Shown here piece after piece: positions 1-64,000 of a stretch of DNA of 64,000 nucleotides. A program made the translations under genes and the position numbers. Numbering within the stretch: the first letter of the stretch is position 1; every line of letters starts with the position of its first letter. This DNA is from Gammaproteobacteria bacterium. GTDB lineage: Bacteria > Pseudomonadota > Gammaproteobacteria > Arenicellales > Arenicellaceae. The notes beneath the pieces are model-generated. The model did no database searches, had not been told where the DNA came from, and saw only the letters and a program-made list of their open reading frames with translations. The stretch lies in contig JAKVBA010000027.1 in NCBI GenBank assembly GCA_022447525.1, positions 1 through 64,000 of the forward strand. Direction: 5' to 3'.

Positions 1-60
1 TGCGGCGTCCCGCGGAGCCCATTCATGGGCGGAGTGAAGTTGGGCAACTTGTTAACTGCC
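1..60 (-). repeat. partial attC-like site at window edge (candidate)
   Basis: Read on the minus strand, the stretch just after the stop of the small membrane-protein gene begins AGTTAACAAG and continues into a GC-rich imperfect palindrome (GCCCAT/ATGGGC) that runs off the window. Integron recombination sites start with a core ending in AAC and finish with a complementary GTT core. The AGTTAAC here is the exact reverse complement of the GTTAACT found just before the gene's start (minus strand, at 401-407), which is what a cassette would show. The second half of the site lies outside the window, so this remains a candidate. Confidence 0.3.
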
Positions 61-62
61 AT

Positions 63-395
63 TTAAAAAGCTTTTAAATATATTGTTGCTAACACGACAA
101 ATAAAAAACTAACTATAGCAATCACTGAAAGGAAATCTGATAGTTTGATAAAAGCATAGCGTAATTTTCCAGTTTTTGTTTCAAGTAGCTTTTCTCTTCT
201 TTCAGTCTCTTTTTTGCCAATTTCTTGCCACGGCATTTTTATGAACGAATATATGAAAAAGACTATTAGAGGTACCAGAATAATTGCCGCAAACCAAGTT
301 TTCCCTTTAGCTAAAAAGACTATACCGATTATTAAGAGGATCGTAGGACTAAGCGCTAAGACAATATCTTTTATTGTAAGATTATTGGGATCCAT
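63..395 (-). CDS. small hypothetical membrane protein, possible gene cassette
   Basis: The product has about 110 residues and I recognise no family. It has two hydrophobic segments in the first 50 residues (around ALSPTILLIIGIVFLA and WFAAIILVPLIVFFIY), a charged cytoplasmic-type stretch rich in Lys/Glu, and a third hydrophobic segment at the C-terminus (FLSVIAIVSFLFVVLATIYL), so it is probably an integral inner-membrane protein with three helices. The start is taken at the ATG at 395. The upstream in-frame ATG at 434 lies inside a strong inverted repeat, so it is more likely part of a control site. The gene is AT-rich compared with nrdJb next to it, and is bracketed by GTTAACT (401-407) and AGTTAAC (51-57, minus strand). 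With its small size and orphan nature this resembles an integron gene cassette. Confidence 0.5.
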   Translation of the reverse strand: MDPNNLTIKDIVLALSPTILLIIGIVFLAKGKTWFAAIILVPLIVFFIYSFIKMPWQEIGKKETERREKLLETKTGKLRYAFIKLSDFLSVIAIVSFLFVVLATIYLKAF

Positions 396-411
396 AGTGC
401 AGTTAACAGCC

Positions 412-440
412 TGATATACGGGACGCTGTCCCATATATCA
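412..440. promoter_or_regulatory. inverted repeat upstream of the small membrane-protein gene
   Basis: There are 13-bp arms (TGATATACGGGAC and GTCCCATATATCA) with a single mismatch around a 3-nt spacer. The repeat sits 17 to 45 bp upstream of the preferred start at 395. It could be an operator or the apex of a folded recombination site. No T-run follows on either strand, so it is not a typical intrinsic terminator. Confidence 0.4.
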
Positions 441-542
441 ATATTATCAGGAATCGTGTTTTTCTTTTTTCTATCAAAACTAGCGCCTTTGTAACTGTTT
501 GTTCTTATTATCCTTTTTTCACTTCTGTTTGAAATGTTTTTT

Positions 543-569
543 TGTTAACTGGGAAAGCATCCCAGTTAA
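543..569. repeat. inverted repeat plus copy 1 of a 13-bp direct repeat
   Basis: TTAACTGGGA (545-554) and TCCCAGTTAA (560-569) form a perfect 10-bp inverted repeat with a 5-nt loop. The left part, TGTTAACTGGGAA (543-555), recurs exactly at 1436-1448, so nrdJb lies between two direct copies. The T-run is on the wrong side of the hairpin for termination of nrdJb. Nothing else is recognised between 441 and 693 apart from TTGAGCTA/TAGCTCAA (630-637 and 685-692), an 8-bp inverted pair just after the nrdJb stop. Confidence 0.5.
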
Positions 570-693
570 TACCCGACCAAGTAGAATCAACCCTAAGCTG
601 CGTTAAAGTTGTTAGCGCATTATCATTGGTTGAGCTAAACGAGCACAGCAATGGCAAGACGTAACATCGTATTTGCAAGCGTAGTAGCTCAAA

Positions 694-1410
694 TTACCCG
701 CATTTGCTGTCGCCGCAGTTAAGACAGGTCATGCACCCATCCATCAATACCACAGCCTTAGTCGAGCACTTAGCACACACGGTGGCATTGTCTGGAAACT
801 CACCGCTGCTTGATTCGGCTTTGGTCGCGCCTTGAGCGGCTTCAATTTCGGCCTTTTTCTTTTCTAGAAAGGCTTTTTGATGCTCATCCAAGTTATCCGC
901 TTTGAGCATACCGATCATTTGCATGTGGCGTTCGATAGCGTGGCCGATCTCTGCTACCAATGAGGGCATGAAGATGCCTCCTGGCTTAAAGTATCCGCCT
1001 TTTGGGTCGAATACGGCTTTAAGTTCTTCAACCATGAAGGTGGTATCACCACCTTTGCGGAATACGGCTGAGATCAAACGCGTTAATGCGACCACCCATT
1101 GAAAATTGTCCATGTTTTTGGAGTTAATGAACACTTCAAACGGACGACGGGCTTCGTGTTCAGTGCCCTCGTTGAGAATAATGTCATTGATGGTGATGTA
1201 CATTGCGTGTTCGGTAACCGGCGTTTTCACCTTGTAGGTTGACCCAACCAACATATCGGGTCGCTGCACCGACTCATGCATGCGCACCACTTCAGCTTTG
1301 TTTTGCTGCGCCTGCGATTCTTCTGGCGTGGCAACACGCATTTCTTCTTTCTCTACCTCTTCAGTTTTCACTTTGAAACTGGTGATTTTACTTTCTATCT
1401 TTTTAACCAT
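694..1410 (-). CDS. nrdJb: class II (B12-dependent) ribonucleotide reductase, small C-terminal component NrdJb
   Basis: At 238 residues it matches in size and features the separate NrdJb chain of the split class II reductase known in Pseudomonas. Residues about 60-170 form a TSCPD-type domain (PFEVFINSK, GGDTTFMVEEL). The C-terminus carries six cysteines: C212xxC215, C226xxC229xxC232 and C237. These suit a zinc ribbon plus the mobile redox pair (C232/C237) that re-reduces the catalytic subunit after each turnover. The start ATG has a good ribosome binding site (GAGGA). NrdJa is encoded immediately upstream on the same strand, so the two chains should assemble into one oxygen-independent, adenosylcobalamin-using enzyme. 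The odd point is the 234-bp gap to nrdJa, mostly filled by a long palindrome. Confidence 0.88.
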   Translation of the reverse strand: MVKKIESKITSFKVKTEEVEKEEMRVATPEESQAQQNKAEVVRMHESVQRPDMLVGSTYKVKTPVTEHAMYITINDIILNEGTEHEARRPFEVFINSKNMDNFQWVVALTRLISAVFRKGGDTTFMVEELKAVFDPKGGYFKPGGIFMPSLVAEIGHAIERHMQMIGMLKADNLDEHQKAFLEKKKAEIEAAQGATKAESSSGEFPDNATVCAKCSTKAVVLMDGCMTCLNCGDSKCG

Positions 1411-1435
1411 GTTGGGTTCCTCGCGGTGCAGCGTC

Positions 1436-1448
1436 TGTTAACTGGGAA
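1436..1448. repeat. copy 2 of the 13-bp direct repeat
   Basis: TGTTAACTGGGAA is identical to 543-555. It lies 26 bp upstream of the nrdJb start. The shorter core CAGTTAACA (minus strand) occurs a third time in the same orientation at 50-58, and once inverted at 400-408, giving four copies within 1.4 kb. Confidence 0.5.
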
Positions 1449-1518
1449 CACTGCACATTTTTTCTTTCGTACTTTTTTGTATTTAATTCTTTTCTTTAGA
1501 TCTTACGGCCTTCAAAAG

Positions 1519-1646
1519 AATTTGATGAGGGTCATTTTTTATCAGGCTAGGCGGAGAATGATCTTTAGTAAGGCGCGTGCTTTAGCACGTAACGAACTGA
1601 CAATTATTCTCCGACCAAGCATGATAGAAAATAAATCCATCAAATT
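1519..1646. repeat. 128-bp near-complete palindrome between nrdJa and nrdJb
   Basis: The ends AATTTGATG (1519-1527) and CATCAAATT (1638-1646) are inverted copies. The match continues inward imperfectly (ATTTTTTATCAGGCTAGG against the complement of CCAAGCATGATAGAAAAT; CGGAGAAT against ATTCTCCG) to a central GTGCTTTAGCAC at 1577-1588. The whole element can therefore fold as one long hairpin. Its right end overlaps the nrdJa stop codon (1645-1647). The shape resembles a small MITE-like palindromic element or an unusually large intercistronic hairpin. It contains no convincing coding frame. Confidence 0.6.
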
Positions 1647-3840
1647 AGAATTTGCCGTAGTAACCCTCTTTTAGAGCATCAAAGAGGTTCGCTGCCGTAT
1701 GCGTCTCACCGTCATATTCAACTTCTTCGTTGCCCTTGAGTTCCATCGTGCTGCCATCTTCTAGGGTGAATTGGTACACGGTGTTTTCCAGGTCATCTTC
1801 TTTGACCAATACACCTTGGAATGCTTCTGGGTTAAAGCGAAATGTAGTGCAGCCTTTCAAACCTTTCTCATATGCGTACATGTAGATGTCTTTGAAATCT
1901 TCATAAGGGTAATCGGTTGGTACGTTTGCTGTTTTTGAGATACTTGAATCAACCCACTTCTGCGCGGCAGCTTGAATATCAACGTGTTGTTTCGGCGTAA
2001 TTGAATCCGAGGTCACAAAGTTAGCAGGCAGTTGCTCTTCTGGGTTTTCTGAGAACGGCATGGCGTTGGCATTAACCACTTCACGATAAGCCAATAACTC
2101 ATATGAGAACACGTCTACTTTCTCTTTGGTTTTGCGACCTTCGCGGATCACATTTCGTGAGTAGTGGTGAGCAAAACTGGGTTCAATACCATTACTGGCG
2201 TTGTTGGCCATTGATAGTGAAATAGTCCCAGTTGGGGCGATTGAACTGTGGTGCGAAAAGCGTGCACCGATCTTAGCTAGCTCTTGCGTTAGCTCTGGGT
2301 CAATCTCACCAATCTGTTGCATATAGCGACTGTACTTGGCGTGCAGCTCAGCACCGGTAACTTTATCACCAACAGAATAGCCGTCTTTGGCCATTTCAGG
2401 GCGCATATTAAGCATTTCTTCGCTAACCGAGAACGTCTCTTGCATTATGGGGGCTGGACCTTTTTCTCTAGCCAACTCCAAGGCTTGATTCCAACCCGCC
2501 ATCGCCATTTCACGAGCGATGTTTTCAGTAAATTCAATCGAGTCATCGTCACCGTATGTCATGCCAAGCATGGTCGCGGTTGAACCCAATCCTAAGAAGC
2601 CCATACCATGACGACGTTTGTACTCAATTTCAGCGCGTTGCCCGTCCAACGGCAGACCGTTGATTTCCACCACGTTGTCAAGCATACGAGTGAATACGCC
2701 CACAACTTCACGGTATTTGTCCCAGTCAAAGCGGGCTTGATCAGAGAACGGGTCGAGTACAAACTTAGTAAGATTTACCGAGCCCAATAGGCAGCTACCA
2801 TACGGTGGCAGTGGTTGCTCGCCACAGGGGTTGGTAGCGCGAATATTCTCTACGAACCAGTTGTTGTTTTTGTTATTGACTTCGTCTATCAAGATGAATC
2901 CTGGCTCGGCAAAGTCATAAGTGGAGGTCATAATCATGTTCCACAAACGGTTAGCTGGGATAGTTTTGTATATCTTGCATGCGGTTAAGCCTTGTTCATT
3001 CTTAACATAACCGTTGTCTGCGGGGTAGCGACGCCAAATGATCTCGCTTGATGTATATACGTCAATGCCGTCTTCCTTTGCTTCTTTCTCAGTGATTGGG
3101 AAAGACAATTTCCAGTCGGCGTCGTTCTTTACCGCTTCGATAAATTCAGCCGTGATCAATAGAGATAAGTTGAACTGACGCAGTCGACCGTCTTCACGCT
3201 TGGCGCGAATAAACTCTTCGACGTCAGGATGGCTGACGTCAAATGTCGCCATTTGCGCACCTCGACGACCCCCGGCTGAAGACACGGTAAAACACATCTT
3301 GTCGAAGATATCCATAAACGACAATGGACCAGAGGTGTATGCGCCTGCACCAGAAACGTAAGCGCCTTTAGGTCTCAGTGTTGAGAATTCATAACCGATG
3401 CCACAGCCCGCTTTTAACGTCATTCCGGCTTCATGGTTCTTGTTAAGAATGTCGTCCATCGAGTCGGTAATGGTACCCGACACAGTACAGTTAATGGTAG
3501 ACGTCGCTGGCTTGTACGCTTGTGCGCCAGCATTTGAAATGATTCGACCAGCTGGTAATGCGCCGTTTTCTAGAGCCCACAAGAAACGACCGTACCAGTG
3601 TTCTCTGAGTTCATCAGTGGCTTCCACACCAGACAGAGCTGAAGCAACGCGCTCAAGGGTATCTTTGGTATTGTCGTCTACTGGATTACCCGCTTTGTCT
3701 TTCAAACGATACTTTTTGTCCCATATATCTTCTGATGTTGATTGAAGCCCCATTTGCTTGAGCTTCTTTTCACCGCCCTTGCTGGCTGAGACGGTCAGGG
3801 TTTGGCTAACAGAGTTGAGTTCTTCAACGGGCTTGCCCAT
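1645..3840 (-). CDS. nrdJa: class II (B12-dependent) ribonucleotide reductase, catalytic component NrdJa
   Basis: This chain reduces ribonucleotides to deoxyribonucleotides using adenosylcobalamin, without needing oxygen. The 731 residues match the size of the split NrdJa chain. Visible active-site elements are Cys118 (STINCTV) and Cys664 (KGCTTF) as the redox pair on the barrel, and N337-P-C339-G-E341 as the radical cysteine with its catalytic Asn/Glu. The N-terminal residues (about 20-90) resemble the usual cap region. The last 45 residues form a small acidic tail before the chain stops, and the Cys-rich tail domain is encoded separately by nrdJb. The start ATG has GAGGA 7 nt upstream. A NrdR box lies about 745 bp upstream, which suggests control by the NrdR repressor through a long leader. 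Confidence 0.93.
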   Translation of the reverse strand: MGKPVEELNSVSQTLTVSASKGGEKKLKQMGLQSTSEDIWDKKYRLKDKAGNPVDDNTKDTLERVASALSGVEATDELREHWYGRFLWALENGALPAGRIISNAGAQAYKPATSTINCTVSGTITDSMDDILNKNHEAGMTLKAGCGIGYEFSTLRPKGAYVSGAGAYTSGPLSFMDIFDKMCFTVSSAGGRRGAQMATFDVSHPDVEEFIRAKREDGRLRQFNLSLLITAEFIEAVKNDADWKLSFPITEKEAKEDGIDVYTSSEIIWRRYPADNGYVKNEQGLTACKIYKTIPANRLWNMIMTSTYDFAEPGFILIDEVNNKNNNWFVENIRATNPCGEQPLPPYGSCLLGSVNLTKFVLDPFSDQARFDWDKYREVVGVFTRMLDNVVEINGLPLDGQRAEIEYKRRHGMGFLGLGSTATMLGMTYGDDDSIEFTENIAREMAMAGWNQALELAREKGPAPIMQETFSVSEEMLNMRPEMAKDGYSVGDKVTGAELHAKYSRYMQQIGEIDPELTQELAKIGARFSHHSSIAPTGTISLSMANNASNGIEPSFAHHYSRNVIREGRKTKEKVDVFSYELLAYREVVNANAMPFSENPEEQLPANFVTSDSITPKQHVDIQAAAQKWVDSSISKTANVPTDYPYEDFKDIYMYAYEKGLKGCTTFRFNPEAFQGVLVKEDDLENTVYQFTLEDGSTMELKGNEEVEYDGETHTAANLFDALKEGYYGKF

Positions 3841-4585
3841 GGTTGGTTCCTCGGATTTTTAAATTAGGTATTTATTGTTTTAATGACCGCGCCCCTGCCA
3901 GTAACTAAACGTATCCTAGTTATTGGCCAGCCTTGCTTGGTTCTGGCTGATCAAGGGCACTAATTGTCAACTTACTCGCTCAAATTTGGTCCAGCTTGAA
4001 CGAAGCTAGTGAGATTGCTAAACACAGTGTAGTTTGGGGTGCAAACCGTTGTTTGTTACTAAGTCCTTCCTAACCCAGTCTATCAATCTCGGTTACAGAA
4101 GGTGCTGCTAATAAATAGTCAACCTTAGTTAAAACCAACAATGCTAGACTGCAAACAGACTCAAACGCCATGCATCAGAGAACTCTCTTTGGTTATCTAT
4201 TGCGCTGTCCAATCGGCGTTAGAACTCCAATCGCTCATTTTTGACTCTGCAACTCTTCACTCAAACTTCGAACTTAGCCACACCCTTGTGTAGCACACTG
4301 CTTTATTCCCATTTTGTCGGTTAACACGCGCCTTTTATTGACAACACACTTAAGCCAAATCAATCATCTATTTCAGAGCGCCTTTGGTATGAACTTGACC
4401 AGCCGGTAGCGCTGCTTGCTGCTCTGCAACGATGTTCCACTTATCTTGTGGTTTCGCTTTGTTGTGTACGCCGTTGGGCCGGGCTTTAAACCTAAAGTTT
4501 TTGACGATTTATTCGAAATGTTTGTTTTTGCTTGGGATTTTGTCCAAATAAATGCCTTTTTACTCTAGTTTGCCGCAAAATTAAA
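3841..4585. other. long non-coding stretch upstream of nrdJa (probable leader)
   Basis: I see no supported gene in these 745 bases on either strand. If transcription starts at the NrdR-box promoter, this is the 5' leader of nrdJa. I looked for the conserved B12 box of an adenosylcobalamin riboswitch on the minus strand and did not find a convincing match. The function is unknown. Confidence 0.5.
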
Positions 4586-4603
4586 ACCACTATATATTGT
4601 GGT
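4586..4603. promoter_or_regulatory. NrdR box
   Basis: ACCACTATATATTGTGGT is an inverted repeat with mismatches only at the two W positions. It fits the NrdR consensus (acaCwAtATaTwGtgt), the operator used by NrdR to repress ribonucleotide reductase genes. NrdR sites often come in pairs at a three-turn spacing. Only weak matches exist about 31 bp to either side, so a second box is unconfirmed. The nearest reductase gene is nrdJa, transcribed leftward. The rightward gene starts 315 bp away and has its own promoter candidate. Confidence 0.65.
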
Positions 4604-4782
4604 CGGCCAACCAACAAAACCAAAGATAATGGGTTGGGGAAAAAATCGCAAGGACTTTATCAAGTTTTTTAAGGAAGATTTTTCTAAAAGTTTTCGCATA
4701 CCCAATTCGGTCTAGCGTTCGTTATCGTAGACGGCCTTAAACTTCGATAACCAATTCTAGGGTAAGTAATATCTCTGACATC

Positions 4783-4811
4783 ATGCGACATTGTCTGTTA
4801 GCTGCTATGAT
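4783..4811 (+). promoter_or_regulatory. extended -10 promoter candidate for the SPOR-domain gene
   Basis: TGCTATGAT (4803-4811) is an extended -10 element. The best -35 is poor (GCGACA at 4785-4790, 15-bp spacer). It lies 107 bp upstream of the gene at 4918. The same TGCTATGAT occurs before the receiver-TonB gene at 36780. Confidence 0.35.
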
Positions 4812-4917
4812 AGTTAGGTATGCGTAAAGCCTTGTTACTGAACGTTGATCAGAGGCCCGGCCACCGCAGGCTAACTAACATACAAATATCGACGCACTAC
4901 CTGAATTATTACAACCC

Positions 4918-6750
4918 ATGGGCAATTGGTTTAGACAACATTACGCGCACTCAGTTCTCAAGTTAAGGACCTCAGGTAAACGATCTGTATCAAAAGTAAC
5001 TTGCCAATCCATGATAGTTGCCGCTACGGCTTTAGGAGCCGTCTCGTCTGCCGTCTTCCCGACTGTAGTGAGCAGCCAAACAGATTTCAATATTCAGGCA
5101 GACTCGGCAGATTTAAAGGCTGAATTTCAAAAGGAATTAGATAAATGGATGCTACGTGCCTACGAGGGAGACCGTGATGCGCAGTTTAAAGTCGGGGTGT
5201 TGTTTGCTAACGACCAATTTGGTCCGCCAGACCATGAACAGTCAGCGTATTGGTATCGCCAAGCGGCGAGACAGGGTCACCCGCTAGCGCAGTACAATCT
5301 AGGGCATCAGTTTTTAATGGGTAACGGCGTCAAACGAGACGAGCGCGCCGCGATGCAATGGTGGTTGAAAGCCGCTGAACAACAACATGCACTGGCTCAA
5401 TTTAATGTAGGGCGCGCTTACTATCTAGGCATAGGTTTAAAGAAAGACTTAAACCAGGCTCGATTTTGGTTTGAGCGCGCATCACAAAATAATGAACCAA
5501 AGTCGACCGAGCTATTAAAGCAATTAGGCTGGTGGAATCCAGAGCCCGAAGATAACTTAGAACAACAGGTCACTAGCACGGCATCCTCCAACGATAGGCA
5601 AGAATCACAAGGGTTACAAGGATCAAACTCCAGTGGTTTTACCAGTAAGATTGAACCCATCAAGGAGATACCCAGCGATGTAAGTGCTACCCCCGAAAGG
5701 CAAAACGAGGTGGTGGTTGATGTGGAGCTGGATACCTCTAATCAGCCGGATAAATGGGTAACAACGCAGAATGCCAACCTCAAGAGTATTAACCCCGACC
5801 AAAACAAGATCGAAGTTCAAGACCCACCTAAAGACACGACTGCGGATTCACAAGATCAAGCTACTGCTGCCCCCAATTTATCGATTGCTGTCTTTACCAA
5901 CCCAGCGGTGCGTAGTGTACTGATCACTATCTTAGATGATGTCAGCAGCATTACGACCATAGAGAGAGGGAATCGATGGACCATGATTACCTCATCGCGA
6001 GGATTCCCAGTTTGGGTGAGCAGTAACTTCGTCAGAGTTAATGGTGATAGAGGTGTGATTAGCGCCACTTCGGTTAACGCTCGATCAGTGCCGCTGGTCA
6101 CACAAGGCAGTGTTGTCGGCCGTTTTAATCGAGGTGAAAAAGTCGAAATCCTTGATTCAAGAAATAATTGGTATCGAGTGTATTCACCAGAGCGGTTTAG
6201 AGGCTGGGTCAAAACTGAAGACTTTGAAAAAGTTCAGCAAACCATTGCCAAAATGTCACCTCCGCCCTCCAGAGAGACTAACGAAGTAGGCGACCAAAAC
6301 TCTGCATCTACAACCTCAGGAATAAGCCAGACTAATTCTACCGAGGGCAGAGGAAGCCAAACAATTGAACGCAATCCAAACAACTTAAGTCTGGGCACCG
6401 GTCAATCAGTTGACGATAATGAGTGGTTGTTTGCGCAAAACCAAGATCACTACACTTTGCAACTCGCGAGTTTCAGTGACTTTGGATCGGTGAATCGTTT
6501 TCTCAACACGCTGCCTTTCAAAGATTCAAATCAACTGCGCTTATACAATTCGCGTTCAAATAACGATGTGCAGTGGACCTACATCACTTATGGGGCGTAC
6601 ACTGATAAAGAGCGAGCGAGGAATGAGAGTGAACGGCTTGGTCAGGGGCGAGCTTGGATCAGGCGGCTGGGCATATTACAGGATAAGCGCTGCTTAGCAT
6701 GGAAGAAGCAGGTGCCAGCGCCGAGTGAACTTAATCAGTTTTGTATTTAG
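4918..6750 (+). CDS. envelope protein with Sel1 repeats, SH3 and SPOR domains
   Basis: This is a 610-residue exported protein. Residues 32-52 form a hydrophobic signal or anchor segment behind a long basic N-terminus. There is no clear ribosome binding site at 4918, and the internal ATG at residue 32 is an alternative start. Residues about 86-195 contain three Sel1-like (TPR-class) repeats, such as AQYNLGHQFLMGNGV. Residues 195-325 are a low-complexity linker. Residues about 330-430 form two SH3b-like units (GNRWTMITS, NNWYRVYS). Residues 511-588 are a SPOR domain (HYTLQLASFSDFG). SPOR domains bind denuded peptidoglycan at division sites, so a role in cell-wall remodelling is likely but unproven. 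The C-terminal tail has two cysteines. The zur-like gene follows 23 bp later. Confidence 0.75.
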   Translation: MGNWFRQHYAHSVLKLRTSGKRSVSKVTCQSMIVAATALGAVSSAVFPTVVSSQTDFNIQADSADLKAEFQKELDKWMLRAYEGDRDAQFKVGVLFANDQFGPPDHEQSAYWYRQAARQGHPLAQYNLGHQFLMGNGVKRDERAAMQWWLKAAEQQHALAQFNVGRAYYLGIGLKKDLNQARFWFERASQNNEPKSTELLKQLGWWNPEPEDNLEQQVTSTASSNDRQESQGLQGSNSSGFTSKIEPIKEIPSDVSATPERQNEVVVDVELDTSNQPDKWVTTQNANLKSINPDQNKIEVQDPPKDTTADSQDQATAAPNLSIAVFTNPAVRSVLITILDDVSSITTIERGNRWTMITSSRGFPVWVSSNFVRVNGDRGVISATSVNARSVPLVTQGSVVGRFNRGEKVEILDSRNNWYRVYSPERFRGWVKTEDFEKVQQTIAKMSPPPSRETNEVGDQNSASTTSGISQTNSTEGRGSQTIERNPNNLSLGTGQSVDDNEWLFAQNQDHYTLQLASFSDFGSVNRFLNTLPFKDSNQLRLYNSRSNNDVQWTYITYGAYTDKERARNESERLGQGRAWIRRLGILQDKRCLAWKKQVPAPSELNQFCI

Positions 6751-6773
6751 GAATCAGCCAGAGGGTATACACA

Positions 6774-7268
6774 ATGGATAAAAGCAATGTTATCTCCCCA
6801 TTTCACGGTGACCATGACCACAGTCATTGTCAGGCTCAAGCCATTGAATCGGCCATTGAAGAATGTAATCGTAAAGGCTTACGGCTGACTAAGTTAAGAC
6901 AGCAAGTTTTGGAAATTATTTGGACTTCACACTGCCCGATCGGAGCTTACGATGTGTTGCAAAAGCTACAAGAAGCGGGGCACAAACCAGCACCTCCAAC
7001 CGCGTATCGCGCATTAGACTTTTTAGTGTCGGCTTCTTTGATTCACCGCATCGAGTCGCTCAATGCCTACATTGGATGCCCTTCTCCTGGAGGCCAACAT
7101 CAATGTCAGTTCTACATTTGTAGCGAGTGTCACACTGTGGCTGAAACTAACAATGTTAATGTTAGCGAGGCGTTGCAGACCGCAGCGGACGAGATCGGTT
7201 TTCACAGCACAGCACCCGTCATTGAGATTCATGGCGTGTGCAAAGATTGTCAAAATACAAGCGACTGA
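6774..7268 (+). CDS. zur: Fur-family zinc regulator (Zur-like)
   Basis: A Fur-family repressor of 164 residues. The N-terminal winged helix contains LRQQVLEIIW and the helix region TAYRALDFLV. The C-terminal part carries CSEC and CKDC pairs for a structural zinc and HQCQF for metal sensing. The N-terminus is rich in His (HGDHDHSHC). These traits fit Zur, which represses zinc uptake genes when zinc is plentiful, better than Fur. The ATG at 6774 has GAGG 9 nt upstream. A longer frame would need a TTG start overlapping the previous gene and was rejected. No znuABC genes lie in the window, so the targets are elsewhere. Confidence 0.8.
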   Translation: MDKSNVISPFHGDHDHSHCQAQAIESAIEECNRKGLRLTKLRQQVLEIIWTSHCPIGAYDVLQKLQEAGHKPAPPTAYRALDFLVSASLIHRIESLNAYIGCPSPGGQHQCQFYICSECHTVAETNNVNVSEALQTAADEIGFHSTAPVIEIHGVCKDCQNTSD

Positions 7269-7276
7269 GTTGCGAT

Positions 7277-7696
7277 TCAAGCAGATGGGTTAATCGCGCC
7301 CGCTGAAATCGGCGGGTGAAAAATTACCTGAAGCACCGTGCCCTCGGGGTCATAACAGTAAAAACTCCGAGCGCCATCCCTGTGAGTCTTGGGTTTAGTC
7401 GCCATTTTTACCTTATGTTGAGTTAAAAAGTCATACCAATCATCGACGCCACTCATGTCATCAACAATGATGCCGATGTGATCAAGGGTCTGCGACTTAC
7501 CACCGGTATCTCTGACTACATGCAAGGCAAGGTTATCCACCCCACTACATAGATAAACATTCTCATCATCTGGGCGCCACTCAACTTCAAATCCTAGAAG
7601 GTCAACGTAGAAGCTTTCCATAATGGCTAAGTTGATTACATTGAGGGCTACGTGTCGCAGACCAGCGTGCTTTGGGCGTGGGAGTAAATTTGACAT
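7277..7696 (-). CDS. VOC-superfamily (glyoxalase/dioxygenase-fold) protein
   Basis: A 139-residue single-domain vicinal-oxygen-chelate protein. It opens with GLRHVALNV, whose His is the typical first metal ligand. It continues with LDHIGIIVDD, giving the second His, and ends with FYCYDPEGTVLQVI, giving the Glu near the PEG turn. Such proteins bind a divalent metal and act on small molecules or serve as lyases. The substrate cannot be told from sequence. The start is the ATG at 7696, because the longer frame runs antiparallel through a shadow of the OsmC gene. It converges with zur (9 bp apart) and follows the OsmC gene on the same strand. Confidence 0.72.
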   Translation of the reverse strand: MSNLLPRPKHAGLRHVALNVINLAIMESFYVDLLGFEVEWRPDDENVYLCSGVDNLALHVVRDTGGKSQTLDHIGIIVDDMSGVDDWYDFLTQHKVKMATKPKTHRDGARSFYCYDPEGTVLQVIFHPPISAGAINPSA

Positions 7697-7730
7697 GATA
7701 ATTTTAAGTTCAGGTTTACTACTAGCAAGT

Positions 7731-8144
7731 CTAGCCGATGATCTCGAAAGAATGAGTGATGTCAGCGGTTTTACCCAGCATAATCGAGGCCGAGCAGTAT
7801 TTTTCTGCTGATAATTGCACAGCCTTGCCCACAGCTTTATCGGTGAGCCCTTCGCCTGAGACTTTAAAATGCAAATGAATTTTAGTGAACACTTTAGGCT
7901 CGGAATCAGCCCTCTCAGCCTCGATTTCTGCAATACAATCAACTACGCTCAGTCGACGTTTACGAAGAATATAAACAACATCAAAAGAGGCACATCCGCC
8001 CATTCCGGCGAGCAACGTTTCCATTGGTCGAGCGCCTTGATTGTCGCCACCAAGGTCAGGAGGGCCGTCCATCATGATGTCATGCCCAGACCCCGTAGTG
8101 GCTTTGAAATGAACGTTCTGTTGTAAAGCGACACTTACTTTCAT
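7731..8144 (-). CDS. OsmC/YhfA-family protein
   Basis: A 137-residue OsmC-fold protein. The two family cysteines are visible: Cys51 in GMGGCASFDV and Cys117 in EKYCSASIM. In OsmC/Ohr proteins such cysteines reduce organic peroxides. The sequence around the first cysteine (CASFDVVYILRKRR) is closer to the YhfA subgroup, whose physiological substrate is not known. It is cytoplasmic and stands 34 bp upstream of the VOC gene, so the two may be co-transcribed. The AUG start is preceded by AAAAGG. Confidence 0.75.
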   Translation of the reverse strand: MKVSVALQQNVHFKATTGSGHDIMMDGPPDLGGDNQGARPMETLLAGMGGCASFDVVYILRKRRLSVVDCIAEIEAERADSEPKVFTKIHLHFKVSGEGLTDKAVGKAVQLSAEKYCSASIMLGKTADITHSFEIIG

Positions 8145-8282
8145 GCTGTTACCTTTTTGTTGATTTTGAAGCTACCTTGTTCATTGTGCTCTTTCTGCCC
8201 ACGCGATATTTTGCTGGGTCTTTTTCTTTACTTACGTTTACTTGCGTCTACCGGCAAATCTCAATAATTTGGATTTAATGAG

Positions 8283-9092
8283 CTAGAAAAACAACTCAGC
8301 TAGCTTATCGCCTGGATTATGTGCTCGCATAAACGCCTCGCCAACCAAAAATGTGTTGACCGAATGCTCCCTCATTAAAGCAACATCGTCTTGTGTGTGA
8401 ATCCCACTCTCAGTCACTACTATGGTGCTATCGGGGATGTCGCCAAGTAAATTGATGGTGGTATCTAAAGAGGTATCAAAGTTTCTCAAGTTACGATTAT
8501 TAATACCGATCATGGGCATGTCTAATTTGAGCCCACGCTCCAACTCTTCGGCGTTGTGCACCTCGACTAGCACGTCCATACCGAGTTCCTGCGAACGGCC
8601 TGCCAAATCCTGCATCAATCCATCCTCCAATGCAGCGACGATCAATAAAATACAATCCGCCCCCATGGCGCGCGCTTCGAAGACTTGATAGTCATCTAAC
8701 ATAAAGTCTTTTCGTAACATTGGAATGGTGCACGCTGAACGAGCTTGCGCAAAATAATCAGCACTGCCCTTGAAAAATTCTTCATCAGTTAACACCGACA
8801 GGCAACTAGCCCCGGCTTGTTGATAACTTTCAGCAATATGTGCGGGCTCGAAGTCTGCTCTGATAATGCCTTTACTGGGGCTCGCTTTTTTGACCTCAGC
8901 GATTACCGCTGAGCGCCCCACAGTCAAACACGAAGAGAGCGCTTGTACAAACCCTCTGGTTGGCTCGGTATCATCGGCCTTGGCTTTCACATCAGCTAAG
9001 CTTATTGCGCGTTTTGCTCTCGCAACTTCGTCCGCCTTGTGCGCCATAATTTTATCCAGCACATCGGAGCCGGTGGACATTACAGCATGCAT
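8283..9092 (-). CDS. trpC: indole-3-glycerol phosphate synthase TrpC
   Basis: It catalyses ring closure of CdRP to indole-3-glycerol phosphate in tryptophan synthesis. The 269-residue (beta/alpha)8 barrel shows the family signature KKASPSKG near residue 67, followed by LRKDFM, VEVHN, GINNRNL and the phosphate-binding GESGI-like VTESGIH and LVGEAFM. It is a monofunctional TrpC with no TrpF fusion. It is the last gene of the trp operon and starts 1 bp after the trpD stop, with AGGAA 8 nt before the ATG. The following gene is 138 bp away. trpF, trpB and trpA are not in the window, as in pseudomonads where trpBA and trpF are elsewhere. Confidence 0.95.
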
Positions 9093-9093
9093 A

Positions 9094-10113
9094 TTAGAAT
9101 TCCTTGTTTGTGGCTTTCACATAAGCGTCCATTGCCGCCTTAGCTTTGCCTGAATCGATGGATTGAGCAGCGGCTTGAACTCCTGCGCTCATCGTGTCTA
9201 CCAAACCAGCGATGTAAATGGCTGCGCCTGCGTTGAGCAATACTATATCTCTGGCAGCACTCTGTTCACCATTGAGCACAGCTTCAATCATCGCTAAGGA
9301 TTCTGCCGAGTTACTGACAACAATACTGGCTAACGAAGCGCGGCTGAGACCATAGTCTTCGGGGGTAATCGTGTACGATTCTATGGTGCCGTTTTTTAGT
9401 TCACTGACCTGAGTTGGCGCGGCTATACTTATTTCGTCCATGCCGTCATCTGAGTGAACGACCATCGTATGCTCACTACCTAATTGTTTGAAAACATCGG
9501 CCAAAGTAGTAGTCAGATCTCGGTCAAAAACTCCTACCAATTGACGCTTCACATTTGCAGGATTGGTCAACGGACCTAAGACGTTGAAAATAGTCCTGAC
9601 TGCCATTTCTTTGCGTGGGCCGATAGCGTGCTTCATAGCACTGTGGTGCATGGGTGCAAACATAAACCCTGCCCCTGCCTGCTCAATAACATTCGCAACT
9701 TCTTCGCTGGCTAACGACAAGTTAGCGCCGGCTTGCTCCAATAAATCCGCGCTACCAGATTTACTAGAGACCGATCGGTTGCCGTGTTTAGCGACCTTAG
9801 CACCTGCGCCTGCGGCCACAAACGACGATACCGTTGATACATTGAACGTACTGGTTCCGTCGCCGCCTGTTCCTACAATATCAATCAATGGGCTCGCTTT
9901 GACATTGACGTGACTTGCTAACGAGGCCATAACTTCTGCAGCAGCGGTTATTTCTTCAACCGTTTCCCCTTTGACACGCAGTCCGATCAGTAATCCGCCT
10001 ATCTGAGCATCGGTACACTCGCCGGTCATGATTTGCTGCATAACCTGTTGCATGTCCGACCGCGGCAAATCGTTGCCCGCGATCACATGAGCTATCGCCT
10101 GCTGAATATTCAT
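9094..10113 (-). CDS. trpD: anthranilate phosphoribosyltransferase TrpD
   Basis: It transfers the phosphoribosyl group from PRPP to anthranilate. The 339-residue chain shows the PRPP-loop signature [14 protein letters not shown] near residue 80, [15 protein letters not shown] and the helical N-terminal domain. The length is normal and the protein is not fused to TrpG. It sits 11 bp after trpG and 1 bp before trpC, so translation is probably coupled. Confidence 0.95.
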
Positions 10114-10124
10114 AGTAATTTTGC

Positions 10125-10727
10125 CTACAATTTTCTCATTTCTTTAAAATCAGGTCGAGTCGTGCGCATGTCAAGAAAGTTCTTTAACAGTTCGTGACCA
10201 TGCTCGGTCAGAATGGATTCTGGGTGGAACTGCACGCCTTCTATCGGCAACTCTTTGTGCCTTAATCCCATTATTTCGCCGTCACTAGTCCAAGCCGTTA
10301 TCTCAAAACAACTCGGCAGGGACTCCCGCTCCACCACCAATGAGTGATAACGAGTCACCCGATACGGGTTCGGTAAACCATGAAAAACACCTTGGCCGGT
10401 ATGTGTTAATTTTGAAGTTTTGCCGTGCATGATTTGTTGTGCGCGTATTATTTTACCGCCAAAGGCTTGCCCAATACTTTGATGACCAAGGCATACCCCT
10501 AATATCGGCACTTTGCCCTTAAAGTAATTAATCACATCCAACGAAATTCCAGCCTCATTCGGGGTGCATGGCCCAGGCGAAATCATGATGCGATCGGGCC
10601 GCATTGCCGCGATCTCACGGATACTTATTTCGTCATTTCGAAATGTCCGTACTGGTTCACCTAATTCGCCTAGATACTGCACTAGGTTGTAGGTAAATGA
10701 ATCATAGTTATCGATCATTACTAACAT
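10125..10727 (-). CDS. trpG: anthranilate synthase glutaminase subunit TrpG (PabA-like)
   Basis: A 200-residue class I glutamine amidotransferase that supplies ammonia to TrpE. It has the oxyanion strand SPGPCTP, the nucleophile Cys79 in GVCLGHQ and the His/Glu pair in FHPES. Proteins of this type often also serve PabB in folate synthesis. The ATG has GGAGG at a good distance, 10 bp after trpE. Confidence 0.94.
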
Positions 10728-10737
10728 AGTGCGCCTC

Positions 10738-12246
10738 CTAAAAATCGAATCCTGTTGTCGCTAGCTCTACGGCTTTCACCATGGCTCTTGCTTTATTACG
10801 AGTTTCCTTCCACTCATATTTTGGTATTGAATCCGCCACGATTCCAGCACCAGCCTGAATGCTTAATTGACCATCTTTGATCACAGCCGTTCGTATGGCT
10901 ATGGCAGTGTCCATATTACCATTCCAACCCAAGTATCCAACCGCACCACTGTAGACACCTCGCTTGATAGGTTCCAACTCGTGAATAATTTCCATTGCTC
11001 GTATTTTGGGTGCACCGCTAACCGTACCGGCAGGGAAAGTCGCTTTCAACACATCAATTGCATCCATGTCGGCTTTAACTTGACCTTCTACATTAGAAAC
11101 GATGTGCATTACATGGGAATAACGCTCGATAATCATTTTATCCGTGAGCTCAACGGAGCCGGTTTTGGCAATTCGACCCACATCATTGCGACCAAGATCG
11201 ATCAACATAAGATGCTCAGCCAACTCTTTTTCATCAGCCAATAATTCTTGCTCTAAAGCAACGTCTTGCTCAGAAGTTCGCCCTCGCTTCCGTGTGCCAG
11301 CGATCGGTCTCACGGTGACCACGCCGTCCTCCATACGAACTAGAATTTCAGGCGAAGAACCGACAATATGGAAATCACCAGCGTGCATAAAGTACATATA
11401 AGGCGACGGGTTTATCGTACGAAGGGCACGATAAAGATCTATGGGTTCTGCATCAAAAGGCGTGGATAATCGCTGCGATAAAACCACCTGCATAATGTCG
11501 CCGGCCTTGATGTACTCTCGACATTTTTCTACGGCACTCTCGAAATCCGCTTGTTCAAAGTGCAGTTGATAATCGTCTTCGCCCACACTTTGAGCTGCCC
11601 TCTTACTTTTGGGAGCGGCAAAACTTGAACCCAGCCCTCTCTCGCATTGGTCGATTTGACGTTGTGCTTCTTGATAGGCATCTGCTTGCGATAAATCAGC
11701 AACGGCTACGATAAAAATGCGACTGGCGAGGTTGTCAAACACCAATACATTTAGCGACTCCATCAATAAGATATCGGGCGTATTAATCTCATCCTGCTTG
11801 TCATCGAATGCCAAGCGACTCTCTATATAGCCGATCGTTTCATAGCCGAAGTATCCGACCAATCCACCGATCATGTCCGGCAGACCGTCGTATTGCTTAA
11901 CCTTGTATTCGGCCTGAGTCCTGCGAACATCCTCTAAAACCTCATCTACCTCCACACTGACAATCTCGCGACCGCCTTGCAGAACGATTTTTTTATTACC
12001 CAGATATTTAATGACTTTATCGCAGGATAGGCCAATGATTGAGTAACGGCCCCACTTATCGCCGCCCTGAACCGATTCAAAGAGGTATGTGTAAGGTCCA
12101 TTTGCGAGCTTTAAATAGGTGCTAACAGGAGTATCCAGATCAGCGAGTGTTTCACGAACGACGGGGATATGTGTGAAGCCTTGCTCAATTAGCGGGGCAA
12201 CGTAAGCGTCAAACTCTTGTTGGCTTGAGAATGGTGAAATTGGCAT
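10738..12246 (-). CDS. trpE: anthranilate synthase component I TrpE
   Basis: It converts chorismate to anthranilate using ammonia from TrpG, the first committed step to tryptophan. The protein has about 502 residues. The N-terminal domain carries the tryptophan-feedback LFESV region. The chorismate-binding C-terminal domain has [24 protein letters not shown] and GTVSGAPK. The start is set at the ATG at 12246 rather than an upstream TTG; neither has a clear Shine-Dalgarno sequence. Control probably acts through the Trp-rich leader peptide encoded 126 bp upstream. Confidence 0.94.
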
Positions 12247-12326
12247 TGTTATCAATATTACTGATTTCGAGAAGCAGACATCGATTTGTTAGATCGAGGT
12301 TTACAGGCTTCGCTTGGCTAAAAGTT

Positions 12327-12363
12327 CAAAAGTGGTTTTTGGGGCACAGCATTGTGTGACCAC
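12327..12363 (-). terminator. candidate trp attenuator hairpin
   Basis: Downstream of trpL the minus strand holds GTGGT...ACCAC arms, with an inner CACA/TGTG pair, followed by TTTT. The CCAC of the 3' arm can alternatively pair with GTGG at the Trp codons, as an attenuator needs. The stem is short and its loop contains an asymmetric C/A-rich part, so the exact structure is uncertain. Confidence 0.35.
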
Positions 12364-12371
12364 GAGCAAAT

Positions 12372-12431
12372 TTACTGGCTTCGCCAGCGCCACCAACAAG
12401 TTGAATTCTTTAGCCGTAAGTAATAGTGCAT
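12372..12431 (-). CDS. trpL: trp operon leader peptide TrpL
   Basis: A 19-codon frame, MHYYLRLKNSTCWWRWRSQ, lies between the trp promoter and trpE. Three Trp codons occur in four positions (W13, W14, W16), which is the classic sign of transcription attenuation: a ribosome stalled for lack of charged tRNA-Trp changes how the downstream RNA folds. CTGGC-GAA-GCCAG at its end forms a small hairpin overlapping the last Trp codon. The ribosome binding site is weak. It is too short for ordinary gene finders. Confidence 0.75.
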   Translation of the reverse strand: MHYYLRLKNSTCWWRWRSQ

Positions 12432-12451
12432 TTTCAGAAAAGAGGTAAGAC

Positions 12452-12493
12452 CCTCGGTAGCCGTATCATTGCCGAGGACGCTCTCGCGGTCAA
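12452..12493 (-). promoter_or_regulatory. trp operon promoter with flanking inverted repeat
   Basis: On the minus strand, TTGACC (12488-12493) and AATGAT (12465-12470) are separated by 17 bp, a good sigma-70 layout about 34 bp before trpL. The inverted repeat CCTCGG (12452-12457) / CCGAGG (12472-12477) brackets the -10 and could be an operator. It does not resemble the E. coli TrpR box. Confidence 0.55.
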
Positions 12494-12544
12494 GCCCTCG
12501 CTGCATTTAGATGTAAATAATCAGAACTCAATAAAAGAATCGCC

Positions 12545-13222
12545 TTATTTGGCGCAAGCCTTGGCGATGCTATCACGCATCTGCGTGATTACTTGCTGAT
12601 AGTCATTTTGATTAAATATAGCTGAGCCGGCCACGAAAGTGTCGGCACCAAGCGCTGCTAATTCACCAATATTATTTGCTTTTACGCCGCCATCTACTTC
12701 TAAACGGATGTCGCGCCCACTGGCATCAATAATTTTACGGGCCTCCACGATTTTATCCTTGATGTAAGGAATAAAAGATTGGCCACCAAAACCAGGATTT
12801 ACCGACATCAGTAGAATCATATCAACCTTATCAATAGCCCATTCCAGAATTGACAATGGTGTTGCTGGGTTGAACACCAAACCAGCTTGGCAACCCTCAT
12901 CCTTTATCAACTGCAAGCTCCGATCAACGTGCTTACTTGCTTCGGGATGAAAAGTAATCATGCTGGCCCCGGCTTTGGCAAAATCTGGGATAATTCGATC
13001 CACCGGTTCGACCATAAGGTGTACATCTATGGGTGCAGTCACCCCATGGCTGCGTAATGCTTGGCAGACCATTGGACCGATAGTGAGGTTCGGCACATAG
13101 TGATTGTCCATTACATCAAAATGCACCCAATCTGCTCCGGCCGCAATTACCTGATCCACCTCCTCTCCAAGTTTGGCAAAATTCGCTGAAAGAATCGATG
13201 GTGCAATAATGTAATCAGTCAT
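12545..13222 (-). CDS. rpe: ribulose-phosphate 3-epimerase
   Basis: It interconverts ribulose-5-phosphate and xylulose-5-phosphate in the pentose phosphate pathway. The 225-residue TIM barrel has the metal and catalytic motifs [30 protein letters not shown] and EVDGG. The length is standard. Rpe and trpE are often neighbours in pseudomonads with gph (phosphoglycolate phosphatase) between them. Here gph is missing and its place is taken by the trp promoter and leader. Confidence 0.95.
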
Positions 13223-13305
13223 AATGGTCGGTCTAGATTGCGTAGATCCAAAGTTAAACTGGATTATAACGTTAGCTTACACAAGTAATACAGAGCCTAA
13301 GGTCA

Positions 13306-15693
13306 CTAACTGCCGAACAATCCATCTAAGAGTTTATTCTTAAGATCTTCCTTGAGCTGATCCTCGGCCGATTTAGACTGTTCCTGCGACGGTTTAGTTG
13401 ATTCACCACTACTATCATCGGCCTCACTGTTTTCGCCTCGCTCGGTAAGGGGACGTTCTTGAGCCGGCTGATCTTTCTTTAGCTTTTTATCCAGCCTGTC
13501 ACTTAATAGGTCTCTTAACACAGTTTTGGTTGAGCGGTTTTCACCGTCTTCAATGCCGAGCTTTTGTTGTAAAAATTCACCTTTTTTACGATCCAGCTCG
13601 CGCTTTACAAGTGATCGATAAAGTTGCTTTAAATCAATTGAATAACTCGGTGCCGTCAAGTCTCCTGAGAGGCGAATTGGAATTGGAATACCAGCTAAGT
13701 CATCGATTGATTTGCCACCCTGGCCATCGGTACTCGACACTAATTTAAGTTCCACCAAATAGTCTAGACTTTGCTTCGCGACATCGATAATTCCACCGCC
13801 GGCCACGCGAAATAACGGGGCTTTTAAACTAAAGTCGTCGTTGCTGATCACATTATTATTTATATTAAATGTACCGAAGACTTCCGCAAATCGAGTCTCA
13901 TCACTGACATCAGAATCGCCCTCAGCCTCCTGAGTTGGTTCCTCACCTCGTAGCGAACGATATTGAGTGTAAGCGCTATCAACTATCCCTTTTACGTCCA
14001 CACCACGAATTGCACCGTCTTTCGCCTGTAACTTAATGATACCTCTGTTGGTTTGCACCCCTTCTTTCTCGGTAAACACCAAATCAATCAAGATAGATCC
14101 CAGGCCAGAGAATTGATCCGTTACCTGCGCTGCATTTAATAGTTCGCCCAACTGCACCAGATCTACTTGGTTTGTGACTGACAAGCTTGACATTCCATTG
14201 TCGTCGGAAAACGCTATTTGCCCACCTATTGAGCCCTCATACAACGACGCCGTTGGCTTAATCGTGACCTTTCCGGGACTCGAGCTGACTTGCACGTCGA
14301 TATTAGTTAGCTCGACCCCACCAGAAACGAATTTCTTGGCCTTGAATTGGCCGTTTGCTTGTAACTCCCTAAAGACCTCCATCGGCACTGAAAGGGCATC
14401 AGCGCCGCCGGCTGTCGGCTCAGACACGGCCTCTTCTTGATTATTCACTGGCAAGTAGTCGTCCAAATTAAGCTCATCGAGCACCAAATCAAAAGTAACC
14501 TCTGGCTGGTCAAAGCTAACCACACCAGCAACCCCTTGTAAGCTACTTTTATCCAATCTAATCGATAGATCTTTGATTTCTGCTCTCTCAAGATTTGCTA
14601 GCAAACTGGCTTCAAGGCTCACGCTTTGCAAACTATTGGGATTTGCCGCTTGATAGTCAACTTCAAACTCTTGCAAAAGCGTTTTCGCGTTAAACGCTGG
14701 AATGACTACGTTGCCAGAGACACTTGGGGCGTCAATAAAATTTGATGCCACCAAATCAGACATGTTTACCACAAGCTCACCCGAGTTTAATTCAATAAGG
14801 GGGATATCCGCTCGCTGAGAGTCTAAATCTGCGACCAAAGACGGTAGGGTAACGTTGGCCTTAAAAGATCCATGCAGACTAGCAGTTAACCCTTTTAGCT
14901 CAACTGTCGATTGCTCGGAAAATCTGATAGTAGCGAGTTCAATATTCGCCTTTTCAGATCCGCTGGCAACAGTAGCCGTAAGATCTTTAAACTGAACAAG
15001 CAGCGTCTCGGTATTTATATTTGCTAACCCTTTGAGATCAAATAATACCGGGGCGGAACCGTTTGAGGATATTAAACTACCGTTGGCGTCGAGCGTTGCA
15101 AAGTCGTTACCCAACAAATTACCCGTTGCGAGGTTAACCGCAGCTAGTTCAGTGATACTTTGCTGGGAACGATCATCTATAAGAACCCTACCGTCGGTGA
15201 CTTCAAGGCCCTGCAAAACGATGGCGACTCCAGCATCAGGGCTCGTGCCCGGCTGAGAATTCTGAGTCTCTTTAGTTTCTGCAGCCGCCTGTTCGTTGGT
15301 CAACCCATAAAAGCTGTCCAATCCATTGCTTAAGGTAACAAGTCGAATTTCAGGTTTCTCCAGGACGACAGTGTCGACGTGTACTTTACGGCGTAACAGC
15401 GGAGCAAATTTAACTCGCAATTGTGCTGTGTTTACTCGGATCATATCCCCACCGATTTCTATCGGCTGAGACAGGCGTAAGCCGCTGGTTCGAATACCTA
15501 ACCAGGGAAAGACGGAAATATCGAGCTCGCCATCAAGAATTAAATCACGACCAATCTGCTGTTTAACTAATGCAGTGATATCGTTGCGATAGTCGTTGGG
15601 GTCAAACACCATCGGCACGATAATTACGGCTAATAAAATCAGCGTAACCAAAGTTATCACAAAGCCAAGCAGCCACTTAAGCAATCTAAACAT
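13306..15693 (-). CDS. AsmA-family outer-membrane-assembly/lipid-transfer type protein
   Basis: A 795-residue protein with an N-terminal membrane helix (residues 1-27) followed by an AsmA-type periplasmic beta-rich body. Typical phrases are YRNDITALVKQQIGRDL near residue 36 and the C-terminal AsmA repeat (GGIIDVAKQSLDYLVELKLV). The last about 100 residues are charged and low in complexity (Lys/Glu/Ser-rich). AsmA-like proteins (AsmA, TamB, YhdP) are thought to form bridges moving phospholipid between the two membranes. The start ATG has AGGGAAG upstream. The gene is 83 bp upstream of rpe on the same strand. Confidence 0.8.
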   Translation of the reverse strand: MFRLLKWLLGFVITLVTLILLAVIIVPMVFDPNDYRNDITALVKQQIGRDLILDGELDISVFPWLGIRTSGLRLSQPIEIGGDMIRVNTAQLRVKFAPLLRRKVHVDTVVLEKPEIRLVTLSNGLDSFYGLTNEQAAAETKETQNSQPGTSPDAGVAIVLQGLEVTDGRVLIDDRSQQSITELAAVNLATGNLLGNDFATLDANGSLISSNGSAPVLFDLKGLANINTETLLVQFKDLTATVASGSEKANIELATIRFSEQSTVELKGLTASLHGSFKANVTLPSLVADLDSQRADIPLIELNSGELVVNMSDLVASNFIDAPSVSGNVVIPAFNAKTLLQEFEVDYQAANPNSLQSVSLEASLLANLERAEIKDLSIRLDKSSLQGVAGVVSFDQPEVTFDLVLDELNLDDYLPVNNQEEAVSEPTAGGADALSVPMEVFRELQANGQFKAKKFVSGGVELTNIDVQVSSSPGKVTIKPTASLYEGSIGGQIAFSDDNGMSSLSVTNQVDLVQLGELLNAAQVTDQFSGLGSILIDLVFTEKEGVQTNRGIIKLQAKDGAIRGVDVKGIVDSAYTQYRSLRGEEPTQEAEGDSDVSDETRFAEVFGTFNINNNVISNDDFSLKAPLFRVAGGGIIDVAKQSLDYLVELKLVSSTDGQGGKSIDDLAGIPIPIRLSGDLTAPSYSIDLKQLYRSLVKRELDRKKGEFLQQKLGIEDGENRSTKTVLRDLLSDRLDKKLKKDQPAQERPLTERGENSEADDSSGESTKPSQEQSKSAEDQLKEDLKNKLLDGLFGS

Positions 15694-15821
15694 CGATGTC
15701 TTCCCTAAAATTGAGTTTCTACGAATATATTAACAATCCAAGTCAGCTTACACGATGAGCATGAGTTGAAAATTAACGTAGATTTACGATTGCACCAACC
15801 ATGGCGCATAAATCGATGAGT

Positions 15822-16811
15822 TTAACCGTGAATCATTGCCTCATATGCGTCCATTAGCAAGCGTGCTGTACTTTCTGGCTTGTGGGCATTTTCACTTAGA
15901 TGTCTACGAAACAGCCTCGATCGAGGTTCACCATGATAGAGCCCAACCACATGGCGAGACATATGATTTAATCGAACTCCATTCGACAGGTTTCTTTCAA
16001 CGTACGCCGTATAATGAGCTAACACCTGATCTCGATCCAACGGCTGCCCTTGTTCTGCGTATAGCTCTTGGTCTACTCGGGACATAATGTAAGGGTTTGA
16101 ATAGGCCTCTCTTCCCATCATGACGCCGTCTACATAATTAAGATGCTCTTTGCACGCTTCGATGGTATTGATTCCGCCATTAACGACGATTTCGAGTTCT
16201 GGAAAGTCTTCCTTTAATCGATATACCAATGGGTAGTCTAGAGGCGGGATATCTCTATTTTCCTTGGGACTTAAGCCCTTCAACCAGGCTTTTCTTGCAT
16301 GGACTAAAAAGGTGGTACAACCGGCATCTGCACAAGACTCAACTAAATTCCATAAGGCAATTTCTGGGTCTTGATCGTCAACACCAATGCGACATTTTAC
16401 CGTCACCGGAATATCTACTGCCGCTTGCATTTGCTTAACGTTTTGTGCGACTAGATCTGGTGTTTGCATCAAACATGCGCCAAAACTACCTGATTGCACT
16501 CGATCACTTGGACAGCCAACATTGATATTGACTTCGTCATAGCCCCATTCTTGAACCAACTCAGCGCATTGAGTCATGGCGTCGGGTTCCGAACCGCCCA
16601 ATTGTAAGGCCACCGGATGCTCACTTGCATCAAACGCCAAGAACTTTTGACGATCGCCAAAAATAAGGGCGCCTGTCGTTATCATTTCTGTATACAGAAC
16701 AGCTCGTTTGGTAATCAAACGAGCTAAAAAGCGCTCGTGCCGATCAGTACAATCAAGCATGGGAGCAACACAAAAAGTTCGGTCAATTGAGGTGGCTGGT
16801 TTCATGGGCAT
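15822..16811 (-). CDS. dusA: tRNA-dihydrouridine synthase A
   Basis: It reduces uridine to dihydrouridine in the D-loop of tRNA using FMN and NADPH. The protein has about 329 residues. FCVAPMLDCTDRH is the DusA N-terminal flavin motif, VNINVGCPSDRVQ and GACLM carry the catalytic-loop cysteine, and VHARKAWLKGLSPKENR is the DusA signature. The frame is open further upstream from a TTG, but the ATG at 16811 gives the usual DusA N-terminus and length. It lies downstream of the PhyH-type gene on the same strand. Confidence 0.93.
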   Translation of the reverse strand: MPMKPATSIDRTFCVAPMLDCTDRHERFLARLITKRAVLYTEMITTGALIFGDRQKFLAFDASEHPVALQLGGSEPDAMTQCAELVQEWGYDEVNINVGCPSDRVQSGSFGACLMQTPDLVAQNVKQMQAAVDIPVTVKCRIGVDDQDPEIALWNLVESCADAGCTTFLVHARKAWLKGLSPKENRDIPPLDYPLVYRLKEDFPELEIVVNGGINTIEACKEHLNYVDGVMMGREAYSNPYIMSRVDQELYAEQGQPLDRDQVLAHYTAYVERNLSNGVRLNHMSRHVVGLYHGEPRSRLFRRHLSENAHKPESTARLLMDAYEAMIHG

Positions 16812-16888
16812 GAGTTTACCAATCTGGTGATTTTTCTCCAGCTGGTAGAGACTTCCTGGCCTAACCAATTAATCTATAGATGACCCAA

Positions 16889-17698
16889 TCAGTTGAGCGA
16901 GAGTTTCTTTTTTAGTGTCTCCTTGTAACAGTGAAGCCTGTGCCTCATGCCATTCATATTACGAACGGAATCCGCCTTAAAATAAGCCCTTTCGTCTTTG
17001 CTTGAACTGGGTCTCCAGGTTTTAGGATTGCCGATATAAAAATGGGTGACCTGAGAGTGTCGTGTGAGGCTCAAATCGTGCTGCTTGGCGCCGCCATGTA
17101 ACGTATTGGCCGCCCATATAACGGCTTGCCCCTTTTTAATAGTGGCATGCCTCTCTTCAAAACCATTTTGCTCAATTAACGATTCTACTGCCGATAGATA
17201 CTTTGGATATTCAGCAGGGTCTGGGGCCAATCCAAAGTCGGTATAGTTCATTTCAGGCAGTGCATTACTTCCTGGGTATATACGTAATGGTCCCTGATCA
17301 GGGCCGATGTCTTCAAATGCAACCCAGACTCCACACATCGCGCCAAAAGGCTCTGAATTAAAGTGAATGGTATCAGCGTGAGTAGGCTGTTGAGTGCCAT
17401 TCTTAAAATTGAGTGTCTGAAAAGCCCTGGGAGTTTGACCGTATAGATGCTTTAGTACGGCATGCACTCTCTTCGATGTCGCTACTTTCCAAACAGCCTT
17501 ATTAATGTACCAAGCATCTTGAATCCGATTGTAATCTGAGAATGGAACTCTGGGAGGTATCTCCCTGTCATGGCCAAAGTAGGATTTCAGCGCATGAGTA
17601 ATTTGATCGAATAGTCTATGATCGAGCTGCGTATCTATGACCACGTATCCGTTCTCGGCGTAATAGGACTTGAGCTGAGATTCCGGCGTTAATTCCAT
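16889..17698 (-). CDS. phytanoyl-CoA dioxygenase (PhyH)-family protein
   Basis: A protein of about 269 residues resembling Fe(II)/2-oxoglutarate-dependent PhyH oxygenases. HADTIHF supplies the His-x-Asp iron ligands, ANTLHGG supplies the distal His, and LTRHSQVTHFY supplies an Arg suited to binding 2-oxoglutarate. GPLRIYPGSN is typical of the family. The substrate cannot be told. Related bacterial enzymes act on ectoine, small acids or natural products, and no such pathway is adjacent. The ATG at 17698 is used because the longer frame needs a TTG. It is followed by dusA 77 bp on and separated from pntB by an intrinsic terminator. Confidence 0.7.
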   Translation of the reverse strand: MELTPESQLKSYYAENGYVVIDTQLDHRLFDQITHALKSYFGHDREIPPRVPFSDYNRIQDAWYINKAVWKVATSKRVHAVLKHLYGQTPRAFQTLNFKNGTQQPTHADTIHFNSEPFGAMCGVWVAFEDIGPDQGPLRIYPGSNALPEMNYTDFGLAPDPAEYPKYLSAVESLIEQNGFEERHATIKKGQAVIWAANTLHGGAKQHDLSLTRHSQVTHFYIGNPKTWRPSSSKDERAYFKADSVRNMNGMRHRLHCYKETLKKKLSLN

Positions 17699-17764
17699 AA
17701 TTGCATCTAATATTAATAGTACCAAACTCCATTATACTTGATTTTTATTAAAAAAATGGCACAA

Positions 17765-17788
17765 AAAAGCCGCCATATGGCGGCTTTT
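17765..17788. terminator. bidirectional-looking intrinsic terminator after pntB
   Basis: A perfect 24-bp palindrome with AAAAGCCGCC / GGCGGCTTTT arms lies 21 bp after the pntB stop. On the minus strand the GC stem is followed by a T-run, so it ends the pntAB transcript. Confidence 0.85.
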
Positions 17789-17809
17789 CCGGAGCAATCT
17801 AAATAGCAA

Positions 17810-19195
17810 CTAGATCGACGATTTAATTCCATCTACGCTGTCTTTGGCATCTCCAAATAACATTCTCGTGTTATCTCGGAAGAACAGCGGATTTTCAACT
17901 CCTGCGTAGCCCGTTGCCATCGATCGCTTAGACACTATGACCGTCTTAGCATTCCAAACTTCCAATACTGGCATTCCCGCGATTGGACTATTAGGATTTT
18001 CCATGGCGGATGGGTTTACGATATCGTTAGCACCGATCACCATCACCACATCGACGTCACCTAGCTCATCGTTGATCTCATCCATTTCAAGTACAACGTC
18101 ATATGGGACATTGGCTTCAGCCAGTAATACGTTCATATGGCCTGGCATACGACCAGCAACAGGATGAATCGCGAATTGCACATCAACTCCTTTATCACGA
18201 AGCTGTTTAGTCAAGTCTGAGACTGCGTGTTGCGCATTGGCTACCGCCATACCGTAACCGGGCACTATGACCACTCGGCTTGCATCGCCCATCAAGTGAG
18301 CAACTTCCTCTGCTTGAATAGCAATCGCTTCGCCCTGTTCCTGATCACCATCATCACTGCTTGCAGTTGTGCCAAAACCACCCATGATGACTGAGACAAA
18401 GTTTCGATTCATCGCCCGACACATAATGTAGCTGAGGATCGCGCCAGAGCTACCAACCAAAGCACCAACAACGATCAGTAAATCGTTCGACAACATAAAG
18501 CCTGTTGCAGCCGCAGCCCAACCTGAATAACTATTAAGCATCGAGATAACCACTGGCATGTCAGCTCCACCAATAGCCATCACCATGTGCACACCAAAGG
18601 CAAAGGCCAATAGAGTCATAATGATTAGCGGCAAGGTGCCGCCGTCATGACCAACACTCAAAAACCACCAACCTAATAAGATTGACAAGCCAAGTAAGCC
18701 CAAGTTTAGTTGATGTCGAATCGGCAACAGTAAAGGCTTACTACCGATTTTTCCATTCAACTTACCGAACGCTACGACCGAACCAGTGAAGGTCACAGCA
18801 CCAATTAAAATGCCAAGGTAAACCTCAACGTTATGAATGGTTGCTTCTGTACCTGTTAGCGTATTCGCTGGGTCGAAAAAGCTCGCAAAACCAACCAATA
18901 CAGCGGCCATGCCCACGAAACTGTGCAGTATTGCGACCAGTTCTGGCATTTGCGTCATTTCAACTTTTGCGGCTAATCGTGCACCGATGGCGCCACCGAT
19001 TAGGGTTGCCAGAATCAGCCAGCCGTAAGCGTCAACGCTTTTGTTCAAGATAGTGGCAATAACCGCAATGGCCATACCGATGATGCCGTACCAATTACCC
19101 CTTCGAGAGGTTTCTTGGTTGCTCAGTCCAGCAAGACTCAAAATAAAAAGAATCGCCGAGGCTATGTAAGCGGCTGAAATAGTTCCCATTTCCAT
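17810..19195 (-). CDS. pntB: NAD(P) transhydrogenase subunit beta
   Basis: This is the membrane and NADP-binding subunit of the proton-translocating transhydrogenase, which uses the proton gradient to make NADPH from NADH. The 461 residues have eight to nine membrane helices in about the first 270. The C-terminal NADP(H) domain III has [31 protein letters not shown] and [10 protein letters not shown]. The size is the same as E. coli PntB (462). It starts 12 bp after pntA with GAGGG upstream. Confidence 0.95.
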
Positions 19196-19207
19196 GATGT
19201 CGCCCTC

Positions 19208-20749
19208 TTAACCTTTATTAAACATTTTCAGCATTCGCTGAGTTACTAAAAACCCACCAGCAATATTGATCGAAGCAATCAAGACAGCAATAAAGGCGAG
19301 AAATACGACTAATCCGGACGTGGACGATATTTGCAACAAAGCGCCAACAACAATGATTCCAGAGATGGCGTTAGTCACACTCATCAAAGGCGTATGCAAT
19401 GCAGGAGTCACACTCCAAATCACTTGATAGCCGATGAAACATGACAATACAAATACCGTAAAGTGACTCATAAATTCTGGTGGAGCGACGCTGCCCACAC
19501 CAAGCAAAGCTAGCAGGCCTGCCGCCATGGCACCAAACGTCATCTTCGCTTTTTGAGCCGTGCTGAGCTCTGGCTCAGGGTCTACTACAGGAGCAGGTTT
19601 AGGCGCAGCTTGAGGTGCTGCCGATAATTTTGGAGGCTCCGAAGGCCATACCACCTCGCCTTCGTAAGCAACCGTAGAACAGCGCGTTACATCGTCTTCC
19701 ATATCAAACACGAGTTGACCGTCTTTCTCCGGAGTAAGGTCGGTCAACATATGCCGAAGGTTGGTCGAGTAAAGTTGCGAAGACTGAGTAGCCAAACGAC
19801 TTGGCAAGTCAGTGTAGCCGATGATTTTCACGCCTTTGTATGTAACGATCTTATCGGCTTTGGACAATTTACAGTTGCCGCCTTGTTCAGCGGCCAAGTC
19901 AACGATCACACTGCCCGACTTCATGCTCTCCACCATGTCTTTGGTAATCAACTCTGGCGCCGGCTTACCAGGAATAAGTGCGGTAGTGATGATAATATCG
20001 ACTTCTTTTGCCTGCTCCGCGAACATGGCCATTTCGGCATCGATGAATTCTTTACTCATGGTCTTTGCGTAGCCACCGTCGCCCGAGCCGTCTTCTTCAA
20101 ACTCAAGCACTAAGAATTCACCACCGAGGCTTTCAACTTGCTCTTTCGCCTCCAAACGGGTGTCGAAGGCGCGTACAATTGCGCCCATACTTTTGGCTGC
20201 GCCTATTGCAGCCAGCCCGGCCACCCCGGCACCGATAACAAGCACTTTCGCTGGCGGCACTTTGCCCGCAGCGGTCACTTGACCCGTGAAAAATCGTCCA
20301 AACTGCGTAGCGGCTTCAACTACCGCACGATAACCGCCAATATTGGCCATGGAGCTAAGCGCATCCATTTTCTGCGATCGTGACAAACGAGGGACACAGT
20401 CCATCGCTATCACATTAATCTTTTTATCAGCTAATTGCTTTAGCAAATCCTCGTTCTGCGCGGGCCAGAAAAAGCTAATTAAAGTGGTGCCTGCTGAAAT
20501 ATTTGTGGCTTCTTCTTCACTGACACCCCTGACCTTCATGATAACGTCAGTGTCGCCCCAAATGGCATTGCCTTTTACTACCGTGACGCCGGCTTCTTTG
20601 TAGTCAGCGTCGGAAAATTCCGCTAGCTTTCCAGCGCCTGACTGGATCCGTAGCTCATGGCCAAGCTTTTGAATATGCTTGGCGGATTCAGGAGTCAAAG
20701 CAACACGCTTTTCGCCCTTGAATGACTCCTTAGGAATACTAATGATCAT
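19208..20749 (-). CDS. pntA: NAD(P) transhydrogenase subunit alpha
   Basis: This is the NAD-binding alpha subunit. In its 513 residues the alpha-1 and alpha-2 parts are fused, as in E. coli. The N-terminal [18 protein letters not shown] is characteristic. The Rossmann loop GAGVAG is at residues 173-178, a Pro/Ala-rich hinge is at about 375-395, and four membrane helices follow at 400-510. It works with PntB in the inner membrane. It has a Shine-Dalgarno GGAG before the ATG. It is the first gene of a two-gene operon. The 277-bp region upstream holds no gene. Confidence 0.95.
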
Positions 20750-21026
20750 GTTTCATAGCTCCACTTCAATCTAGTTTTTGTGTATTAGCCCGTGTTTTGG
20801 CCAAAGATCGGCTCAAACACGGCCAATCAGTGTATACGAGCAAGCTGGTTAAATGCCAGACCTTAGTAGAATATGCGCCTCGAATTACAGGATGGCTGAT
20901 ATAGAATCAGTGAATACTGAATTGCATTCAGCTCAAGGCATGAATTCCAATGCACGCAAATTCAAACCATGAAAGCTATGTTTGACCAAACTTCATTAGC
21001 CGAACTTTCTTGTTTTTAGCAACAAA

Positions 21027-23354
21027 TTAAAGTGACTGGCTCACTGGCAAGTCCCTTACTCTCTTGCCGATAGCGTGAAAGACAGCATTAGTGATGCTAG
21101 GCAAAATTGGCGGTAAACCTGGCTCCCCAACACCACCAGGCGCATAATCGGAATCGATAATGTGAACAAACATTGGTGGCACCTGATTCATCCTTGATGA
21201 GGGATAGTCGTAAAAATTGTTTTGCACTATTGCGCCATCTTTGACGGTAATCTCGCTCTCGAGCGTCATTGATAACCCCATTATCATTGCGCCCTCCATT
21301 TGCGAGCGAACACGGTCGGGAGTGATGACAAGACCGCAATCAATCGCCGTGTGCATCTCAAGTGGCGTCACCTGCGAGCCTGTGACTCTCACTTTAGTAG
21401 CCGCGGCCACGTATGAGTTAAAACTGTACCCCACGCTGATACCCCAACCCTCGCCAGCAGGCAATTCTTGCGAGATGTTGGCTTCTTCGGCGACTCGGTT
21501 AAGGACTCTCTTGAATCTAGCGATTTCCAACACGTAGTCCGTATTATCTTTATCAACCGTTTGACCATAGTGCGTATATCCCTCAAACCCTTGTTCGCGC
21601 GGATTAAACTGCCGGTCCTCCCCCAAAAGGTTCATCCACATTTCAATGGTCGAGATACCCGCTTTATCCGCCAACTCATCGACAAAGCTGCCAAGAGCGA
21701 ATTGGTTATTTAAGTTACCTACGGCTCGCACCCAACCTGTGCGTACGTGCGTTGAGACCTCTTGATTTTCAAACGACATATTTTGCACAGCAAACGGCAC
21801 ATCAGCGAAACCTAATGATAAATCGCTATTTTCTAGGTAAGTGCTATCGTTATTGAATATCCAAGCGATCGGAGGCGCTGCTACTCGTTGTACCCAATAA
21901 TCACAGCTATTCTTATCGTTTAGCTCAGCCTTCATGTAATTAGCCGCAATAGAATGATAGAAACCGTGTTTAACATCATCTTCACGAGTCCAAACCACTT
22001 TGACCGGTTTGCCAGTCGCTTTTGAGAGCTCAACAGCTTCAAGCGTGTAGTCGTTTTTACTTTTGCGACCGAAAGCCCCTCCCATAAGTGTCGTATTAAA
22101 TCGTACCTTCGCTTGATCTTTCTCTGGATCCAAACCCAATTCTTGAAGCGCTAAACTTTTACCCCATTGCGGCGATTGAGTACCACTCCAAATATCCGCC
22201 TCACCATTTTTGACCAATGCCGTTGCCGAGGGCGTCTCCATGGACATATGGTGGTGATAAGGCATTGTGTAAACAGCCTCTAAGGTATTTCGTTGGTTGA
22301 ATTTATGGCTATCAACTTGTCCTACCGACCTTATTTTTTTCGCTGGCGAACTGACTTTTCTTTTCAGCTCTTTCTTGTATTCGTCGGAGTTGTGAGTCTG
22401 ATTGGCACCCAAGTCCCATTCTACCTTTAACTTTTTGCGCCCTTCTTGCGCAGCCCAAGTGTTGGTCGCTAATACCGCAACACCTGATTTTGGTTGCACC
22501 TGAACGGGATAGCTCCTGTCTTTTAGACGAATCACATCAACAACCCCGGCCACCTTTTTAGCCTCTGATGCGTCATAAGATTTTACTCGACCACCAACAA
22601 CTGGCGGCCTTTCGATGCTGGCTATCAACATGCCTGGAAGCTGAATATCGTGAGCATAAATTGCTTTGGCAGTAACAATATCCTTCACGCCTTGAAGAGC
22701 CACATCTTTTCCTATTATCGAGAAATCGTCCGTTTTCTTGAGGCTGACATTAGTCTTATCTGGCACCGGAAGTATGGCGGCGGCTTCGGCTAATTCGCCA
22801 AAACCCAATGCCTCGCCAGTGATCATGTTTCGTACTGTGTGGTTTTCAGCCTTGACGTCGGTTAACTCTACTGCCCATTTTTGTGCCGCCGCCTGCTCGA
22901 GCATCGTTCTGGCAACCGCACCCATGCGCCGTGTATGGTCAAAGTGTAATCTAATCGAGGCTGATCCTCCGGTACCTTGCCGACCGTAGGCAGAGTTGGC
23001 CTCGCCAAGTACCGCCGTGACCTTACTCCAGTCAGCACCAAGCTCATCTGCAATGATTTGGGGAGTGGAGGTTAATATGCCTTGCCCCATTTCCATGCGA
23101 TGGCAAACAATTTTCACCTCGCCGGAAGGAGCAATAGACACAAAAACATTTAAATGCGCGGCATCTATCTCTGTGGCTGCATTGGTGGGTTTGTCTGTTG
23201 TATTAGCTGTTGTATTAGCTGTCAGTAATAAACCAGCTCCAGTAGCACCGGTGATAGCGAAAAACTCACGGCGAGACACTTTTCTGACAGTGCTGCTTTG
23301 GCGATCGACTGCCAATTCTGTCTCTGTTTTGGTTGTTAATATGGTGTTATTCAT
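21027..23354 (-). CDS. molybdopterin-binding aldehyde/isoquinoline oxidoreductase, large subunit (IorB type)
   Basis: A 775-residue molybdenum hydroxylase large subunit of the xanthine-oxidase family. It begins with a Tat-type signal (SRREFF, then [12 protein letters not shown], residues 28-46), so the enzyme should be exported folded to the periplasm. [23 protein letters not shown] and the catalytic-Glu motif GVGEPGLP near the C-terminus are present. The family oxidises N-heterocycles or aldehydes with water as the oxygen donor; the substrate is not determinable. It overlaps the iron-sulphur subunit gene by 4 bp (ATGA). No FAD subunit, cytochrome or XdhC-type maturation gene is nearby. Confidence 0.85.
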
Positions 23355-23866
23355 GACGACACCTGCGACTCTTGCTCAGAGTAAGCTGATGCCGAGGTTA
23401 GGCTGTCAGCCCTCGCTTCTTTTGCAGCCTCCTTGATCGCCTTTTTAATTCTTGGGTAAGTTCCACATCGACAGATATTGCCCTGCATTGCCGTATCGAT
23501 CTCACTATCTGTTGGTGCTGTGTTACTCGCTATCAATGCGGCAGCACTCATCATTTGGCCGCTCTGACAATAGCCACACTGAGGTACTTTATTGGCTATC
23601 CACGCTTTTTGAACAGGGTGCAGCTGCTCATCGTTACTCAGCCCTTCTACCGTGGTGATCGACTTACCTTCTGCAGCGGCGGCTGTGGTAACACAAGAAC
23701 GAACAGCTTGTCCATCTAGGTGCACAGTGCAGGCCCCGCAGAGTCCTAAGCCACAACCAAACTTGGTTCCCGTTAGTTGCGCAATATCACGAATAGCGTA
23801 TAGCAGAGGCATAGACGAGTCTACGTCTAGTTCTACCTGTTTTCCGTTCAAAGACATCTTTATCAT
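23351..23866 (-). CDS. (2Fe-2S) small subunit of molybdenum oxidoreductase (IorA type)
   Basis: A protein of about 171 residues with two [2Fe-2S] clusters. The plant-type ferredoxin cysteines are in [12 protein letters not shown] plus a later Cys (RSCVTT). The helical-bundle cluster is in CGYCQSGQM and [10 protein letters not shown]. It passes electrons from the molybdenum site of the large subunit to an acceptor. The ATG at 23866 has AGGA and GGAG upstream and was chosen over the longer frame. It has no signal of its own, so it probably travels through Tat with its partner. Confidence 0.88.
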
Positions 23867-24031
23867 ATTCCTACTGCTCCTTTTTTCTCTGGTAGTCACA
23901 GCAGCCAAATGCATACTGCAACAAACCGGTTGGTGGATAGGCTCATTGACGTTAGCATAACCTATCTTCGAAAAGATGAAGATTTAAGGAAAAACGTCGC
24001 GCTAATTGCCCGCCGGTGAGGTTCCAGTATA

Positions 24032-25096
24032 ATGCCGAGCATGGACATATTGGCAATACTGGCTCCTTTGAGTCAATTTGATTTAGTTACGACCACGGTG
24101 AGTGCGTTGTTATTCTTTGCCGCACAACCAATTTGTAATTTGCTTAATAATGGTGAGGGGGTCGCCAACCGCGCCAGCATGATGCGCGTTCTAAACGCGC
24201 TTATTATCCTGGCTGTGCTTATCGACGCATATCTGCTGCAACACAAAAACGAATTCGCGTCTAATTTTACCCGCACATTAATGGTGCTTTATTTTGCCGT
24301 AGTAACCACTCAAATAATCAATTACTTTGTTCGCCAACGATTTGGGAAACTGCGCACATCCAACGACAAAACAACGATTGCAGACACCTATTCTAGTCGT
24401 GGCTTAAGCTTGATCGTTGCTACGGTTATTGCCCTCATTGCAATCATATCCTGCCTCAGAATATTGGGTTTTAATTCCCTGCTTGAGGCTGGCGGAGCAC
24501 TTGGCATTGCAGGCCTTGCCTTAGCAATGACGCAAGCAGCTTGGGCTCCTGACATCATCGCTGGCCTAATCATTCTAAACAGCAGGCTCTGCGAGGAGGG
24601 TGATGTTATTCAATTCAATATGGAAGGCGAAAAAGTTGTTGCCAGTGTTTTTCGTACAAAGCTATTTCACACTGAATTATTAGATCTAGCCAATAACCAT
24701 CGCCTTATGGTTAGAAACAATCGCTTACGGGATCATGGTCTGCAAAATTTATCAAGGTTCGCTTCGGCCAAAGGCCTACGGGAATGCATGTTCTTCAACA
24801 TCGGATACGAGCATAATGAGCACGAAGTTACAGCGATGATTCAACGAGCCTTTCAAGCAATTGACCAATCGGAAGGGTTTCGTGAAGAACAATATGAACC
24901 TGAAATACGTGTTCATGATACCGGCGATTATGCGGTAACTTGGGCCGTGTACTACTACATCAAAGACGTCAAACGTTTGCTTTCTATTAAACAAATATTC
25001 AGGGGGTATATATTGCAGGAATCAATAAAATCGAATATTTCCCTTGCGACTCCAGACCTCCATAACGCTAAAGTTGATGTTGGTCGTCAATCGTGA
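24032..25096 (+). CDS. MscS-family mechanosensitive channel
   Basis: A 354-residue membrane protein. Hydrophobic segments lie around residues 17-35, 49-68, 80-97 and 122-148. The pore-lining helix is LGIAGLALAMTQAAWAPDIIAG (positions about 155-177), with the Ala/Gly spacing of MscS TM3. A soluble C-terminal domain follows with a beta-domain start (EGDVIQF). Such channels release solutes when membrane tension rises. It is longer than MscS (286) and has an extra N-terminal helix pair. It diverges from the iorAB-type pair and lies ahead of glnS, which has its own promoter. GAGG precedes the ATG. Confidence 0.78.
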   Translation: MPSMDILAILAPLSQFDLVTTTVSALLFFAAQPICNLLNNGEGVANRASMMRVLNALIILAVLIDAYLLQHKNEFASNFTRTLMVLYFAVVTTQIINYFVRQRFGKLRTSNDKTTIADTYSSRGLSLIVATVIALIAIISCLRILGFNSLLEAGGALGIAGLALAMTQAAWAPDIIAGLIILNSRLCEEGDVIQFNMEGEKVVASVFRTKLFHTELLDLANNHRLMVRNNRLRDHGLQNLSRFASAKGLRECMFFNIGYEHNEHEVTAMIQRAFQAIDQSEGFREEQYEPEIRVHDTGDYAVTWAVYYYIKDVKRLLSIKQIFRGYILQESIKSNISLATPDLHNAKVDVGRQS

Positions 25097-25104
25097 AAAT
25101 TTCC

Positions 25105-25133
25105 TTATAAGCCACCTAAGCAAACGATATAAT
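25105..25133 (+). promoter_or_regulatory. sigma-70 promoter candidate for glnS
   Basis: TTATAA (25105-25110), a 17-bp spacer and a perfect TATAAT (25128-25133) lie 94 bp before the glnS start. Confidence 0.6.
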
Positions 25134-25226
25134 AGTCCGCTTACGGACTTATAATTCACCACGAATTACGTTTCACACAGTACAAGAATTCTACAACATA
25201 GAATTAAACTAATCGCATAATCGAAA

Positions 25227-26906
25227 ATGAGCAAAAATCATTTTTTACGCAGCATTGCTGAGAACGACATAAAAAACGGTAAACACGATTACGTGTACAC
25301 CCGTTTTCCTCCTGAGCCAAACGGTTATTTGCATCTGGGACATGCCAAATCAATCTGTTTAAATTTTGGTATGGCTTCAGATCTTGGCGGCAAGTGTAAC
25401 CTAAGGTTTGATGATACCAACCCTGAGAAAGAAGACGAAGAGTATGCCGAGTCCATACGCCAATCAGTTGAGTGGCTTGGGTTCCAATGGGATAAGCTGT
25501 GCTATGCGTCGGATTATTATGATCAACTTTATACCTTTGCGGTGCAACTTATCTCAAAGGGCGTCGCCTACGTTGATGAGCTTAACGCAGAGCAAATGCG
25601 CGAATATCGTGGTACGTTAACCGAACCAGGTAAAAATAGCCCATACCGAGATCGCTCCATTGAAGAAAACCTCGATCTCTTCACACGCATGAAAGCCGGT
25701 GAATTTGAGGAAGGAAAGTACACCCTCAGAGCGAAGATCGATATGTCGTCACCAAACATTACACTGCGTGACCCAATCTTATACCGTATTCGCTACGCGA
25801 CTCACTATCGCGCTGGTGATAAGTGGTGCATTTACCCAATGTACGACTTCACACACTGTATTTCTGATGCACTTGAAGGCATCACCCATTCTTTTTGTAC
25901 GCTGGAGTTCCAAGATAACCGCGCACTATATGACTGGGTCCTAGAGCACATAGATCTGCAAGAAAACCTCAATGGCGAGAAAGGTAAATTAATGCCTCGA
26001 CAAATTGAGTTTGGTCGATCTAATCTAGAGTACACGATCGCTAGTAAACGAAAACTCATCCAACTAGTTAACGAGGGCCATGTATCAGGTTGGGATGACC
26101 CCAGATTGACTACGCTTGTTGGCTTGAAACGACGCGGTTATACACCTAAGTCTATCCGAGATTTCTGTGAGGAAATTGGCGTCACTAAGAAAGACAGCGT
26201 CATAGAAATGACCGTGCTGGAAAATGCGATCAGGCACGACTTGGAGGCCAGCGCAAAACGGGTATTCGGCGTACTAAAGCCATTAAAAGTTGTGATCACC
26301 AACTACCCAAAAGGTGAGTCAGAGACCTTCACCGTCAAAAACCACCCTAAAGACGACGACATGGGAACTAGAGAGATCCCCTTCGCAAGAGAGGTGTACA
26401 TTGATCATGATGACTTCATGATGGACCCACCCAAGAAATTTTTTCGTCTGGGTCCTGGGCGTGAAGTGCGACTCCGTTATGGCTACGCCATTACTTGCAA
26501 TGAAGTCATTCAAGATGACCAAGGCAATGTGCTTGAACTGCGCTGCACCTACGACCCATTAACCGCTAAAGGGCAAACTGCTGATGGTAGAAAAATAAAG
26601 GGTATTATCCATTGGGTGAGTGCAGACCATGCCTTGGACGCTGAGGTGCGCGTATACGATCGGCTCTACACGGACCCAAACCCCGGGGCGAGTGACGACT
26701 TTATATCGCTACTCAACCCAGACTCATTAAAGGTTTACCCAGACGCAAAACTAGAGCCTAGTCTGGCAGAGGGCAGGCAAAATGATCGCTATCAGTTTGA
26801 GCGAGTAGGCTATTTTTGTTTTGACGAGAAAGACAACTCGGCTAGCAAATTAGTCATGAATCGAACGGTTAGCCTACGGGATACCTGGGCCAAAGTCAGT
26901 AAATAA
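25227..26906 (+). CDS. glnS: glutamine-tRNA ligase
   Basis: It charges tRNA-Gln with glutamine. The 559-residue class I synthetase has [15 protein letters not shown] (HIGH motif) at about residue 33, [17 protein letters not shown], the KMSKS equivalent IASKRKL near residue 270 and a C-terminal anticodon-binding beta-barrel region. The length is standard. The presence of GlnRS together with a GltX is typical of gammaproteobacteria. Confidence 0.96.
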
Positions 26907-26929
26907 AGTTACACTGCATGAATGTCATA

Positions 26930-26967
26930 TAACATGGGAGTACGTCGATCGACTTATTCCCATGTTA
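26930..26967. terminator. inverted repeat after glnS, terminator-like
   Basis: The arms TAACATGGGA (26930-26939) and TCCCATGTTA (26958-26967) are 10-bp perfect complements, with a nested GTCGATCGAC in the loop. It lies between convergent glnS and the lipoprotein gene. There is no long T-run, so it is an inverted repeat first and only possibly a terminator. Confidence 0.45.
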
Positions 26968-27016
26968 GTTGGCTCAGCAATCGATAACCGGCTGGTTCTC
27001 GCTCTAAAATGATGAC

Positions 27017-27862
27017 CTATTGACTGTCCGTTGTCTTGTCTTCATCGCCACCATGACCCTGTTCTAAGCCCTCTTCTACACCCTGTTCTACGCTCTTATT
27101 GAGAAGGTCTAAGGCCTCGGTAAGGCTACGCAAAAAAGCTTCGCCCGACTGCTGTTCAGACTGTGACTTATTCTCTAGATTTCTGGCAAAACGTTCCAAT
27201 TCAACCATAAGTTCAGCGCCACTTTTGGAGAGTTCCCGAACCATTGGAGCCATCTCTTCTCCCACTTCTTGTACCACCTCGGCTAGTTCTTGCTCCGATA
27301 GCTCAACCTCCGAGATTACCTCGGCTAGCACTTGCTCTGCTTCACCCACACTATCCTTCGCCGCTTTCAGTCCTTGATCGATTGCAATCCCAACTTCAGC
27401 TTTTTCTCGCTGAAAATCTTCGCTTTGAAGATATTCTCGAAACTCAGAGAGACTTTCAGCACCAGCAGCCACAGTTCCGGACATTCCCCAGCCAAGCAAC
27501 TGCATCATCGAATCTAACGCTTCAATTTGCTGACCATCCTCTATGTGTTTTTTTAATGCTCCTGGTGGGTTATGCAATTCTAGAGGAGCACCGTGTCGCA
27601 GACGATTTACCACCACGGCGGCCCTGTGACTAACCTTAGTAGCCAGCTCATTATCTAACGACAGTTGTACGACGGAGCCATATTGAGTTTTTGAGATATC
27701 ACTAACCGAACCAATAACACTATCACCTAAATATACAGTGGCACCCTCTTCCACGTCTTGAGTGTTGGAAAATTTTGCGGTGACTTGCAGTTGATCATGG
27801 CTGCATGCCACTAAGATCAGCGATAAAAACACCCAAAAAAGAGATAATCGAACTCGGTTCAT
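27017..27862 (-). CDS. lipoprotein with MCE/MlaD-like domain and coiled-coil tail
   Basis: A protein of about 281 residues. The N-terminal signal ends in a lipobox (LILVAC), so the mature Cys is lipidated. Residues about 25-115 resemble an MCE (MlaD-type) beta domain: VTAKFSNTQDVEEGATVYLGD, then IGSVSDI and an L-rich loop. Residues about 130-275 are strongly Glu-rich helical and predicted coiled-coil. MCE proteins carry lipids across the periplasm, but this one lacks the rest of an Mla operon, so a transport role is unproven. The ATG at 27862 is preferred over a GTG four codons earlier. Confidence 0.6.
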   Translation of the reverse strand: MNRVRLSLFWVFLSLILVACSHDQLQVTAKFSNTQDVEEGATVYLGDSVIGSVSDISKTQYGSVVQLSLDNELATKVSHRAAVVVNRLRHGAPLELHNPPGALKKHIEDGQQIEALDSMMQLLGWGMSGTVAAGAESLSEFREYLQSEDFQREKAEVGIAIDQGLKAAKDSVGEAEQVLAEVISEVELSEQELAEVVQEVGEEMAPMVRELSKSGAELMVELERFARNLENKSQSEQQSGEAFLRSLTEALDLLNKSVEQGVEEGLEQGHGGDEDKTTDSQ

Positions 27863-27981
27863 AGCTCTAACCACATTAGTATTCTAGCCCCTTAGCCTAT
27901 CACTATGTGTCACCAAGTACAGGTTTTGTTGAAACTTATTTAACGGTATGAAGTTCAAAAATTGGACTTACTAAGAAAAAA

Positions 27982-28692
27982 CTATCGACTTCTAAAATAG
28001 TTGGCTTTAATTAGTCTTGTTAGCTCACTTGGATCGTCGATAAACGGATTACGATTTCCTTGAATGTTTTCTATGATGTCGTTGCGACGGACTTCTTCTC
28101 GACTAGGTGGATCCTGAAGATGCCAATCGTAAAGAAGTTTCCTTTGTTTAGTAAACAGACGCAGCCCCAACTTTCGATACTCAAAAGCCATGTAAAACAT
28201 GGCTCGAGCCACATCGCCTCTAACCGACTCGGCTGGCTCAGCGACTCGGCTGCGGTAGTTGACTTCAAAGTCACAATCGCCAAAGACTCGTCGTTCTCCG
28301 TTAACAATACCAAAGGCATAACTCGAGCGCTCTTTATTTACATCAGCCCTAGTAGGATAAAGGTTATGTAAATCTGCCTCCACAAAATTAAATTGAACTG
28401 ACGATTTTCGACACTGCTTTCGTTTCCCACAGCGCATTGAAGTGGCAACCCATGACATTGGAAATACATGTTCTACATTATATCCCCGACGCTCGTGACT
28501 ACTAAATGAGTCACCACAGTACAATGAACTTACTCTACCTCTGTAAAGCTTACTCCAAAATATCTCTCTGGCTGTTTCGTAATCCTTAATTGAGGTTTTA
28601 TTTGAAGTATTGGGAGCGGTATTCAACTCCCCGCCACACGCAAACAGAAAACCAGCAATCGTAAAAACTGCGGCGAGTTTTATCCGATACAT
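27982..28692 (-). CDS. endonuclease I (EndA/Dns family) lipoprotein
   Basis: A 236-residue extracytoplasmic nuclease. The N-terminal signal ends in LFACG, a lipobox, so it is likely membrane-tethered. The family active site is clear: NVEHVFPMSW (catalytic His), FNFVEADLHNLYP, then VNKERSSYAFG. Eight or more cysteines suit disulphides in the periplasm. These enzymes cut DNA and RNA non-specifically and may serve nutrient scavenging or limit DNA uptake. It starts 13 bp after the acyl-CoA ligase gene and is probably co-transcribed with it. Confidence 0.88.
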   Translation of the reverse strand: MYRIKLAAVFTIAGFLFACGGELNTAPNTSNKTSIKDYETAREIFWSKLYRGRVSSLYCGDSFSSHERRGYNVEHVFPMSWVATSMRCGKRKQCRKSSVQFNFVEADLHNLYPTRADVNKERSSYAFGIVNGERRVFGDCDFEVNYRSRVAEPAESVRGDVARAMFYMAFEYRKLGLRLFTKQRKLLYDWHLQDPPSREEVRRNDIIENIQGNRNPFIDDPSELTRLIKANYFRSR

Positions 28693-28705
28693 GATGCCTG
28701 CAGTC

Positions 28706-30571
28706 TCAGTATTTTGCTGTACCCGGCCCGCTATACATGGCTTCTATTTCTCCTGCGAAGTGCTCCAGTAGCTTATTTCTCTTGGTCTTGAGTGTTGGGG
28801 TTATTAGACCAGATTCAACCGTCCATTCCTCCGGGCAAATGTGAATCTTTCTTATCCGAGCATAACCAGGAAAACGCCCCATTTGCCGGGTAACAAGTTT
28901 GTTTATGTGTGAGGTCAGCTGCTTGGAGTTTAGATCAGTATGGTCCCAGCCATGCTCATTACAAAGCTCTTTCAACAAAACTTTATCAAGGACAACCAAG
29001 GCTGATAAAAATGATCTAGCTTCTCCGAGAACCATAACCTGCTCAAAAATGGGGTTCTCGAGAATAGCCGATTCAATATCCGTGGGCGGCACATTCTCGC
29101 CGTTGGCCATGACCAAGATATCTTTAATGCGTCCGACGATACGAATAAATCCATGCTCATCAATTGACGCTCTATCGCCGCTACGCAGCCAGCGCCCTGT
29201 TTCGTCCTCCACAATCACGCTTTTAGTGGCTTCATCATTGCCCCAGTAACCTAACATGACATTGTCGCCCTGAATCCAGAGCTCATCATTTTCCTCAAGC
29301 TTGATAGTCACACCACGCAACGGAAGCCCTATCGAATCTGGTCGACAAGCTTCCGGGGTATTTACACTAACCACAGGGCTAGATTCAGTTAGACCAAAGC
29401 CTTGCAACAACGGCACTCCAAGTGAAATAAAGGTCTTTGCCACTTCTAAAGATAGCGGTGCTCCACCAATAACCACATAGTTTATCTGCCCACCGAGACG
29501 CTCTCGGACTTTACTGCCAACTAAGTTGTCCAAGAGACCAGCCACTAATAACCATGGGCTCCAAGGCGATATACCTTGTTGATATTTAAACTTTGCCCAA
29601 CCAGCGGTGATGGCGTACTGAAACATCCGTTGCTTAATGGCCTTTTCCTTTTTTAAACCACTGAGTATTTGGTTGTTTACACGTTCGAAGATCCGAGGCA
29701 CGGATATCATCACCGTGGGTTTAACCGACTTCAAATCACTGGCCATTTCTGCAATGGAACGATTAAAGCTCACTTGTGAGCCTGCCATCATCGCTGAATA
29801 GTAACCCACGGTTCTTTCAAAGGTATGAGACAGAGGTAAAAAACTAAGCAATCGGTCCGTCGGTTTTAACGCGACACTGCGCATACCACAATAAGCGTTT
29901 GACAGCATATTCTTGTGAGAGAGCATCACGCCTTTGGGATGCCCAGTAGTGCCCGAGGTGTATACGATCGAAGCAAGATCATCTGGCTCGGACATTCCTC
30001 GCTCTAAATGCGCTCCTTGATCGGGCAAAAAATCACTGATATTAGAGACAATTCCCTCACTGTTACCTTTGACTACGACAACCGTTTCGACACAGGACGT
30101 ATCAATTTCACTATCGCGCACCTTTGCCCACGAGCCATTGTCAGCGAATAGGGACAATTTCACGCCTGCATTCGCAATTACAAAAGCCATATTATCGGCT
30201 CTGTCTGCCGTATAAAGCGGCACTAAAACTAGCCCTAATCGAAGTGCAGCTTGATCGAAAACCACCCATTCAATGCTATTTTTGTAACAAATTGAGACTC
30301 TGTCTCCCTTTTGGAGACCCAGATCGCTGAAAGCTATCTGCCATTTACCGACCTGCTGAGCGATTTGAGCCCAAGTCCAGTCTATCCATTGTTTCTTGTC
30401 CGTATCAAACTGGCGATAAGCAACAGCATCACTGCTTCGCCGCACTCGTTCTCGGAACAATTCATCAAGAGTATGGGCCTCTTGAAGATTTATCATATCT
30501 ATACCCGGAGTCGTCAGCAACGCATCCTGAGGGTAGTTAGTGGCAATTTTTTTCTTCGAATTAGTTTGCAC
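28706..30571 (-). CDS. long-chain-fatty-acid-CoA ligase (AMP-binding)
   Basis: A 621-residue adenylate-forming enzyme. The P-loop-like A3 motif is YTSGTTGHPKGVMLSH near residue 210. LPLSHTFER, GFGLTESSPV (A5) and WLRSGDRASIDEHGFI followed by GRIKD (A7/A8) are present, with the C-terminal catalytic Lys region PTLKTKRN. It activates a fatty acid to its CoA ester for membrane lipid synthesis or oxidation. It most resembles the eukaryote-like LC-FACS (FadD15) group by its ERV-N and QMGRF features. The frame opens with a GTG with a poor ribosome binding site; an ATG 25 codons later is possible. Confidence 0.85.
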   Translation of the reverse strand: MQTNSKKKIATNYPQDALLTTPGIDMINLQEAHTLDELFRERVRRSSDAVAYRQFDTDKKQWIDWTWAQIAQQVGKWQIAFSDLGLQKGDRVSICYKNSIEWVVFDQAALRLGLVLVPLYTADRADNMAFVIANAGVKLSLFADNGSWAKVRDSEIDTSCVETVVVVKGNSEGIVSNISDFLPDQGAHLERGMSEPDDLASIVYTSGTTGHPKGVMLSHKNMLSNAYCGMRSVALKPTDRLLSFLPLSHTFERTVGYYSAMMAGSQVSFNRSIAEMASDLKSVKPTVMISVPRIFERVNNQILSGLKKEKAIKQRMFQYAITAGWAKFKYQQGISPWSPWLLVAGLLDNLVGSKVRERLGGQINYVVIGGAPLSLEVAKTFISLGVPLLQGFGLTESSPVVSVNTPEACRPDSIGLPLRGVTIKLEENDELWIQGDNVMLGYWGNDEATKSVIVEDETGRWLRSGDRASIDEHGFIRIVGRIKDILVMANGENVPPTDIESAILENPIFEQVMVLGEARSFLSALVVLDKVLLKELCNEHGWDHTDLNSKQLTSHINKLVTRQMGRFPGYARIRKIHICPEEWTVESGLITPTLKTKRNKLLEHFAGEIEAMYSGPGTAKY

Positions 30572-31672
<1,101 letters not shown>

Positions 31673-31730
31673 AGAAAAAAGTTTAAAGTAAATAGTTAGC
31701 GCTATAGCGCTGGGCTTTGCATAAGTCACA

Positions 31731-31769
31731 AAAAAGCCCCTATCTAACAAAGTTAGATAGGGGCTTTTT
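31731..31769 (+). terminator. intrinsic terminator after adk
   Basis: There are 18-bp perfect arms (AAAAAGCCCCTATCTAAC and its complement) around AAA, followed by TTTTT. A 14-bp perfect palindrome, AGCGCTATAGCGCT, lies just before it at 31698-31711. Confidence 0.9.
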
Positions 31770-31880
31770 GATGTTTAACCACTCTGCTCGTTATTTGTTA
31801 CGGTTCTTATTTATGCTGCTAGATCTAACATGCTAACGATTTGAAGCCATCAGCAGATGGGAGCAAGTCGCGAATCGTCG

Positions 31881-31936
31881 TCACTGACAATATCTCACTG
31901 ACAATAGCTCACTAACAATATCTCACTGACAATGTC
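31881..31936. repeat. four 14-bp tandem repeats
   Basis: Four consecutive units of TCACTGACAATATC occur (variants TCACTGACAATAGC, TCACTAACAATATC and TCACTGACAATGTC), in the gap between adk and the glutaredoxin gene. There are no spacers, so it is not a CRISPR array. It could be a slippage-prone minisatellite or an array of protein-binding sites. Confidence 0.75.
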
Positions 31937-31984
31937 TTTAGACTCGGGCGCCCGCGTTGCTGACGAAGGCGACCGATAGGCCTA

Positions 31985-32233
31985 TCAAATTTTAGACAAA
32001 TATTGGATTATGTCGTCTGACTCATACATCCATTGCACGTTCCCAATCCCATCGTCGATTCTGAGACATGGTACCTGGGTCTTGCCACCACCTTTTATAA
32101 GCTCGGCATGATTTTGCCGATCCGAGGTGTTGCGCAACTCTAAATCAAGATCACTTCTGTCGCGCAGACTCATAAGAACCTTTTGGCAAAAATAGCAATA
32201 CTTGCTGTAATAAAGAGCGTAGGTTGTAGCCAT
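31985..32233 (-). CDS. glutaredoxin-like protein
   Basis: An 82-residue thioredoxin-fold protein of the glutaredoxin type. YSKYCYFCQKV gives a CxxC redox pair near residue 13. TQVPCLRIDD holds the cis-Pro (with a third Cys next to it), and the C-terminal YESDDIIQYL is the glutathione-binding turn and helix. It probably reduces disulphides or mixed glutathione disulphides in the cytoplasm. It is 22 bp downstream of the FKBP gene, likely in one transcript. Confidence 0.8.
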   Translation of the reverse strand: MATTYALYYSKYCYFCQKVLMSLRDRSDLDLELRNTSDRQNHAELIKGGGKTQVPCLRIDDGIGNVQWMYESDDIIQYLSKI

Positions 32234-32255
32234 TATAAAAATTCAGCCTGAAATA

Positions 32256-33038
32256 TTAGGAGGGCTTTTTGTTACTAACTTCTTCATCGCCCAACACTTC
32301 GATCAACTCTACTTCAAAGATCAAAGCTTGATTTGGACCGATTGAAGCAGGAGCGTTTTCACCATAGGCTTGATCAGCGGGAATATATAAAGTGTACTTT
32401 GCGCCTTCTTTCATCGCCATTAAACCCTCACTGAAACCGGGAATTACGCCTCGCACTGGAAAATCGGCCGGCTGCCCACGATCATAGGAACTATCAAACT
32501 TAGTTCCATCAGCAAGCTTGCCTTCATAGTGCACTTTCACCGTGTCTGTCTCAGCAGGCTGTTTACCTTTGCCTTCTCTGACAACCTTATACTGCAAGCC
32601 ACTATCAGTCGTTACAATGCCAGACTTTTTGCCATTTTCAGCCATAAAAGCAGCACTCGCGTCCGCGTTTGCTTTGACCTTGGCCGCATATTCGTCTTGC
32701 AGCTTTTGCTGGTACTTTTGCTGAGCCATTTGCATCGCTTCAGGTGTCATACGCAAATCCGTACCACTAAATACATCGTCAAACGCAGCTTTCATCGCAG
32801 CCAAGTCAACCGCTGACTGAAGGTTTGATCGCTTCATGTCTTGCGCAATCTGCGCGCCAATTGCATACCCTAACTGAGCTTCATCAGTAGTAAAATCAGG
32901 AGCTCCACCGCCAGCGGTCATCATCTTATCTTCAGCAACGGCCTTATGCTCTGTTGTCACCGTACCAAATCCAACGTAAGCGGCTCCCACCAGGACCACC
33001 ATGCCGCCAACAGCAGCTAACTTCTTTGTAAAAGTCAT
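32256..33038 (-). CDS. FKBP-type peptidyl-prolyl isomerase (FkpA/Mip-like), exported
   Basis: A protein of about 260 residues. A signal peptide or anchor lies at residues 7-26 (AAVGGMVVLVGAAYVGFG). An N-terminal dimerisation domain follows at about 45-145 (LGYAIGAQIAQDMKRS, helical). The FKBP domain spans about 160-250, with VKVHYEGKLADGTKFDSSYDR, VIPGFSEGL and YIPADQAYGE. It is a periplasmic folding helper for outer-membrane or secreted proteins. The ATG at 33038 has GGAG 7 nt upstream, better than the GTG four codons earlier. It has the same domain order as E. coli FkpA. Confidence 0.88.
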   Translation of the reverse strand: MTFTKKLAAVGGMVVLVGAAYVGFGTVTTEHKAVAEDKMMTAGGGAPDFTTDEAQLGYAIGAQIAQDMKRSNLQSAVDLAAMKAAFDDVFSGTDLRMTPEAMQMAQQKYQQKLQDEYAAKVKANADASAAFMAENGKKSGIVTTDSGLQYKVVREGKGKQPAETDTVKVHYEGKLADGTKFDSSYDRGQPADFPVRGVIPGFSEGLMAMKEGAKYTLYIPADQAYGENAPASIGPNQALIFEVELIEVLGDEEVSNKKPS

Positions 33039-33155
33039 TTTTTTCTCCACTTGGGGTTATGTTTTTAATATTGATGAGGAAAAGTCTCTAGCAACGAACA
33101 ATACACGCACTGCCTCTGCTGCCACGAAACCTCGCCAATTTGTAACTATTTTTTA

Positions 33156-35087
33156 CTACGCTGTCAGCTCCAGCATCTGTTTTTCATCGGTTTCGGTTTG
33201 AAACTGGTCGATGAAGTCTTCTAAAGGCATCACCGTTTGTGCCTTACTACCAAACCGTCGCACTGCTACCGTGCCTTCTTCTGCTTCGCGCTTTCCGATA
33301 CATAGTATCGCAGGGATTTTTTGCAAGCTGTGCTGACGAACTTTATAACCTATTTTTTCGTTTCTTAGATCTACCTCTGTTCTGATTCCAGCATTTCGTA
33401 GAGCTTTGACGACTTCTTCGGCATAGTCATTCGCATCGGTGACGATTGTAGCGACCATGACTTGCTGTGGTGCTAACCACGCCGGCAAAGCCCCCGCATG
33501 CTGCTCGATTAGTATTCCCAGAAAACGCTCGATAGACCCCAAAATTGCTCGATGCAACATCACGGGTACTTGTTTCGAACCATCTTCGGCGATGTACTCA
33601 GCACCAAGGCGGCCTGGCATAGAGAAATCCACTTGAACCGTCCCGCATTGCCATACTCGACCAATGCAGTCTTTGAGTGAAAACTCTATTTTTGGACCGT
33701 AGAAAGCACCTTCGCCGGGCTGGAGCTCCCAATCAAGGTCATTATCATTGAGCGCTTGCTCCAACGCTTGCTCAGCTCGATCCCATTCTTCATCTGTTCC
33801 CACGCGTTGTTCTGGACGAGTTGAAAGTTTGTAGATCACCTCATCGAAGCCAAAGTCGGCGTATACGTCGTGAAGAAAGTTGATAAACTCTTTAACCTCC
33901 TCCTGTATTTGTGCTTCGGTGCAAAAAATATGACCGTCATCCTGCACAAAGCTCCTAACCCGCATGATTCCATGCAATGCACCCGACATTTCATTTCGAT
34001 GACATGAGCCAAACTCAGCTAAACGTAGCGGCAAGTCTCGATAACTTTTCAAGCCCTGGTTAAATACCTGAACATGGCAAGGACAATTCATAGGTTTGAT
34101 TGCATACTCTCGATCGTCGTTTACTAGGGTAAACATATCATCGCCAAACTTTGACGCATGCCCAGACTTTTCCCAAAGTGAAATATCAACAACCTGTGGT
34201 GTTTTTATTTCTTGATAACCCCGCGCATACTGCTTCTCCGCCATGTACTGTTGCACAGCCTGATAGATCGCCCAACCCTTGGGATGCCAGAATACGCTTC
34301 CCGGTGCTTCATCTTGAAGATGAAAAAGATCAAGCGTCTTACCCAATTTCCGATGATCGCGCTTTTCGGCCTCCTCCATTCTTTTAAGGTAAGCTTTGAG
34401 TTGTTTTTTATCCGACCAAGCCGTGCCATAAATGCGTTGTAGTTGAGCATTATTGGAATCACCTCGCCAGTAAGATCCAGCCAGTTTAGTCAATTTAAAA
34501 CCATCTCTGAGTAAACCCGTGCTTGGCAAATGCGGACCTCGGCATAGATCAAGAAAATCGCCTTGACGGTAAACCGTTATGGTTTCGTTTTCCGGGAGGT
34601 CTTGAATAATTTCAGCCTTGTATTCTTCGCCCAGACCACGAAAATATTCGATTGCTTCATTACGATCCCAAACCTCACGTTGAATCGTCTCATTACGTTT
34701 GACGATTTCCTTCATGCGAGTTTCGATCTTGTCTAAATCTTCGGGGGTAAATGCTTCTTCGCGAGCAAAATCGTAGTAAAAGCCGTTTTCTATTGAAGGA
34801 CCAATAGTCACTTGGGTCTCAGGGTAAAGCTCTTTTACCGCCTCAGCCATAACATGTGCAGCATCGTGTCTTAGCACCTCCAGGCCTGGTTCCGAGTCTC
34901 TGGTGATAATATCAACGGTAGCGTCTTCGGTTATTTCGCGACTCAGATCCCACAGTTCACCATTGACTAAAATGGCTACGGCATTGCGGCGCAGCCCACT
35001 ACTGATCCCGTTGGCGATATCAGTGCCAGTTATTGGCGCATCAAGCTGTTTTACTGCGCCGTCAGGGAATGTGATATTTATCGACAT
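33156..35087 (-). CDS. thrS: threonine-tRNA ligase
   Basis: It charges tRNA-Thr and edits mischarged serine. The 643 residues have the usual domains. A TGS domain occupies 1-60. The editing domain has [11 protein letters not shown] and later HLP-type motifs. The class II core has [10 protein letters not shown] (zinc Cys), [12 protein letters not shown] and the two further zinc His residues. The anticodon-binding domain occupies about 540-640. The length is standard (E. coli 642). It is usually followed by infC, which is absent here; the next gene downstream is the FKBP gene. Confidence 0.96.
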
Positions 35088-35278
35088 GATTAGAATTTAA
35101 AAAAACTGTTCGGTTAATTTGCTTAGCGAGCAAGCCATAGTGAGCCCTACTCTGCTAAAATGCCAAGCCTCTTATTGTATCTCAACTAACAAAAAACAAA
35201 ACCTTGTTAGCGACTTATTGTGAGTGAAATCTTTAGTAATAACTAACCAACACTAGCCCGATACTTTTAGTAAACCCC

Positions 35279-36310
35279 ATGAATGAACTAATACTCACTC
35301 AACCAGACGACTGGCACCTTCATTTTCGCGACGGTGATATGCTCAAAGAAACGGTGCCGGCCACCGATCGTTGTTTTAAACGAGCCATCGTTATGCCGAA
35401 TCTAGTGCCGCCGGTAACTAACAAGAAACAAGCACTGGCGTATCGTGATCGAATTCTCAGTGCCGCATCGGATACCAGCTTTAATCCATTGATGACCCTT
35501 TATCTAACCAATAAGACGACACCAGCAACGATCCGCGAGGCCATTAGTGAGAAAATACCAGCCGCAAAGCTATACCCGGCTGGCGCAACCACCAACTCCG
35601 AAGCTGCGGTAAAAGGCATCGAGTCTTTGTATCCGGTATTTGAAACCATGAGTGAAGTTGGCATGCTGCTGCTAATACATGGCGAAGTAACGCATTCGGA
35701 GATTGATATCTTTGATCGAGAGAAGGTTTTTATCGACCAACACATGGAACCTCTAAGACGACGGTTTCCAAATCTGAAGATTGTGTTTGAACATATAACC
35801 ACGGCTGATGCCGCTGACTTTGTCCTCGAATCAGGCGAAAGAATAGCAGCAACCATTACACCCCAACATCTTCTGTTAAACAGAAACGATTTATTAGTTG
35901 GCGGTGTTCGCCCACACAATTATTGCCTGCCAGTGTTAAAGCGCAACGTACATCAGCAACGATTGCGAGAGGTTGTGGCATCAGGGTCGCAAAAGTTCTT
36001 TTTGGGTACAGATTCAGCACCCCACGCCAAACACGCAAAAGAAAGTGCATGCGGTTGCGCCGGCTGTTACTCGGCCTGGAGTGCGATTGAGTTATATGCG
36101 CAGGTGTTCGAAGATTTAGGAGCTCTCGATAAACTGGAGGGATTCGCTAGTTTTTATGGGCCAGATTTTTACGGTGTAGCGCGTAACACAGATAAAATAC
36201 GTCTGATAAAGGAGAAGTGGACGATACCCGACCAAATTGATCTGCCGGTTGGTGAAAAAATAGTACCGTTTTTTGCCGGCCACGAGGTCAATTGGAAATT
36301 GGCTAGGTAA
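35279..36310 (+). CDS. pyrC: dihydroorotase (PyrC type)
   Basis: It cyclises carbamoyl aspartate to dihydroorotate in pyrimidine synthesis. At 343 residues it is close to E. coli PyrC (348). The metal ligands are H13 and H15 ([11 protein letters not shown]), the Lys in [12 protein letters not shown], later His residues (LIHGEVT, FEHITT), and the metal Asp in [13 protein letters not shown]. It stands alone, divergent from thrS. Confidence 0.95.
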
Positions 36311-36779
36311 TAAGGATAAAAATCAATCACACCCTAGCTGTTTAGTATTTCAGTGGATCGGCAGTAAGCTTAAATTAGATCATCGATCGAGCAATAAATA
36401 GCCTCTCAATAGCTTATCTGAGGTAATTTTGGTCGGTCTAGGTATCCACACCAACGTAATAGGAAGCAAACTCACCGCTCTCTTCATAATAGATGTTTTT
36501 TATGTTTTGGGGCATCAGGAAACTCAGCGGCAAGAAAATCCACAAAGGGCCAGCAAACCCAATATCAAGAACGACTTTTATAATATCTTGGTTTCGATGT
36601 CTTAAAACATAGTTTATCTCTACCCAGTTTTCCTTACAGATAGCGCTATCGTTGGCAACGGTAAATAAAAAAACCAATAGAATTTAGGTGGCTTGGTACA
36701 AATTTGTCGTAACCAAGCAAAAAAGTAGGCAAATAACATTAATATGTCTATCAGCAGTCTGCTCATTCACGATTCACGG
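36311..36779. other. intergenic region between pyrC and the receiver-TonB gene
   Basis: No supported gene is present. A minus-strand frame at 36438-36677 is open but starts at TTG without a ribosome binding site. No repeats or tRNA are seen. The sequence is AT-rich towards the right end. Confidence 0.4.
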
Positions 36780-36788
36780 TGCTATGAT
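36780..36788 (+). promoter_or_regulatory. extended -10 promoter candidate for the receiver-TonB gene
   Basis: TGCTATGAT is an extended -10 element, 46 bp before the ATG. There is no good -35. The gene has a strong GGAGG ribosome binding site. Confidence 0.45.
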
Positions 36789-36833
36789 TAACGGACGATT
36801 AATAAAAACTACAAGTAAAAGGTTGGAGGCAAA

Positions 36834-38588
36834 ATGTCTGAACAGGCAACTTCACCATCTGTGTTACTCATATCAGATGACTCGAATGTAGTGGAAGCCA
36901 TAATCAACGGCAACACTACAGATCTTACGATCAATGCACGTGAAAGTGTTGGGGATGTACTTAAGAATCAGGAACTGCTAGAAAACAACGCCATCGTAAT
37001 CTTAGATTGTGATAGTTGTGGTAGCAATATCGATAAAGCTATCAGTCAAGCAATCGATCTGAAAAAGGCCGATCCAACTCAAGTTCTGATGCTAACGGGG
37101 CAAAAAGAATTTCTCGCAGAAATCTTAAAATCAAATATTCAACCGATCGTTTATCGTGCTTTTAACAAACCTATCGGTGGCAATCAGGTATTCCTAGCAT
37201 TTAAGTCGGCTCTCTCCGTTCATGATGAATTGGTGGCCAAGAAAGAAGCTGGCGAAGACATCATGTTAGTTGGTCCAGCCGAGAATAGAGCTAATCTAGA
37301 TCAACTGGCCGCACAGCAAAAAACCAACCCGGCCATCTATGCGGCGCTTGGCATCGTAGTTCTTGCATTGGTCGCATTTTTGTTCCTTGGCGGTGATGAA
37401 GAGCCCCAGCCACAAATAGTAGTGGATAATTCTTTAGACATTCAACAAGCAGCTGAGGAAGAGATTAATCAGGCTGTAAGTAGAACTAACGAACTCAATC
37501 AATTGGCAACTAACGCCATTCTAGACGGTAGATATATTCAACCAGCCGGTGACAACGCACTTGAGTACTACAATCAAGCTTTGGAAATAGACCCCTATGA
37601 CACAGTAGCCTACGAGGGAAAGAAAACAATCGCTGCGGCAGTTCGTACTAGTTATGATACCTATGTGGCTGACAAACAGTTTGATAAAGCACTGGGGGCA
37701 ATCAACGCCTTAAGACAAATTGAACCACTAAATCTTGAAAATGATCTATTAGCTGAAAGCTTAGGTAAAGAAGCGAGTAACTATGTGAAACAAGTGCAAG
37801 CCACCGGCACAAAAGAAGAAGTCGATGCGATGGCCGCAGTAATCTCCAAACTCGGAGAGCTAGATGGAGATAATAGTGCCTCTAAAGCTTTGGAGGCGGA
37901 ACAAGATTTGTTAGCCAAGATAGATGAGGCCATAGCTTCCGGCAATTTAGTTCCTCCGAAGAAAGGCAATGCCTATCAAATGGTGTCTTCCGCATTGAAA
38001 GGAAATAAAATTAGCCGCGCGAATTCAGAGCCTAGGGTTGAATTGCTAAGTGGGAAATTACTTGCGCTCGCAAACACAAACTTGGGTAACGATAAACTTG
38101 ACGAAGCTGTAAAACTCTCAGCTCTGGTCAAAAGAATCAATCTAAGCAGTGAAGAAAATGAGGGTCTAAGTAAACTAAATGCGGACATTAAGACCAAACA
38201 AGAAGAAATCGCTGCAGCTAATGCCAAATCGGATTCGAAGACAGAAGATGGTAAAGCCGCCCCGGCAGAACAAGTGGCTAAGGTGGAAACCAAACCAGAA
38301 CCACCTAAAATCATACCTGCTAAGGTAATTAAGCGTGCGGCGCCGCGTTACCCGAGTCGTGCTCTTAAAAAAGGTACTGAAGGCTGGGTAAAAGTAAGCT
38401 TTGGAATAACCAAAGAAGGTGTGCCAGTGGATATAAAAGTTGTTGAATCTGAGCCGGTTAAGGTCTTTGATGATGCTGCAATAAAATCCGTTAAAAAGTG
38501 GAGATTTTCACCTGCCAGAAATCAAAGAACGGGCATGCCTGTTGACAGTAAAAATATCTCTACCAAAGTACAATTTCGTTTGAACTAA
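36834..38588 (+). CDS. receiver domain-TM-repeat-TonB fusion protein
   Basis: A 584-residue protein in four parts. Residues 8-130 look like a response-regulator receiver domain with the whole active-site set: acidic pair D15/D16 (ISDDSN), phospho-acceptor D58 (VILDCD), T88 (LMLTG) and K112 followed by Pro (FNKP). Residues 168-186 are the single membrane helix. Residues about 200-470 are helical and contain a TPR-like unit (LEYYNQALEIDPYD) in the periplasm. Residues 496-584 are a TonB C-terminal domain (APRYPSRALKKG, GWVKVSFG, FDDAAIKSVKKWRF). The expected topology is receiver inside and TonB outside. The protein lacks the long Pro-rich spacer of classical TonB. It is separated from the ExbB/ExbD cluster by gapdh on the other strand. 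No histidine kinase is in the window. A role as a phospho-controlled TonB is inference. Confidence 0.75.
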   Translation: MSEQATSPSVLLISDDSNVVEAIINGNTTDLTINARESVGDVLKNQELLENNAIVILDCDSCGSNIDKAISQAIDLKKADPTQVLMLTGQKEFLAEILKSNIQPIVYRAFNKPIGGNQVFLAFKSALSVHDELVAKKEAGEDIMLVGPAENRANLDQLAAQQKTNPAIYAALGIVVLALVAFLFLGGDEEPQPQIVVDNSLDIQQAAEEEINQAVSRTNELNQLATNAILDGRYIQPAGDNALEYYNQALEIDPYDTVAYEGKKTIAAAVRTSYDTYVADKQFDKALGAINALRQIEPLNLENDLLAESLGKEASNYVKQVQATGTKEEVDAMAAVISKLGELDGDNSASKALEAEQDLLAKIDEAIASGNLVPPKKGNAYQMVSSALKGNKISRANSEPRVELLSGKLLALANTNLGNDKLDEAVKLSALVKRINLSSEENEGLSKLNADIKTKQEEIAAANAKSDSKTEDGKAAPAEQVAKVETKPEPPKIIPAKVIKRAAPRYPSRALKKGTEGWVKVSFGITKEGVPVDIKVVESEPVKVFDDAAIKSVKKWRFSPARNQRTGMPVDSKNISTKVQFRLN

Positions 38589-38602
38589 ATTAGTAGAGCG
38601 TC

Positions 38603-38645
38603 AAAAAAGCCGATTGGATTAACTTCAATTCCAATCGGCTTTTTA
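38603..38645. terminator. intrinsic terminator between the receiver-TonB gene and gapdh
   Basis: The arms AAAAGCCGATTGGA and TCCAATCGGCTTTT are perfect complements around an 11-nt loop, with T-runs on both strands. It can serve both convergent genes. Confidence 0.88.
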
Positions 38646-38740
38646 TTTATCTGTAGTCTATCGAGCTTGTTAAAGCCAGATAGGAAACCCCATCAAGAAA
38701 CTGAGGTAGCTGAGATCCGACTATTTCAGCAACGGGTTTT

Positions 38741-39736
38741 TCATGACTTATACATGATGAGTGCCGTATCCAACATCCGATTAGAAAAACCCCACTCATT
38801 GTCATACCACGCCTGCACTTTATATAAACTTCCAACCTGCCGAGTCTGCTCTAAGTCCACAATACATGAGGCTGGATTGTGGTTGTAATCAATACTTACT
38901 AATGGCTGAGAGCTTAATTCAAAAACCTTTTTTCTACCTTGCGCGTATTGTTTAAAAAGACCGTGAATTTCATCTATTGAGCTTTGAGTTTCAGGCAGGA
39001 AGGTAAAGTCCAAGAGTGAAACATTTAATGTAGGCACTCTTACTGCTACCGCATCAAGCCTCCCCTTTACCGCAGGAATAACACTGGAGATTGCTTTTGC
39101 CGATCCCGTAGAGGTTGGAATCAGCGAATAGGCAGCAGCCCTGCCTCGTCTTTTGTCCTTGTGGAAGGAATCCAGCAAGTTCTGAGTGTTTGTGTAGGCA
39201 TGCACTGTGGTTACAAGGCCAGACTCTATACCTACAGCGTCGTGCAGGGCTTTAACTATGTGAGCCAAACAGTTGGTGGTGCAAGACGCGTTGGAGACTA
39301 GGGTATCATTGGCGTCTATCTCCCCATGATTCACTCCATATACGATTGTTTTGTCTAGTTTTTTTCCTGGGGCAGATACCAATACTTTCTTTGCGCCAGC
39401 CTTTATATGTAAACCAGCTCCGTCGCGAGTTCGAAAAAAGCCCGTGCACTCAAAGACCACATCGACATTCAGCGATCTCCAGGGGAGTTCTTCAGGATTT
39501 CTCTGAGAGAATACCGGGATGGTGTCTCCGTTAATGGTAATAGTATCATCGTCATACTCTAGCTGTTCAGTAAAGCGTCCATGCGTAGTATCAAAAGCGA
39601 GTAGATGAGCATTGTTTTCTGTTGGCGCTAAATCATTAATTGCGACAACTTGCACTCTGTCTGAATACCCCCCTTCATATATTGCTCTTAAAATATTTCG
39701 GCCGATTCGACCAAATCCGTTTATGGCTATTTTCAT
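38741..39736 (-). CDS. gap: glyceraldehyde-3-phosphate dehydrogenase, type I
   Basis: It oxidises glyceraldehyde-3-phosphate with NAD(P) and phosphate. The 331 residues have the Rossmann start INGFGRIGRN, the catalytic Cys152 in NASCTTNC, the His in TVHAYTNTQ, and the phosphate-binding and S-loop region GRAAAYSLIPTSTG. The TVHAYTNTQ and S-loop sequences favour GAPDH over erythrose-4-phosphate dehydrogenase, but Epd activity cannot be excluded from sequence. GAGAGG precedes the ATG. It lies between two halves of the TonB region without an evident functional link. Confidence 0.88.
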   Translation of the reverse strand: MKIAINGFGRIGRNILRAIYEGGYSDRVQVVAINDLAPTENNAHLLAFDTTHGRFTEQLEYDDDTITINGDTIPVFSQRNPEELPWRSLNVDVVFECTGFFRTRDGAGLHIKAGAKKVLVSAPGKKLDKTIVYGVNHGEIDANDTLVSNASCTTNCLAHIVKALHDAVGIESGLVTTVHAYTNTQNLLDSFHKDKRRGRAAAYSLIPTSTGSAKAISSVIPAVKGRLDAVAVRVPTLNVSLLDFTFLPETQSSIDEIHGLFKQYAQGRKKVFELSSQPLVSIDYNHNPASCIVDLEQTRQVGSLYKVQAWYDNEWGFSNRMLDTALIMYKS

Positions 39737-39875
39737 TCTGGCTACCTCTCTTTACAACATAATCTATATTCGCTTAAGTAGATCATATCAATCACGACTT
39801 AAGCATTGGTTCTTGTGCTTGGTTTCCCGGATTTACCGTTAGCCAACGCGTCGCTGCCTTAAGAAAGATTGAAAC

Positions 39876-39911
39876 AATAAAAAAGCACGCCAATGGGCGT
39901 GCTTTTTTATT
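39876..39911 (-). terminator. intrinsic terminator of the TonB cluster
   Basis: AATAAAAAAGCACGCC and its complement flank a 4-nt loop just after the last ExbD stop. On the minus strand the stem is followed by TTTTTTATT. It marks the end of the nine-gene run and insulates gapdh. Confidence 0.88.
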
Positions 39912-39927
39912 AAGATTACAAGAGCAA

Positions 39928-40338
39928 TCAATTCTTAGCTAGCGATATCGTCGGAGCCTGTACACCAGCTGCTTTGATACCATCCACTACAGCAATGATG
40001 GCTTTAGTCTTAGCCTTCTTTTCAGCCTTAATGACTACCGACGCCTCAGGTCGCTCGGCTTTTAAACGAGTTACTGTTGCCTTAATCGCTCGTTTATCCA
40101 GCAAACGGTTATCTATTCTTATTTCACTGAGATTGTTAATCTCAACCACAATAGGTCTCGGCGAATCCGGATCCGGTGGAGTGTCTGTTACTGGCGGTTT
40201 GTTAAGATCCAAACCAGACTCCTTCACGAAACTTGCGGTAACAATAAAGAAGATAAGCATGATGAACACCACGTCAAGCATAGGGGTGATGTCAATATCA
40301 GCTTCTTCTTCGTTTTGTTGCTTACCTAATCTTTTCAT
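39928..40338 (-). CDS. exbD: ExbD/TolR-family proton-channel subunit (second copy)
   Basis: A 136-residue biopolymer transport protein. The basic N-terminus is followed by one membrane helix with the essential Asp (ITPMLDVVFIMLIFF). A periplasmic domain ends in AKTKAIIAVVDGIKAAG. ExbD dimers sit inside the ExbB pentamer and couple proton flow to motion of TonB. Its membrane segment is nearly identical to that of the other ExbD in this cluster (44761-45165), so the two are paralogues. It starts 26 bp after the second TtpC-type gene with GAGGA upstream. Confidence 0.9.
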   Translation of the reverse strand: MKRLGKQQNEEEADIDITPMLDVVFIMLIFFIVTASFVKESGLDLNKPPVTDTPPDPDSPRPIVVEINNLSEIRIDNRLLDKRAIKATVTRLKAERPEASVVIKAEKKAKTKAIIAVVDGIKAAGVQAPTISLAKN

Positions 40339-40364
40339 TATTTATTCCTCGGATAGAAGCTTTG

Positions 40365-41816
40365 TTAGCTTTGTGACTCGTACTTCAAGGCGACAAGTCC
40401 AGCGGCTTGCTCTTCTAAAATACCTTCTATGTTCTTAGCTTTATTTGAAACCAACCAATGAGCAAACACTGATGGGATTGCAACAACTAAGCCAAGCACT
40501 GTAGTGACCAGAGCCTGAGAAATACCACCGGCCATGGTTTGTGGATCACCGGCACCATACAAAGTGATTGCTTGGAAGGTTTGAATCATACCAGTTACAG
40601 TACCCAATAATCCCAATAATGGAGCCACTACCGCAATAATTTTGATAAACATCACCCAACGATTTATTTTCGGCGATTCTTTTAACATTGCCTCGCCCAA
40701 ACGGAGTTCGAGAGATTCCGGATCGGACTTTGGGTTGTCTTGGTAGACCTTGAGAACACGACCAAGAGGGTTGTTCAATGAAGGTCTCTTCATATCACGC
40801 GACTGCTTCTTAACGGCAGATTGAACACCCATCAGCATTAGATACCTTACAGCAGCTATCACCAGTGCGATTAAACCTAAGGCCATGATCACGTAGCCTA
40901 CAATACCACCTTCCTCTGCTTTTTCATTGAGAGAGGGTTTTTGAACGAGAGCCTGTAACAAGCCACCACGTGCAGGATCGATCATAAACGATGACGTACC
41001 CGCGGATAATTCTTGCAGAGCATTAGAGGCCTTGTCGTAGTCTCCTCCCATTTGTCGCTCTAGGGCTACGAAGCCTTGACCGTCTTTGTAAATAAGGTTG
41101 TCATCACCGGTTATGGCGTTAAAAACACCTATTCTAGTGACAGGTTTCTCGACAACCTCGTAGATTGCCCTTTCCTCACCAGTTGGCTTACCGTTTTCAT
41201 CAACCACTGGGTCGCCATTTTCGTCCAGTACCAGCTCATACCCGGTGACGAAATTAACAGGAGCATTATAAGTAACAATCTTACCTTGCTCTGTCATCTC
41301 ATTCTGCAATTGAACCCACAGATCTTCTATTTCGTCAATGGATACCAGCTCGGTTAGACTGGCCATTTTTTCTACCATTAGACGTAGATTTTCGGCTCTC
41401 TCAGGGTATTGGGCGCTTATTAGCGATGTTTTGTAATCTTCTTGTGCCTCGGAGGCTGATAACTGGATCACACCAAACAGCTGCTTTAAGTCGCCTAGCT
41501 CACGACGCAAGTCTTCTTGTAATTTGAGAATCTTAGCGTCATTTTGATCGAAACGCGCTTCTAACTCTTTAGAAATTCGTTCTTGTCGGATTCTCTCGTT
41601 AGTCATCGACGTCAAACGACCCTGTTCTCTGTTTTTGTCGGCACGAAATCGGTTCTCGCGAGCTCTCTCAGCATTTCGATCTTTAGTTGCACCCGACTGA
41701 GCAGCGCGTAAAACCTCATCAATATTGATGGCTTGCGCTGACGCTTGAAAAGTAGTCGCCGCATAAGATGCTACGATCACACTACTGACAGCAGCGACTT
41801 TTAATACATTTAACAT
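40365..41816 (-). CDS. TtpC-type ExbB/TolQ protein with long periplasmic N-terminus (second copy)
   Basis: A protein of about 483 residues. It has a signal peptide (residues 1-27), a coiled-coil periplasmic region at about 40-120, then an insert with two acidic DENG turns (DENGDPVVDENGKP, near residues 198-211) absent from the first copy. A MotA/TolQ/ExbB channel domain of three helices follows in the last 190 residues (VVAPLLGLLGTVTGMI). In Vibrio, TtpC works with ExbB2-ExbD2-TonB2. The ATG at 41816 follows the DUF3450 stop by 1 bp and has GGAG upstream; the longer frame overlapping DUF3450 was rejected. The DENG insert could bind calcium, but no complete EF-hand is seen. Confidence 0.85.
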   Translation of the reverse strand: MLNVLKVAAVSSVIVASYAATTFQASAQAINIDEVLRAAQSGATKDRNAERARENRFRADKNREQGRLTSMTNERIRQERISKELEARFDQNDAKILKLQEDLRRELGDLKQLFGVIQLSASEAQEDYKTSLISAQYPERAENLRLMVEKMASLTELVSIDEIEDLWVQLQNEMTEQGKIVTYNAPVNFVTGYELVLDENGDPVVDENGKPTGEERAIYEVVEKPVTRIGVFNAITGDDNLIYKDGQGFVALERQMGGDYDKASNALQELSAGTSSFMIDPARGGLLQALVQKPSLNEKAEEGGIVGYVIMALGLIALVIAAVRYLMLMGVQSAVKKQSRDMKRPSLNNPLGRVLKVYQDNPKSDPESLELRLGEAMLKESPKINRWVMFIKIIAVVAPLLGLLGTVTGMIQTFQAITLYGAGDPQTMAGGISQALVTTVLGLVVAIPSVFAHWLVSNKAKNIEGILEEQAAGLVALKYESQS

Positions 41817-41817
41817 T

Positions 41818-42600
41818 TTATATCTTCTCCGGCGCAGCAATTGGTAGAGTCATAAGATCTTTTGGAGCCTTTCCGACACTGATACGAATCGCTTGGCTTA
41901 TACCCTCATTGTGAGCCACATCGAGTATTTTCCACTGCTTGTCGCCCTTATCCCAAAAGCCGGACTCCGTTCCATCGATTGTTTGGTAATAAAGTCCCGC
42001 TCGGCCCACTTGTAGAATATTGACGGTTCGTTTGCTTCCGTCAAGATCAAGCTCTTCGGTGTAAACATCAACAGTCTTGCCGTAAGTGTTCTCTGTGGCA
42101 TAGGCATCTAACACCTGACGAAATCTTTCGGCAGCGGCAATATTAGCGTTGGTTAAATAACCTTTGATACGCTGAACTCGCGCTTTTCGCTCATCCAGTT
42201 TAAAAGGAATATCAGCCTCAATAAAAGACTCCAATCCGCTAATCATACGCAGCATTAAAGGAACAATTTGGCGCTCGATCAAAGAGGCATCTTCAATTGA
42301 ACGCTCTAATTTTGCCATGGCGACTTCTTGCGCTTGTAAAGTTCTTCTTAGTCGATCGTTAAATTTCTTCAACACCTCAACGCTTTTTCGCTGCTGGTGA
42401 TATTTGGATATCACTTTTTCGGTGTCTTCAGAAATCTTATTGATTCGGTTTTGAGATGCTACCGCCGACTTTCCTCGCTGAACGCCAGCCCGAACTATGT
42501 CGTCGGTTGCGTCCGCCCAGGCTGTGGTCGGAACTAATGCAATCAATGTAAACCCGATCACTCCTGCTTTAATTTTAGACTTAAGTACTGATGTACTCAT
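41818..42600 (-). CDS. DUF3450-family periplasmic coiled-coil protein (second copy)
   Basis: A 260-residue exported protein. It has a signal peptide (residues 10-29, GVIGFTLIALVPTTAWA), a long coiled-coil at about 35-110 (KVISKYHQQRKSVEVLKKF) and a compact C-terminal domain with GRAGLYYQTIDGTESGFWD. DUF3450 proteins occur next to TtpC-type ExbB genes in marine gammaproteobacteria. They probably form part of the periplasmic section of the motor; the exact role is unknown. It is a paralogue of the protein encoded at 47226-47915. AGAGG precedes the ATG. Confidence 0.85.
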   Translation of the reverse strand: MSTSVLKSKIKAGVIGFTLIALVPTTAWADATDDIVRAGVQRGKSAVASQNRINKISEDTEKVISKYHQQRKSVEVLKKFNDRLRRTLQAQEVAMAKLERSIEDASLIERQIVPLMLRMISGLESFIEADIPFKLDERKARVQRIKGYLTNANIAAAERFRQVLDAYATENTYGKTVDVYTEELDLDGSKRTVNILQVGRAGLYYQTIDGTESGFWDKGDKQWKILDVAHNEGISQAIRISVGKAPKDLMTLPIAAPEKI

Positions 42601-42693
42601 ACTTAACCTCTTGTTAATCTATATCGCTTGGGCCTTAAACCAAAATCGATATTTATTTTTGTGTTCTCTTAAGAGCTACGCTCAACTCTGTTT

Positions 42694-44058
42694 TTATGTG
42701 TCAGCCGGTTCTACGTCTGTATTGATGACAATTTCTTTCTTCAATTCAGCTTCACGAGCCATTTCAGCTTTAACATACGTAATCCAGTTGTTAGCCGTCT
42801 TTGTCACTTTGTCATAGCGAAGCGCCTTGTTAAAAGTACCTAATGCTTGCTTGGGTCTCTTTAATTCAAACTGAACCAAGCCTAAACTAAGAGTGGTTTG
42901 CCCAACGTCTCGCAATCCACCCTTGTTCAACGCCCGTTTGAGAGCACTTTCCGCGTTTCGCCATTGATTTAAGTTAATATAGGCTTGACCAAGTTGGTCA
43001 TCGAGCTTGCCGTCTTTCGAGAGCTTTGCCGCTTGTGAAAGCGGCGCGAGAGCCTTCTCAAATTCTCTGGCGGCATAGAGAGCTTGGGAATAGGTACGAT
43101 AGTTCTTTAATGTTTTCTTTAATACACCGTCGTTAAAACCCTTTTCCATAACCTGAGATGCTTTAAAAGGATTTTCTAAATTCATCATCAATGAAGAGAC
43201 GGTATTTATTTCTGATTCAGAAGAGAGCATACCTTGGTCGTACATGGCTAAATAAATCGCGGCCATGCTGTTGAGATCATCCAACTCGTTGAATACGTAT
43301 CCCATCGACAACAAATAGTTTTTCTTTGGGTAATGAGTAACCAGCTGCTTCAAAACCGGCAACATTTTTCTGTACTGCTTCTTTTCTCTGTAAATACCAC
43401 TCAGTAGGTTCAACCATCCTTCCTTCGGGATACTTCCAGCTTCGCGGTACTTATTAATGCCTTGTTGCACCATTGGTAAGGCTTGATCGTACTCTTTTAG
43501 CTGATAATGAGCTTGACCAATCAACATATATGCGTCCGCTGACGGGTCCTCTTGAGTCTTAAACCAACGTCGTGCGTATTGCAGCGCCTCTCGGTATTTT
43601 TCTTGCAAAAACAATACTTGGGCGACTTGGTAAAACATCTGATTTTGAAATGCTTCAGAGATACCCTCATTAATGTTGGCAACTCGTTTGAAGTTATTCA
43701 ACGCACAATTTAGATTATCTTGCGTTAAGCAAATGCTGCCGCGAAAGTTCCATAGATAGGCACTTTCGATATTATTGAGGTCTTCCTGAGCAGCAAGTCT
43801 ATTCAATTGGGCTGTAGCCGTGGCTATGTCGTTAGCATCCAAAGCCTCGCTCGCTTTCTCAAATACCTTTACGTTTTTGGCTCGAATCGACTCCACTCGC
43901 CTTGCTTTACGTTTCGGCTGCTCGCTCTGTGCATATGCCGTTTGCGAGTCGGAAAGTACGACCTCAAACGACGCCGTTAGCGGCAGGACAAAGGCAGCTA
44001 ACGCTACTGCCTTAATCGCGCCTTTGATCGCTTTGTTAATACTAGTGATGCTAGTCAT
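42694..44058 (-). CDS. periplasmic TPR protein of the TonB cluster
   Basis: A 454-residue protein. It has a signal peptide (residues about 14-40) and about nine TPR-like helix pairs. Clear units are DAYMLIGQAHYQLKEYDQAL and YINLNQWRNAESALKRAL. It ends in a Glu/Lys-rich tail. In Vibrio-type TonB2 loci a TPR protein is encoded near TonB2 and assists energy transfer, and the same is likely here. It comes 96 bp after TonB and 93 bp before the second DUF3450 gene, so it lies at the joint between the two modules. Confidence 0.82.
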   Translation of the reverse strand: MTSITSINKAIKGAIKAVALAAFVLPLTASFEVVLSDSQTAYAQSEQPKRKARRVESIRAKNVKVFEKASEALDANDIATATAQLNRLAAQEDLNNIESAYLWNFRGSICLTQDNLNCALNNFKRVANINEGISEAFQNQMFYQVAQVLFLQEKYREALQYARRWFKTQEDPSADAYMLIGQAHYQLKEYDQALPMVQQGINKYREAGSIPKEGWLNLLSGIYREKKQYRKMLPVLKQLVTHYPKKNYLLSMGYVFNELDDLNSMAAIYLAMYDQGMLSSESEINTVSSLMMNLENPFKASQVMEKGFNDGVLKKTLKNYRTYSQALYAAREFEKALAPLSQAAKLSKDGKLDDQLGQAYINLNQWRNAESALKRALNKGGLRDVGQTTLSLGLVQFELKRPKQALGTFNKALRYDKVTKTANNWITYVKAEMAREAELKKEIVINTDVEPADT

Positions 44059-44154
44059 ATTACTTCACCTTTTAATTTTATTTTGGATAGGTCAACCGCC
44101 CCCATCCTAAAACAGCTTTTCAGCCCCTACTGCTGTCTAGTAAAGGCCGAAAAC

Positions 44155-44757
44155 TTAGCAGTTTCCACCGTCCATCTCGAACTTGATTCGGATTGGCACG
44201 TTGGGAACATCAACGGCTTTTCCACCCACTTGACGTGGTTTGTACTTATACTTTTCCGCTGCCTTTATCGCCGCTCTTTCAAACATCTTTGATGAGCTTG
44301 CGGTTACCACCGCGTCTTTAGTACCACCAGCAGCCGTTACCGTATATTTCAATTCAACCCATCCACAAAGGCCACGTTCAGCAGCTCTTCGAGGGTAGAC
44401 TGGAGGTGCACGAAAAATAGGCAGGTACTCGCCATCATTGGAGTTAAAGCCTTTTGTGCTCGTATTGATACCGATCTTGACAGCCCCCAAAGCCAAACTG
44501 GCATCAATATCTACCTGGTCAGGTACGATATCGCTTTCAGGCAAGTCGGGAGCCTCTTGGACCTCATCTGGACGTTCAGGTTTGGCCGTAATTGTTTCCA
44601 CGTCTTCGTTTTTTGGGATAAACGAAAACTCAGGCAACTTTATCGCTTTTGAGTCGCCCAAATCCGGTTCTTTCATTTTGATCAGGGCATACATACCACT
44701 GATCAGACCGAGAGTTATGAGCCCGGAAAGTAGAAATGAAGATAACTTTTGAACCAT
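44155..44757 (-). CDS. tonB: TonB energy-transducing protein (TonB2-like, short)
   Basis: A 200-residue short TonB. A membrane helix lies at 12-28. A Pro/Glu-rich spacer of about 70 residues follows, shorter than in classical TonB. The C-terminal domain (about 115-195) has PVYPRRAAERGLCGWVELKYTV and FERAAIKAAEKYKYKPRQ. It passes energy from the ExbB/ExbD motor to outer-membrane receptors. Short TonB2 proteins with TtpC are known in Vibrio. Two cysteines (one in the GLCGW turn, one at the C-terminus) may form a disulphide. It starts 3 bp after ExbD with GGAG. Confidence 0.9.
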   Translation of the reverse strand: MVQKLSSFLLSGLITLGLISGMYALIKMKEPDLGDSKAIKLPEFSFIPKNEDVETITAKPERPDEVQEAPDLPESDIVPDQVDIDASLALGAVKIGINTSTKGFNSNDGEYLPIFRAPPVYPRRAAERGLCGWVELKYTVTAAGGTKDAVVTASSSKMFERAAIKAAEKYKYKPRQVGGKAVDVPNVPIRIKFEMDGGNC

Positions 44758-44760
44758 AAT

Positions 44761-45165
44761 TTACTCCGACTTGGTAGAAATGCGCGTCACTTGAATGCCG
44801 GCATCTCTCAATTTATCGACCACCTCTAGAACCGCTTCGGCCTCAGAGTTGATATCGGCTTGAACCATGATCTCGCCTTCTGGGTTTTCGGCTCGCAAAC
44901 GCCCTAAATTCGCCTTGATAGCTCTGGGGTCAATTTGCTGACGATCCAGCCATATATCATTATTTTCATCGATAGCTAACAAAATACTAGCGCGCGGGCG
45001 TTTTTCACCATTAACCGCTTCTGGCTTGATTACTTTGGCCCCGCTCTCTTTAATAAAGCTGGCTGTTACGATAAAAAAGATAAGCATGATGAACACTACG
45101 TCCAACATCGGGGTGATGTCGATTTTAGCGTCTTCATCCTGCCTGCTTCTTAATGCTCGTCTCAT
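44761..45165 (-). CDS. exbD: ExbD-family proton-channel subunit (first copy)
   Basis: A 134-residue protein. A cytoplasmic N-terminus is followed by one helix with the essential Asp (ITPMLDVVFIMLIFF) and a periplasmic domain with VQADINSEAEAVLEVVDKLRDAG. It forms the rotor or plug of the ExbB channel. The TonB gene follows after 3 bp, so coupled translation and a dedicated partnership are likely. Confidence 0.92.
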   Translation of the reverse strand: MRRALRSRQDEDAKIDITPMLDVVFIMLIFFIVTASFIKESGAKVIKPEAVNGEKRPRASILLAIDENNDIWLDRQQIDPRAIKANLGRLRAENPEGEIMVQADINSEAEAVLEVVDKLRDAGIQVTRISTKSE

Positions 45166-45272
45166 TTTTTTCTCCTATCTTGGGGTAAGCAATGTCTATC
45201 AATGACTTACGCCCAACTCATAATAAGGATGTTTTGGTCACCGCATTTCGATGATCTATCTCATCTCAATGC

Positions 45273-45797
45273 TTAGTGATCAAGTGTCAAGTGCTCGTTG
45301 ATAAGCTCTCTCTCTTGCTCTGTTTTACGCTGCAACCAGAAGCTCAAAAAGAGCCCTGAGAGAGCCGCAACCATTCCCGCCATTGTTGGAACGGTCGCTC
45401 TTGATACACCCCCGGCCATTGCTCTGGCATTACTGGTACCAGTAACAGCCATTACTTGGAACACTTCGATCATACCTGTAACGGTTCCCAGCAGCCCAAA
45501 CAGTGGAGCTAAGGCAACACAAGCCTGTATCATCGACAGGTTTTCCCGTAGCTTTGAACCTACGTTTGAAACCAATTGCTCTCGAACTTGATGCGCCGCC
45601 CATGAGCTGCGCTCAGAACGTGCTTCCCATTCATCGATAGCGGATTTTACCGCCTCTTTATGCGGGCCGTTGATATACATAATTCTCTCTAGAATCATGT
45701 ACCACATCACAACCAGTAGTGCAGCTATCAAATAGAGTACCGGGCCACCGAGCTCCATAAAGTCGCGGATGTACTCGAAGAAGGCTTTTATATCCAT
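45273..45797 (-). CDS. exbB: ExbB-family proton-channel protein (short, ExbB2-like)
   Basis: A 174-residue ExbB/TolQ protein. The N-terminal helix GPVLYLIAALLVVMWYMIL is followed by a cytoplasmic loop and two further helices with ACVALAPLFGLLGTVTGMIEVF and the ATVPTMAGMVAAL region. It forms the stator pentamer around ExbD. Only the first module has this short ExbB. AGAGG precedes the ATG. Confidence 0.92.
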   Translation of the reverse strand: MDIKAFFEYIRDFMELGGPVLYLIAALLVVMWYMILERIMYINGPHKEAVKSAIDEWEARSERSSWAAHQVREQLVSNVGSKLRENLSMIQACVALAPLFGLLGTVTGMIEVFQVMAVTGTSNARAMAGGVSRATVPTMAGMVAALSGLFLSFWLQRKTEQERELINEHLTLDH

Positions 45798-45886
45798 CTT
45801 ACTGAACCTCTGTCTCTTTAGTTATCAGCATAAGCAACCGTATTTGTCTACAGTCGCTTATGCATTTACCAGAGACCGAAAGCGTT

Positions 45887-47224
45887 TTAGCCTTCGATCT
45901 TACGCGCCACCATACCAGCGGACTGCTCTTCAAGAATTTCTTCAACACGCTTTGCTTTAGACGCAGCGGCTGTATGAAGCAATACGATCGGAATCGCCAC
46001 TACCAAACCACATACTGTGGTTACAAGTGCCTCTGAGATACCGCCAGCCATCAACTTGGGATCTCCAGCGCCAAACAGGGTGATCGATTGGAAAGTGGTG
46101 ATCATACCGAGAACGGTACCGAGCAGGCCACCCAGTGGAGCAACCACAGAGACAATCTTCAAGAACATTAACCAAGAAGTAAGCTTGGGGGTTTCTTTCA
46201 TAATAGCTTCAGACAATCTCAGCTCGACGGCTTCAGTGTCGTTACTCTTGGTATCTGCGGCAGCTTGCAAAACTCTGCCTAATGGATTTTTATCATCTGG
46301 AGATTCAGGATCAGCAGCTTGCTTCTTAACTGCCGCTGCAACTCCAAATAAAGTAATAATCTTAATGATCGCCACAATGGCTGCAAACGCACCCACACTC
46401 AAAATTATGTAACCAACGGTGCCACCTTGAGCAACACGGTCACCCAGACTTGGGCTTTCAACCGCCGCTTCTAGTAACGTACCCAAAGTTGGGTCAAGTG
46501 CAAATTCAGCGGTACCTGATCCATTAAAAAGATTGGTGGCTTGAGCCAAGTAACGACCGTCAGGTTGCTTTGGTAAATCAGCTACACCGCCAGCGCCGTA
46601 AGTTAGGAACTTACCGTCTCCTATCAAGTTGAAGGTTCCAACACGAACAACTTCTTGCTCTTCACGCGCGCCACCAGCAGTGGCTACAGAAGCGTTAAAC
46701 TTAGCCACCTTGCCTTGCTGGACCATCTCGTTAAACATCGCCTTCCACAACGACTCGATTTCTGCCGCAGACACTAACTCATTTGATTGATTAGATACTT
46801 TTTTAGAAATCTCAGCGAAACCCGCTGTGCGGTTTGGAAATTGAGCTGAAATAATCGACCCGTCGAATGTTGCCTCTGCTTCGCCAACCACCTGTTGAAC
46901 TGCGCCAAACAACTCTTTGAGGTCGCCAAGTGAACGTTCTCGAGCGACACGCACCGCATTCAGCGCCACACTATTTTGCTCATACTGGTTCTCGAGGGTT
47001 TCGCTGGTTGCCTCTAAACTTGCACGTTGCGCTCTAATTTGCTGGAGCAAATTAATTTTACCAGCACCCGCGGCCGCAAACTGATTTTCGAGCGCTATCG
47101 CTTCTTCGCTTTTTTCGAAAGAGCCGCTTCTAACTTGTTCTAATAGCTGGTCTACAGTCTGAGACTGCGCAGGCACAGCGATAAATGCTGCCGCAAGAGC
47201 AACGATTGATAATAAACGCTTCAT
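45887..47224 (-). CDS. TtpC-type ExbB/TolQ protein with long periplasmic N-terminus (first copy)
   Basis: A 445-residue protein. It has a signal peptide (residues 1-21), a coiled-coil periplasmic part of about 200 residues, then a membrane helix (GTVGYIILSVGAFAAIVAIIK) and the MotA/TolQ/ExbB domain (VVAPLGGLLGTVLGMITTFQ, GGISEALVTTVCGLVVAIP). Its C-terminal 150 residues are clearly related to those of the second copy, but it lacks the DENG insert. It begins 1 bp after DUF3450, the same spacing as in the second module, with GGAGG upstream. Confidence 0.88.
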   Translation of the reverse strand: MKRLLSIVALAAAFIAVPAQSQTVDQLLEQVRSGSFEKSEEAIALENQFAAAGAGKINLLQQIRAQRASLEATSETLENQYEQNSVALNAVRVARERSLGDLKELFGAVQQVVGEAEATFDGSIISAQFPNRTAGFAEISKKVSNQSNELVSAAEIESLWKAMFNEMVQQGKVAKFNASVATAGGAREEQEVVRVGTFNLIGDGKFLTYGAGGVADLPKQPDGRYLAQATNLFNGSGTAEFALDPTLGTLLEAAVESPSLGDRVAQGGTVGYIILSVGAFAAIVAIIKIITLFGVAAAVKKQAADPESPDDKNPLGRVLQAAADTKSNDTEAVELRLSEAIMKETPKLTSWLMFLKIVSVVAPLGGLLGTVLGMITTFQSITLFGAGDPKLMAGGISEALVTTVCGLVVAIPIVLLHTAAASKAKRVEEILEEQSAGMVARKIEG

Positions 47225-47225
47225 G

Positions 47226-47915
47226 TTATGAGCCCTCCGGAGCGTTGATAGTCAAGCTCAACAATTCTGGTGCAACCGTTTTCGCCGCCACCTTGATGGC
47301 TTTGCGCACATCACGATTAGTGCTTTCAGGAAGAATCTTCCACTCTTTGTTGACATTGTCAAACATGGCGGATGTCTTCTGATCTAAAGTTTGATAATAG
47401 AGCCCGACTCGACCGATACGCAGCATTTGTACGGGCTGATCGTCGATTACCGAGTCATATGCTTCATAAGTTGTTCCGTACTCCATCTCAGCTGAGTAGA
47501 TGTCCATGATTTGGCGATAACGAACTGACGTACTCGCCGTGGGATCCAACATTAACTGCTTCAAACGCGACAAGCTGTCTTGACGCTCTTCTAGCCTGAA
47601 AGGAAGATCCGCTTTAACAAAAGCATCGAGTGCGGCTAACATTTTTTCTAGTAAGGGAGCCACTTGTGGCTCAAGACCCTTTGCGGATTCTATCGACGCT
47701 TGGATTTCGTCTCTGGCTTGGGTTTGGGCTGCCAATTGATCGCTCAACTGAGCGTTGTAAACTTTCAAAGCTTCGACCAACTTCAGCTCACGAGCAAACT
47801 CGCTATCGACCGACTGGCCGCCTGCTGACTGCGCCCACACAGTGGTTGCAGCGATCGTTGAGATAGCAACACCCGCTATCGCACGACCAATCCAATTCAA
47901 CACAGATTTTTTCAT
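47226..47915 (-). CDS. DUF3450-family periplasmic coiled-coil protein (first copy)
   Basis: A 229-residue protein. It has a signal peptide (residues 10-28), a coiled-coil at about 40-90 (QLAAQTQARDEIQASIESA), and a C-terminal domain with GRVGLYYQTLDQKTSAMFD, the same motif as in the second copy (GRAGLYYQTIDG). It is the first gene of the nine-gene TonB run. AGAGG precedes the ATG. The molecular role is unknown; association with TtpC is the only clue. Confidence 0.85.
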   Translation of the reverse strand: MKKSVLNWIGRAIAGVAISTIAATTVWAQSAGGQSVDSEFARELKLVEALKVYNAQLSDQLAAQTQARDEIQASIESAKGLEPQVAPLLEKMLAALDAFVKADLPFRLEERQDSLSRLKQLMLDPTASTSVRYRQIMDIYSAEMEYGTTYEAYDSVIDDQPVQMLRIGRVGLYYQTLDQKTSAMFDNVNKEWKILPESTNRDVRKAIKVAAKTVAPELLSLTINAPEGS

Positions 47916-48738
47916 TTTAGACTTAACCTCTTGTAATGAAATCTATTTAGCTAGATTCTATTTGCCGACCGACCTTAATCGGCCGACCAATTTTAAAATT
48001 AACAGCATTCTGACTAGCACATAGCCGGCTTACTCAGGGCAAGCTCGAGAATCAAAAACCTACGTACCAATAAGGGTTGCTGTAAATTCAATCTTTTCTT
48101 TTTATTATTTGTTTTACTGCACTGCCGGCAGGCCAAAGCAGGCCGCTAAGGAACACAAAGTAAAACGTCCGCCTTTTGTGTCATGTATGGAGGGGGCGGA
48201 CCCCCATAGTAAACACTACTGAGAAGCAATTCACAACAGTCAATACCAGACAAAAAAGACAAATCAACAACATTTCCGCGAGAATTATGCGCATGGCATA
48301 AAACTAATAACAAATACCGTTAGCTAACGAACAGAGATAACTAACAGTGTGTCAAGCTTTAAACGAAGGTTTGTTTCTTAAAACCAAGACCTACACTTAA
48401 AACGACGACTTACTATGGGAAAAAGACAGGGCGACTAATGAACCCCCTAATGAACTATTCCTCCGGTTACCTCAAGCTAAACGGGCCACTCACTGACTCA
48501 AATCAATTCAATGCTTTGTAGTGAAGGAAGATCCAGAACCTCATGGGCTCCAACCCCCGCTTTAGCAGCTGTATAACTGTCGTTTTTATTTATTATTCTT
48601 TTGCAAATATTGTCCGATTTTCAGCGGATCGCCAATTCTAGCAGCCCTCAACACACACGTCACGACTCTTTAAAATTTATTCATGGATGTTAATAATAAT
48701 CAACAAGCCAAATGGATGCGCCGAATTGCAGCTGAGTT
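47916..48738. other. upstream region of the TonB cluster with GC hairpin
   Basis: No gene is supported in 823 bases. On the minus strand a weak promoter candidate has TTGACA at 48350-48355. A second TTGACT lies further in. A tight GC hairpin (GGGGG TCCG CCCCC) at about 48192-48205 is embedded in a larger pairing of GTCCGCC (48167-48173) with GGCGGAC (48195-48201). If transcribed, this structure sits in the 5' leader of the cluster. No convincing Fur box was found. Confidence 0.4.
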
Positions 48739-50142
48739 TCAATCAGACAATTTGTCTGAAAATGCAATCAAACCCGCTTCTAATCGCTGCAGAGAAACTT
48801 CTCTTCCAAGCACTGCGAGAGTTTGATCAATCGATGGAGACATTGTTCCACCAGTCACCGCTATTCTAATTGGCTGCGCAACTTTAGCAAATCCGACCCC
48901 ATGCTCGTCTACCACAGACTGCACACAACCTTGAATACTCTCTGGCAGCCAGTCGTCTAACGAATTTAGCTGATCGATAAATGCAGATAAGTAGATATCT
49001 GAGTTTGGCTTTATCCACTTTTTCATTGCAGCCGAATCGTATTCGTTTACATTACTGAAGAACCAACGCGATTGTTCCACTACATCAATTAAAGTTTTGC
49101 ATCTTTCTTTAATTAGCGCTAGAGCTTTAAAAGCATACTCCCCAGGCTCGACAGTCAACCCCGCTTTTTCAAAATGCCATTGAGACGCTTTTAACAAGGC
49201 TTCTGCGCTCAAGGCCTTTATTTTTTCTTGATTAACCCACAATAACTTTTCAGGATTGAAAGTCGATGGCGCCCTGCTCACATCCTCAATTTTAAACAGC
49301 TCCAAGAGCTCCTGCATTGAAAATAATTCTTGATCTCCATGGGACCAACCAAGTCTAACAAGATAGTTGAGCAACGCCTCAGGTAGAAACCCATCATCCC
49401 TATACTGCATTACCCCAACAGCGCCATGACGCTTCGACATCCTTGCGCCGTCTTGCCCCAAGATCATAGGTACATGACCATATAAGGGCAATTCGGCATT
49501 TAGCGCCGCTAAAATATTAATTTGACGGGGAGTATTGTTGATATGGTCATCCCCACGAATCACATGCGTAATGCCCATATCCATATCATCAACTACCACG
49601 GTAAGATTGTAGGTTGGCACTCCGCCTGATCGAGCAATAACCAGATCATCAAGCTCCTGATTAGCAATGGCGATATTGCCCTTAACCATATCTTTGATAA
49701 CAACGTTCCCATCAAGAGGATTCTTGAAACGCACCACCGTGCCATCAGATGCTGCGAGACCTTTTTCTCTGCATCGACCATCGTATTTGGGCTTCAGACC
49801 GGCTGCACGTTGCTCCTCGCGCATCTCATCCAAGCGCTCTTTGGAGCATTCACAATGATAAGCTTTATCTTCTACCAGCAACTGCTCGATGACTTCTTTG
49901 TAGCGATCGAATCGATGAGTCTGATAGTAAGGACCCTCATCGTAATCTAGTCCCAACCACTGCATACCATCGAATATTGCTTGCACTGATTCTTGCGTTG
50001 AACGCTCTAAATCTGTGTCTTCAATACGAAGCACAAAACGGCCTCCAGCTTGCCTTGCATGCAACCAAGAATAAAGAGCGGTGCGCGCACCACCAATATG
50101 TAGATAACCAGTCGGACTTGGGGGGAAACGAGTGACAGTCAT
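48739..50142 (-). CDS. gltX: glutamate-tRNA ligase
   Basis: It charges tRNA-Glu. The 467-residue class I enzyme has PPSPTGYLHIGGAR (HIGH) at the N-terminus, the zinc region CECSKERLDEMR at about residue 98, DDHINNTPRQ, GARMSKRHGA (KMSKS) at about 235 and a helical anticodon-binding C-terminus. The length is standard. It is divergent from the pterin-synthase homologue. Confidence 0.96.
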   Translation of the reverse strand: MTVTRFPPSPTGYLHIGGARTALYSWLHARQAGGRFVLRIEDTDLERSTQESVQAIFDGMQWLGLDYDEGPYYQTHRFDRYKEVIEQLLVEDKAYHCECSKERLDEMREEQRAAGLKPKYDGRCREKGLAASDGTVVRFKNPLDGNVVIKDMVKGNIAIANQELDDLVIARSGGVPTYNLTVVVDDMDMGITHVIRGDDHINNTPRQINILAALNAELPLYGHVPMILGQDGARMSKRHGAVGVMQYRDDGFLPEALLNYLVRLGWSHGDQELFSMQELLELFKIEDVSRAPSTFNPEKLLWVNQEKIKALSAEALLKASQWHFEKAGLTVEPGEYAFKALALIKERCKTLIDVVEQSRWFFSNVNEYDSAAMKKWIKPNSDIYLSAFIDQLNSLDDWLPESIQGCVQSVVDEHGVGFAKVAQPIRIAVTGGTMSPSIDQTLAVLGREVSLQRLEAGLIAFSDKLSD

Positions 50143-50174
50143 AATTTAACTAACCTAAATACTGAGACATAAAT

Positions 50175-50200
50175 TTGTAACTGGCGAATTGTAGTATAAT
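50175..50200 (+). promoter_or_regulatory. promoter candidate for the pterin-synthase homologue
   Basis: A perfect TATAAT (50195-50200) lies 31 bp before the ATG. The only -35 candidate, TTGTAA, is spaced by 14 bp, so it is weak. Confidence 0.4.
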
Positions 50201-50230
50201 TTAACCAATCTTTATGAACCATTTAGAGTA

Positions 50231-51073
50231 ATGCCACGTCTTTTCGTAAACAACCTCACTGTGATCGACTGCTCAATATTGGATCCGAAGCGCGGTTTGA
50301 TTGGCGCAAGCTGGGCTGTTGACATTGTACTATCGGGTGATCTTGATGCTCAGAGTATGGTTTTTGACTTTGCTAAAGTCAAAAAGACCATAAAACAAAT
50401 TATCGATCATCATGTCGATCACAAACTGATCGTCCCAATGAATTATTCCGGTCTAAAGACGCGCAGCAATACGTTACGCTTTGAGACCAAGGATGGGGAC
50501 TGGATAGAGCACACCTCACCCAAATCTGCGCTGTGTGAAATTGACTGCAAAAAGATTTCCAAGAAGCGAGTTGGTTTATATTTAAAGACACTCTTGCTAG
50601 AAGCACTCCCCGACAATGTGACAGACTTGGAAATTAACTTATCCAAAGAGCTAAGTCTCGGCGCGTTCTATACCTATAGCCATGGCTTGAAAAAACACGA
50701 TGGAAATTGTCAAAGGATCGCACATGGCCACCGATCAACCATCAAAATATGGAAAAACGACCGCCGTAATCGAAAGCTTGAAAAGCTTCTAGCAAAACAG
50801 TGGACCGATATTTATTTGGGCACAAACGAAGACGTTGTATCGCTGGAAGGCGGCAGGATTGAGTTTGCTTACACCAGCGACCAGGGGGCCTTTAGGCTCA
50901 ACCTTAACGAGGAGCGCGTCCATCTAATGAACAGCGATTCGACGGTGGAGTGCATCGCTGACCACATACTAACCTTGCTTGAAGAACAGTCGGACGATCA
51001 ATATAGAGTTTACGCCTTTGAAGGCATTGGCAAGGGTGCAATCGCTGAGAGCCAAAAAGCATCATTTAAATAA
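50231..51073 (+). CDS. 6-pyruvoyl-tetrahydropterin synthase / QueD-family protein, long form
   Basis: 280 residues, about twice the length of QueD. Recognisable PTPS features are [24 protein letters not shown] (residues about 40-63, the DF..LK..LDH equivalent), the zinc-type [12 protein letters not shown] near 158-169, and the C-terminal [11 protein letters not shown]. The chain looks like two fused T-fold halves, the first half without a clear zinc site. The family makes tetrahydropterins or 6-carboxytetrahydropterin (queuosine precursor). Similar long proteins occur in other gammaproteobacteria, but their product is not settled. No queC/queE genes are near. It converges with prfC. Confidence 0.65.
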
Positions 51074-51106
51074 GACACGCAATCACATTGGACGATCTTA
51101 AAACTG

Positions 51107-52687
51107 TCAGATCTCTCGTGTCGACCTAAACTCTACATCAGGCCAGCGCTCCATTGTTAGCTGAAGATTGACCATGTTTGGAGCTATATAAGTGAGCTCT
51201 TCAGCACCATCTAGAGCGATGTTTTGCTCATTTTTACGCCGAAACTCGTCTTCCATTTTTGCATCAGGAAAATGCAACCACCTTGCTGTTGCTACCTGCA
51301 CGGCCTCGAAACTGCACTCTACGTTGTACTCGGCCTTCAGACGATGGGCAACAACGTCAAACTGCAACACACCTACGGCACCCAAAATCATGTCATTGTT
51401 CTGCAGCGGACGAAAAACTTGGGTGGCACCCTCCTCACTTAATTGTATCAACCCTTTTTGCAAGGCCTTGGCACGCAAAGGATCACGCAGCCTTACTCTT
51501 CTAAACAATTCTGGGGCGAAATTTGGAATACCGGTAAACTTTAACTCTTCTCCCTCGGTGAAGGTATCTCCTATTTGGATTGTGCCGTGATTGTGAACAC
51601 CAAGAATATCGCCAGCCCAAGCCTCTTCTGCTGTGTCTCGCTTACTGGCCATAAACGAGCTGGCATTATTGATTGCCATATCTCGCTTTAGTCGAACGTG
51701 TTTTAATTTCTTACCCTTGGTAAATTGACCTGAAGTAATGCGCATAAAGGCAATCCGATCATGGTGTGCAGGATCCATATTGGCTTGGATTTTAAACACA
51801 AAGCCAGTGAACTTTTGTTCGGCAGAGCTCACCTCCCTTGTTTCCGCTTCCCTACCTTGGGGTGCTGGCGCATAACGAGCAAAATTCTCCATCAACTCAT
51901 CGATACCCAAAGTAGCAATGGCAGACCCAAAAAAGACTGGTGTCAGATCTCCACTCAAATACAACTCTAAATCAAATTCGTTACTTGCGCCTTGAACTAA
52001 CTCGAGTTCTTCACGCAGATACTCGGCATCTGAACCCAATACAGCCTCAAGCTCTGGGTTATCTAGCCCATCAATAAATTGATCTTCATCTGGATTATTG
52101 CCAGGTCTACCAGCAAACAAGTGAATTGTGTCGTCATAAATTCGATAAACACCACGGAAAAGTTTGCCCGTGCCGATTGGCCAAGTCATGGGCGCACACA
52201 ATATGTCCAAGACCGACTCGACCTCATCCATAACTTCGATCGGATCGCGCCCTTCGCGATCCATCTTGTTAACAAAAGTCATGATGGGAGTTGTCCTCAA
52301 TCGACATACATCCATCAGCTTGATAGTTCGCTCCTCGACACCTTTGGCGATATCAATCACCATGAGCGCTGAATCAACCGCCGTTAGCGTTCTGTAAGTA
52401 TCCTCCGAGAAATCGGCGTGACCGGGGGTATCAAGCAAATTGATGACTTTGTCGTCATACTCAAATTGCATAACCGAGGACGTTACCGAGATACCTCTTT
52501 GCTTCTCCAACTCCATCCAATCTGAGGTCGCATGACGCCCTGTTTTGCGGGCCTTGACGTTGCCGGCCATTTGTATAGCACCCCCAGATAACAACAACCT
52601 TTCTGTCAGTGTTGTTTTACCAGCATCTGGGTGTGAAATAATGGCGAAGGTCCGGCGCTTAGACACTTCAGCGGGTAGTTGACTCAT
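51107..52687 (-). CDS. prfC: peptide chain release factor 3
   Basis: A 526-residue GTPase that frees RF1/RF2 from the ribosome after termination. The G domain motifs are [15 protein letters not shown] (P-loop), [14 protein letters not shown] (G3) and NKMDRE (G4). [17 protein letters not shown] in the beta-barrel and RF3-specific C-terminal sequences ([16 protein letters not shown]) distinguish it from EF-G. The length matches E. coli (529). Confidence 0.96.
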
Positions 52688-52898
52688 AGGAAGACTCTAT
52701 TGAAATTAAAGCATGAGAAGAATTTAGCCTGACAGGGCGTTTGATCTCTTCAAAACCAAAGTTTGCGGATTATACCCAAAGATAGAATAACTGTAAGTGA
52801 TTAGACAACGATGGTAAAACTTGGCGAGAAAACCGGGCTAATTTAAAGAACAGCAGAGCTAAAGAACAGCCAAATAAATACAGGAACCCAATCAAAAC

Positions 52899-53345
52899 TT
52901 ATGGCGTACGAGTCAAAAGCTCTCCTCGAAAATTAAGCACAACGGCATTGGGCTTAATCTCATCGACTCTTAACCCAGCCCGCACAAAGTCATTTTCACG
53001 ATATATCTTGCCATCAAGCATAACGAATCGCTGACTTGAATCTAGTGAGTAAGAAACCACATTGACCACCACATCAGCGAGGTCAGCCTCGACAATCTGT
53101 TGATTTGCTGCGTCACTTTTTATTAAAGGCTTCGCCTCGTCAGCTTGCGGGACCGATCGGTTGGGGCCATACCAATTAGCAATCAATACGCCAACTAGGC
53201 AGGCAAGAGTCAAGCTGAGGGCGGCGATCACATACAGGGGCCAACGCGCACTCTCCTCGGGAACCGGCATATCAGATAAGGTGGGTACGTGATTCTTTTT
53301 ACGTTCCTGTTCTGACTTTTTTAAGGCATCTAATATAGTAGACAT
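52899..53345 (-). CDS. GspB-like type II secretion accessory protein
   Basis: A 148-residue protein. It begins MSTILDALKKSEQERKK, the typical GspB N-terminus. It has one membrane helix (WPLYVIAALSLTLACLVGVLIA, residues about 35-56) and a small periplasmic GspB domain (FVMLDGKIYRENDFVRAGLRVDEI). It pairs with the GspA-like ATPase encoded just upstream (9 bp apart) to help insert the GspD secretin through peptidoglycan. No gspC-N genes are present in the window. Confidence 0.82.
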   Translation of the reverse strand: MSTILDALKKSEQERKKNHVPTLSDMPVPEESARWPLYVIAALSLTLACLVGVLIANWYGPNRSVPQADEAKPLIKSDAANQQIVEADLADVVVNVVSYSLDSSQRFVMLDGKIYRENDFVRAGLRVDEIKPNAVVLNFRGELLTRTP

Positions 53346-53354
53346 AAAAGTATC

Positions 53355-55268
53355 CTAGATCCGATTCCGCCGGGTTAACGTGGGAACAGCGTCCGGCTTC
53401 AATATCTCATTGATCAATAAATAGGTCTCTCGACCAATCTTACCATCGGCTAAAATCCCAAACTTGCGCTGTAATTCGCTTACTCCAGCGGCCAGCTCGG
53501 CGTCAAAAAAATCAGATTTCAAATTTCCGATCGAGTCTAGGCCAAGAGAAACAAGCATGTCATCTAACTTTTTTCGTACGGCGGGCAAGGCTGAACTCTT
53601 GTCTCCCAATTGCAGAAACTCTTGACCCACTTCAGAGGGTCGCCAGAACAGTAATGCATTTGTAGACCACCTATCTCTCAACTCAGATATGGGAACCTGA
53701 TAAGACTGATCGCCCACCAACACACTCGCCATATCCTCAACCAGGCGATAAAGTATGACCCGGTGCTGTGTGCCTTTATGATCTAGTACCATTATGGTCG
53801 GCCGATTAAGTCGATTTAAAGTTGACCAATTAGACACAGACATACAGGCAATACCATCGATTTCTAATTCTTCGCACAAAGGGCGAAGTATCACGTCGGG
53901 CAACTCAGCGTCCCATGCAGCCGCCAAATTTCGAAATGCCGCCACTCGTCCAGTACGATCAGAGGATACCTCAAGAACTCTTCCAAACGCGCTGTTAGCG
54001 AGGTAAGCTGGCGGTTCAATATTACGTACTAAGGCGACTTTACCCAAATCAGTAGAAGCGTTATCGAGAGTCTGATCAATGGGCTTCGAATCCAAAAAAT
54101 CGTCCGAAAAAACCACCGATCCTGGTTCGATATCAGCATCAAATGAAGGTTCCACTGGCATCGCATCCACCTCCGCCAGTTTACTCAGATCTATAGTCTT
54201 GCTGCCAGTGGACTCGCTTAACGACAACGCTTCTAATTTCTGTTCGGGCGCCTCAATAGTCAAATCTTCAGCCTTCGGCTGCGCACTTGGTTTAGCATTT
54301 AGGCGCTCCTCTTTTAATTTGACCCCATTAACGACAGCTTGATTTTGTGTTGGTTTTGAGCCAAATAGCCACCATGAGCCGACATTAGTAATGAGCAGTA
54401 GCACGGCCAAAGTAAACCACAGCCTCTTACCTTTGAAGACACTATCAACGAGAGCGTACTCCTTTTTAGCAAACACATCGCCAGCGGCTGATTTTAGCGT
54501 CTTGGTATCAACAACCAACTGGGACTTTGCATAGGCGCCAAGTAAAGCTTGATCAGCAAGTACATTTATTTTTCTTGGTATACCCTCACTTAACTGATGC
54601 AGAAGCTTTAATGCCTGAGCGCTGAACAACGGCTTTTTGCAACCGGCCACTTCAAGACGATAATTGACGTAGTCCTGAATCTCATTTTTGGCAAGGGCTG
54701 GCAAGTGATAGCGGGCAGTTACCCTCTGCGCTAATTGACGTAAATCATTACGAGCTAGTACTTCATTGAGTTCCGGCTGACCAATTAAGATAATTTGCAG
54801 TAACTTTGCTTTGGTCGTTTCCAAGTTGGTTAATAGTCGGACTTGCTCAAGCACCGAGGGACTAAGCAGCTGGGCTTCGTCTATGATTAGAACCGTATGC
54901 TTGTTTTCAGCATAGGTGGTCAACAAATGATTGTTGATTGAATCTAGTAACTTTTTTTTCGACTGTTTCTCTGGATAAGAAATCTGTAATTCATCGCATA
55001 CTGTTTCTAGAAGCTCTCTTCGATTGATATTCGGATTAAGAATCAAAGCAACATCTACATTATCCGGCAGATCAGCCAAAAGGTTGCGGCAAAGTGTTGT
55101 TTTGCCAGTACCAACTTCACCCGTGAGCACAATAAAGCACCCACCCTGCGACAATCCGTAGCTCAAATGAGCCATTGCCTCACGGTGCTTTGCACTCATA
55201 TATAGGTATTGAGGGTCCGGCGCTATCGAAAAAGGTCGCTCAGCCAGACCGAAATAATTTAGGTACAT
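53355..55268 (-). CDS. GspA/ExeA-like ATPase with peptidoglycan-binding domain
   Basis: A 637-residue protein. An N-terminal AAA ATPase has YFGLAERPFSIAPDPQYLY, Walker A GEVGTGKTTL at residues about 50-59 and Walker B VLIIDEAQLL. A membrane helix lies at about 286-306. A linker follows, then a C39-peptidase-like region (PTIMVLDHKGTQHRVILY). The C-terminal peptidoglycan-binding domain has LQRKFGILADGKIGRET. In Aeromonas, ExeA-ExeB bind and remodel the wall so that the secretin can assemble, and the same role is likely. The overlap with the GspB partner in one operon supports this. Confidence 0.87.
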   Translation of the reverse strand: MYLNYFGLAERPFSIAPDPQYLYMSAKHREAMAHLSYGLSQGGCFIVLTGEVGTGKTTLCRNLLADLPDNVDVALILNPNINRRELLETVCDELQISYPEKQSKKKLLDSINNHLLTTYAENKHTVLIIDEAQLLSPSVLEQVRLLTNLETTKAKLLQIILIGQPELNEVLARNDLRQLAQRVTARYHLPALAKNEIQDYVNYRLEVAGCKKPLFSAQALKLLHQLSEGIPRKINVLADQALLGAYAKSQLVVDTKTLKSAAGDVFAKKEYALVDSVFKGKRLWFTLAVLLLITNVGSWWLFGSKPTQNQAVVNGVKLKEERLNAKPSAQPKAEDLTIEAPEQKLEALSLSESTGSKTIDLSKLAEVDAMPVEPSFDADIEPGSVVFSDDFLDSKPIDQTLDNASTDLGKVALVRNIEPPAYLANSAFGRVLEVSSDRTGRVAAFRNLAAAWDAELPDVILRPLCEELEIDGIACMSVSNWSTLNRLNRPTIMVLDHKGTQHRVILYRLVEDMASVLVGDQSYQVPISELRDRWSTNALLFWRPSEVGQEFLQLGDKSSALPAVRKKLDDMLVSLGLDSIGNLKSDFFDAELAAGVSELQRKFGILADGKIGRETYLLINEILKPDAVPTLTRRNRI

Positions 55269-55291
55269 GCGCCTACTACGGTCAATGGTTA

Positions 55292-55305
55292 CACAGTTAA
55301 CTGTG
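55292..55305. promoter_or_regulatory. 14-bp perfect palindrome before the gspA-like gene
   Basis: CACAGTTAACTGTG lies 23 bp upstream of the GspA-like ATG and just after the exonuclease gene. It is operator-like and has no T-run. Confidence 0.4.
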
Positions 55306-55336
55306 GTTTCAGCGCACGATAATTACAGATGATGGT

Positions 55337-56263
55337 TTATTGCGCAAGAGAGCGCTGTGCAGAGTTAATCAAACGTTCAAATAAACCGTCACCTCGACCA
55401 CCCATAATCTGACCAATTTGCTGCAACCCTTGTACCTCGGCAGCTTTACGTCTAAGAAGATCTGGGGTCACCTGAACTGGTGCTTGATACTCAACCGTTG
55501 CCAATTGCTTTGACAGAAAAGCCTGATCTTTGTGCTCTCTGAGCTTGGCCGCCAAGGTCTTCGCTCCGCGAACTTTAAGATATTTCACCTCTTCGAGTTT
55601 TTGATAAAGCTCTTCGATACTGCCGAAATTCTGCAACAAAGCTGAGGCTGTTTTCGGACCAATCCCAGGCACACCTGGAATGTTATCTACCGCATCCCCA
55701 CAAAGCCCTAGATAATCGTGTATCGCTTGCGGCCCAACTCCAAACTTGTCTACGACCATTGATGAATCTAACTGAATATTCTTGGCGAAGTCCCACCAAA
55801 AATCGTTTCCTCGCAACACCTGAGCCAGATCCTTATCACCACTTACCACGCCAATTCGATAACCCTGCTCACGCATACGCAATGCAGCGGTAGCGATCAA
55901 ATCATCAGCCTCATAACGATCATGTGCCATACAGTACAGTCCAGCAGCCTCGACAAGCCTCTTACACCAAACAAATTGATCTGCCAGTTCTTTAGGCGGC
56001 AACTCTCTATTCATTTTATATTGAGGGTAAATTTCATTCCTAAACGAGCTGGTTAAGCTTTCGTCAAAGGCAATGGCAATGTAGTCAGCCTGACTGCGCT
56101 CGACAAATTCAGTCAAAAACTTACAAAATCCGTATACCGCGTTAACCGGCTGAGCATTCTCACCGCGCATCGAATCTGGTACTGAAAACCACGCTCGAAA
56201 AATGTAAATGCTGGCGTCAATGAGATACGCAGTTTGTGCTCCTCTTACAGGCGGCTGAATCAT
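55337..56263 (-). CDS. 5'-3' exonuclease / flap endonuclease (PolI N-domain, Xni-like)
   Basis: A 308-residue stand-alone homologue of the DNA polymerase I 5'-nuclease domain. It has AYLIDASIYIFRAWF, DYIAIAFDES, HDRYEADDLIAT and VVSGDKDLAQ (acidic metal ligands). The helix-hairpin-helix is GLCGDAVDNIPGVPGIGPKTA. It is longer than E. coli Xni (251) and keeps the full set of acidic residues, so an active nuclease is likely. It probably removes RNA primers or flaps. It lies downstream of corC, where many gammaproteobacteria have lnt. Confidence 0.85.
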   Translation of the reverse strand: MIQPPVRGAQTAYLIDASIYIFRAWFSVPDSMRGENAQPVNAVYGFCKFLTEFVERSQADYIAIAFDESLTSSFRNEIYPQYKMNRELPPKELADQFVWCKRLVEAAGLYCMAHDRYEADDLIATAALRMREQGYRIGVVSGDKDLAQVLRGNDFWWDFAKNIQLDSSMVVDKFGVGPQAIHDYLGLCGDAVDNIPGVPGIGPKTASALLQNFGSIEELYQKLEEVKYLKVRGAKTLAAKLREHKDQAFLSKQLATVEYQAPVQVTPDLLRRKAAEVQGLQQIGQIMGGRGDGLFERLINSAQRSLAQ

Positions 56264-56306
56264 TTAGTAAATCCTTGTGATAAGGTTGTGATGTGCAATA
56301 CAGAGT

Positions 56307-57167
56307 CTATGGCTCAACAATTTGATCAAGTTTAGTTACGCGCACCAAATGAATTCGGCGCGAATCCGCATGAATAATCTCAAATCTTATTCTATCTATC
56401 TCTACTTCTTCGCCGGGCTGAGGGATGTGCCCTAGAGTCTGTGAGATTAACCCACCAATGGTGTCACTGCCACTCTGGCTCATATAAGCTCGGAAATACT
56501 CATTAAACTCATCAATTGGTAACAACGCTTTTACCATCGACTGACCGTTCGACATAGTGCGGATAAAGTCGTCTTCCTCGTCGATGTCGTGTTCGTCCTC
56601 GATATCACCAACTATTTGCTCCAATACGTCTTCAATAGTAACGACACCAGCGACGGCACCGAACTCATCGGCGACTAACGCCATATGATTACGATACGTA
56701 CGAAATTCACTGAGTAATACGTTTAGTCTCTTACTCTCCGGAACAAAAACTACCGGTCTAATTAAATCGCGCAGATGAAATCGTTGCTTGTTGTCCTCAT
56801 CAAAAAACCTAAGTAAGTCTTTTGCTAACAAAATACCGACGAACTGATCTTTTTCATTATCATAGATTGGAAATCTGGAATGACCGCTTTCGATCATAAC
56901 GTCCAAACAATCGTCAAGTGATGCTTCCCTCTCTACTTGAGCAATGGAACTTCTCGGAATCATTACATCACGAACTCTCATGTCAGAGACATAAAGAATA
57001 CGCTGAATCATGTCATAGGAATCGCTTGCAACAATGCCATCCTCTTCTGCTTGTTGAAGGCTTTCTAATACGTCATCGCGAGAGGCAGCCCGCTTTGTCG
57101 GAAAGAGATTTGAAATCGCAGCGCCAATACGCTGCAATATCGACGGAGGTTTATCTTGACTATTCAT
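56307..57167 (-). CDS. corC: CorC/YbeX, CBS-domain magnesium-cobalt efflux protein
   Basis: A 286-residue cytoplasmic protein. Two CBS domains lie at about 65-185 (VRDVMIPRSSI, FPIYDNEKDQFVGIL, HMALVADEFGAVAGVVTIEDVLEQIVG). The C-terminal CorC_HlyC domain lies at about 200-285 (GGLISQTLGHIPQPGEEVE). It lacks the membrane DUF21 part, as does E. coli CorC. CorC binds adenine nucleotides and links Mg/Co handling with ribosome function in the ybeZ-ybeY-ybeX operon. It begins 22 bp after ybeY. Confidence 0.92.
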   Translation of the reverse strand: MNSQDKPPSILQRIGAAISNLFPTKRAASRDDVLESLQQAEEDGIVASDSYDMIQRILYVSDMRVRDVMIPRSSIAQVEREASLDDCLDVMIESGHSRFPIYDNEKDQFVGILLAKDLLRFFDEDNKQRFHLRDLIRPVVFVPESKRLNVLLSEFRTYRNHMALVADEFGAVAGVVTIEDVLEQIVGDIEDEHDIDEEDDFIRTMSNGQSMVKALLPIDEFNEYFRAYMSQSGSDTIGGLISQTLGHIPQPGEEVEIDRIRFEIIHADSRRIHLVRVTKLDQIVEP

Positions 57168-57189
57168 TCAAATAGGAAGGTGATTAAAA

Positions 57190-57747
57190 TTAAATGGTAT
57201 ACGGATTGGGCAGATCTATCGAGGACAATATATCAATTTCTAACGATTCCATTTCGTCAGCTTCGCCAGGCTCTTGGTGATCGTAACCGCAAAGATGCAA
57301 AATACCATGCGTGACCATGTGAGCATAGTGTTGATATGCGCTCTTACCTTGAGACTCAGCTTCTGCAATCACTACCTGGTGACAAATAACAATATCGCCG
57401 AGCAACTCCATGTCCACCCCTTCGGGCACCTCGAACGGAAAAGACAAAACATTGGTTGGCTTATTTTTACCGCGATAACGCTCATTAAGCTCTTGTATTT
57501 CGGCTGCATCAACAAGTCTCAACGTAACTTCGTTATTATCAGATAAGCTCTTACGGCTATTTACATGATAGTAAGCAAGCCGCGCCCATTGTTCTAACTG
57601 ACACTCACTAGGCACTTTTTCACCTACTAAGGTATCAGTAAGAGCAATCTGTATGTCTACATGCAGCTCCTGCTTGTCTGGTAAATCTGTACTTTGCACT
57701 GGCTGAACTGACGAGTCGTCATCAGTCATGACGATCATGTTTTTCAT
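57190..57747 (-). CDS. ybeY: endoribonuclease YbeY (rRNA maturation factor)
   Basis: A 185-residue single-strand endoribonuclease for 16S rRNA 3' processing and ribosome quality control. The zinc motif is HGILHLCGYDH. NVLSFPFE and LGDIVICHQV are typical. A poorly conserved N-terminal extension of about 30 residues precedes the usual start, and internal ATG codons at residues 4 and 7 are possible starts. The reading frame overlaps the 3' end of the phoH-like gene by 26 bp, so translation is coupled. Confidence 0.93.
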   Translation of the reverse strand: MKNMIVMTDDDSSVQPVQSTDLPDKQELHVDIQIALTDTLVGEKVPSECQLEQWARLAYYHVNSRKSLSDNNEVTLRLVDAAEIQELNERYRGKNKPTNVLSFPFEVPEGVDMELLGDIVICHQVVIAEAESQGKSAYQHYAHMVTHGILHLCGYDHQEPGEADEMESLEIDILSSIDLPNPYTI

Positions 57748-58693
57748 AGGCCTCTACAATCCTTTGTACCAATGGATGACGAACTATATCTTTACCGGTA
57801 AATCTGGTCACATTAATCCCTCTAACCCCCTTCAAAATGGTCAAAGCGTGCTTCAAACCGGAATAAGTACCTTTGGGTAGATCGAGCTGCGAAAGGTCAC
57901 CAGTCAGCACGACCTTTGAACCAAAACCGGTTCGAGTCAAAAGCATTTTCATTTGCGCCACCGTGGTATTCTGAGCTTCATCCATGATCACAAACGCATC
58001 AGATAATGTACGACCTCGCATATAGGCTAAAGGAGCAAGCTCAATCACCTTGCGCTCCATCAAATTCTGTACTTTTTCTGGACCAAGCAATTCATAAAGA
58101 GCATCATAGAGTGGCCTCAAGTAAGGGTCTATTTTTTGACCAATATCACCAGGCAAAAAGCCCAAGTGCTCGCCGGCCTCCACAACTGGGCGAATAAGGA
58201 TGATTCGTTTGACCTCTTCATTGACCAGAGCTTCGACCGCTTTAGCTACGGCAATGTAGGTCTTACCGGTGCCAGCCGGGCCGACTCCGAAAACAACGTC
58301 ATGCTTTGCAATTGCCTGCATGTAATCACTTTGAGTTTTTGATTTTGCAACGACTTGTTTCAGAGGCGATCTAACTCTCTCAAACTCTAGATCAGCAGAG
58401 CCGGATTCAGACATATTATTTATAACTTGATAGATTTGAGATTCTTCCAAGGCCGCACCTTTATTTGTGGTTTGATATAGTTTTTTAAGTACTTGATAAG
58501 CTACCTTAACGTTCTCTGATGCGCCTTGGATGACGAAGTCGCCGCCTTGTTGATAACATTTTACTGATAGCTCCTGCTCGATAATTTGAATATTTGCGTG
58601 CCGTTCACCGCACAAAACAGAGAGCCTGTGGTTATCGATTGGTGACTCTGGAGAGTCTAAAGAAAGAGTTTTTGCTGGTAAGGCTTGATTCAA
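57722..58693 (-). CDS. ybeZ: PhoH-family ATPase YbeZ
   Basis: A protein of about 323 residues. An N-terminal KH-like domain is followed by the PhoH ATPase with Walker A GVGPAGTGKTYIA, AGEHLGFLPGDI, MRGRTLSDAFVIMDEAQNTT (Walker B) and LTGDLSQLDLP. It acts with YbeY, probably as an RNA-linked helicase or ATPase. The start is placed at the TTG at 58693 because GAGGA lies 8 nt upstream; the frame is open 13 codons further to another TTG. It is first in the ybeZ-ybeY-corC order on the minus strand. Confidence 0.9.
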   Translation of the reverse strand: MNQALPAKTLSLDSPESPIDNHRLSVLCGERHANIQIIEQELSVKCYQQGGDFVIQGASENVKVAYQVLKKLYQTTNKGAALEESQIYQVINNMSESGSADLEFERVRSPLKQVVAKSKTQSDYMQAIAKHDVVFGVGPAGTGKTYIAVAKAVEALVNEEVKRIILIRPVVEAGEHLGFLPGDIGQKIDPYLRPLYDALYELLGPEKVQNLMERKVIELAPLAYMRGRTLSDAFVIMDEAQNTTVAQMKMLLTRTGFGSKVVLTGDLSQLDLPKGTYSGLKHALTILKGVRGINVTRFTGKDIVRHPLVQRIVEAYEKHDRHD

Positions 58694-59140
58694 AAGGGTA
58701 TTCCTCGTTTTACAACAAACAATGATGACCAACCATTCAGAAAATGGATGATAAAAAAGCTTTCGGGAGGGTAAGTTCTCTTCAATGAGTGAGCAAACTC
58801 AGAAAACGCAGCGTTCACCATATGCCGCAACCAATGTCGACTTTTAGCGACTAAGGTCAATGCGCAAATTCCTATGAACAACAAAGATATGCATACAAGT
58901 TTTATAAAACACAAAGCGCAAGAAAACAAGGAAATTTATTTTCTTGCGCATTTTATTCGACGATTTGCAGCAAACTTTTTGACTAATTATTGGGTACCTC
59001 TGACTTTCGGATTCTTTTGCAATCGAGGTATTGGTCAAAGACAAAACTAGTCACGCCAAAAAAATAATAAAAATGTCCAATCGTTAAACGCGTTCAGGCC
59101 TTACAGAGGAGATCTAGACTTAGTTAGAGGTTCTCGAGCG
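58694..59140. other. intergenic region between miaB and ybeZ with hairpin
   Basis: No gene is supported here. The hairpin GCGCAAGAAAA (58916-58926) / TTTTCTTGCGC (58939-58949), with a 12-nt loop, stands about 190 bp after the miaB stop and may end miaB transcripts; the minus-strand continuation is moderately T-rich. This splits miaB from ybeZ, which are usually closer together. Confidence 0.45.
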
Positions 59141-60580
59141 CTACGAAACAATACACCCTCGTAGCGAGTTTGGCAGTGCTTCGGTGATTTTTACGTCGAC
59201 AAATTGACCAATAAGCGCATGATCACCATCAAAATTAACGACCCGATTATTTTCTGTTCTGCCTGAAATTTGATTTGGATCTTTTCTGGCAGGTCTATCA
59301 ACCAAAACGGTTTGTACAGTTCCAACCATACTCTGACTAATATCATTAGCCATTTCCGTAATCCTGGCTTGCAATTTAGCTAATCTAGCCTTTTTAACCT
59401 CCATCGGCACATCGTCATCTAAGTCTGAAGCTGGTGTACCAGGTCGGGTACTGTAGATAAAACTAAAAGATAAGTCATAGCCGATGGTTTCGATCAGATT
59501 CATCGTATCCTCAAAATCCTGATCCGTCTCCCCGGGAAAGCCAATAATAAAATCAGAAGACATGCTGATGTTCGGACGTACTTTGCGTATTTTTTTGATA
59601 ATTTCAATGTAGTCCTGGGCTTTGTAACGACGCTTCATAGCGGCCAATATTCGATCCGAGCCGGACTGCACTGGCAAGTGTAAGTGGTCCACTAACTTTG
59701 GCACATCAGCATAAACATTGATCAAGCTATCGGTAAACTCTAGAGGGTGCGATGTGGTGTACCTGATACGTTCTATCCCCTCGATCTCAGCAACGTAGCG
59801 AATTAATAGCGCAAAATCGGCCATTGACCCATCGTGCATTGGCCCCCAGTATGCATTCACATTCTGTCCTAACAGGGTGACCTCGCGAATACCTTGTTGG
59901 GCTAGCTCGTAGACCTCGGCAATCACATCGTCGAATGGACGCGAGAACTCTTCACCTCGCGTATACGGTACAACGCAGAAAGAACAATACTTACTGCAGC
60001 CCTCCATAATTGACACAAACGCGGTCACTCCCTCTACTTTTGGGGCGGGTAATTTATCGAACTTTTCTATTTCTGGGAAGGTGATATCGACCTGTGACTC
60101 TTGTGTGCCGATCGCATCATCGACCATTGTTGGCAACCGATGCAGTGTTTGCGGGCCAAAAACCATATCGACATAAGGAGCACGTTTCATAATATTGTCG
60201 CCCTCTTGAGAGGCAACACATCCACCCACGCCGATCACTAAATCAGGATTTTGGTCTTTTAGATTTTTCCAACGTCCTAGCTGAGAAAACACCTTTTCTT
60301 GTGCCTTTTCTCTGACTGAACAAGTATTGAGCAAAATGATATCAGCTTCCGCTTCGTTATCAGTTTTAACCGCGTTATGCGAATCATTTAATGAATCCAA
60401 CATACGATTGGAATCGTACTCATTCATCTGACACCCAAAGGTTTTAATAAATACCTTTTTGTGCGGCTGACTGTGTCTTGATTTTTCGCCAGAAGGTTTA
60501 CGCGCAGCTTGTTCCGACTGCTTTCTGAGATCGCTTGCTTTGCCGATACTGCTCGGCTCGATAGTAAATTGTTGGCTCAT
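59141..60580 (-). CDS. miaB: tRNA-2-methylthio-N6-dimethylallyladenosine synthase MiaB
   Basis: It methylthiolates i6A37 in tRNAs reading UNN codons. The 479 residues have the N-terminal UPF0004 cluster cysteines ([12 protein letters not shown] with C50, [20 protein letters not shown]), the radical-SAM [17 protein letters not shown], and a C-terminal TRAM domain ([20 protein letters not shown]). About 38 residues rich in Ser/Lys/Gln precede the usual start. The ATG at 60580 has AGAGG, so the extension is likely real. It is the first gene of the conserved miaB-ybeZ-ybeY-corC order. Confidence 0.95.
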
Positions 60581-60764
60581 AATGTGCCTCTATGTGTTTG
60601 TGCTCGTTACTGTTGTTTAATCAGGGGATCACAACAAAAGGGCACGTATTTTAACGATTTAAATCATAGATACCTAGCAACATAACTAAAAAACTCGGCA
60701 GAATGGAGGTAAATTCGCTTTCTGTGCCACTTAGCAAACTTATTGCTTGAGCTAACAACTGGGT

Positions 60765-63584
60765 CTAGAGGCACACAATAGCAAAACCACCGTTCTGTGC
60801 TGGGATAGGAAAACAAATCTCATCCGTCGAATCCAGAGAAAAATTAACGGCTGGACAAAACTCCGTTGATCGTGGTGTGAAAGAAGGTAACAGCAGATCT
60901 ATTGCCACAGAGTAATCAAATGTATCCGGACTACAGTTTTGAACTGGTATAGAGTCAGCTAAACCCAACGCTGATTGTAGTGCGGCGAACATGTTCACCC
61001 TGCCATACCCATAAAAATCTGACCTAAAGCCACCGGCGCCATCGGGAAGGTATGCAGACGCACCGCGTCGCCCAATTTTGTCGGCGGTAGCGCGCAGCGT
61101 CTGCTCTACATCACGTGCCGTCAAACCAGTATTACTAGCCAATAGCGCCGCCGCAATACCTGAAACTATCGGTGCTGATGCCGATGTCCCACCGAAATCT
61201 TGTGTATACCGGCCCGGGCTGAGTTCATTTCCAATAGCCGTTGAGTGGTTATATCCGGCTGACAAACCATACCGGTCAGTTGTGACCACACCCAAGTGCT
61301 GATCATTACCTGGTGCCAAAACGTCTAACTCAGCACCGTATTGACTGTAGGAGGCTCTGTCTTGCGCAAGCAAACTTTCACTACTCACACCTGTTAGGTC
61401 GCCAGAATTACTTGCGCCGACGGCAATGACTTTGTTCAAGCTAGCAGGATAAGACACGCCATTATCAACAAATTTAGCCGCATCGCCAAAGCTAATAGAC
61501 TCTTTTCCATCGATTAAGAACTCCACTTTATCGGCAAACTGTTGAAGATCAGTAGAAACCCAAATCCAAAAAGAGATGTCACCGGCTGGGCCATTTTTAA
61601 CAACCCGAAGGTAGTTATAGTTACACGGAGAAGTGTTTGCACTGTGATCTATCATTGCCGAGTTACCAGACCTAGAAAAATCCGGATCAGTATTCACTTC
61701 CCAAGAAATACACTCTTCACCTGGCAAAAATGAAAAACCGTTGCAATCAGAGTTACATTTGTTTATTTCGCACCCCAGCTCAAAACCGTCTTCCCCTCGC
61801 GGAATGCCTGATTCGAATTGCTCCACACTTCCATCTGGAAAATTAATATCGTCCAACCATGCTTTATCGTCCAGTGAAAGCTCAATGGGGATGGCTCCAC
61901 CAACATCCAACCTTCTTAAAAAGCGCCACTCGTAAGTATGCTCACCGGCACTGACGGGCACGGTTACTTTGACCCATCCGGATGCATCGTTTCCTGCCGA
62001 AAATACCACCGGAGAACCGAGATTGGGACGTTTAGAGATATTTACGATACTTTGTTGAGTTAGCTCATTGGATGAATCAACTGAGTTTTGCGTAAGCAAA
62101 CCATCGACAACCAATTCGATAACGGTGTCTAAGGCCGGGCAGGTTCCGGCCTGCATCGACCAGCTATTATTGATGACATCGGCATATCGACCAGCATAAG
62201 CGAACGCCTCTGCAGCTCTGGCACAAAAATCATCTTGGGGATCACCATCAAAATCCGAAACTAGCCGAATAGGTAATATTTCAGCAGCATAAGCTGTTCC
62301 CACCACACCCAATCCATTGTCGCCTCTAGCGGCTGCCAAACCCGCCACGGCAGTGCCATGATCATCTTGCTCTACTGTCACCTGATCATTGAAATCAAGG
62401 CATGTTGAGGTATTTTGGGGACCGGGGTTGCCATCTGGACCCAAGTTACCATCATTATCTTGACAGCGACATTTCACACCAAAACTATCAACAGGATCGC
62501 CGCCAGCAATCAGAGCCTGAGTACAAAAGGTTAGATCCGCAAGTGGATTTAAGAGGGCAGAGAGAGAGTCATCTACGAAGTCACAGCCATTTACATCGTC
62601 TATACAGCCGTTACCATCGTCATCAACGCCGTTACTCTCTTTTCCGCCTCCTATCTCTCCTGGATTTACCCAGATACGCAGATCTTCGTGATCTAACTGG
62701 ACTCCATCATCAATTACTGCGATTACCATGCCCGCGCCGGAAAGTGAAGCAGCGCCCTCAGTGCCGGCAGCAACGCCAATTCCCCAAGCAGCATCTGCAT
62801 CACAATCGGCATCACAACGAGCACCCCTCAGCCCTGTGTTGCTGAGGTGCCACTGACGATCAAACAGCGGATCATCGGGTCGAAAGGACCTCTTCTTTGG
62901 CCTAGATTTAAATACCGGCTGTGCCCATGCCACCCTATCATCAAGAGCGATTTGTCTAACTATTGAAAAGCGCTGCCCCACATCAGCGTTAGCTGAATTT
63001 AATGATTCCAGTTGGTACATGGCACCGGGAGCCTTGAGTCGGCGCAACAGGCGTAAATTAAACCTTTGCGCAACCGCGAGTATAGTTTCTTTGGAAGCGT
63101 GTGCATCGCTTAATTGCAAAATCACTTTGCCGGTGACAACGGCGCCTTGCTCTCCTTTCTCATTGACCAGGTAAGGTTGGACCTCAAGCACAGAGGAGTG
63201 TGAACTTTTGATTGCCCACGCGTCTATCGGACGAACAGACCTCGCTTTAGCTTGCCCTTTATTGATTTTAATTATTTGCCGTTGACTGTAATGATCAAAA
63301 CCAACGACCTCTACCTTCTGCCCAAAATTCTGCCGAAGCCCCTCAGCTAAGGACAACTCCTTTGTTTTCGTTGACGGTTGCTGAGCAAGCAAAACTGAGT
63401 AAACATCAGACCGTCGATAAAATCTAACTTTAGTACCGTCAGGATGAAAAAAATAATCGCCTTTGTATTCGACAGGACCAAAATCAACCGCTTGAATCGA
63501 TCGAGCCATCACGCTCTCAATGCCTAAACCAACGAGGCAAAATATGGACGTGACAATGGTTCCTAGCTTTAGGCGATCTAACAT
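60765..63584 (-). CDS. secreted subtilisin-like (S8) serine protease with internal insert
   Basis: A 939-residue protease. It has a signal peptide (residues about 7-27) and a propeptide-like region to about 235. The catalytic triad is D292 (VIDDGV), H409 (DDHGTAVAG) and S801 (GGTSASAP), with oxyanion N532 (SAGND). An Asp/Asn-rich stretch (NGVDDDGNGCIDD, about 318-330) suggests calcium binding. About 170 residues (about 537-705) are inserted between the oxyanion strand and the next core strand (KVIAVGASN). The insert has Cys-rich loops and looks like a beta-sandwich. The C-terminus ends in a Cys-containing tail without a known sorting signal. Several Cys pairs suggest disulphides outside the cell. 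Confidence 0.88.
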   Translation of the reverse strand: MLDRLKLGTIVTSIFCLVGLGIESVMARSIQAVDFGPVEYKGDYFFHPDGTKVRFYRRSDVYSVLLAQQPSTKTKELSLAEGLRQNFGQKVEVVGFDHYSQRQIIKINKGQAKARSVRPIDAWAIKSSHSSVLEVQPYLVNEKGEQGAVVTGKVILQLSDAHASKETILAVAQRFNLRLLRRLKAPGAMYQLESLNSANADVGQRFSIVRQIALDDRVAWAQPVFKSRPKKRSFRPDDPLFDRQWHLSNTGLRGARCDADCDADAAWGIGVAAGTEGAASLSGAGMVIAVIDDGVQLDHEDLRIWVNPGEIGGGKESNGVDDDGNGCIDDVNGCDFVDDSLSALLNPLADLTFCTQALIAGGDPVDSFGVKCRCQDNDGNLGPDGNPGPQNTSTCLDFNDQVTVEQDDHGTAVAGLAAARGDNGLGVVGTAYAAEILPIRLVSDFDGDPQDDFCARAAEAFAYAGRYADVINNSWSMQAGTCPALDTVIELVVDGLLTQNSVDSSNELTQQSIVNISKRPNLGSPVVFSAGNDASGWVKVTVPVSAGEHTYEWRFLRRLDVGGAIPIELSLDDKAWLDDINFPDGSVEQFESGIPRGEDGFELGCEINKCNSDCNGFSFLPGEECISWEVNTDPDFSRSGNSAMIDHSANTSPCNYNYLRVVKNGPAGDISFWIWVSTDLQQFADKVEFLIDGKESISFGDAAKFVDNGVSYPASLNKVIAVGASNSGDLTGVSSESLLAQDRASYSQYGAELDVLAPGNDQHLGVVTTDRYGLSAGYNHSTAIGNELSPGRYTQDFGGTSASAPIVSGIAAALLASNTGLTARDVEQTLRATADKIGRRGASAYLPDGAGGFRSDFYGYGRVNMFAALQSALGLADSIPVQNCSPDTFDYSVAIDLLLPSFTPRSTEFCPAVNFSLDSTDEICFPIPAQNGGFAIVCL

Positions 63585-63620
63585 TTCGATTTAAAAACCC
63601 AGTTCTAGATTTTATAGCAT

Positions 63621-63639
63621 GGGGTAATCGGATTACCCC
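63621..63639. terminator. inverted repeat between the protease gene and the upstream gene
   Basis: GGGGTAATC and GATTACCCC are perfect 9-bp complements just after the stop of the partial gene. There is no clear T-run, so it may be a terminator or another regulatory hairpin. Confidence 0.45.
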
Positions 63640-63660
63640 GGACTCATAAATACTATAAAA

Positions 63661-63999
63661 CTAGAGCAGGCTCGAAAGTGTAAAATCCTGTGAAAATGTT
63701 CCGCTAATGGCCGCTGCGCAGGTTGCTGTTACGGTAAAAATTATCTCCTCTTGAGGAGTGACTGGCACACAAAACGGCGCCTCAAGAGCTGGACCTCTCC
63801 ACACCACGCGAGGACCTGTTGAGTCGGTAGCGGGTCCCGGCGGATCGATAGTAACCGAAACATTCGCCGGTAAAGCACTTGTGGTCACACTTACAATATC
63901 CAGGCTCATACCTGCGGTGCCACTAAGCACATCAAATGTCACTTGGCAAACAGGTGGGACCGGAGATCCTGAAACAGGACCAGTTACCACGTTACCCAA
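63661..63999 (-). CDS. partial secreted/cell-surface type protein (C-terminal end)
   Basis: The frame is open to the right edge, so only the last 112 or so residues are visible and the true start lies outside. The piece is rich in Thr, Ser, Val and Pro (PANVSVTIDPPGPATDS) and ends with a beta-strand-like TFSQDFTLSSLL. It resembles beta-sandwich repeats of extracellular proteins. I do not recognise a family. It stands directly upstream of the secreted protease gene on the same strand. Confidence 0.5.
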   Translation of the reverse strand: MGNVVTGPVSGSPVPPVCQVTFDVLSGTAGMSLDIVSVTTSALPANVSVTIDPPGPATDSTGPRVVWRGPALEAPFCVPVTPQEEIIFTVTATCAAAISGTFSQDFTLSSLL

Positions 64000-64000
64000 A

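Follow-up and report, generated by a model that had tools for sequence, protein, structure and literature searches.

A TonB-family protein with an N-terminal pseudo-receiver domain in Arenicella and other gammaproteobacterial lineages

The window analyzed here is a stretch of 64,000 nucleotides from the genome of a marine gammaproteobacterium of the genus Arenicella. The gene of interest is located at 36834-38588 on the plus strand and encodes a protein of 584 amino acids with an ATG start. A Shine-Dalgarno-like GGAGG (36825-36829, plus strand) can be read ahead of the ATG. The predicted product is an inner-membrane TonB-family protein with a cytoplasmic N-terminal pseudo-receiver. A transmembrane helix and helical repeats connect this domain to a TonB C-terminal domain (TonB_C).

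An intact full-length ortholog is present in 14 of the 17 Arenicella congeners searched, with identities of 43-74%. In the same 17 genomes, the ortholog of G006 is split over two contig ends, and none was found in G016, whose genome is 81% complete. G004 has a diverged syntenic ortholog with a frame broken before TonB_C (L075:11296-12848; 445 + 94 aa), which may be an assembly error or decay. A fusion artefact or frameshift was ruled out by the same single frame in 14 congeners, the contig-split copy in one more, and purifying selection on the receiver.

The Arenicella locus has the order thrS-pyrC-(terC-like)-gene-(pgi)-gapdh-exbD2-ttpC2-DUF3450-TPR-tonB-exbD-exbB-ttpC. This synteny is conserved, and the exb cluster is found near the gene wherever the contig reaches. 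In the window, the neighboring cluster is of the TonB2/TtpC type and is made up of exbD2, ttpC2, DUF3450, TPR, a short tonB, exbD1, exbB1, ttpC1, and DUF3450 (39928-47915, minus strand). It encodes one TonB, against two TtpC-like MotA/ExbB proteins, one ExbB, two ExbD, and two proteins of the DUF3450 type. Membership of the receiver-TonB gene in an exb-ttp operon was ruled out, as the cluster is on the opposite strand beyond gapdh. The first-pass annotation of the window had raised the idea that homologs always accompany DUF3450-TtpC-ExbD genes. This is the case in Arenicella where the contig reaches, but not at the paralog loci or in a second order, where the neighbors differ from the exb cluster.

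Systems of this type are known from Vibrio TonB2 (PMC6957404). They share with the protein studied here a TonB C-terminal domain on one N-terminal transmembrane helix, and such a cluster lies near the gene. The short TonB, however, has neither a folded cytoplasmic domain nor long helical repeats, and the window gene is outside the exb operon.

In congeners, a TerC-family gene and pgi lie on either side of the gene. Both are absent from these places in the window (36310-36834 and 38588-38741), and the genome has pgi on a different contig. Several congeners have two exbD-like genes side by side (L062:10252-11242, L063:13521-14560, L064:6534-7644, L065:14767-15873, L066:14859-15810, and L067:14650-15749), compared with one in the window.

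The receiver-fold domain covers residues about 8-138 (36855-37247, plus strand). AlphaFold modeling of residues 1-145 with 22 homologs gave a complete (beta-alpha)5 fold (pLDDT 87.4, pTM 0.83). Receivers and CheY-like domains made up 48 of the best 50 Foldseek matches in the PDB (best E 1.2e-6, TM 0.77). A profile of 15 orthologs matched the receiver 3kcn (E 0.004), and the alignment placed D58 and K112-P113 in register. Pfam Response_reg (PF00072) gave no match above the cut-off in the 15 orthologs, window protein included, while a homolog in G226 does match it. As an argument against a receiver, the absent Pfam match was overruled by the agreement of profile, AlphaFold, and Foldseek, and the receiver fold proposed in the first-pass annotation is borne out.

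Receiver codons gave a pN of 0.13 and a pS of 0.88 against L002, and 0.12-0.13 and 0.85-0.88 against the two nearest relatives. In four of four comparisons, the receiver had a lower pN than the repeats, and its pN was similar to or smaller than the TonB_C value. These codon comparisons show strong purifying selection on the receiver.

Taken alone, the window protein possesses D15, D16, D58, T88, K112, and P113. Conservation was assessed across 42 receivers, among them those of Arenicella paralogs, another genus in its family, G303, and the second order. The counts are not independent, because the sequences share ancestry and certain sets contribute many of them. D58, the phospho-acceptor position (37005-37007, plus strand), is Asp in 40 of 42 and is, by entropy, the most conserved column of the domain. 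Of the D15-D16 acidic pair (36876-36881, plus strand), D16 is kept in 38 of 42; D15 is not conserved and is replaced by Ala or Ser in nine orthologs. K112-P113 (37167-37172, plus strand) has Lys in 32 and Pro in 38 of 42. D16, D58, K112, and P113 are invariant in the 15 aligned orthologs. Grouped by lineage, six of seven groups retain D58, the exception being G303, whereas families f194 and f205, one f29 member, and G303 have lost K112.

T88 (37095-37097, plus strand) behaves differently. Thr is found at this position in three of 42 receivers, and the other 39, most of the distant homologs included, have a non-polar residue (Val, Ala, Leu, Ile, or Phe). Among its orthologs, the window protein is the only one with Thr, and the other 14 have Val. 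The window gene has ACG here and relatives have GTA or GTT, a difference that requires two or more base changes. The position of the aromatic residue three before Lys (K-3) is Ala109 in all Arenicella orthologs, and the Y-T aromatic pair is therefore absent even in the window protein.

A receiver domain in which at least one of the five catalytic residues is missing is called a pseudo-receiver (Bourret et al., PMC12632262). Since T88 is not conserved, the family is, as read from the alignments, one of pseudo-receivers by this definition, while the window member formally is not. The family pseudo-receiver may have kept phosphate-acceptor chemistry, with the Y-T switch absent. The full active-site set described in the first-pass annotation is thus present in the window sequence and D58 and K112 are widely kept, but the set does not extend to the family. 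Of the three residues whose non-conservation was named at first pass as a ground for refutation, T88 fails, while D58 and K112 hold. An intact cytoplasmic phospho-switch, as proposed there, is not what the family receivers encode, with T88 missing and the K-3 aromatic replaced by Ala.

In mechanistic terms, that proposal is a TonB in which a histidine kinase or Hpt domain phosphorylates D58 and thereby alters coupling to ExbB/D or to outer-membrane receptors. This is unlikely, even though the window protein has all five catalytic residues and both Arenicella and the largest other lineage conserve D58, D16, and K112-P. With no conserved Thr and no aromatic partner, coupling by the Y-T route is improbable, and the losses of D58 in G303 and of K112 in several lineages also count against it.

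The single transmembrane helix is at residues 167-185 (37332-37388, plus strand). The modeled helix covers 167-184, and the most hydrophobic 19-mer is 167-185. Lys/Arg on the N side and Asp/Glu on the C side indicate an N-in/C-out orientation. This is consistent with a predicted topology in which the receiver is cytoplasmic and TonB_C is on the periplasmic side.

TonB and TolA engage their motors using a motif of the type Ser-X-His-X-Leu-X-Ser (PMC12204202). No such Ser/His (SHLS-type) motif is observed in the 15 Arenicella orthologs, whose helix contains no His. The His is present in TolA and the C151 TonB-like protein of the same genome, so the motif check is able to find it. The Ser/His motif is likewise missing from the genome's two short TonBs, one of which belongs to the TtpC-type cluster, and its absence is therefore not decisive on energization.

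Predicted periplasmic helical repeats follow at residues about 201-468 (37434-38237, plus strand), placed by model, Pfam, and homology. The region is helical in the model, and its TPR matches are weak (best E 0.006). The repeat module is homologous to that found after the transmembrane helix in PknB-like Ser/Thr kinases of several families. Kinases of this kind are encoded at L078, L079, L080, L081, L082, L084, L085, and L097.

The TonB C-terminal domain is made up of residues 503-584 (38340-38585, plus strand). Pfam TonB_C (PF03544) matches residues 503-583 with E 1.2e-17 and 64.5 bits against a cut-off of 24.6, and TIGR01352 matches with 58.6 bits against 27.1. The TonB C-terminal structures 7zc8, 1u07, and 2gsk match at TM 0.80-0.90. 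Receptor-binding TonBs can be aligned with the domain, YP and W-R-F stretches included. The genome holds 28 TonB-dependent receptor plug domains, a point in favor of a phospho-switched TonB. Of the domain calls made at first pass, the single membrane helix in this orientation and the TonB domain stand. The TPR-like helices do so as helices, their assignment to TPR being weak.

The shared repeats raise the possibility of signaling in the opposite direction. TonB_C and the repeats would sense the state of the outer membrane or periplasm, and the pseudo-receiver would be the cytoplasmic output, by analogy with the PknB-like proteins that have a kinase in its place. A transmembrane helix without the Ser/His motif, unlike TolA and the C151 protein, fits this idea. 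The short TonBs show that a helix of this kind leaves energization possible, however, and the alignment with receptor-binding TonBs also points elsewhere. Outside-in signaling is thus a doubtful reading.

The architecture is not confined to this genome, as full-length cases are found in other lineages. A first class-wide search was swamped by unrelated TonB_C domains, and a broader profile (A4) with a stricter threshold was used. The same full domain order is present in the second genus of the family (G019) and in G303. It also occurs in the order of G226, where it extends over several families and many genera. Members of f172 have two receivers ahead of the transmembrane helix, and members of f194, f205, and f29 have one. 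In all four f172 loci examined, thrS lies immediately upstream of the homolog, a position that suggests vertical descent. The full architecture was not found in other families of the window's own order, and a thin sample of 299 genomes across the phylum gave no further full-length case at E 1e-25.

Relatives with the transmembrane helix, repeats, and TonB_C but without the receiver exist, and the homolog of G518 (L162) has the receiver and repeats without TonB_C. Neither end is therefore indispensable in every lineage. No published description of a TonB carrying a receiver was found in the open-access papers searched. The first-pass annotation likewise knew of no TonB with this architecture; that part stands, and the recurrence in other lineages is new. 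The architecture is apparently a conserved, undescribed variant of the TonB family.

The neighbors of homologs and paralogs include signaling genes. In three f29 genomes (G381, G518, and G567), the homolog is beside a CheA-like kinase (Hpt + HATPase_c), a CheY, and a CheX phosphatase (clusters at L160:6045-10981, L162:3032-7428, and L168:520-6709). In G005 and G012, the Arenicella paralog is oriented divergently from genes for a histidine kinase and a FixJ-type regulator, a pair checked with Pfam in G005 and judged in G012 by similarity of the listed ORFs. The G005 paralog is between a stand-alone receiver-like protein, upstream, and a TonB-dependent receptor gene, downstream. The stand-alone protein has 182 aa and the same degenerate receiver (L073:8095-8640). 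No kinase or receptor gene is alongside the gene at the window locus, where the neighbors are housekeeping genes and the opposite-strand exb cluster.

Kinases, CheY, and CheX as neighbors speak for phosphorylation of D58, but the adjoining CheY proteins are likelier phosphate acceptors, and the window locus offers no kinase. The same co-location would be unexpected of a purely structural envelope tether, in which TonB_C would attach to a partner in the outer membrane or cell wall, with the pseudo-receiver serving for anchorage or dimerization and no signaling. Such a tether is very improbable. Retention of D58 where K112 or D16 is lost (f194, f205) does suggest a structural role for this residue, and SjdR of Anabaena is an example of a TonB-like protein whose role lies outside transport (PMC8262864).

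The reading favored here, at a probability of about 0.55, is that the pseudo-receiver serves a TonB-like transducer as its cytoplasmic docking or dimerization module. A cytoplasmic partner would bind it and control the transducer, which would span the periplasm and bind an outer-membrane partner using TonB_C. With D58, D16, and K112 kept, Mg2+ binding and phosphate acceptance could still occur. Control would more probably be exerted by the binding of proteins, a change of multimeric state, or a different surface of the domain than by the usual Y-T route. A docking module is favored by the fold and its structural matches, the strong purifying selection, and the conservation of D58 while T88 is not. 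It is also favored by recurrence in other lineages and by the kinase/CheY/CheX and histidine kinase/FixJ/receptor neighbors. The lack of a kinase or receptor at the window locus and the dispensability of either end in some lineages count against it. Protein-interaction mechanisms have been proposed for pseudo-receivers (PMC12632262).

Pseudo-receivers and atypical response regulators, e.g., FrzS, share with this family the receiver fold and the absence of at least one of the five residues, here at the family level (PMC12632262; PMC1974792). Here, instead, the receiver is joined through a membrane helix with a TonB domain, and its acceptor Asp is near-invariant. PknB-like Ser/Thr kinases have homologous repeats directly after the transmembrane helix, but possess a kinase where the receiver sits here and have no TonB_C. 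GltJ of the Myxococcus gliding machine carries cytoplasmic regulatory domains. GltG and GltJ resemble the present family in having a TonB_C-like motif on a membrane protein (PMC9389320). They differ in having no receiver and in being part of a motility motor.

The receiver-TonB family is more widespread and less canonical than was held at first pass. Control of TonB is usually seen as a matter of gene expression and receptor occupancy. If the proposed function is true, a signaling domain on the transducer itself would be a fast and direct route from the cytoplasm to outer-membrane work, or the reverse. It is conceivable, though we consider it improbable, that these proteins are a widespread, undescribed TonB-family class in which a receiver-type domain exerts control from the cytoplasm. 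With a CheA/CheY/CheX-like phosphorelay connected to it in some lineages, a chemosensory or two-component pathway would then gate outer-membrane energy transduction directly, without transcription. The family is also a natural series of receivers, with five, four, or fewer catalytic residues, in one or two copies, and with or without TonB_C, in which pseudo-receiver function may be studied.
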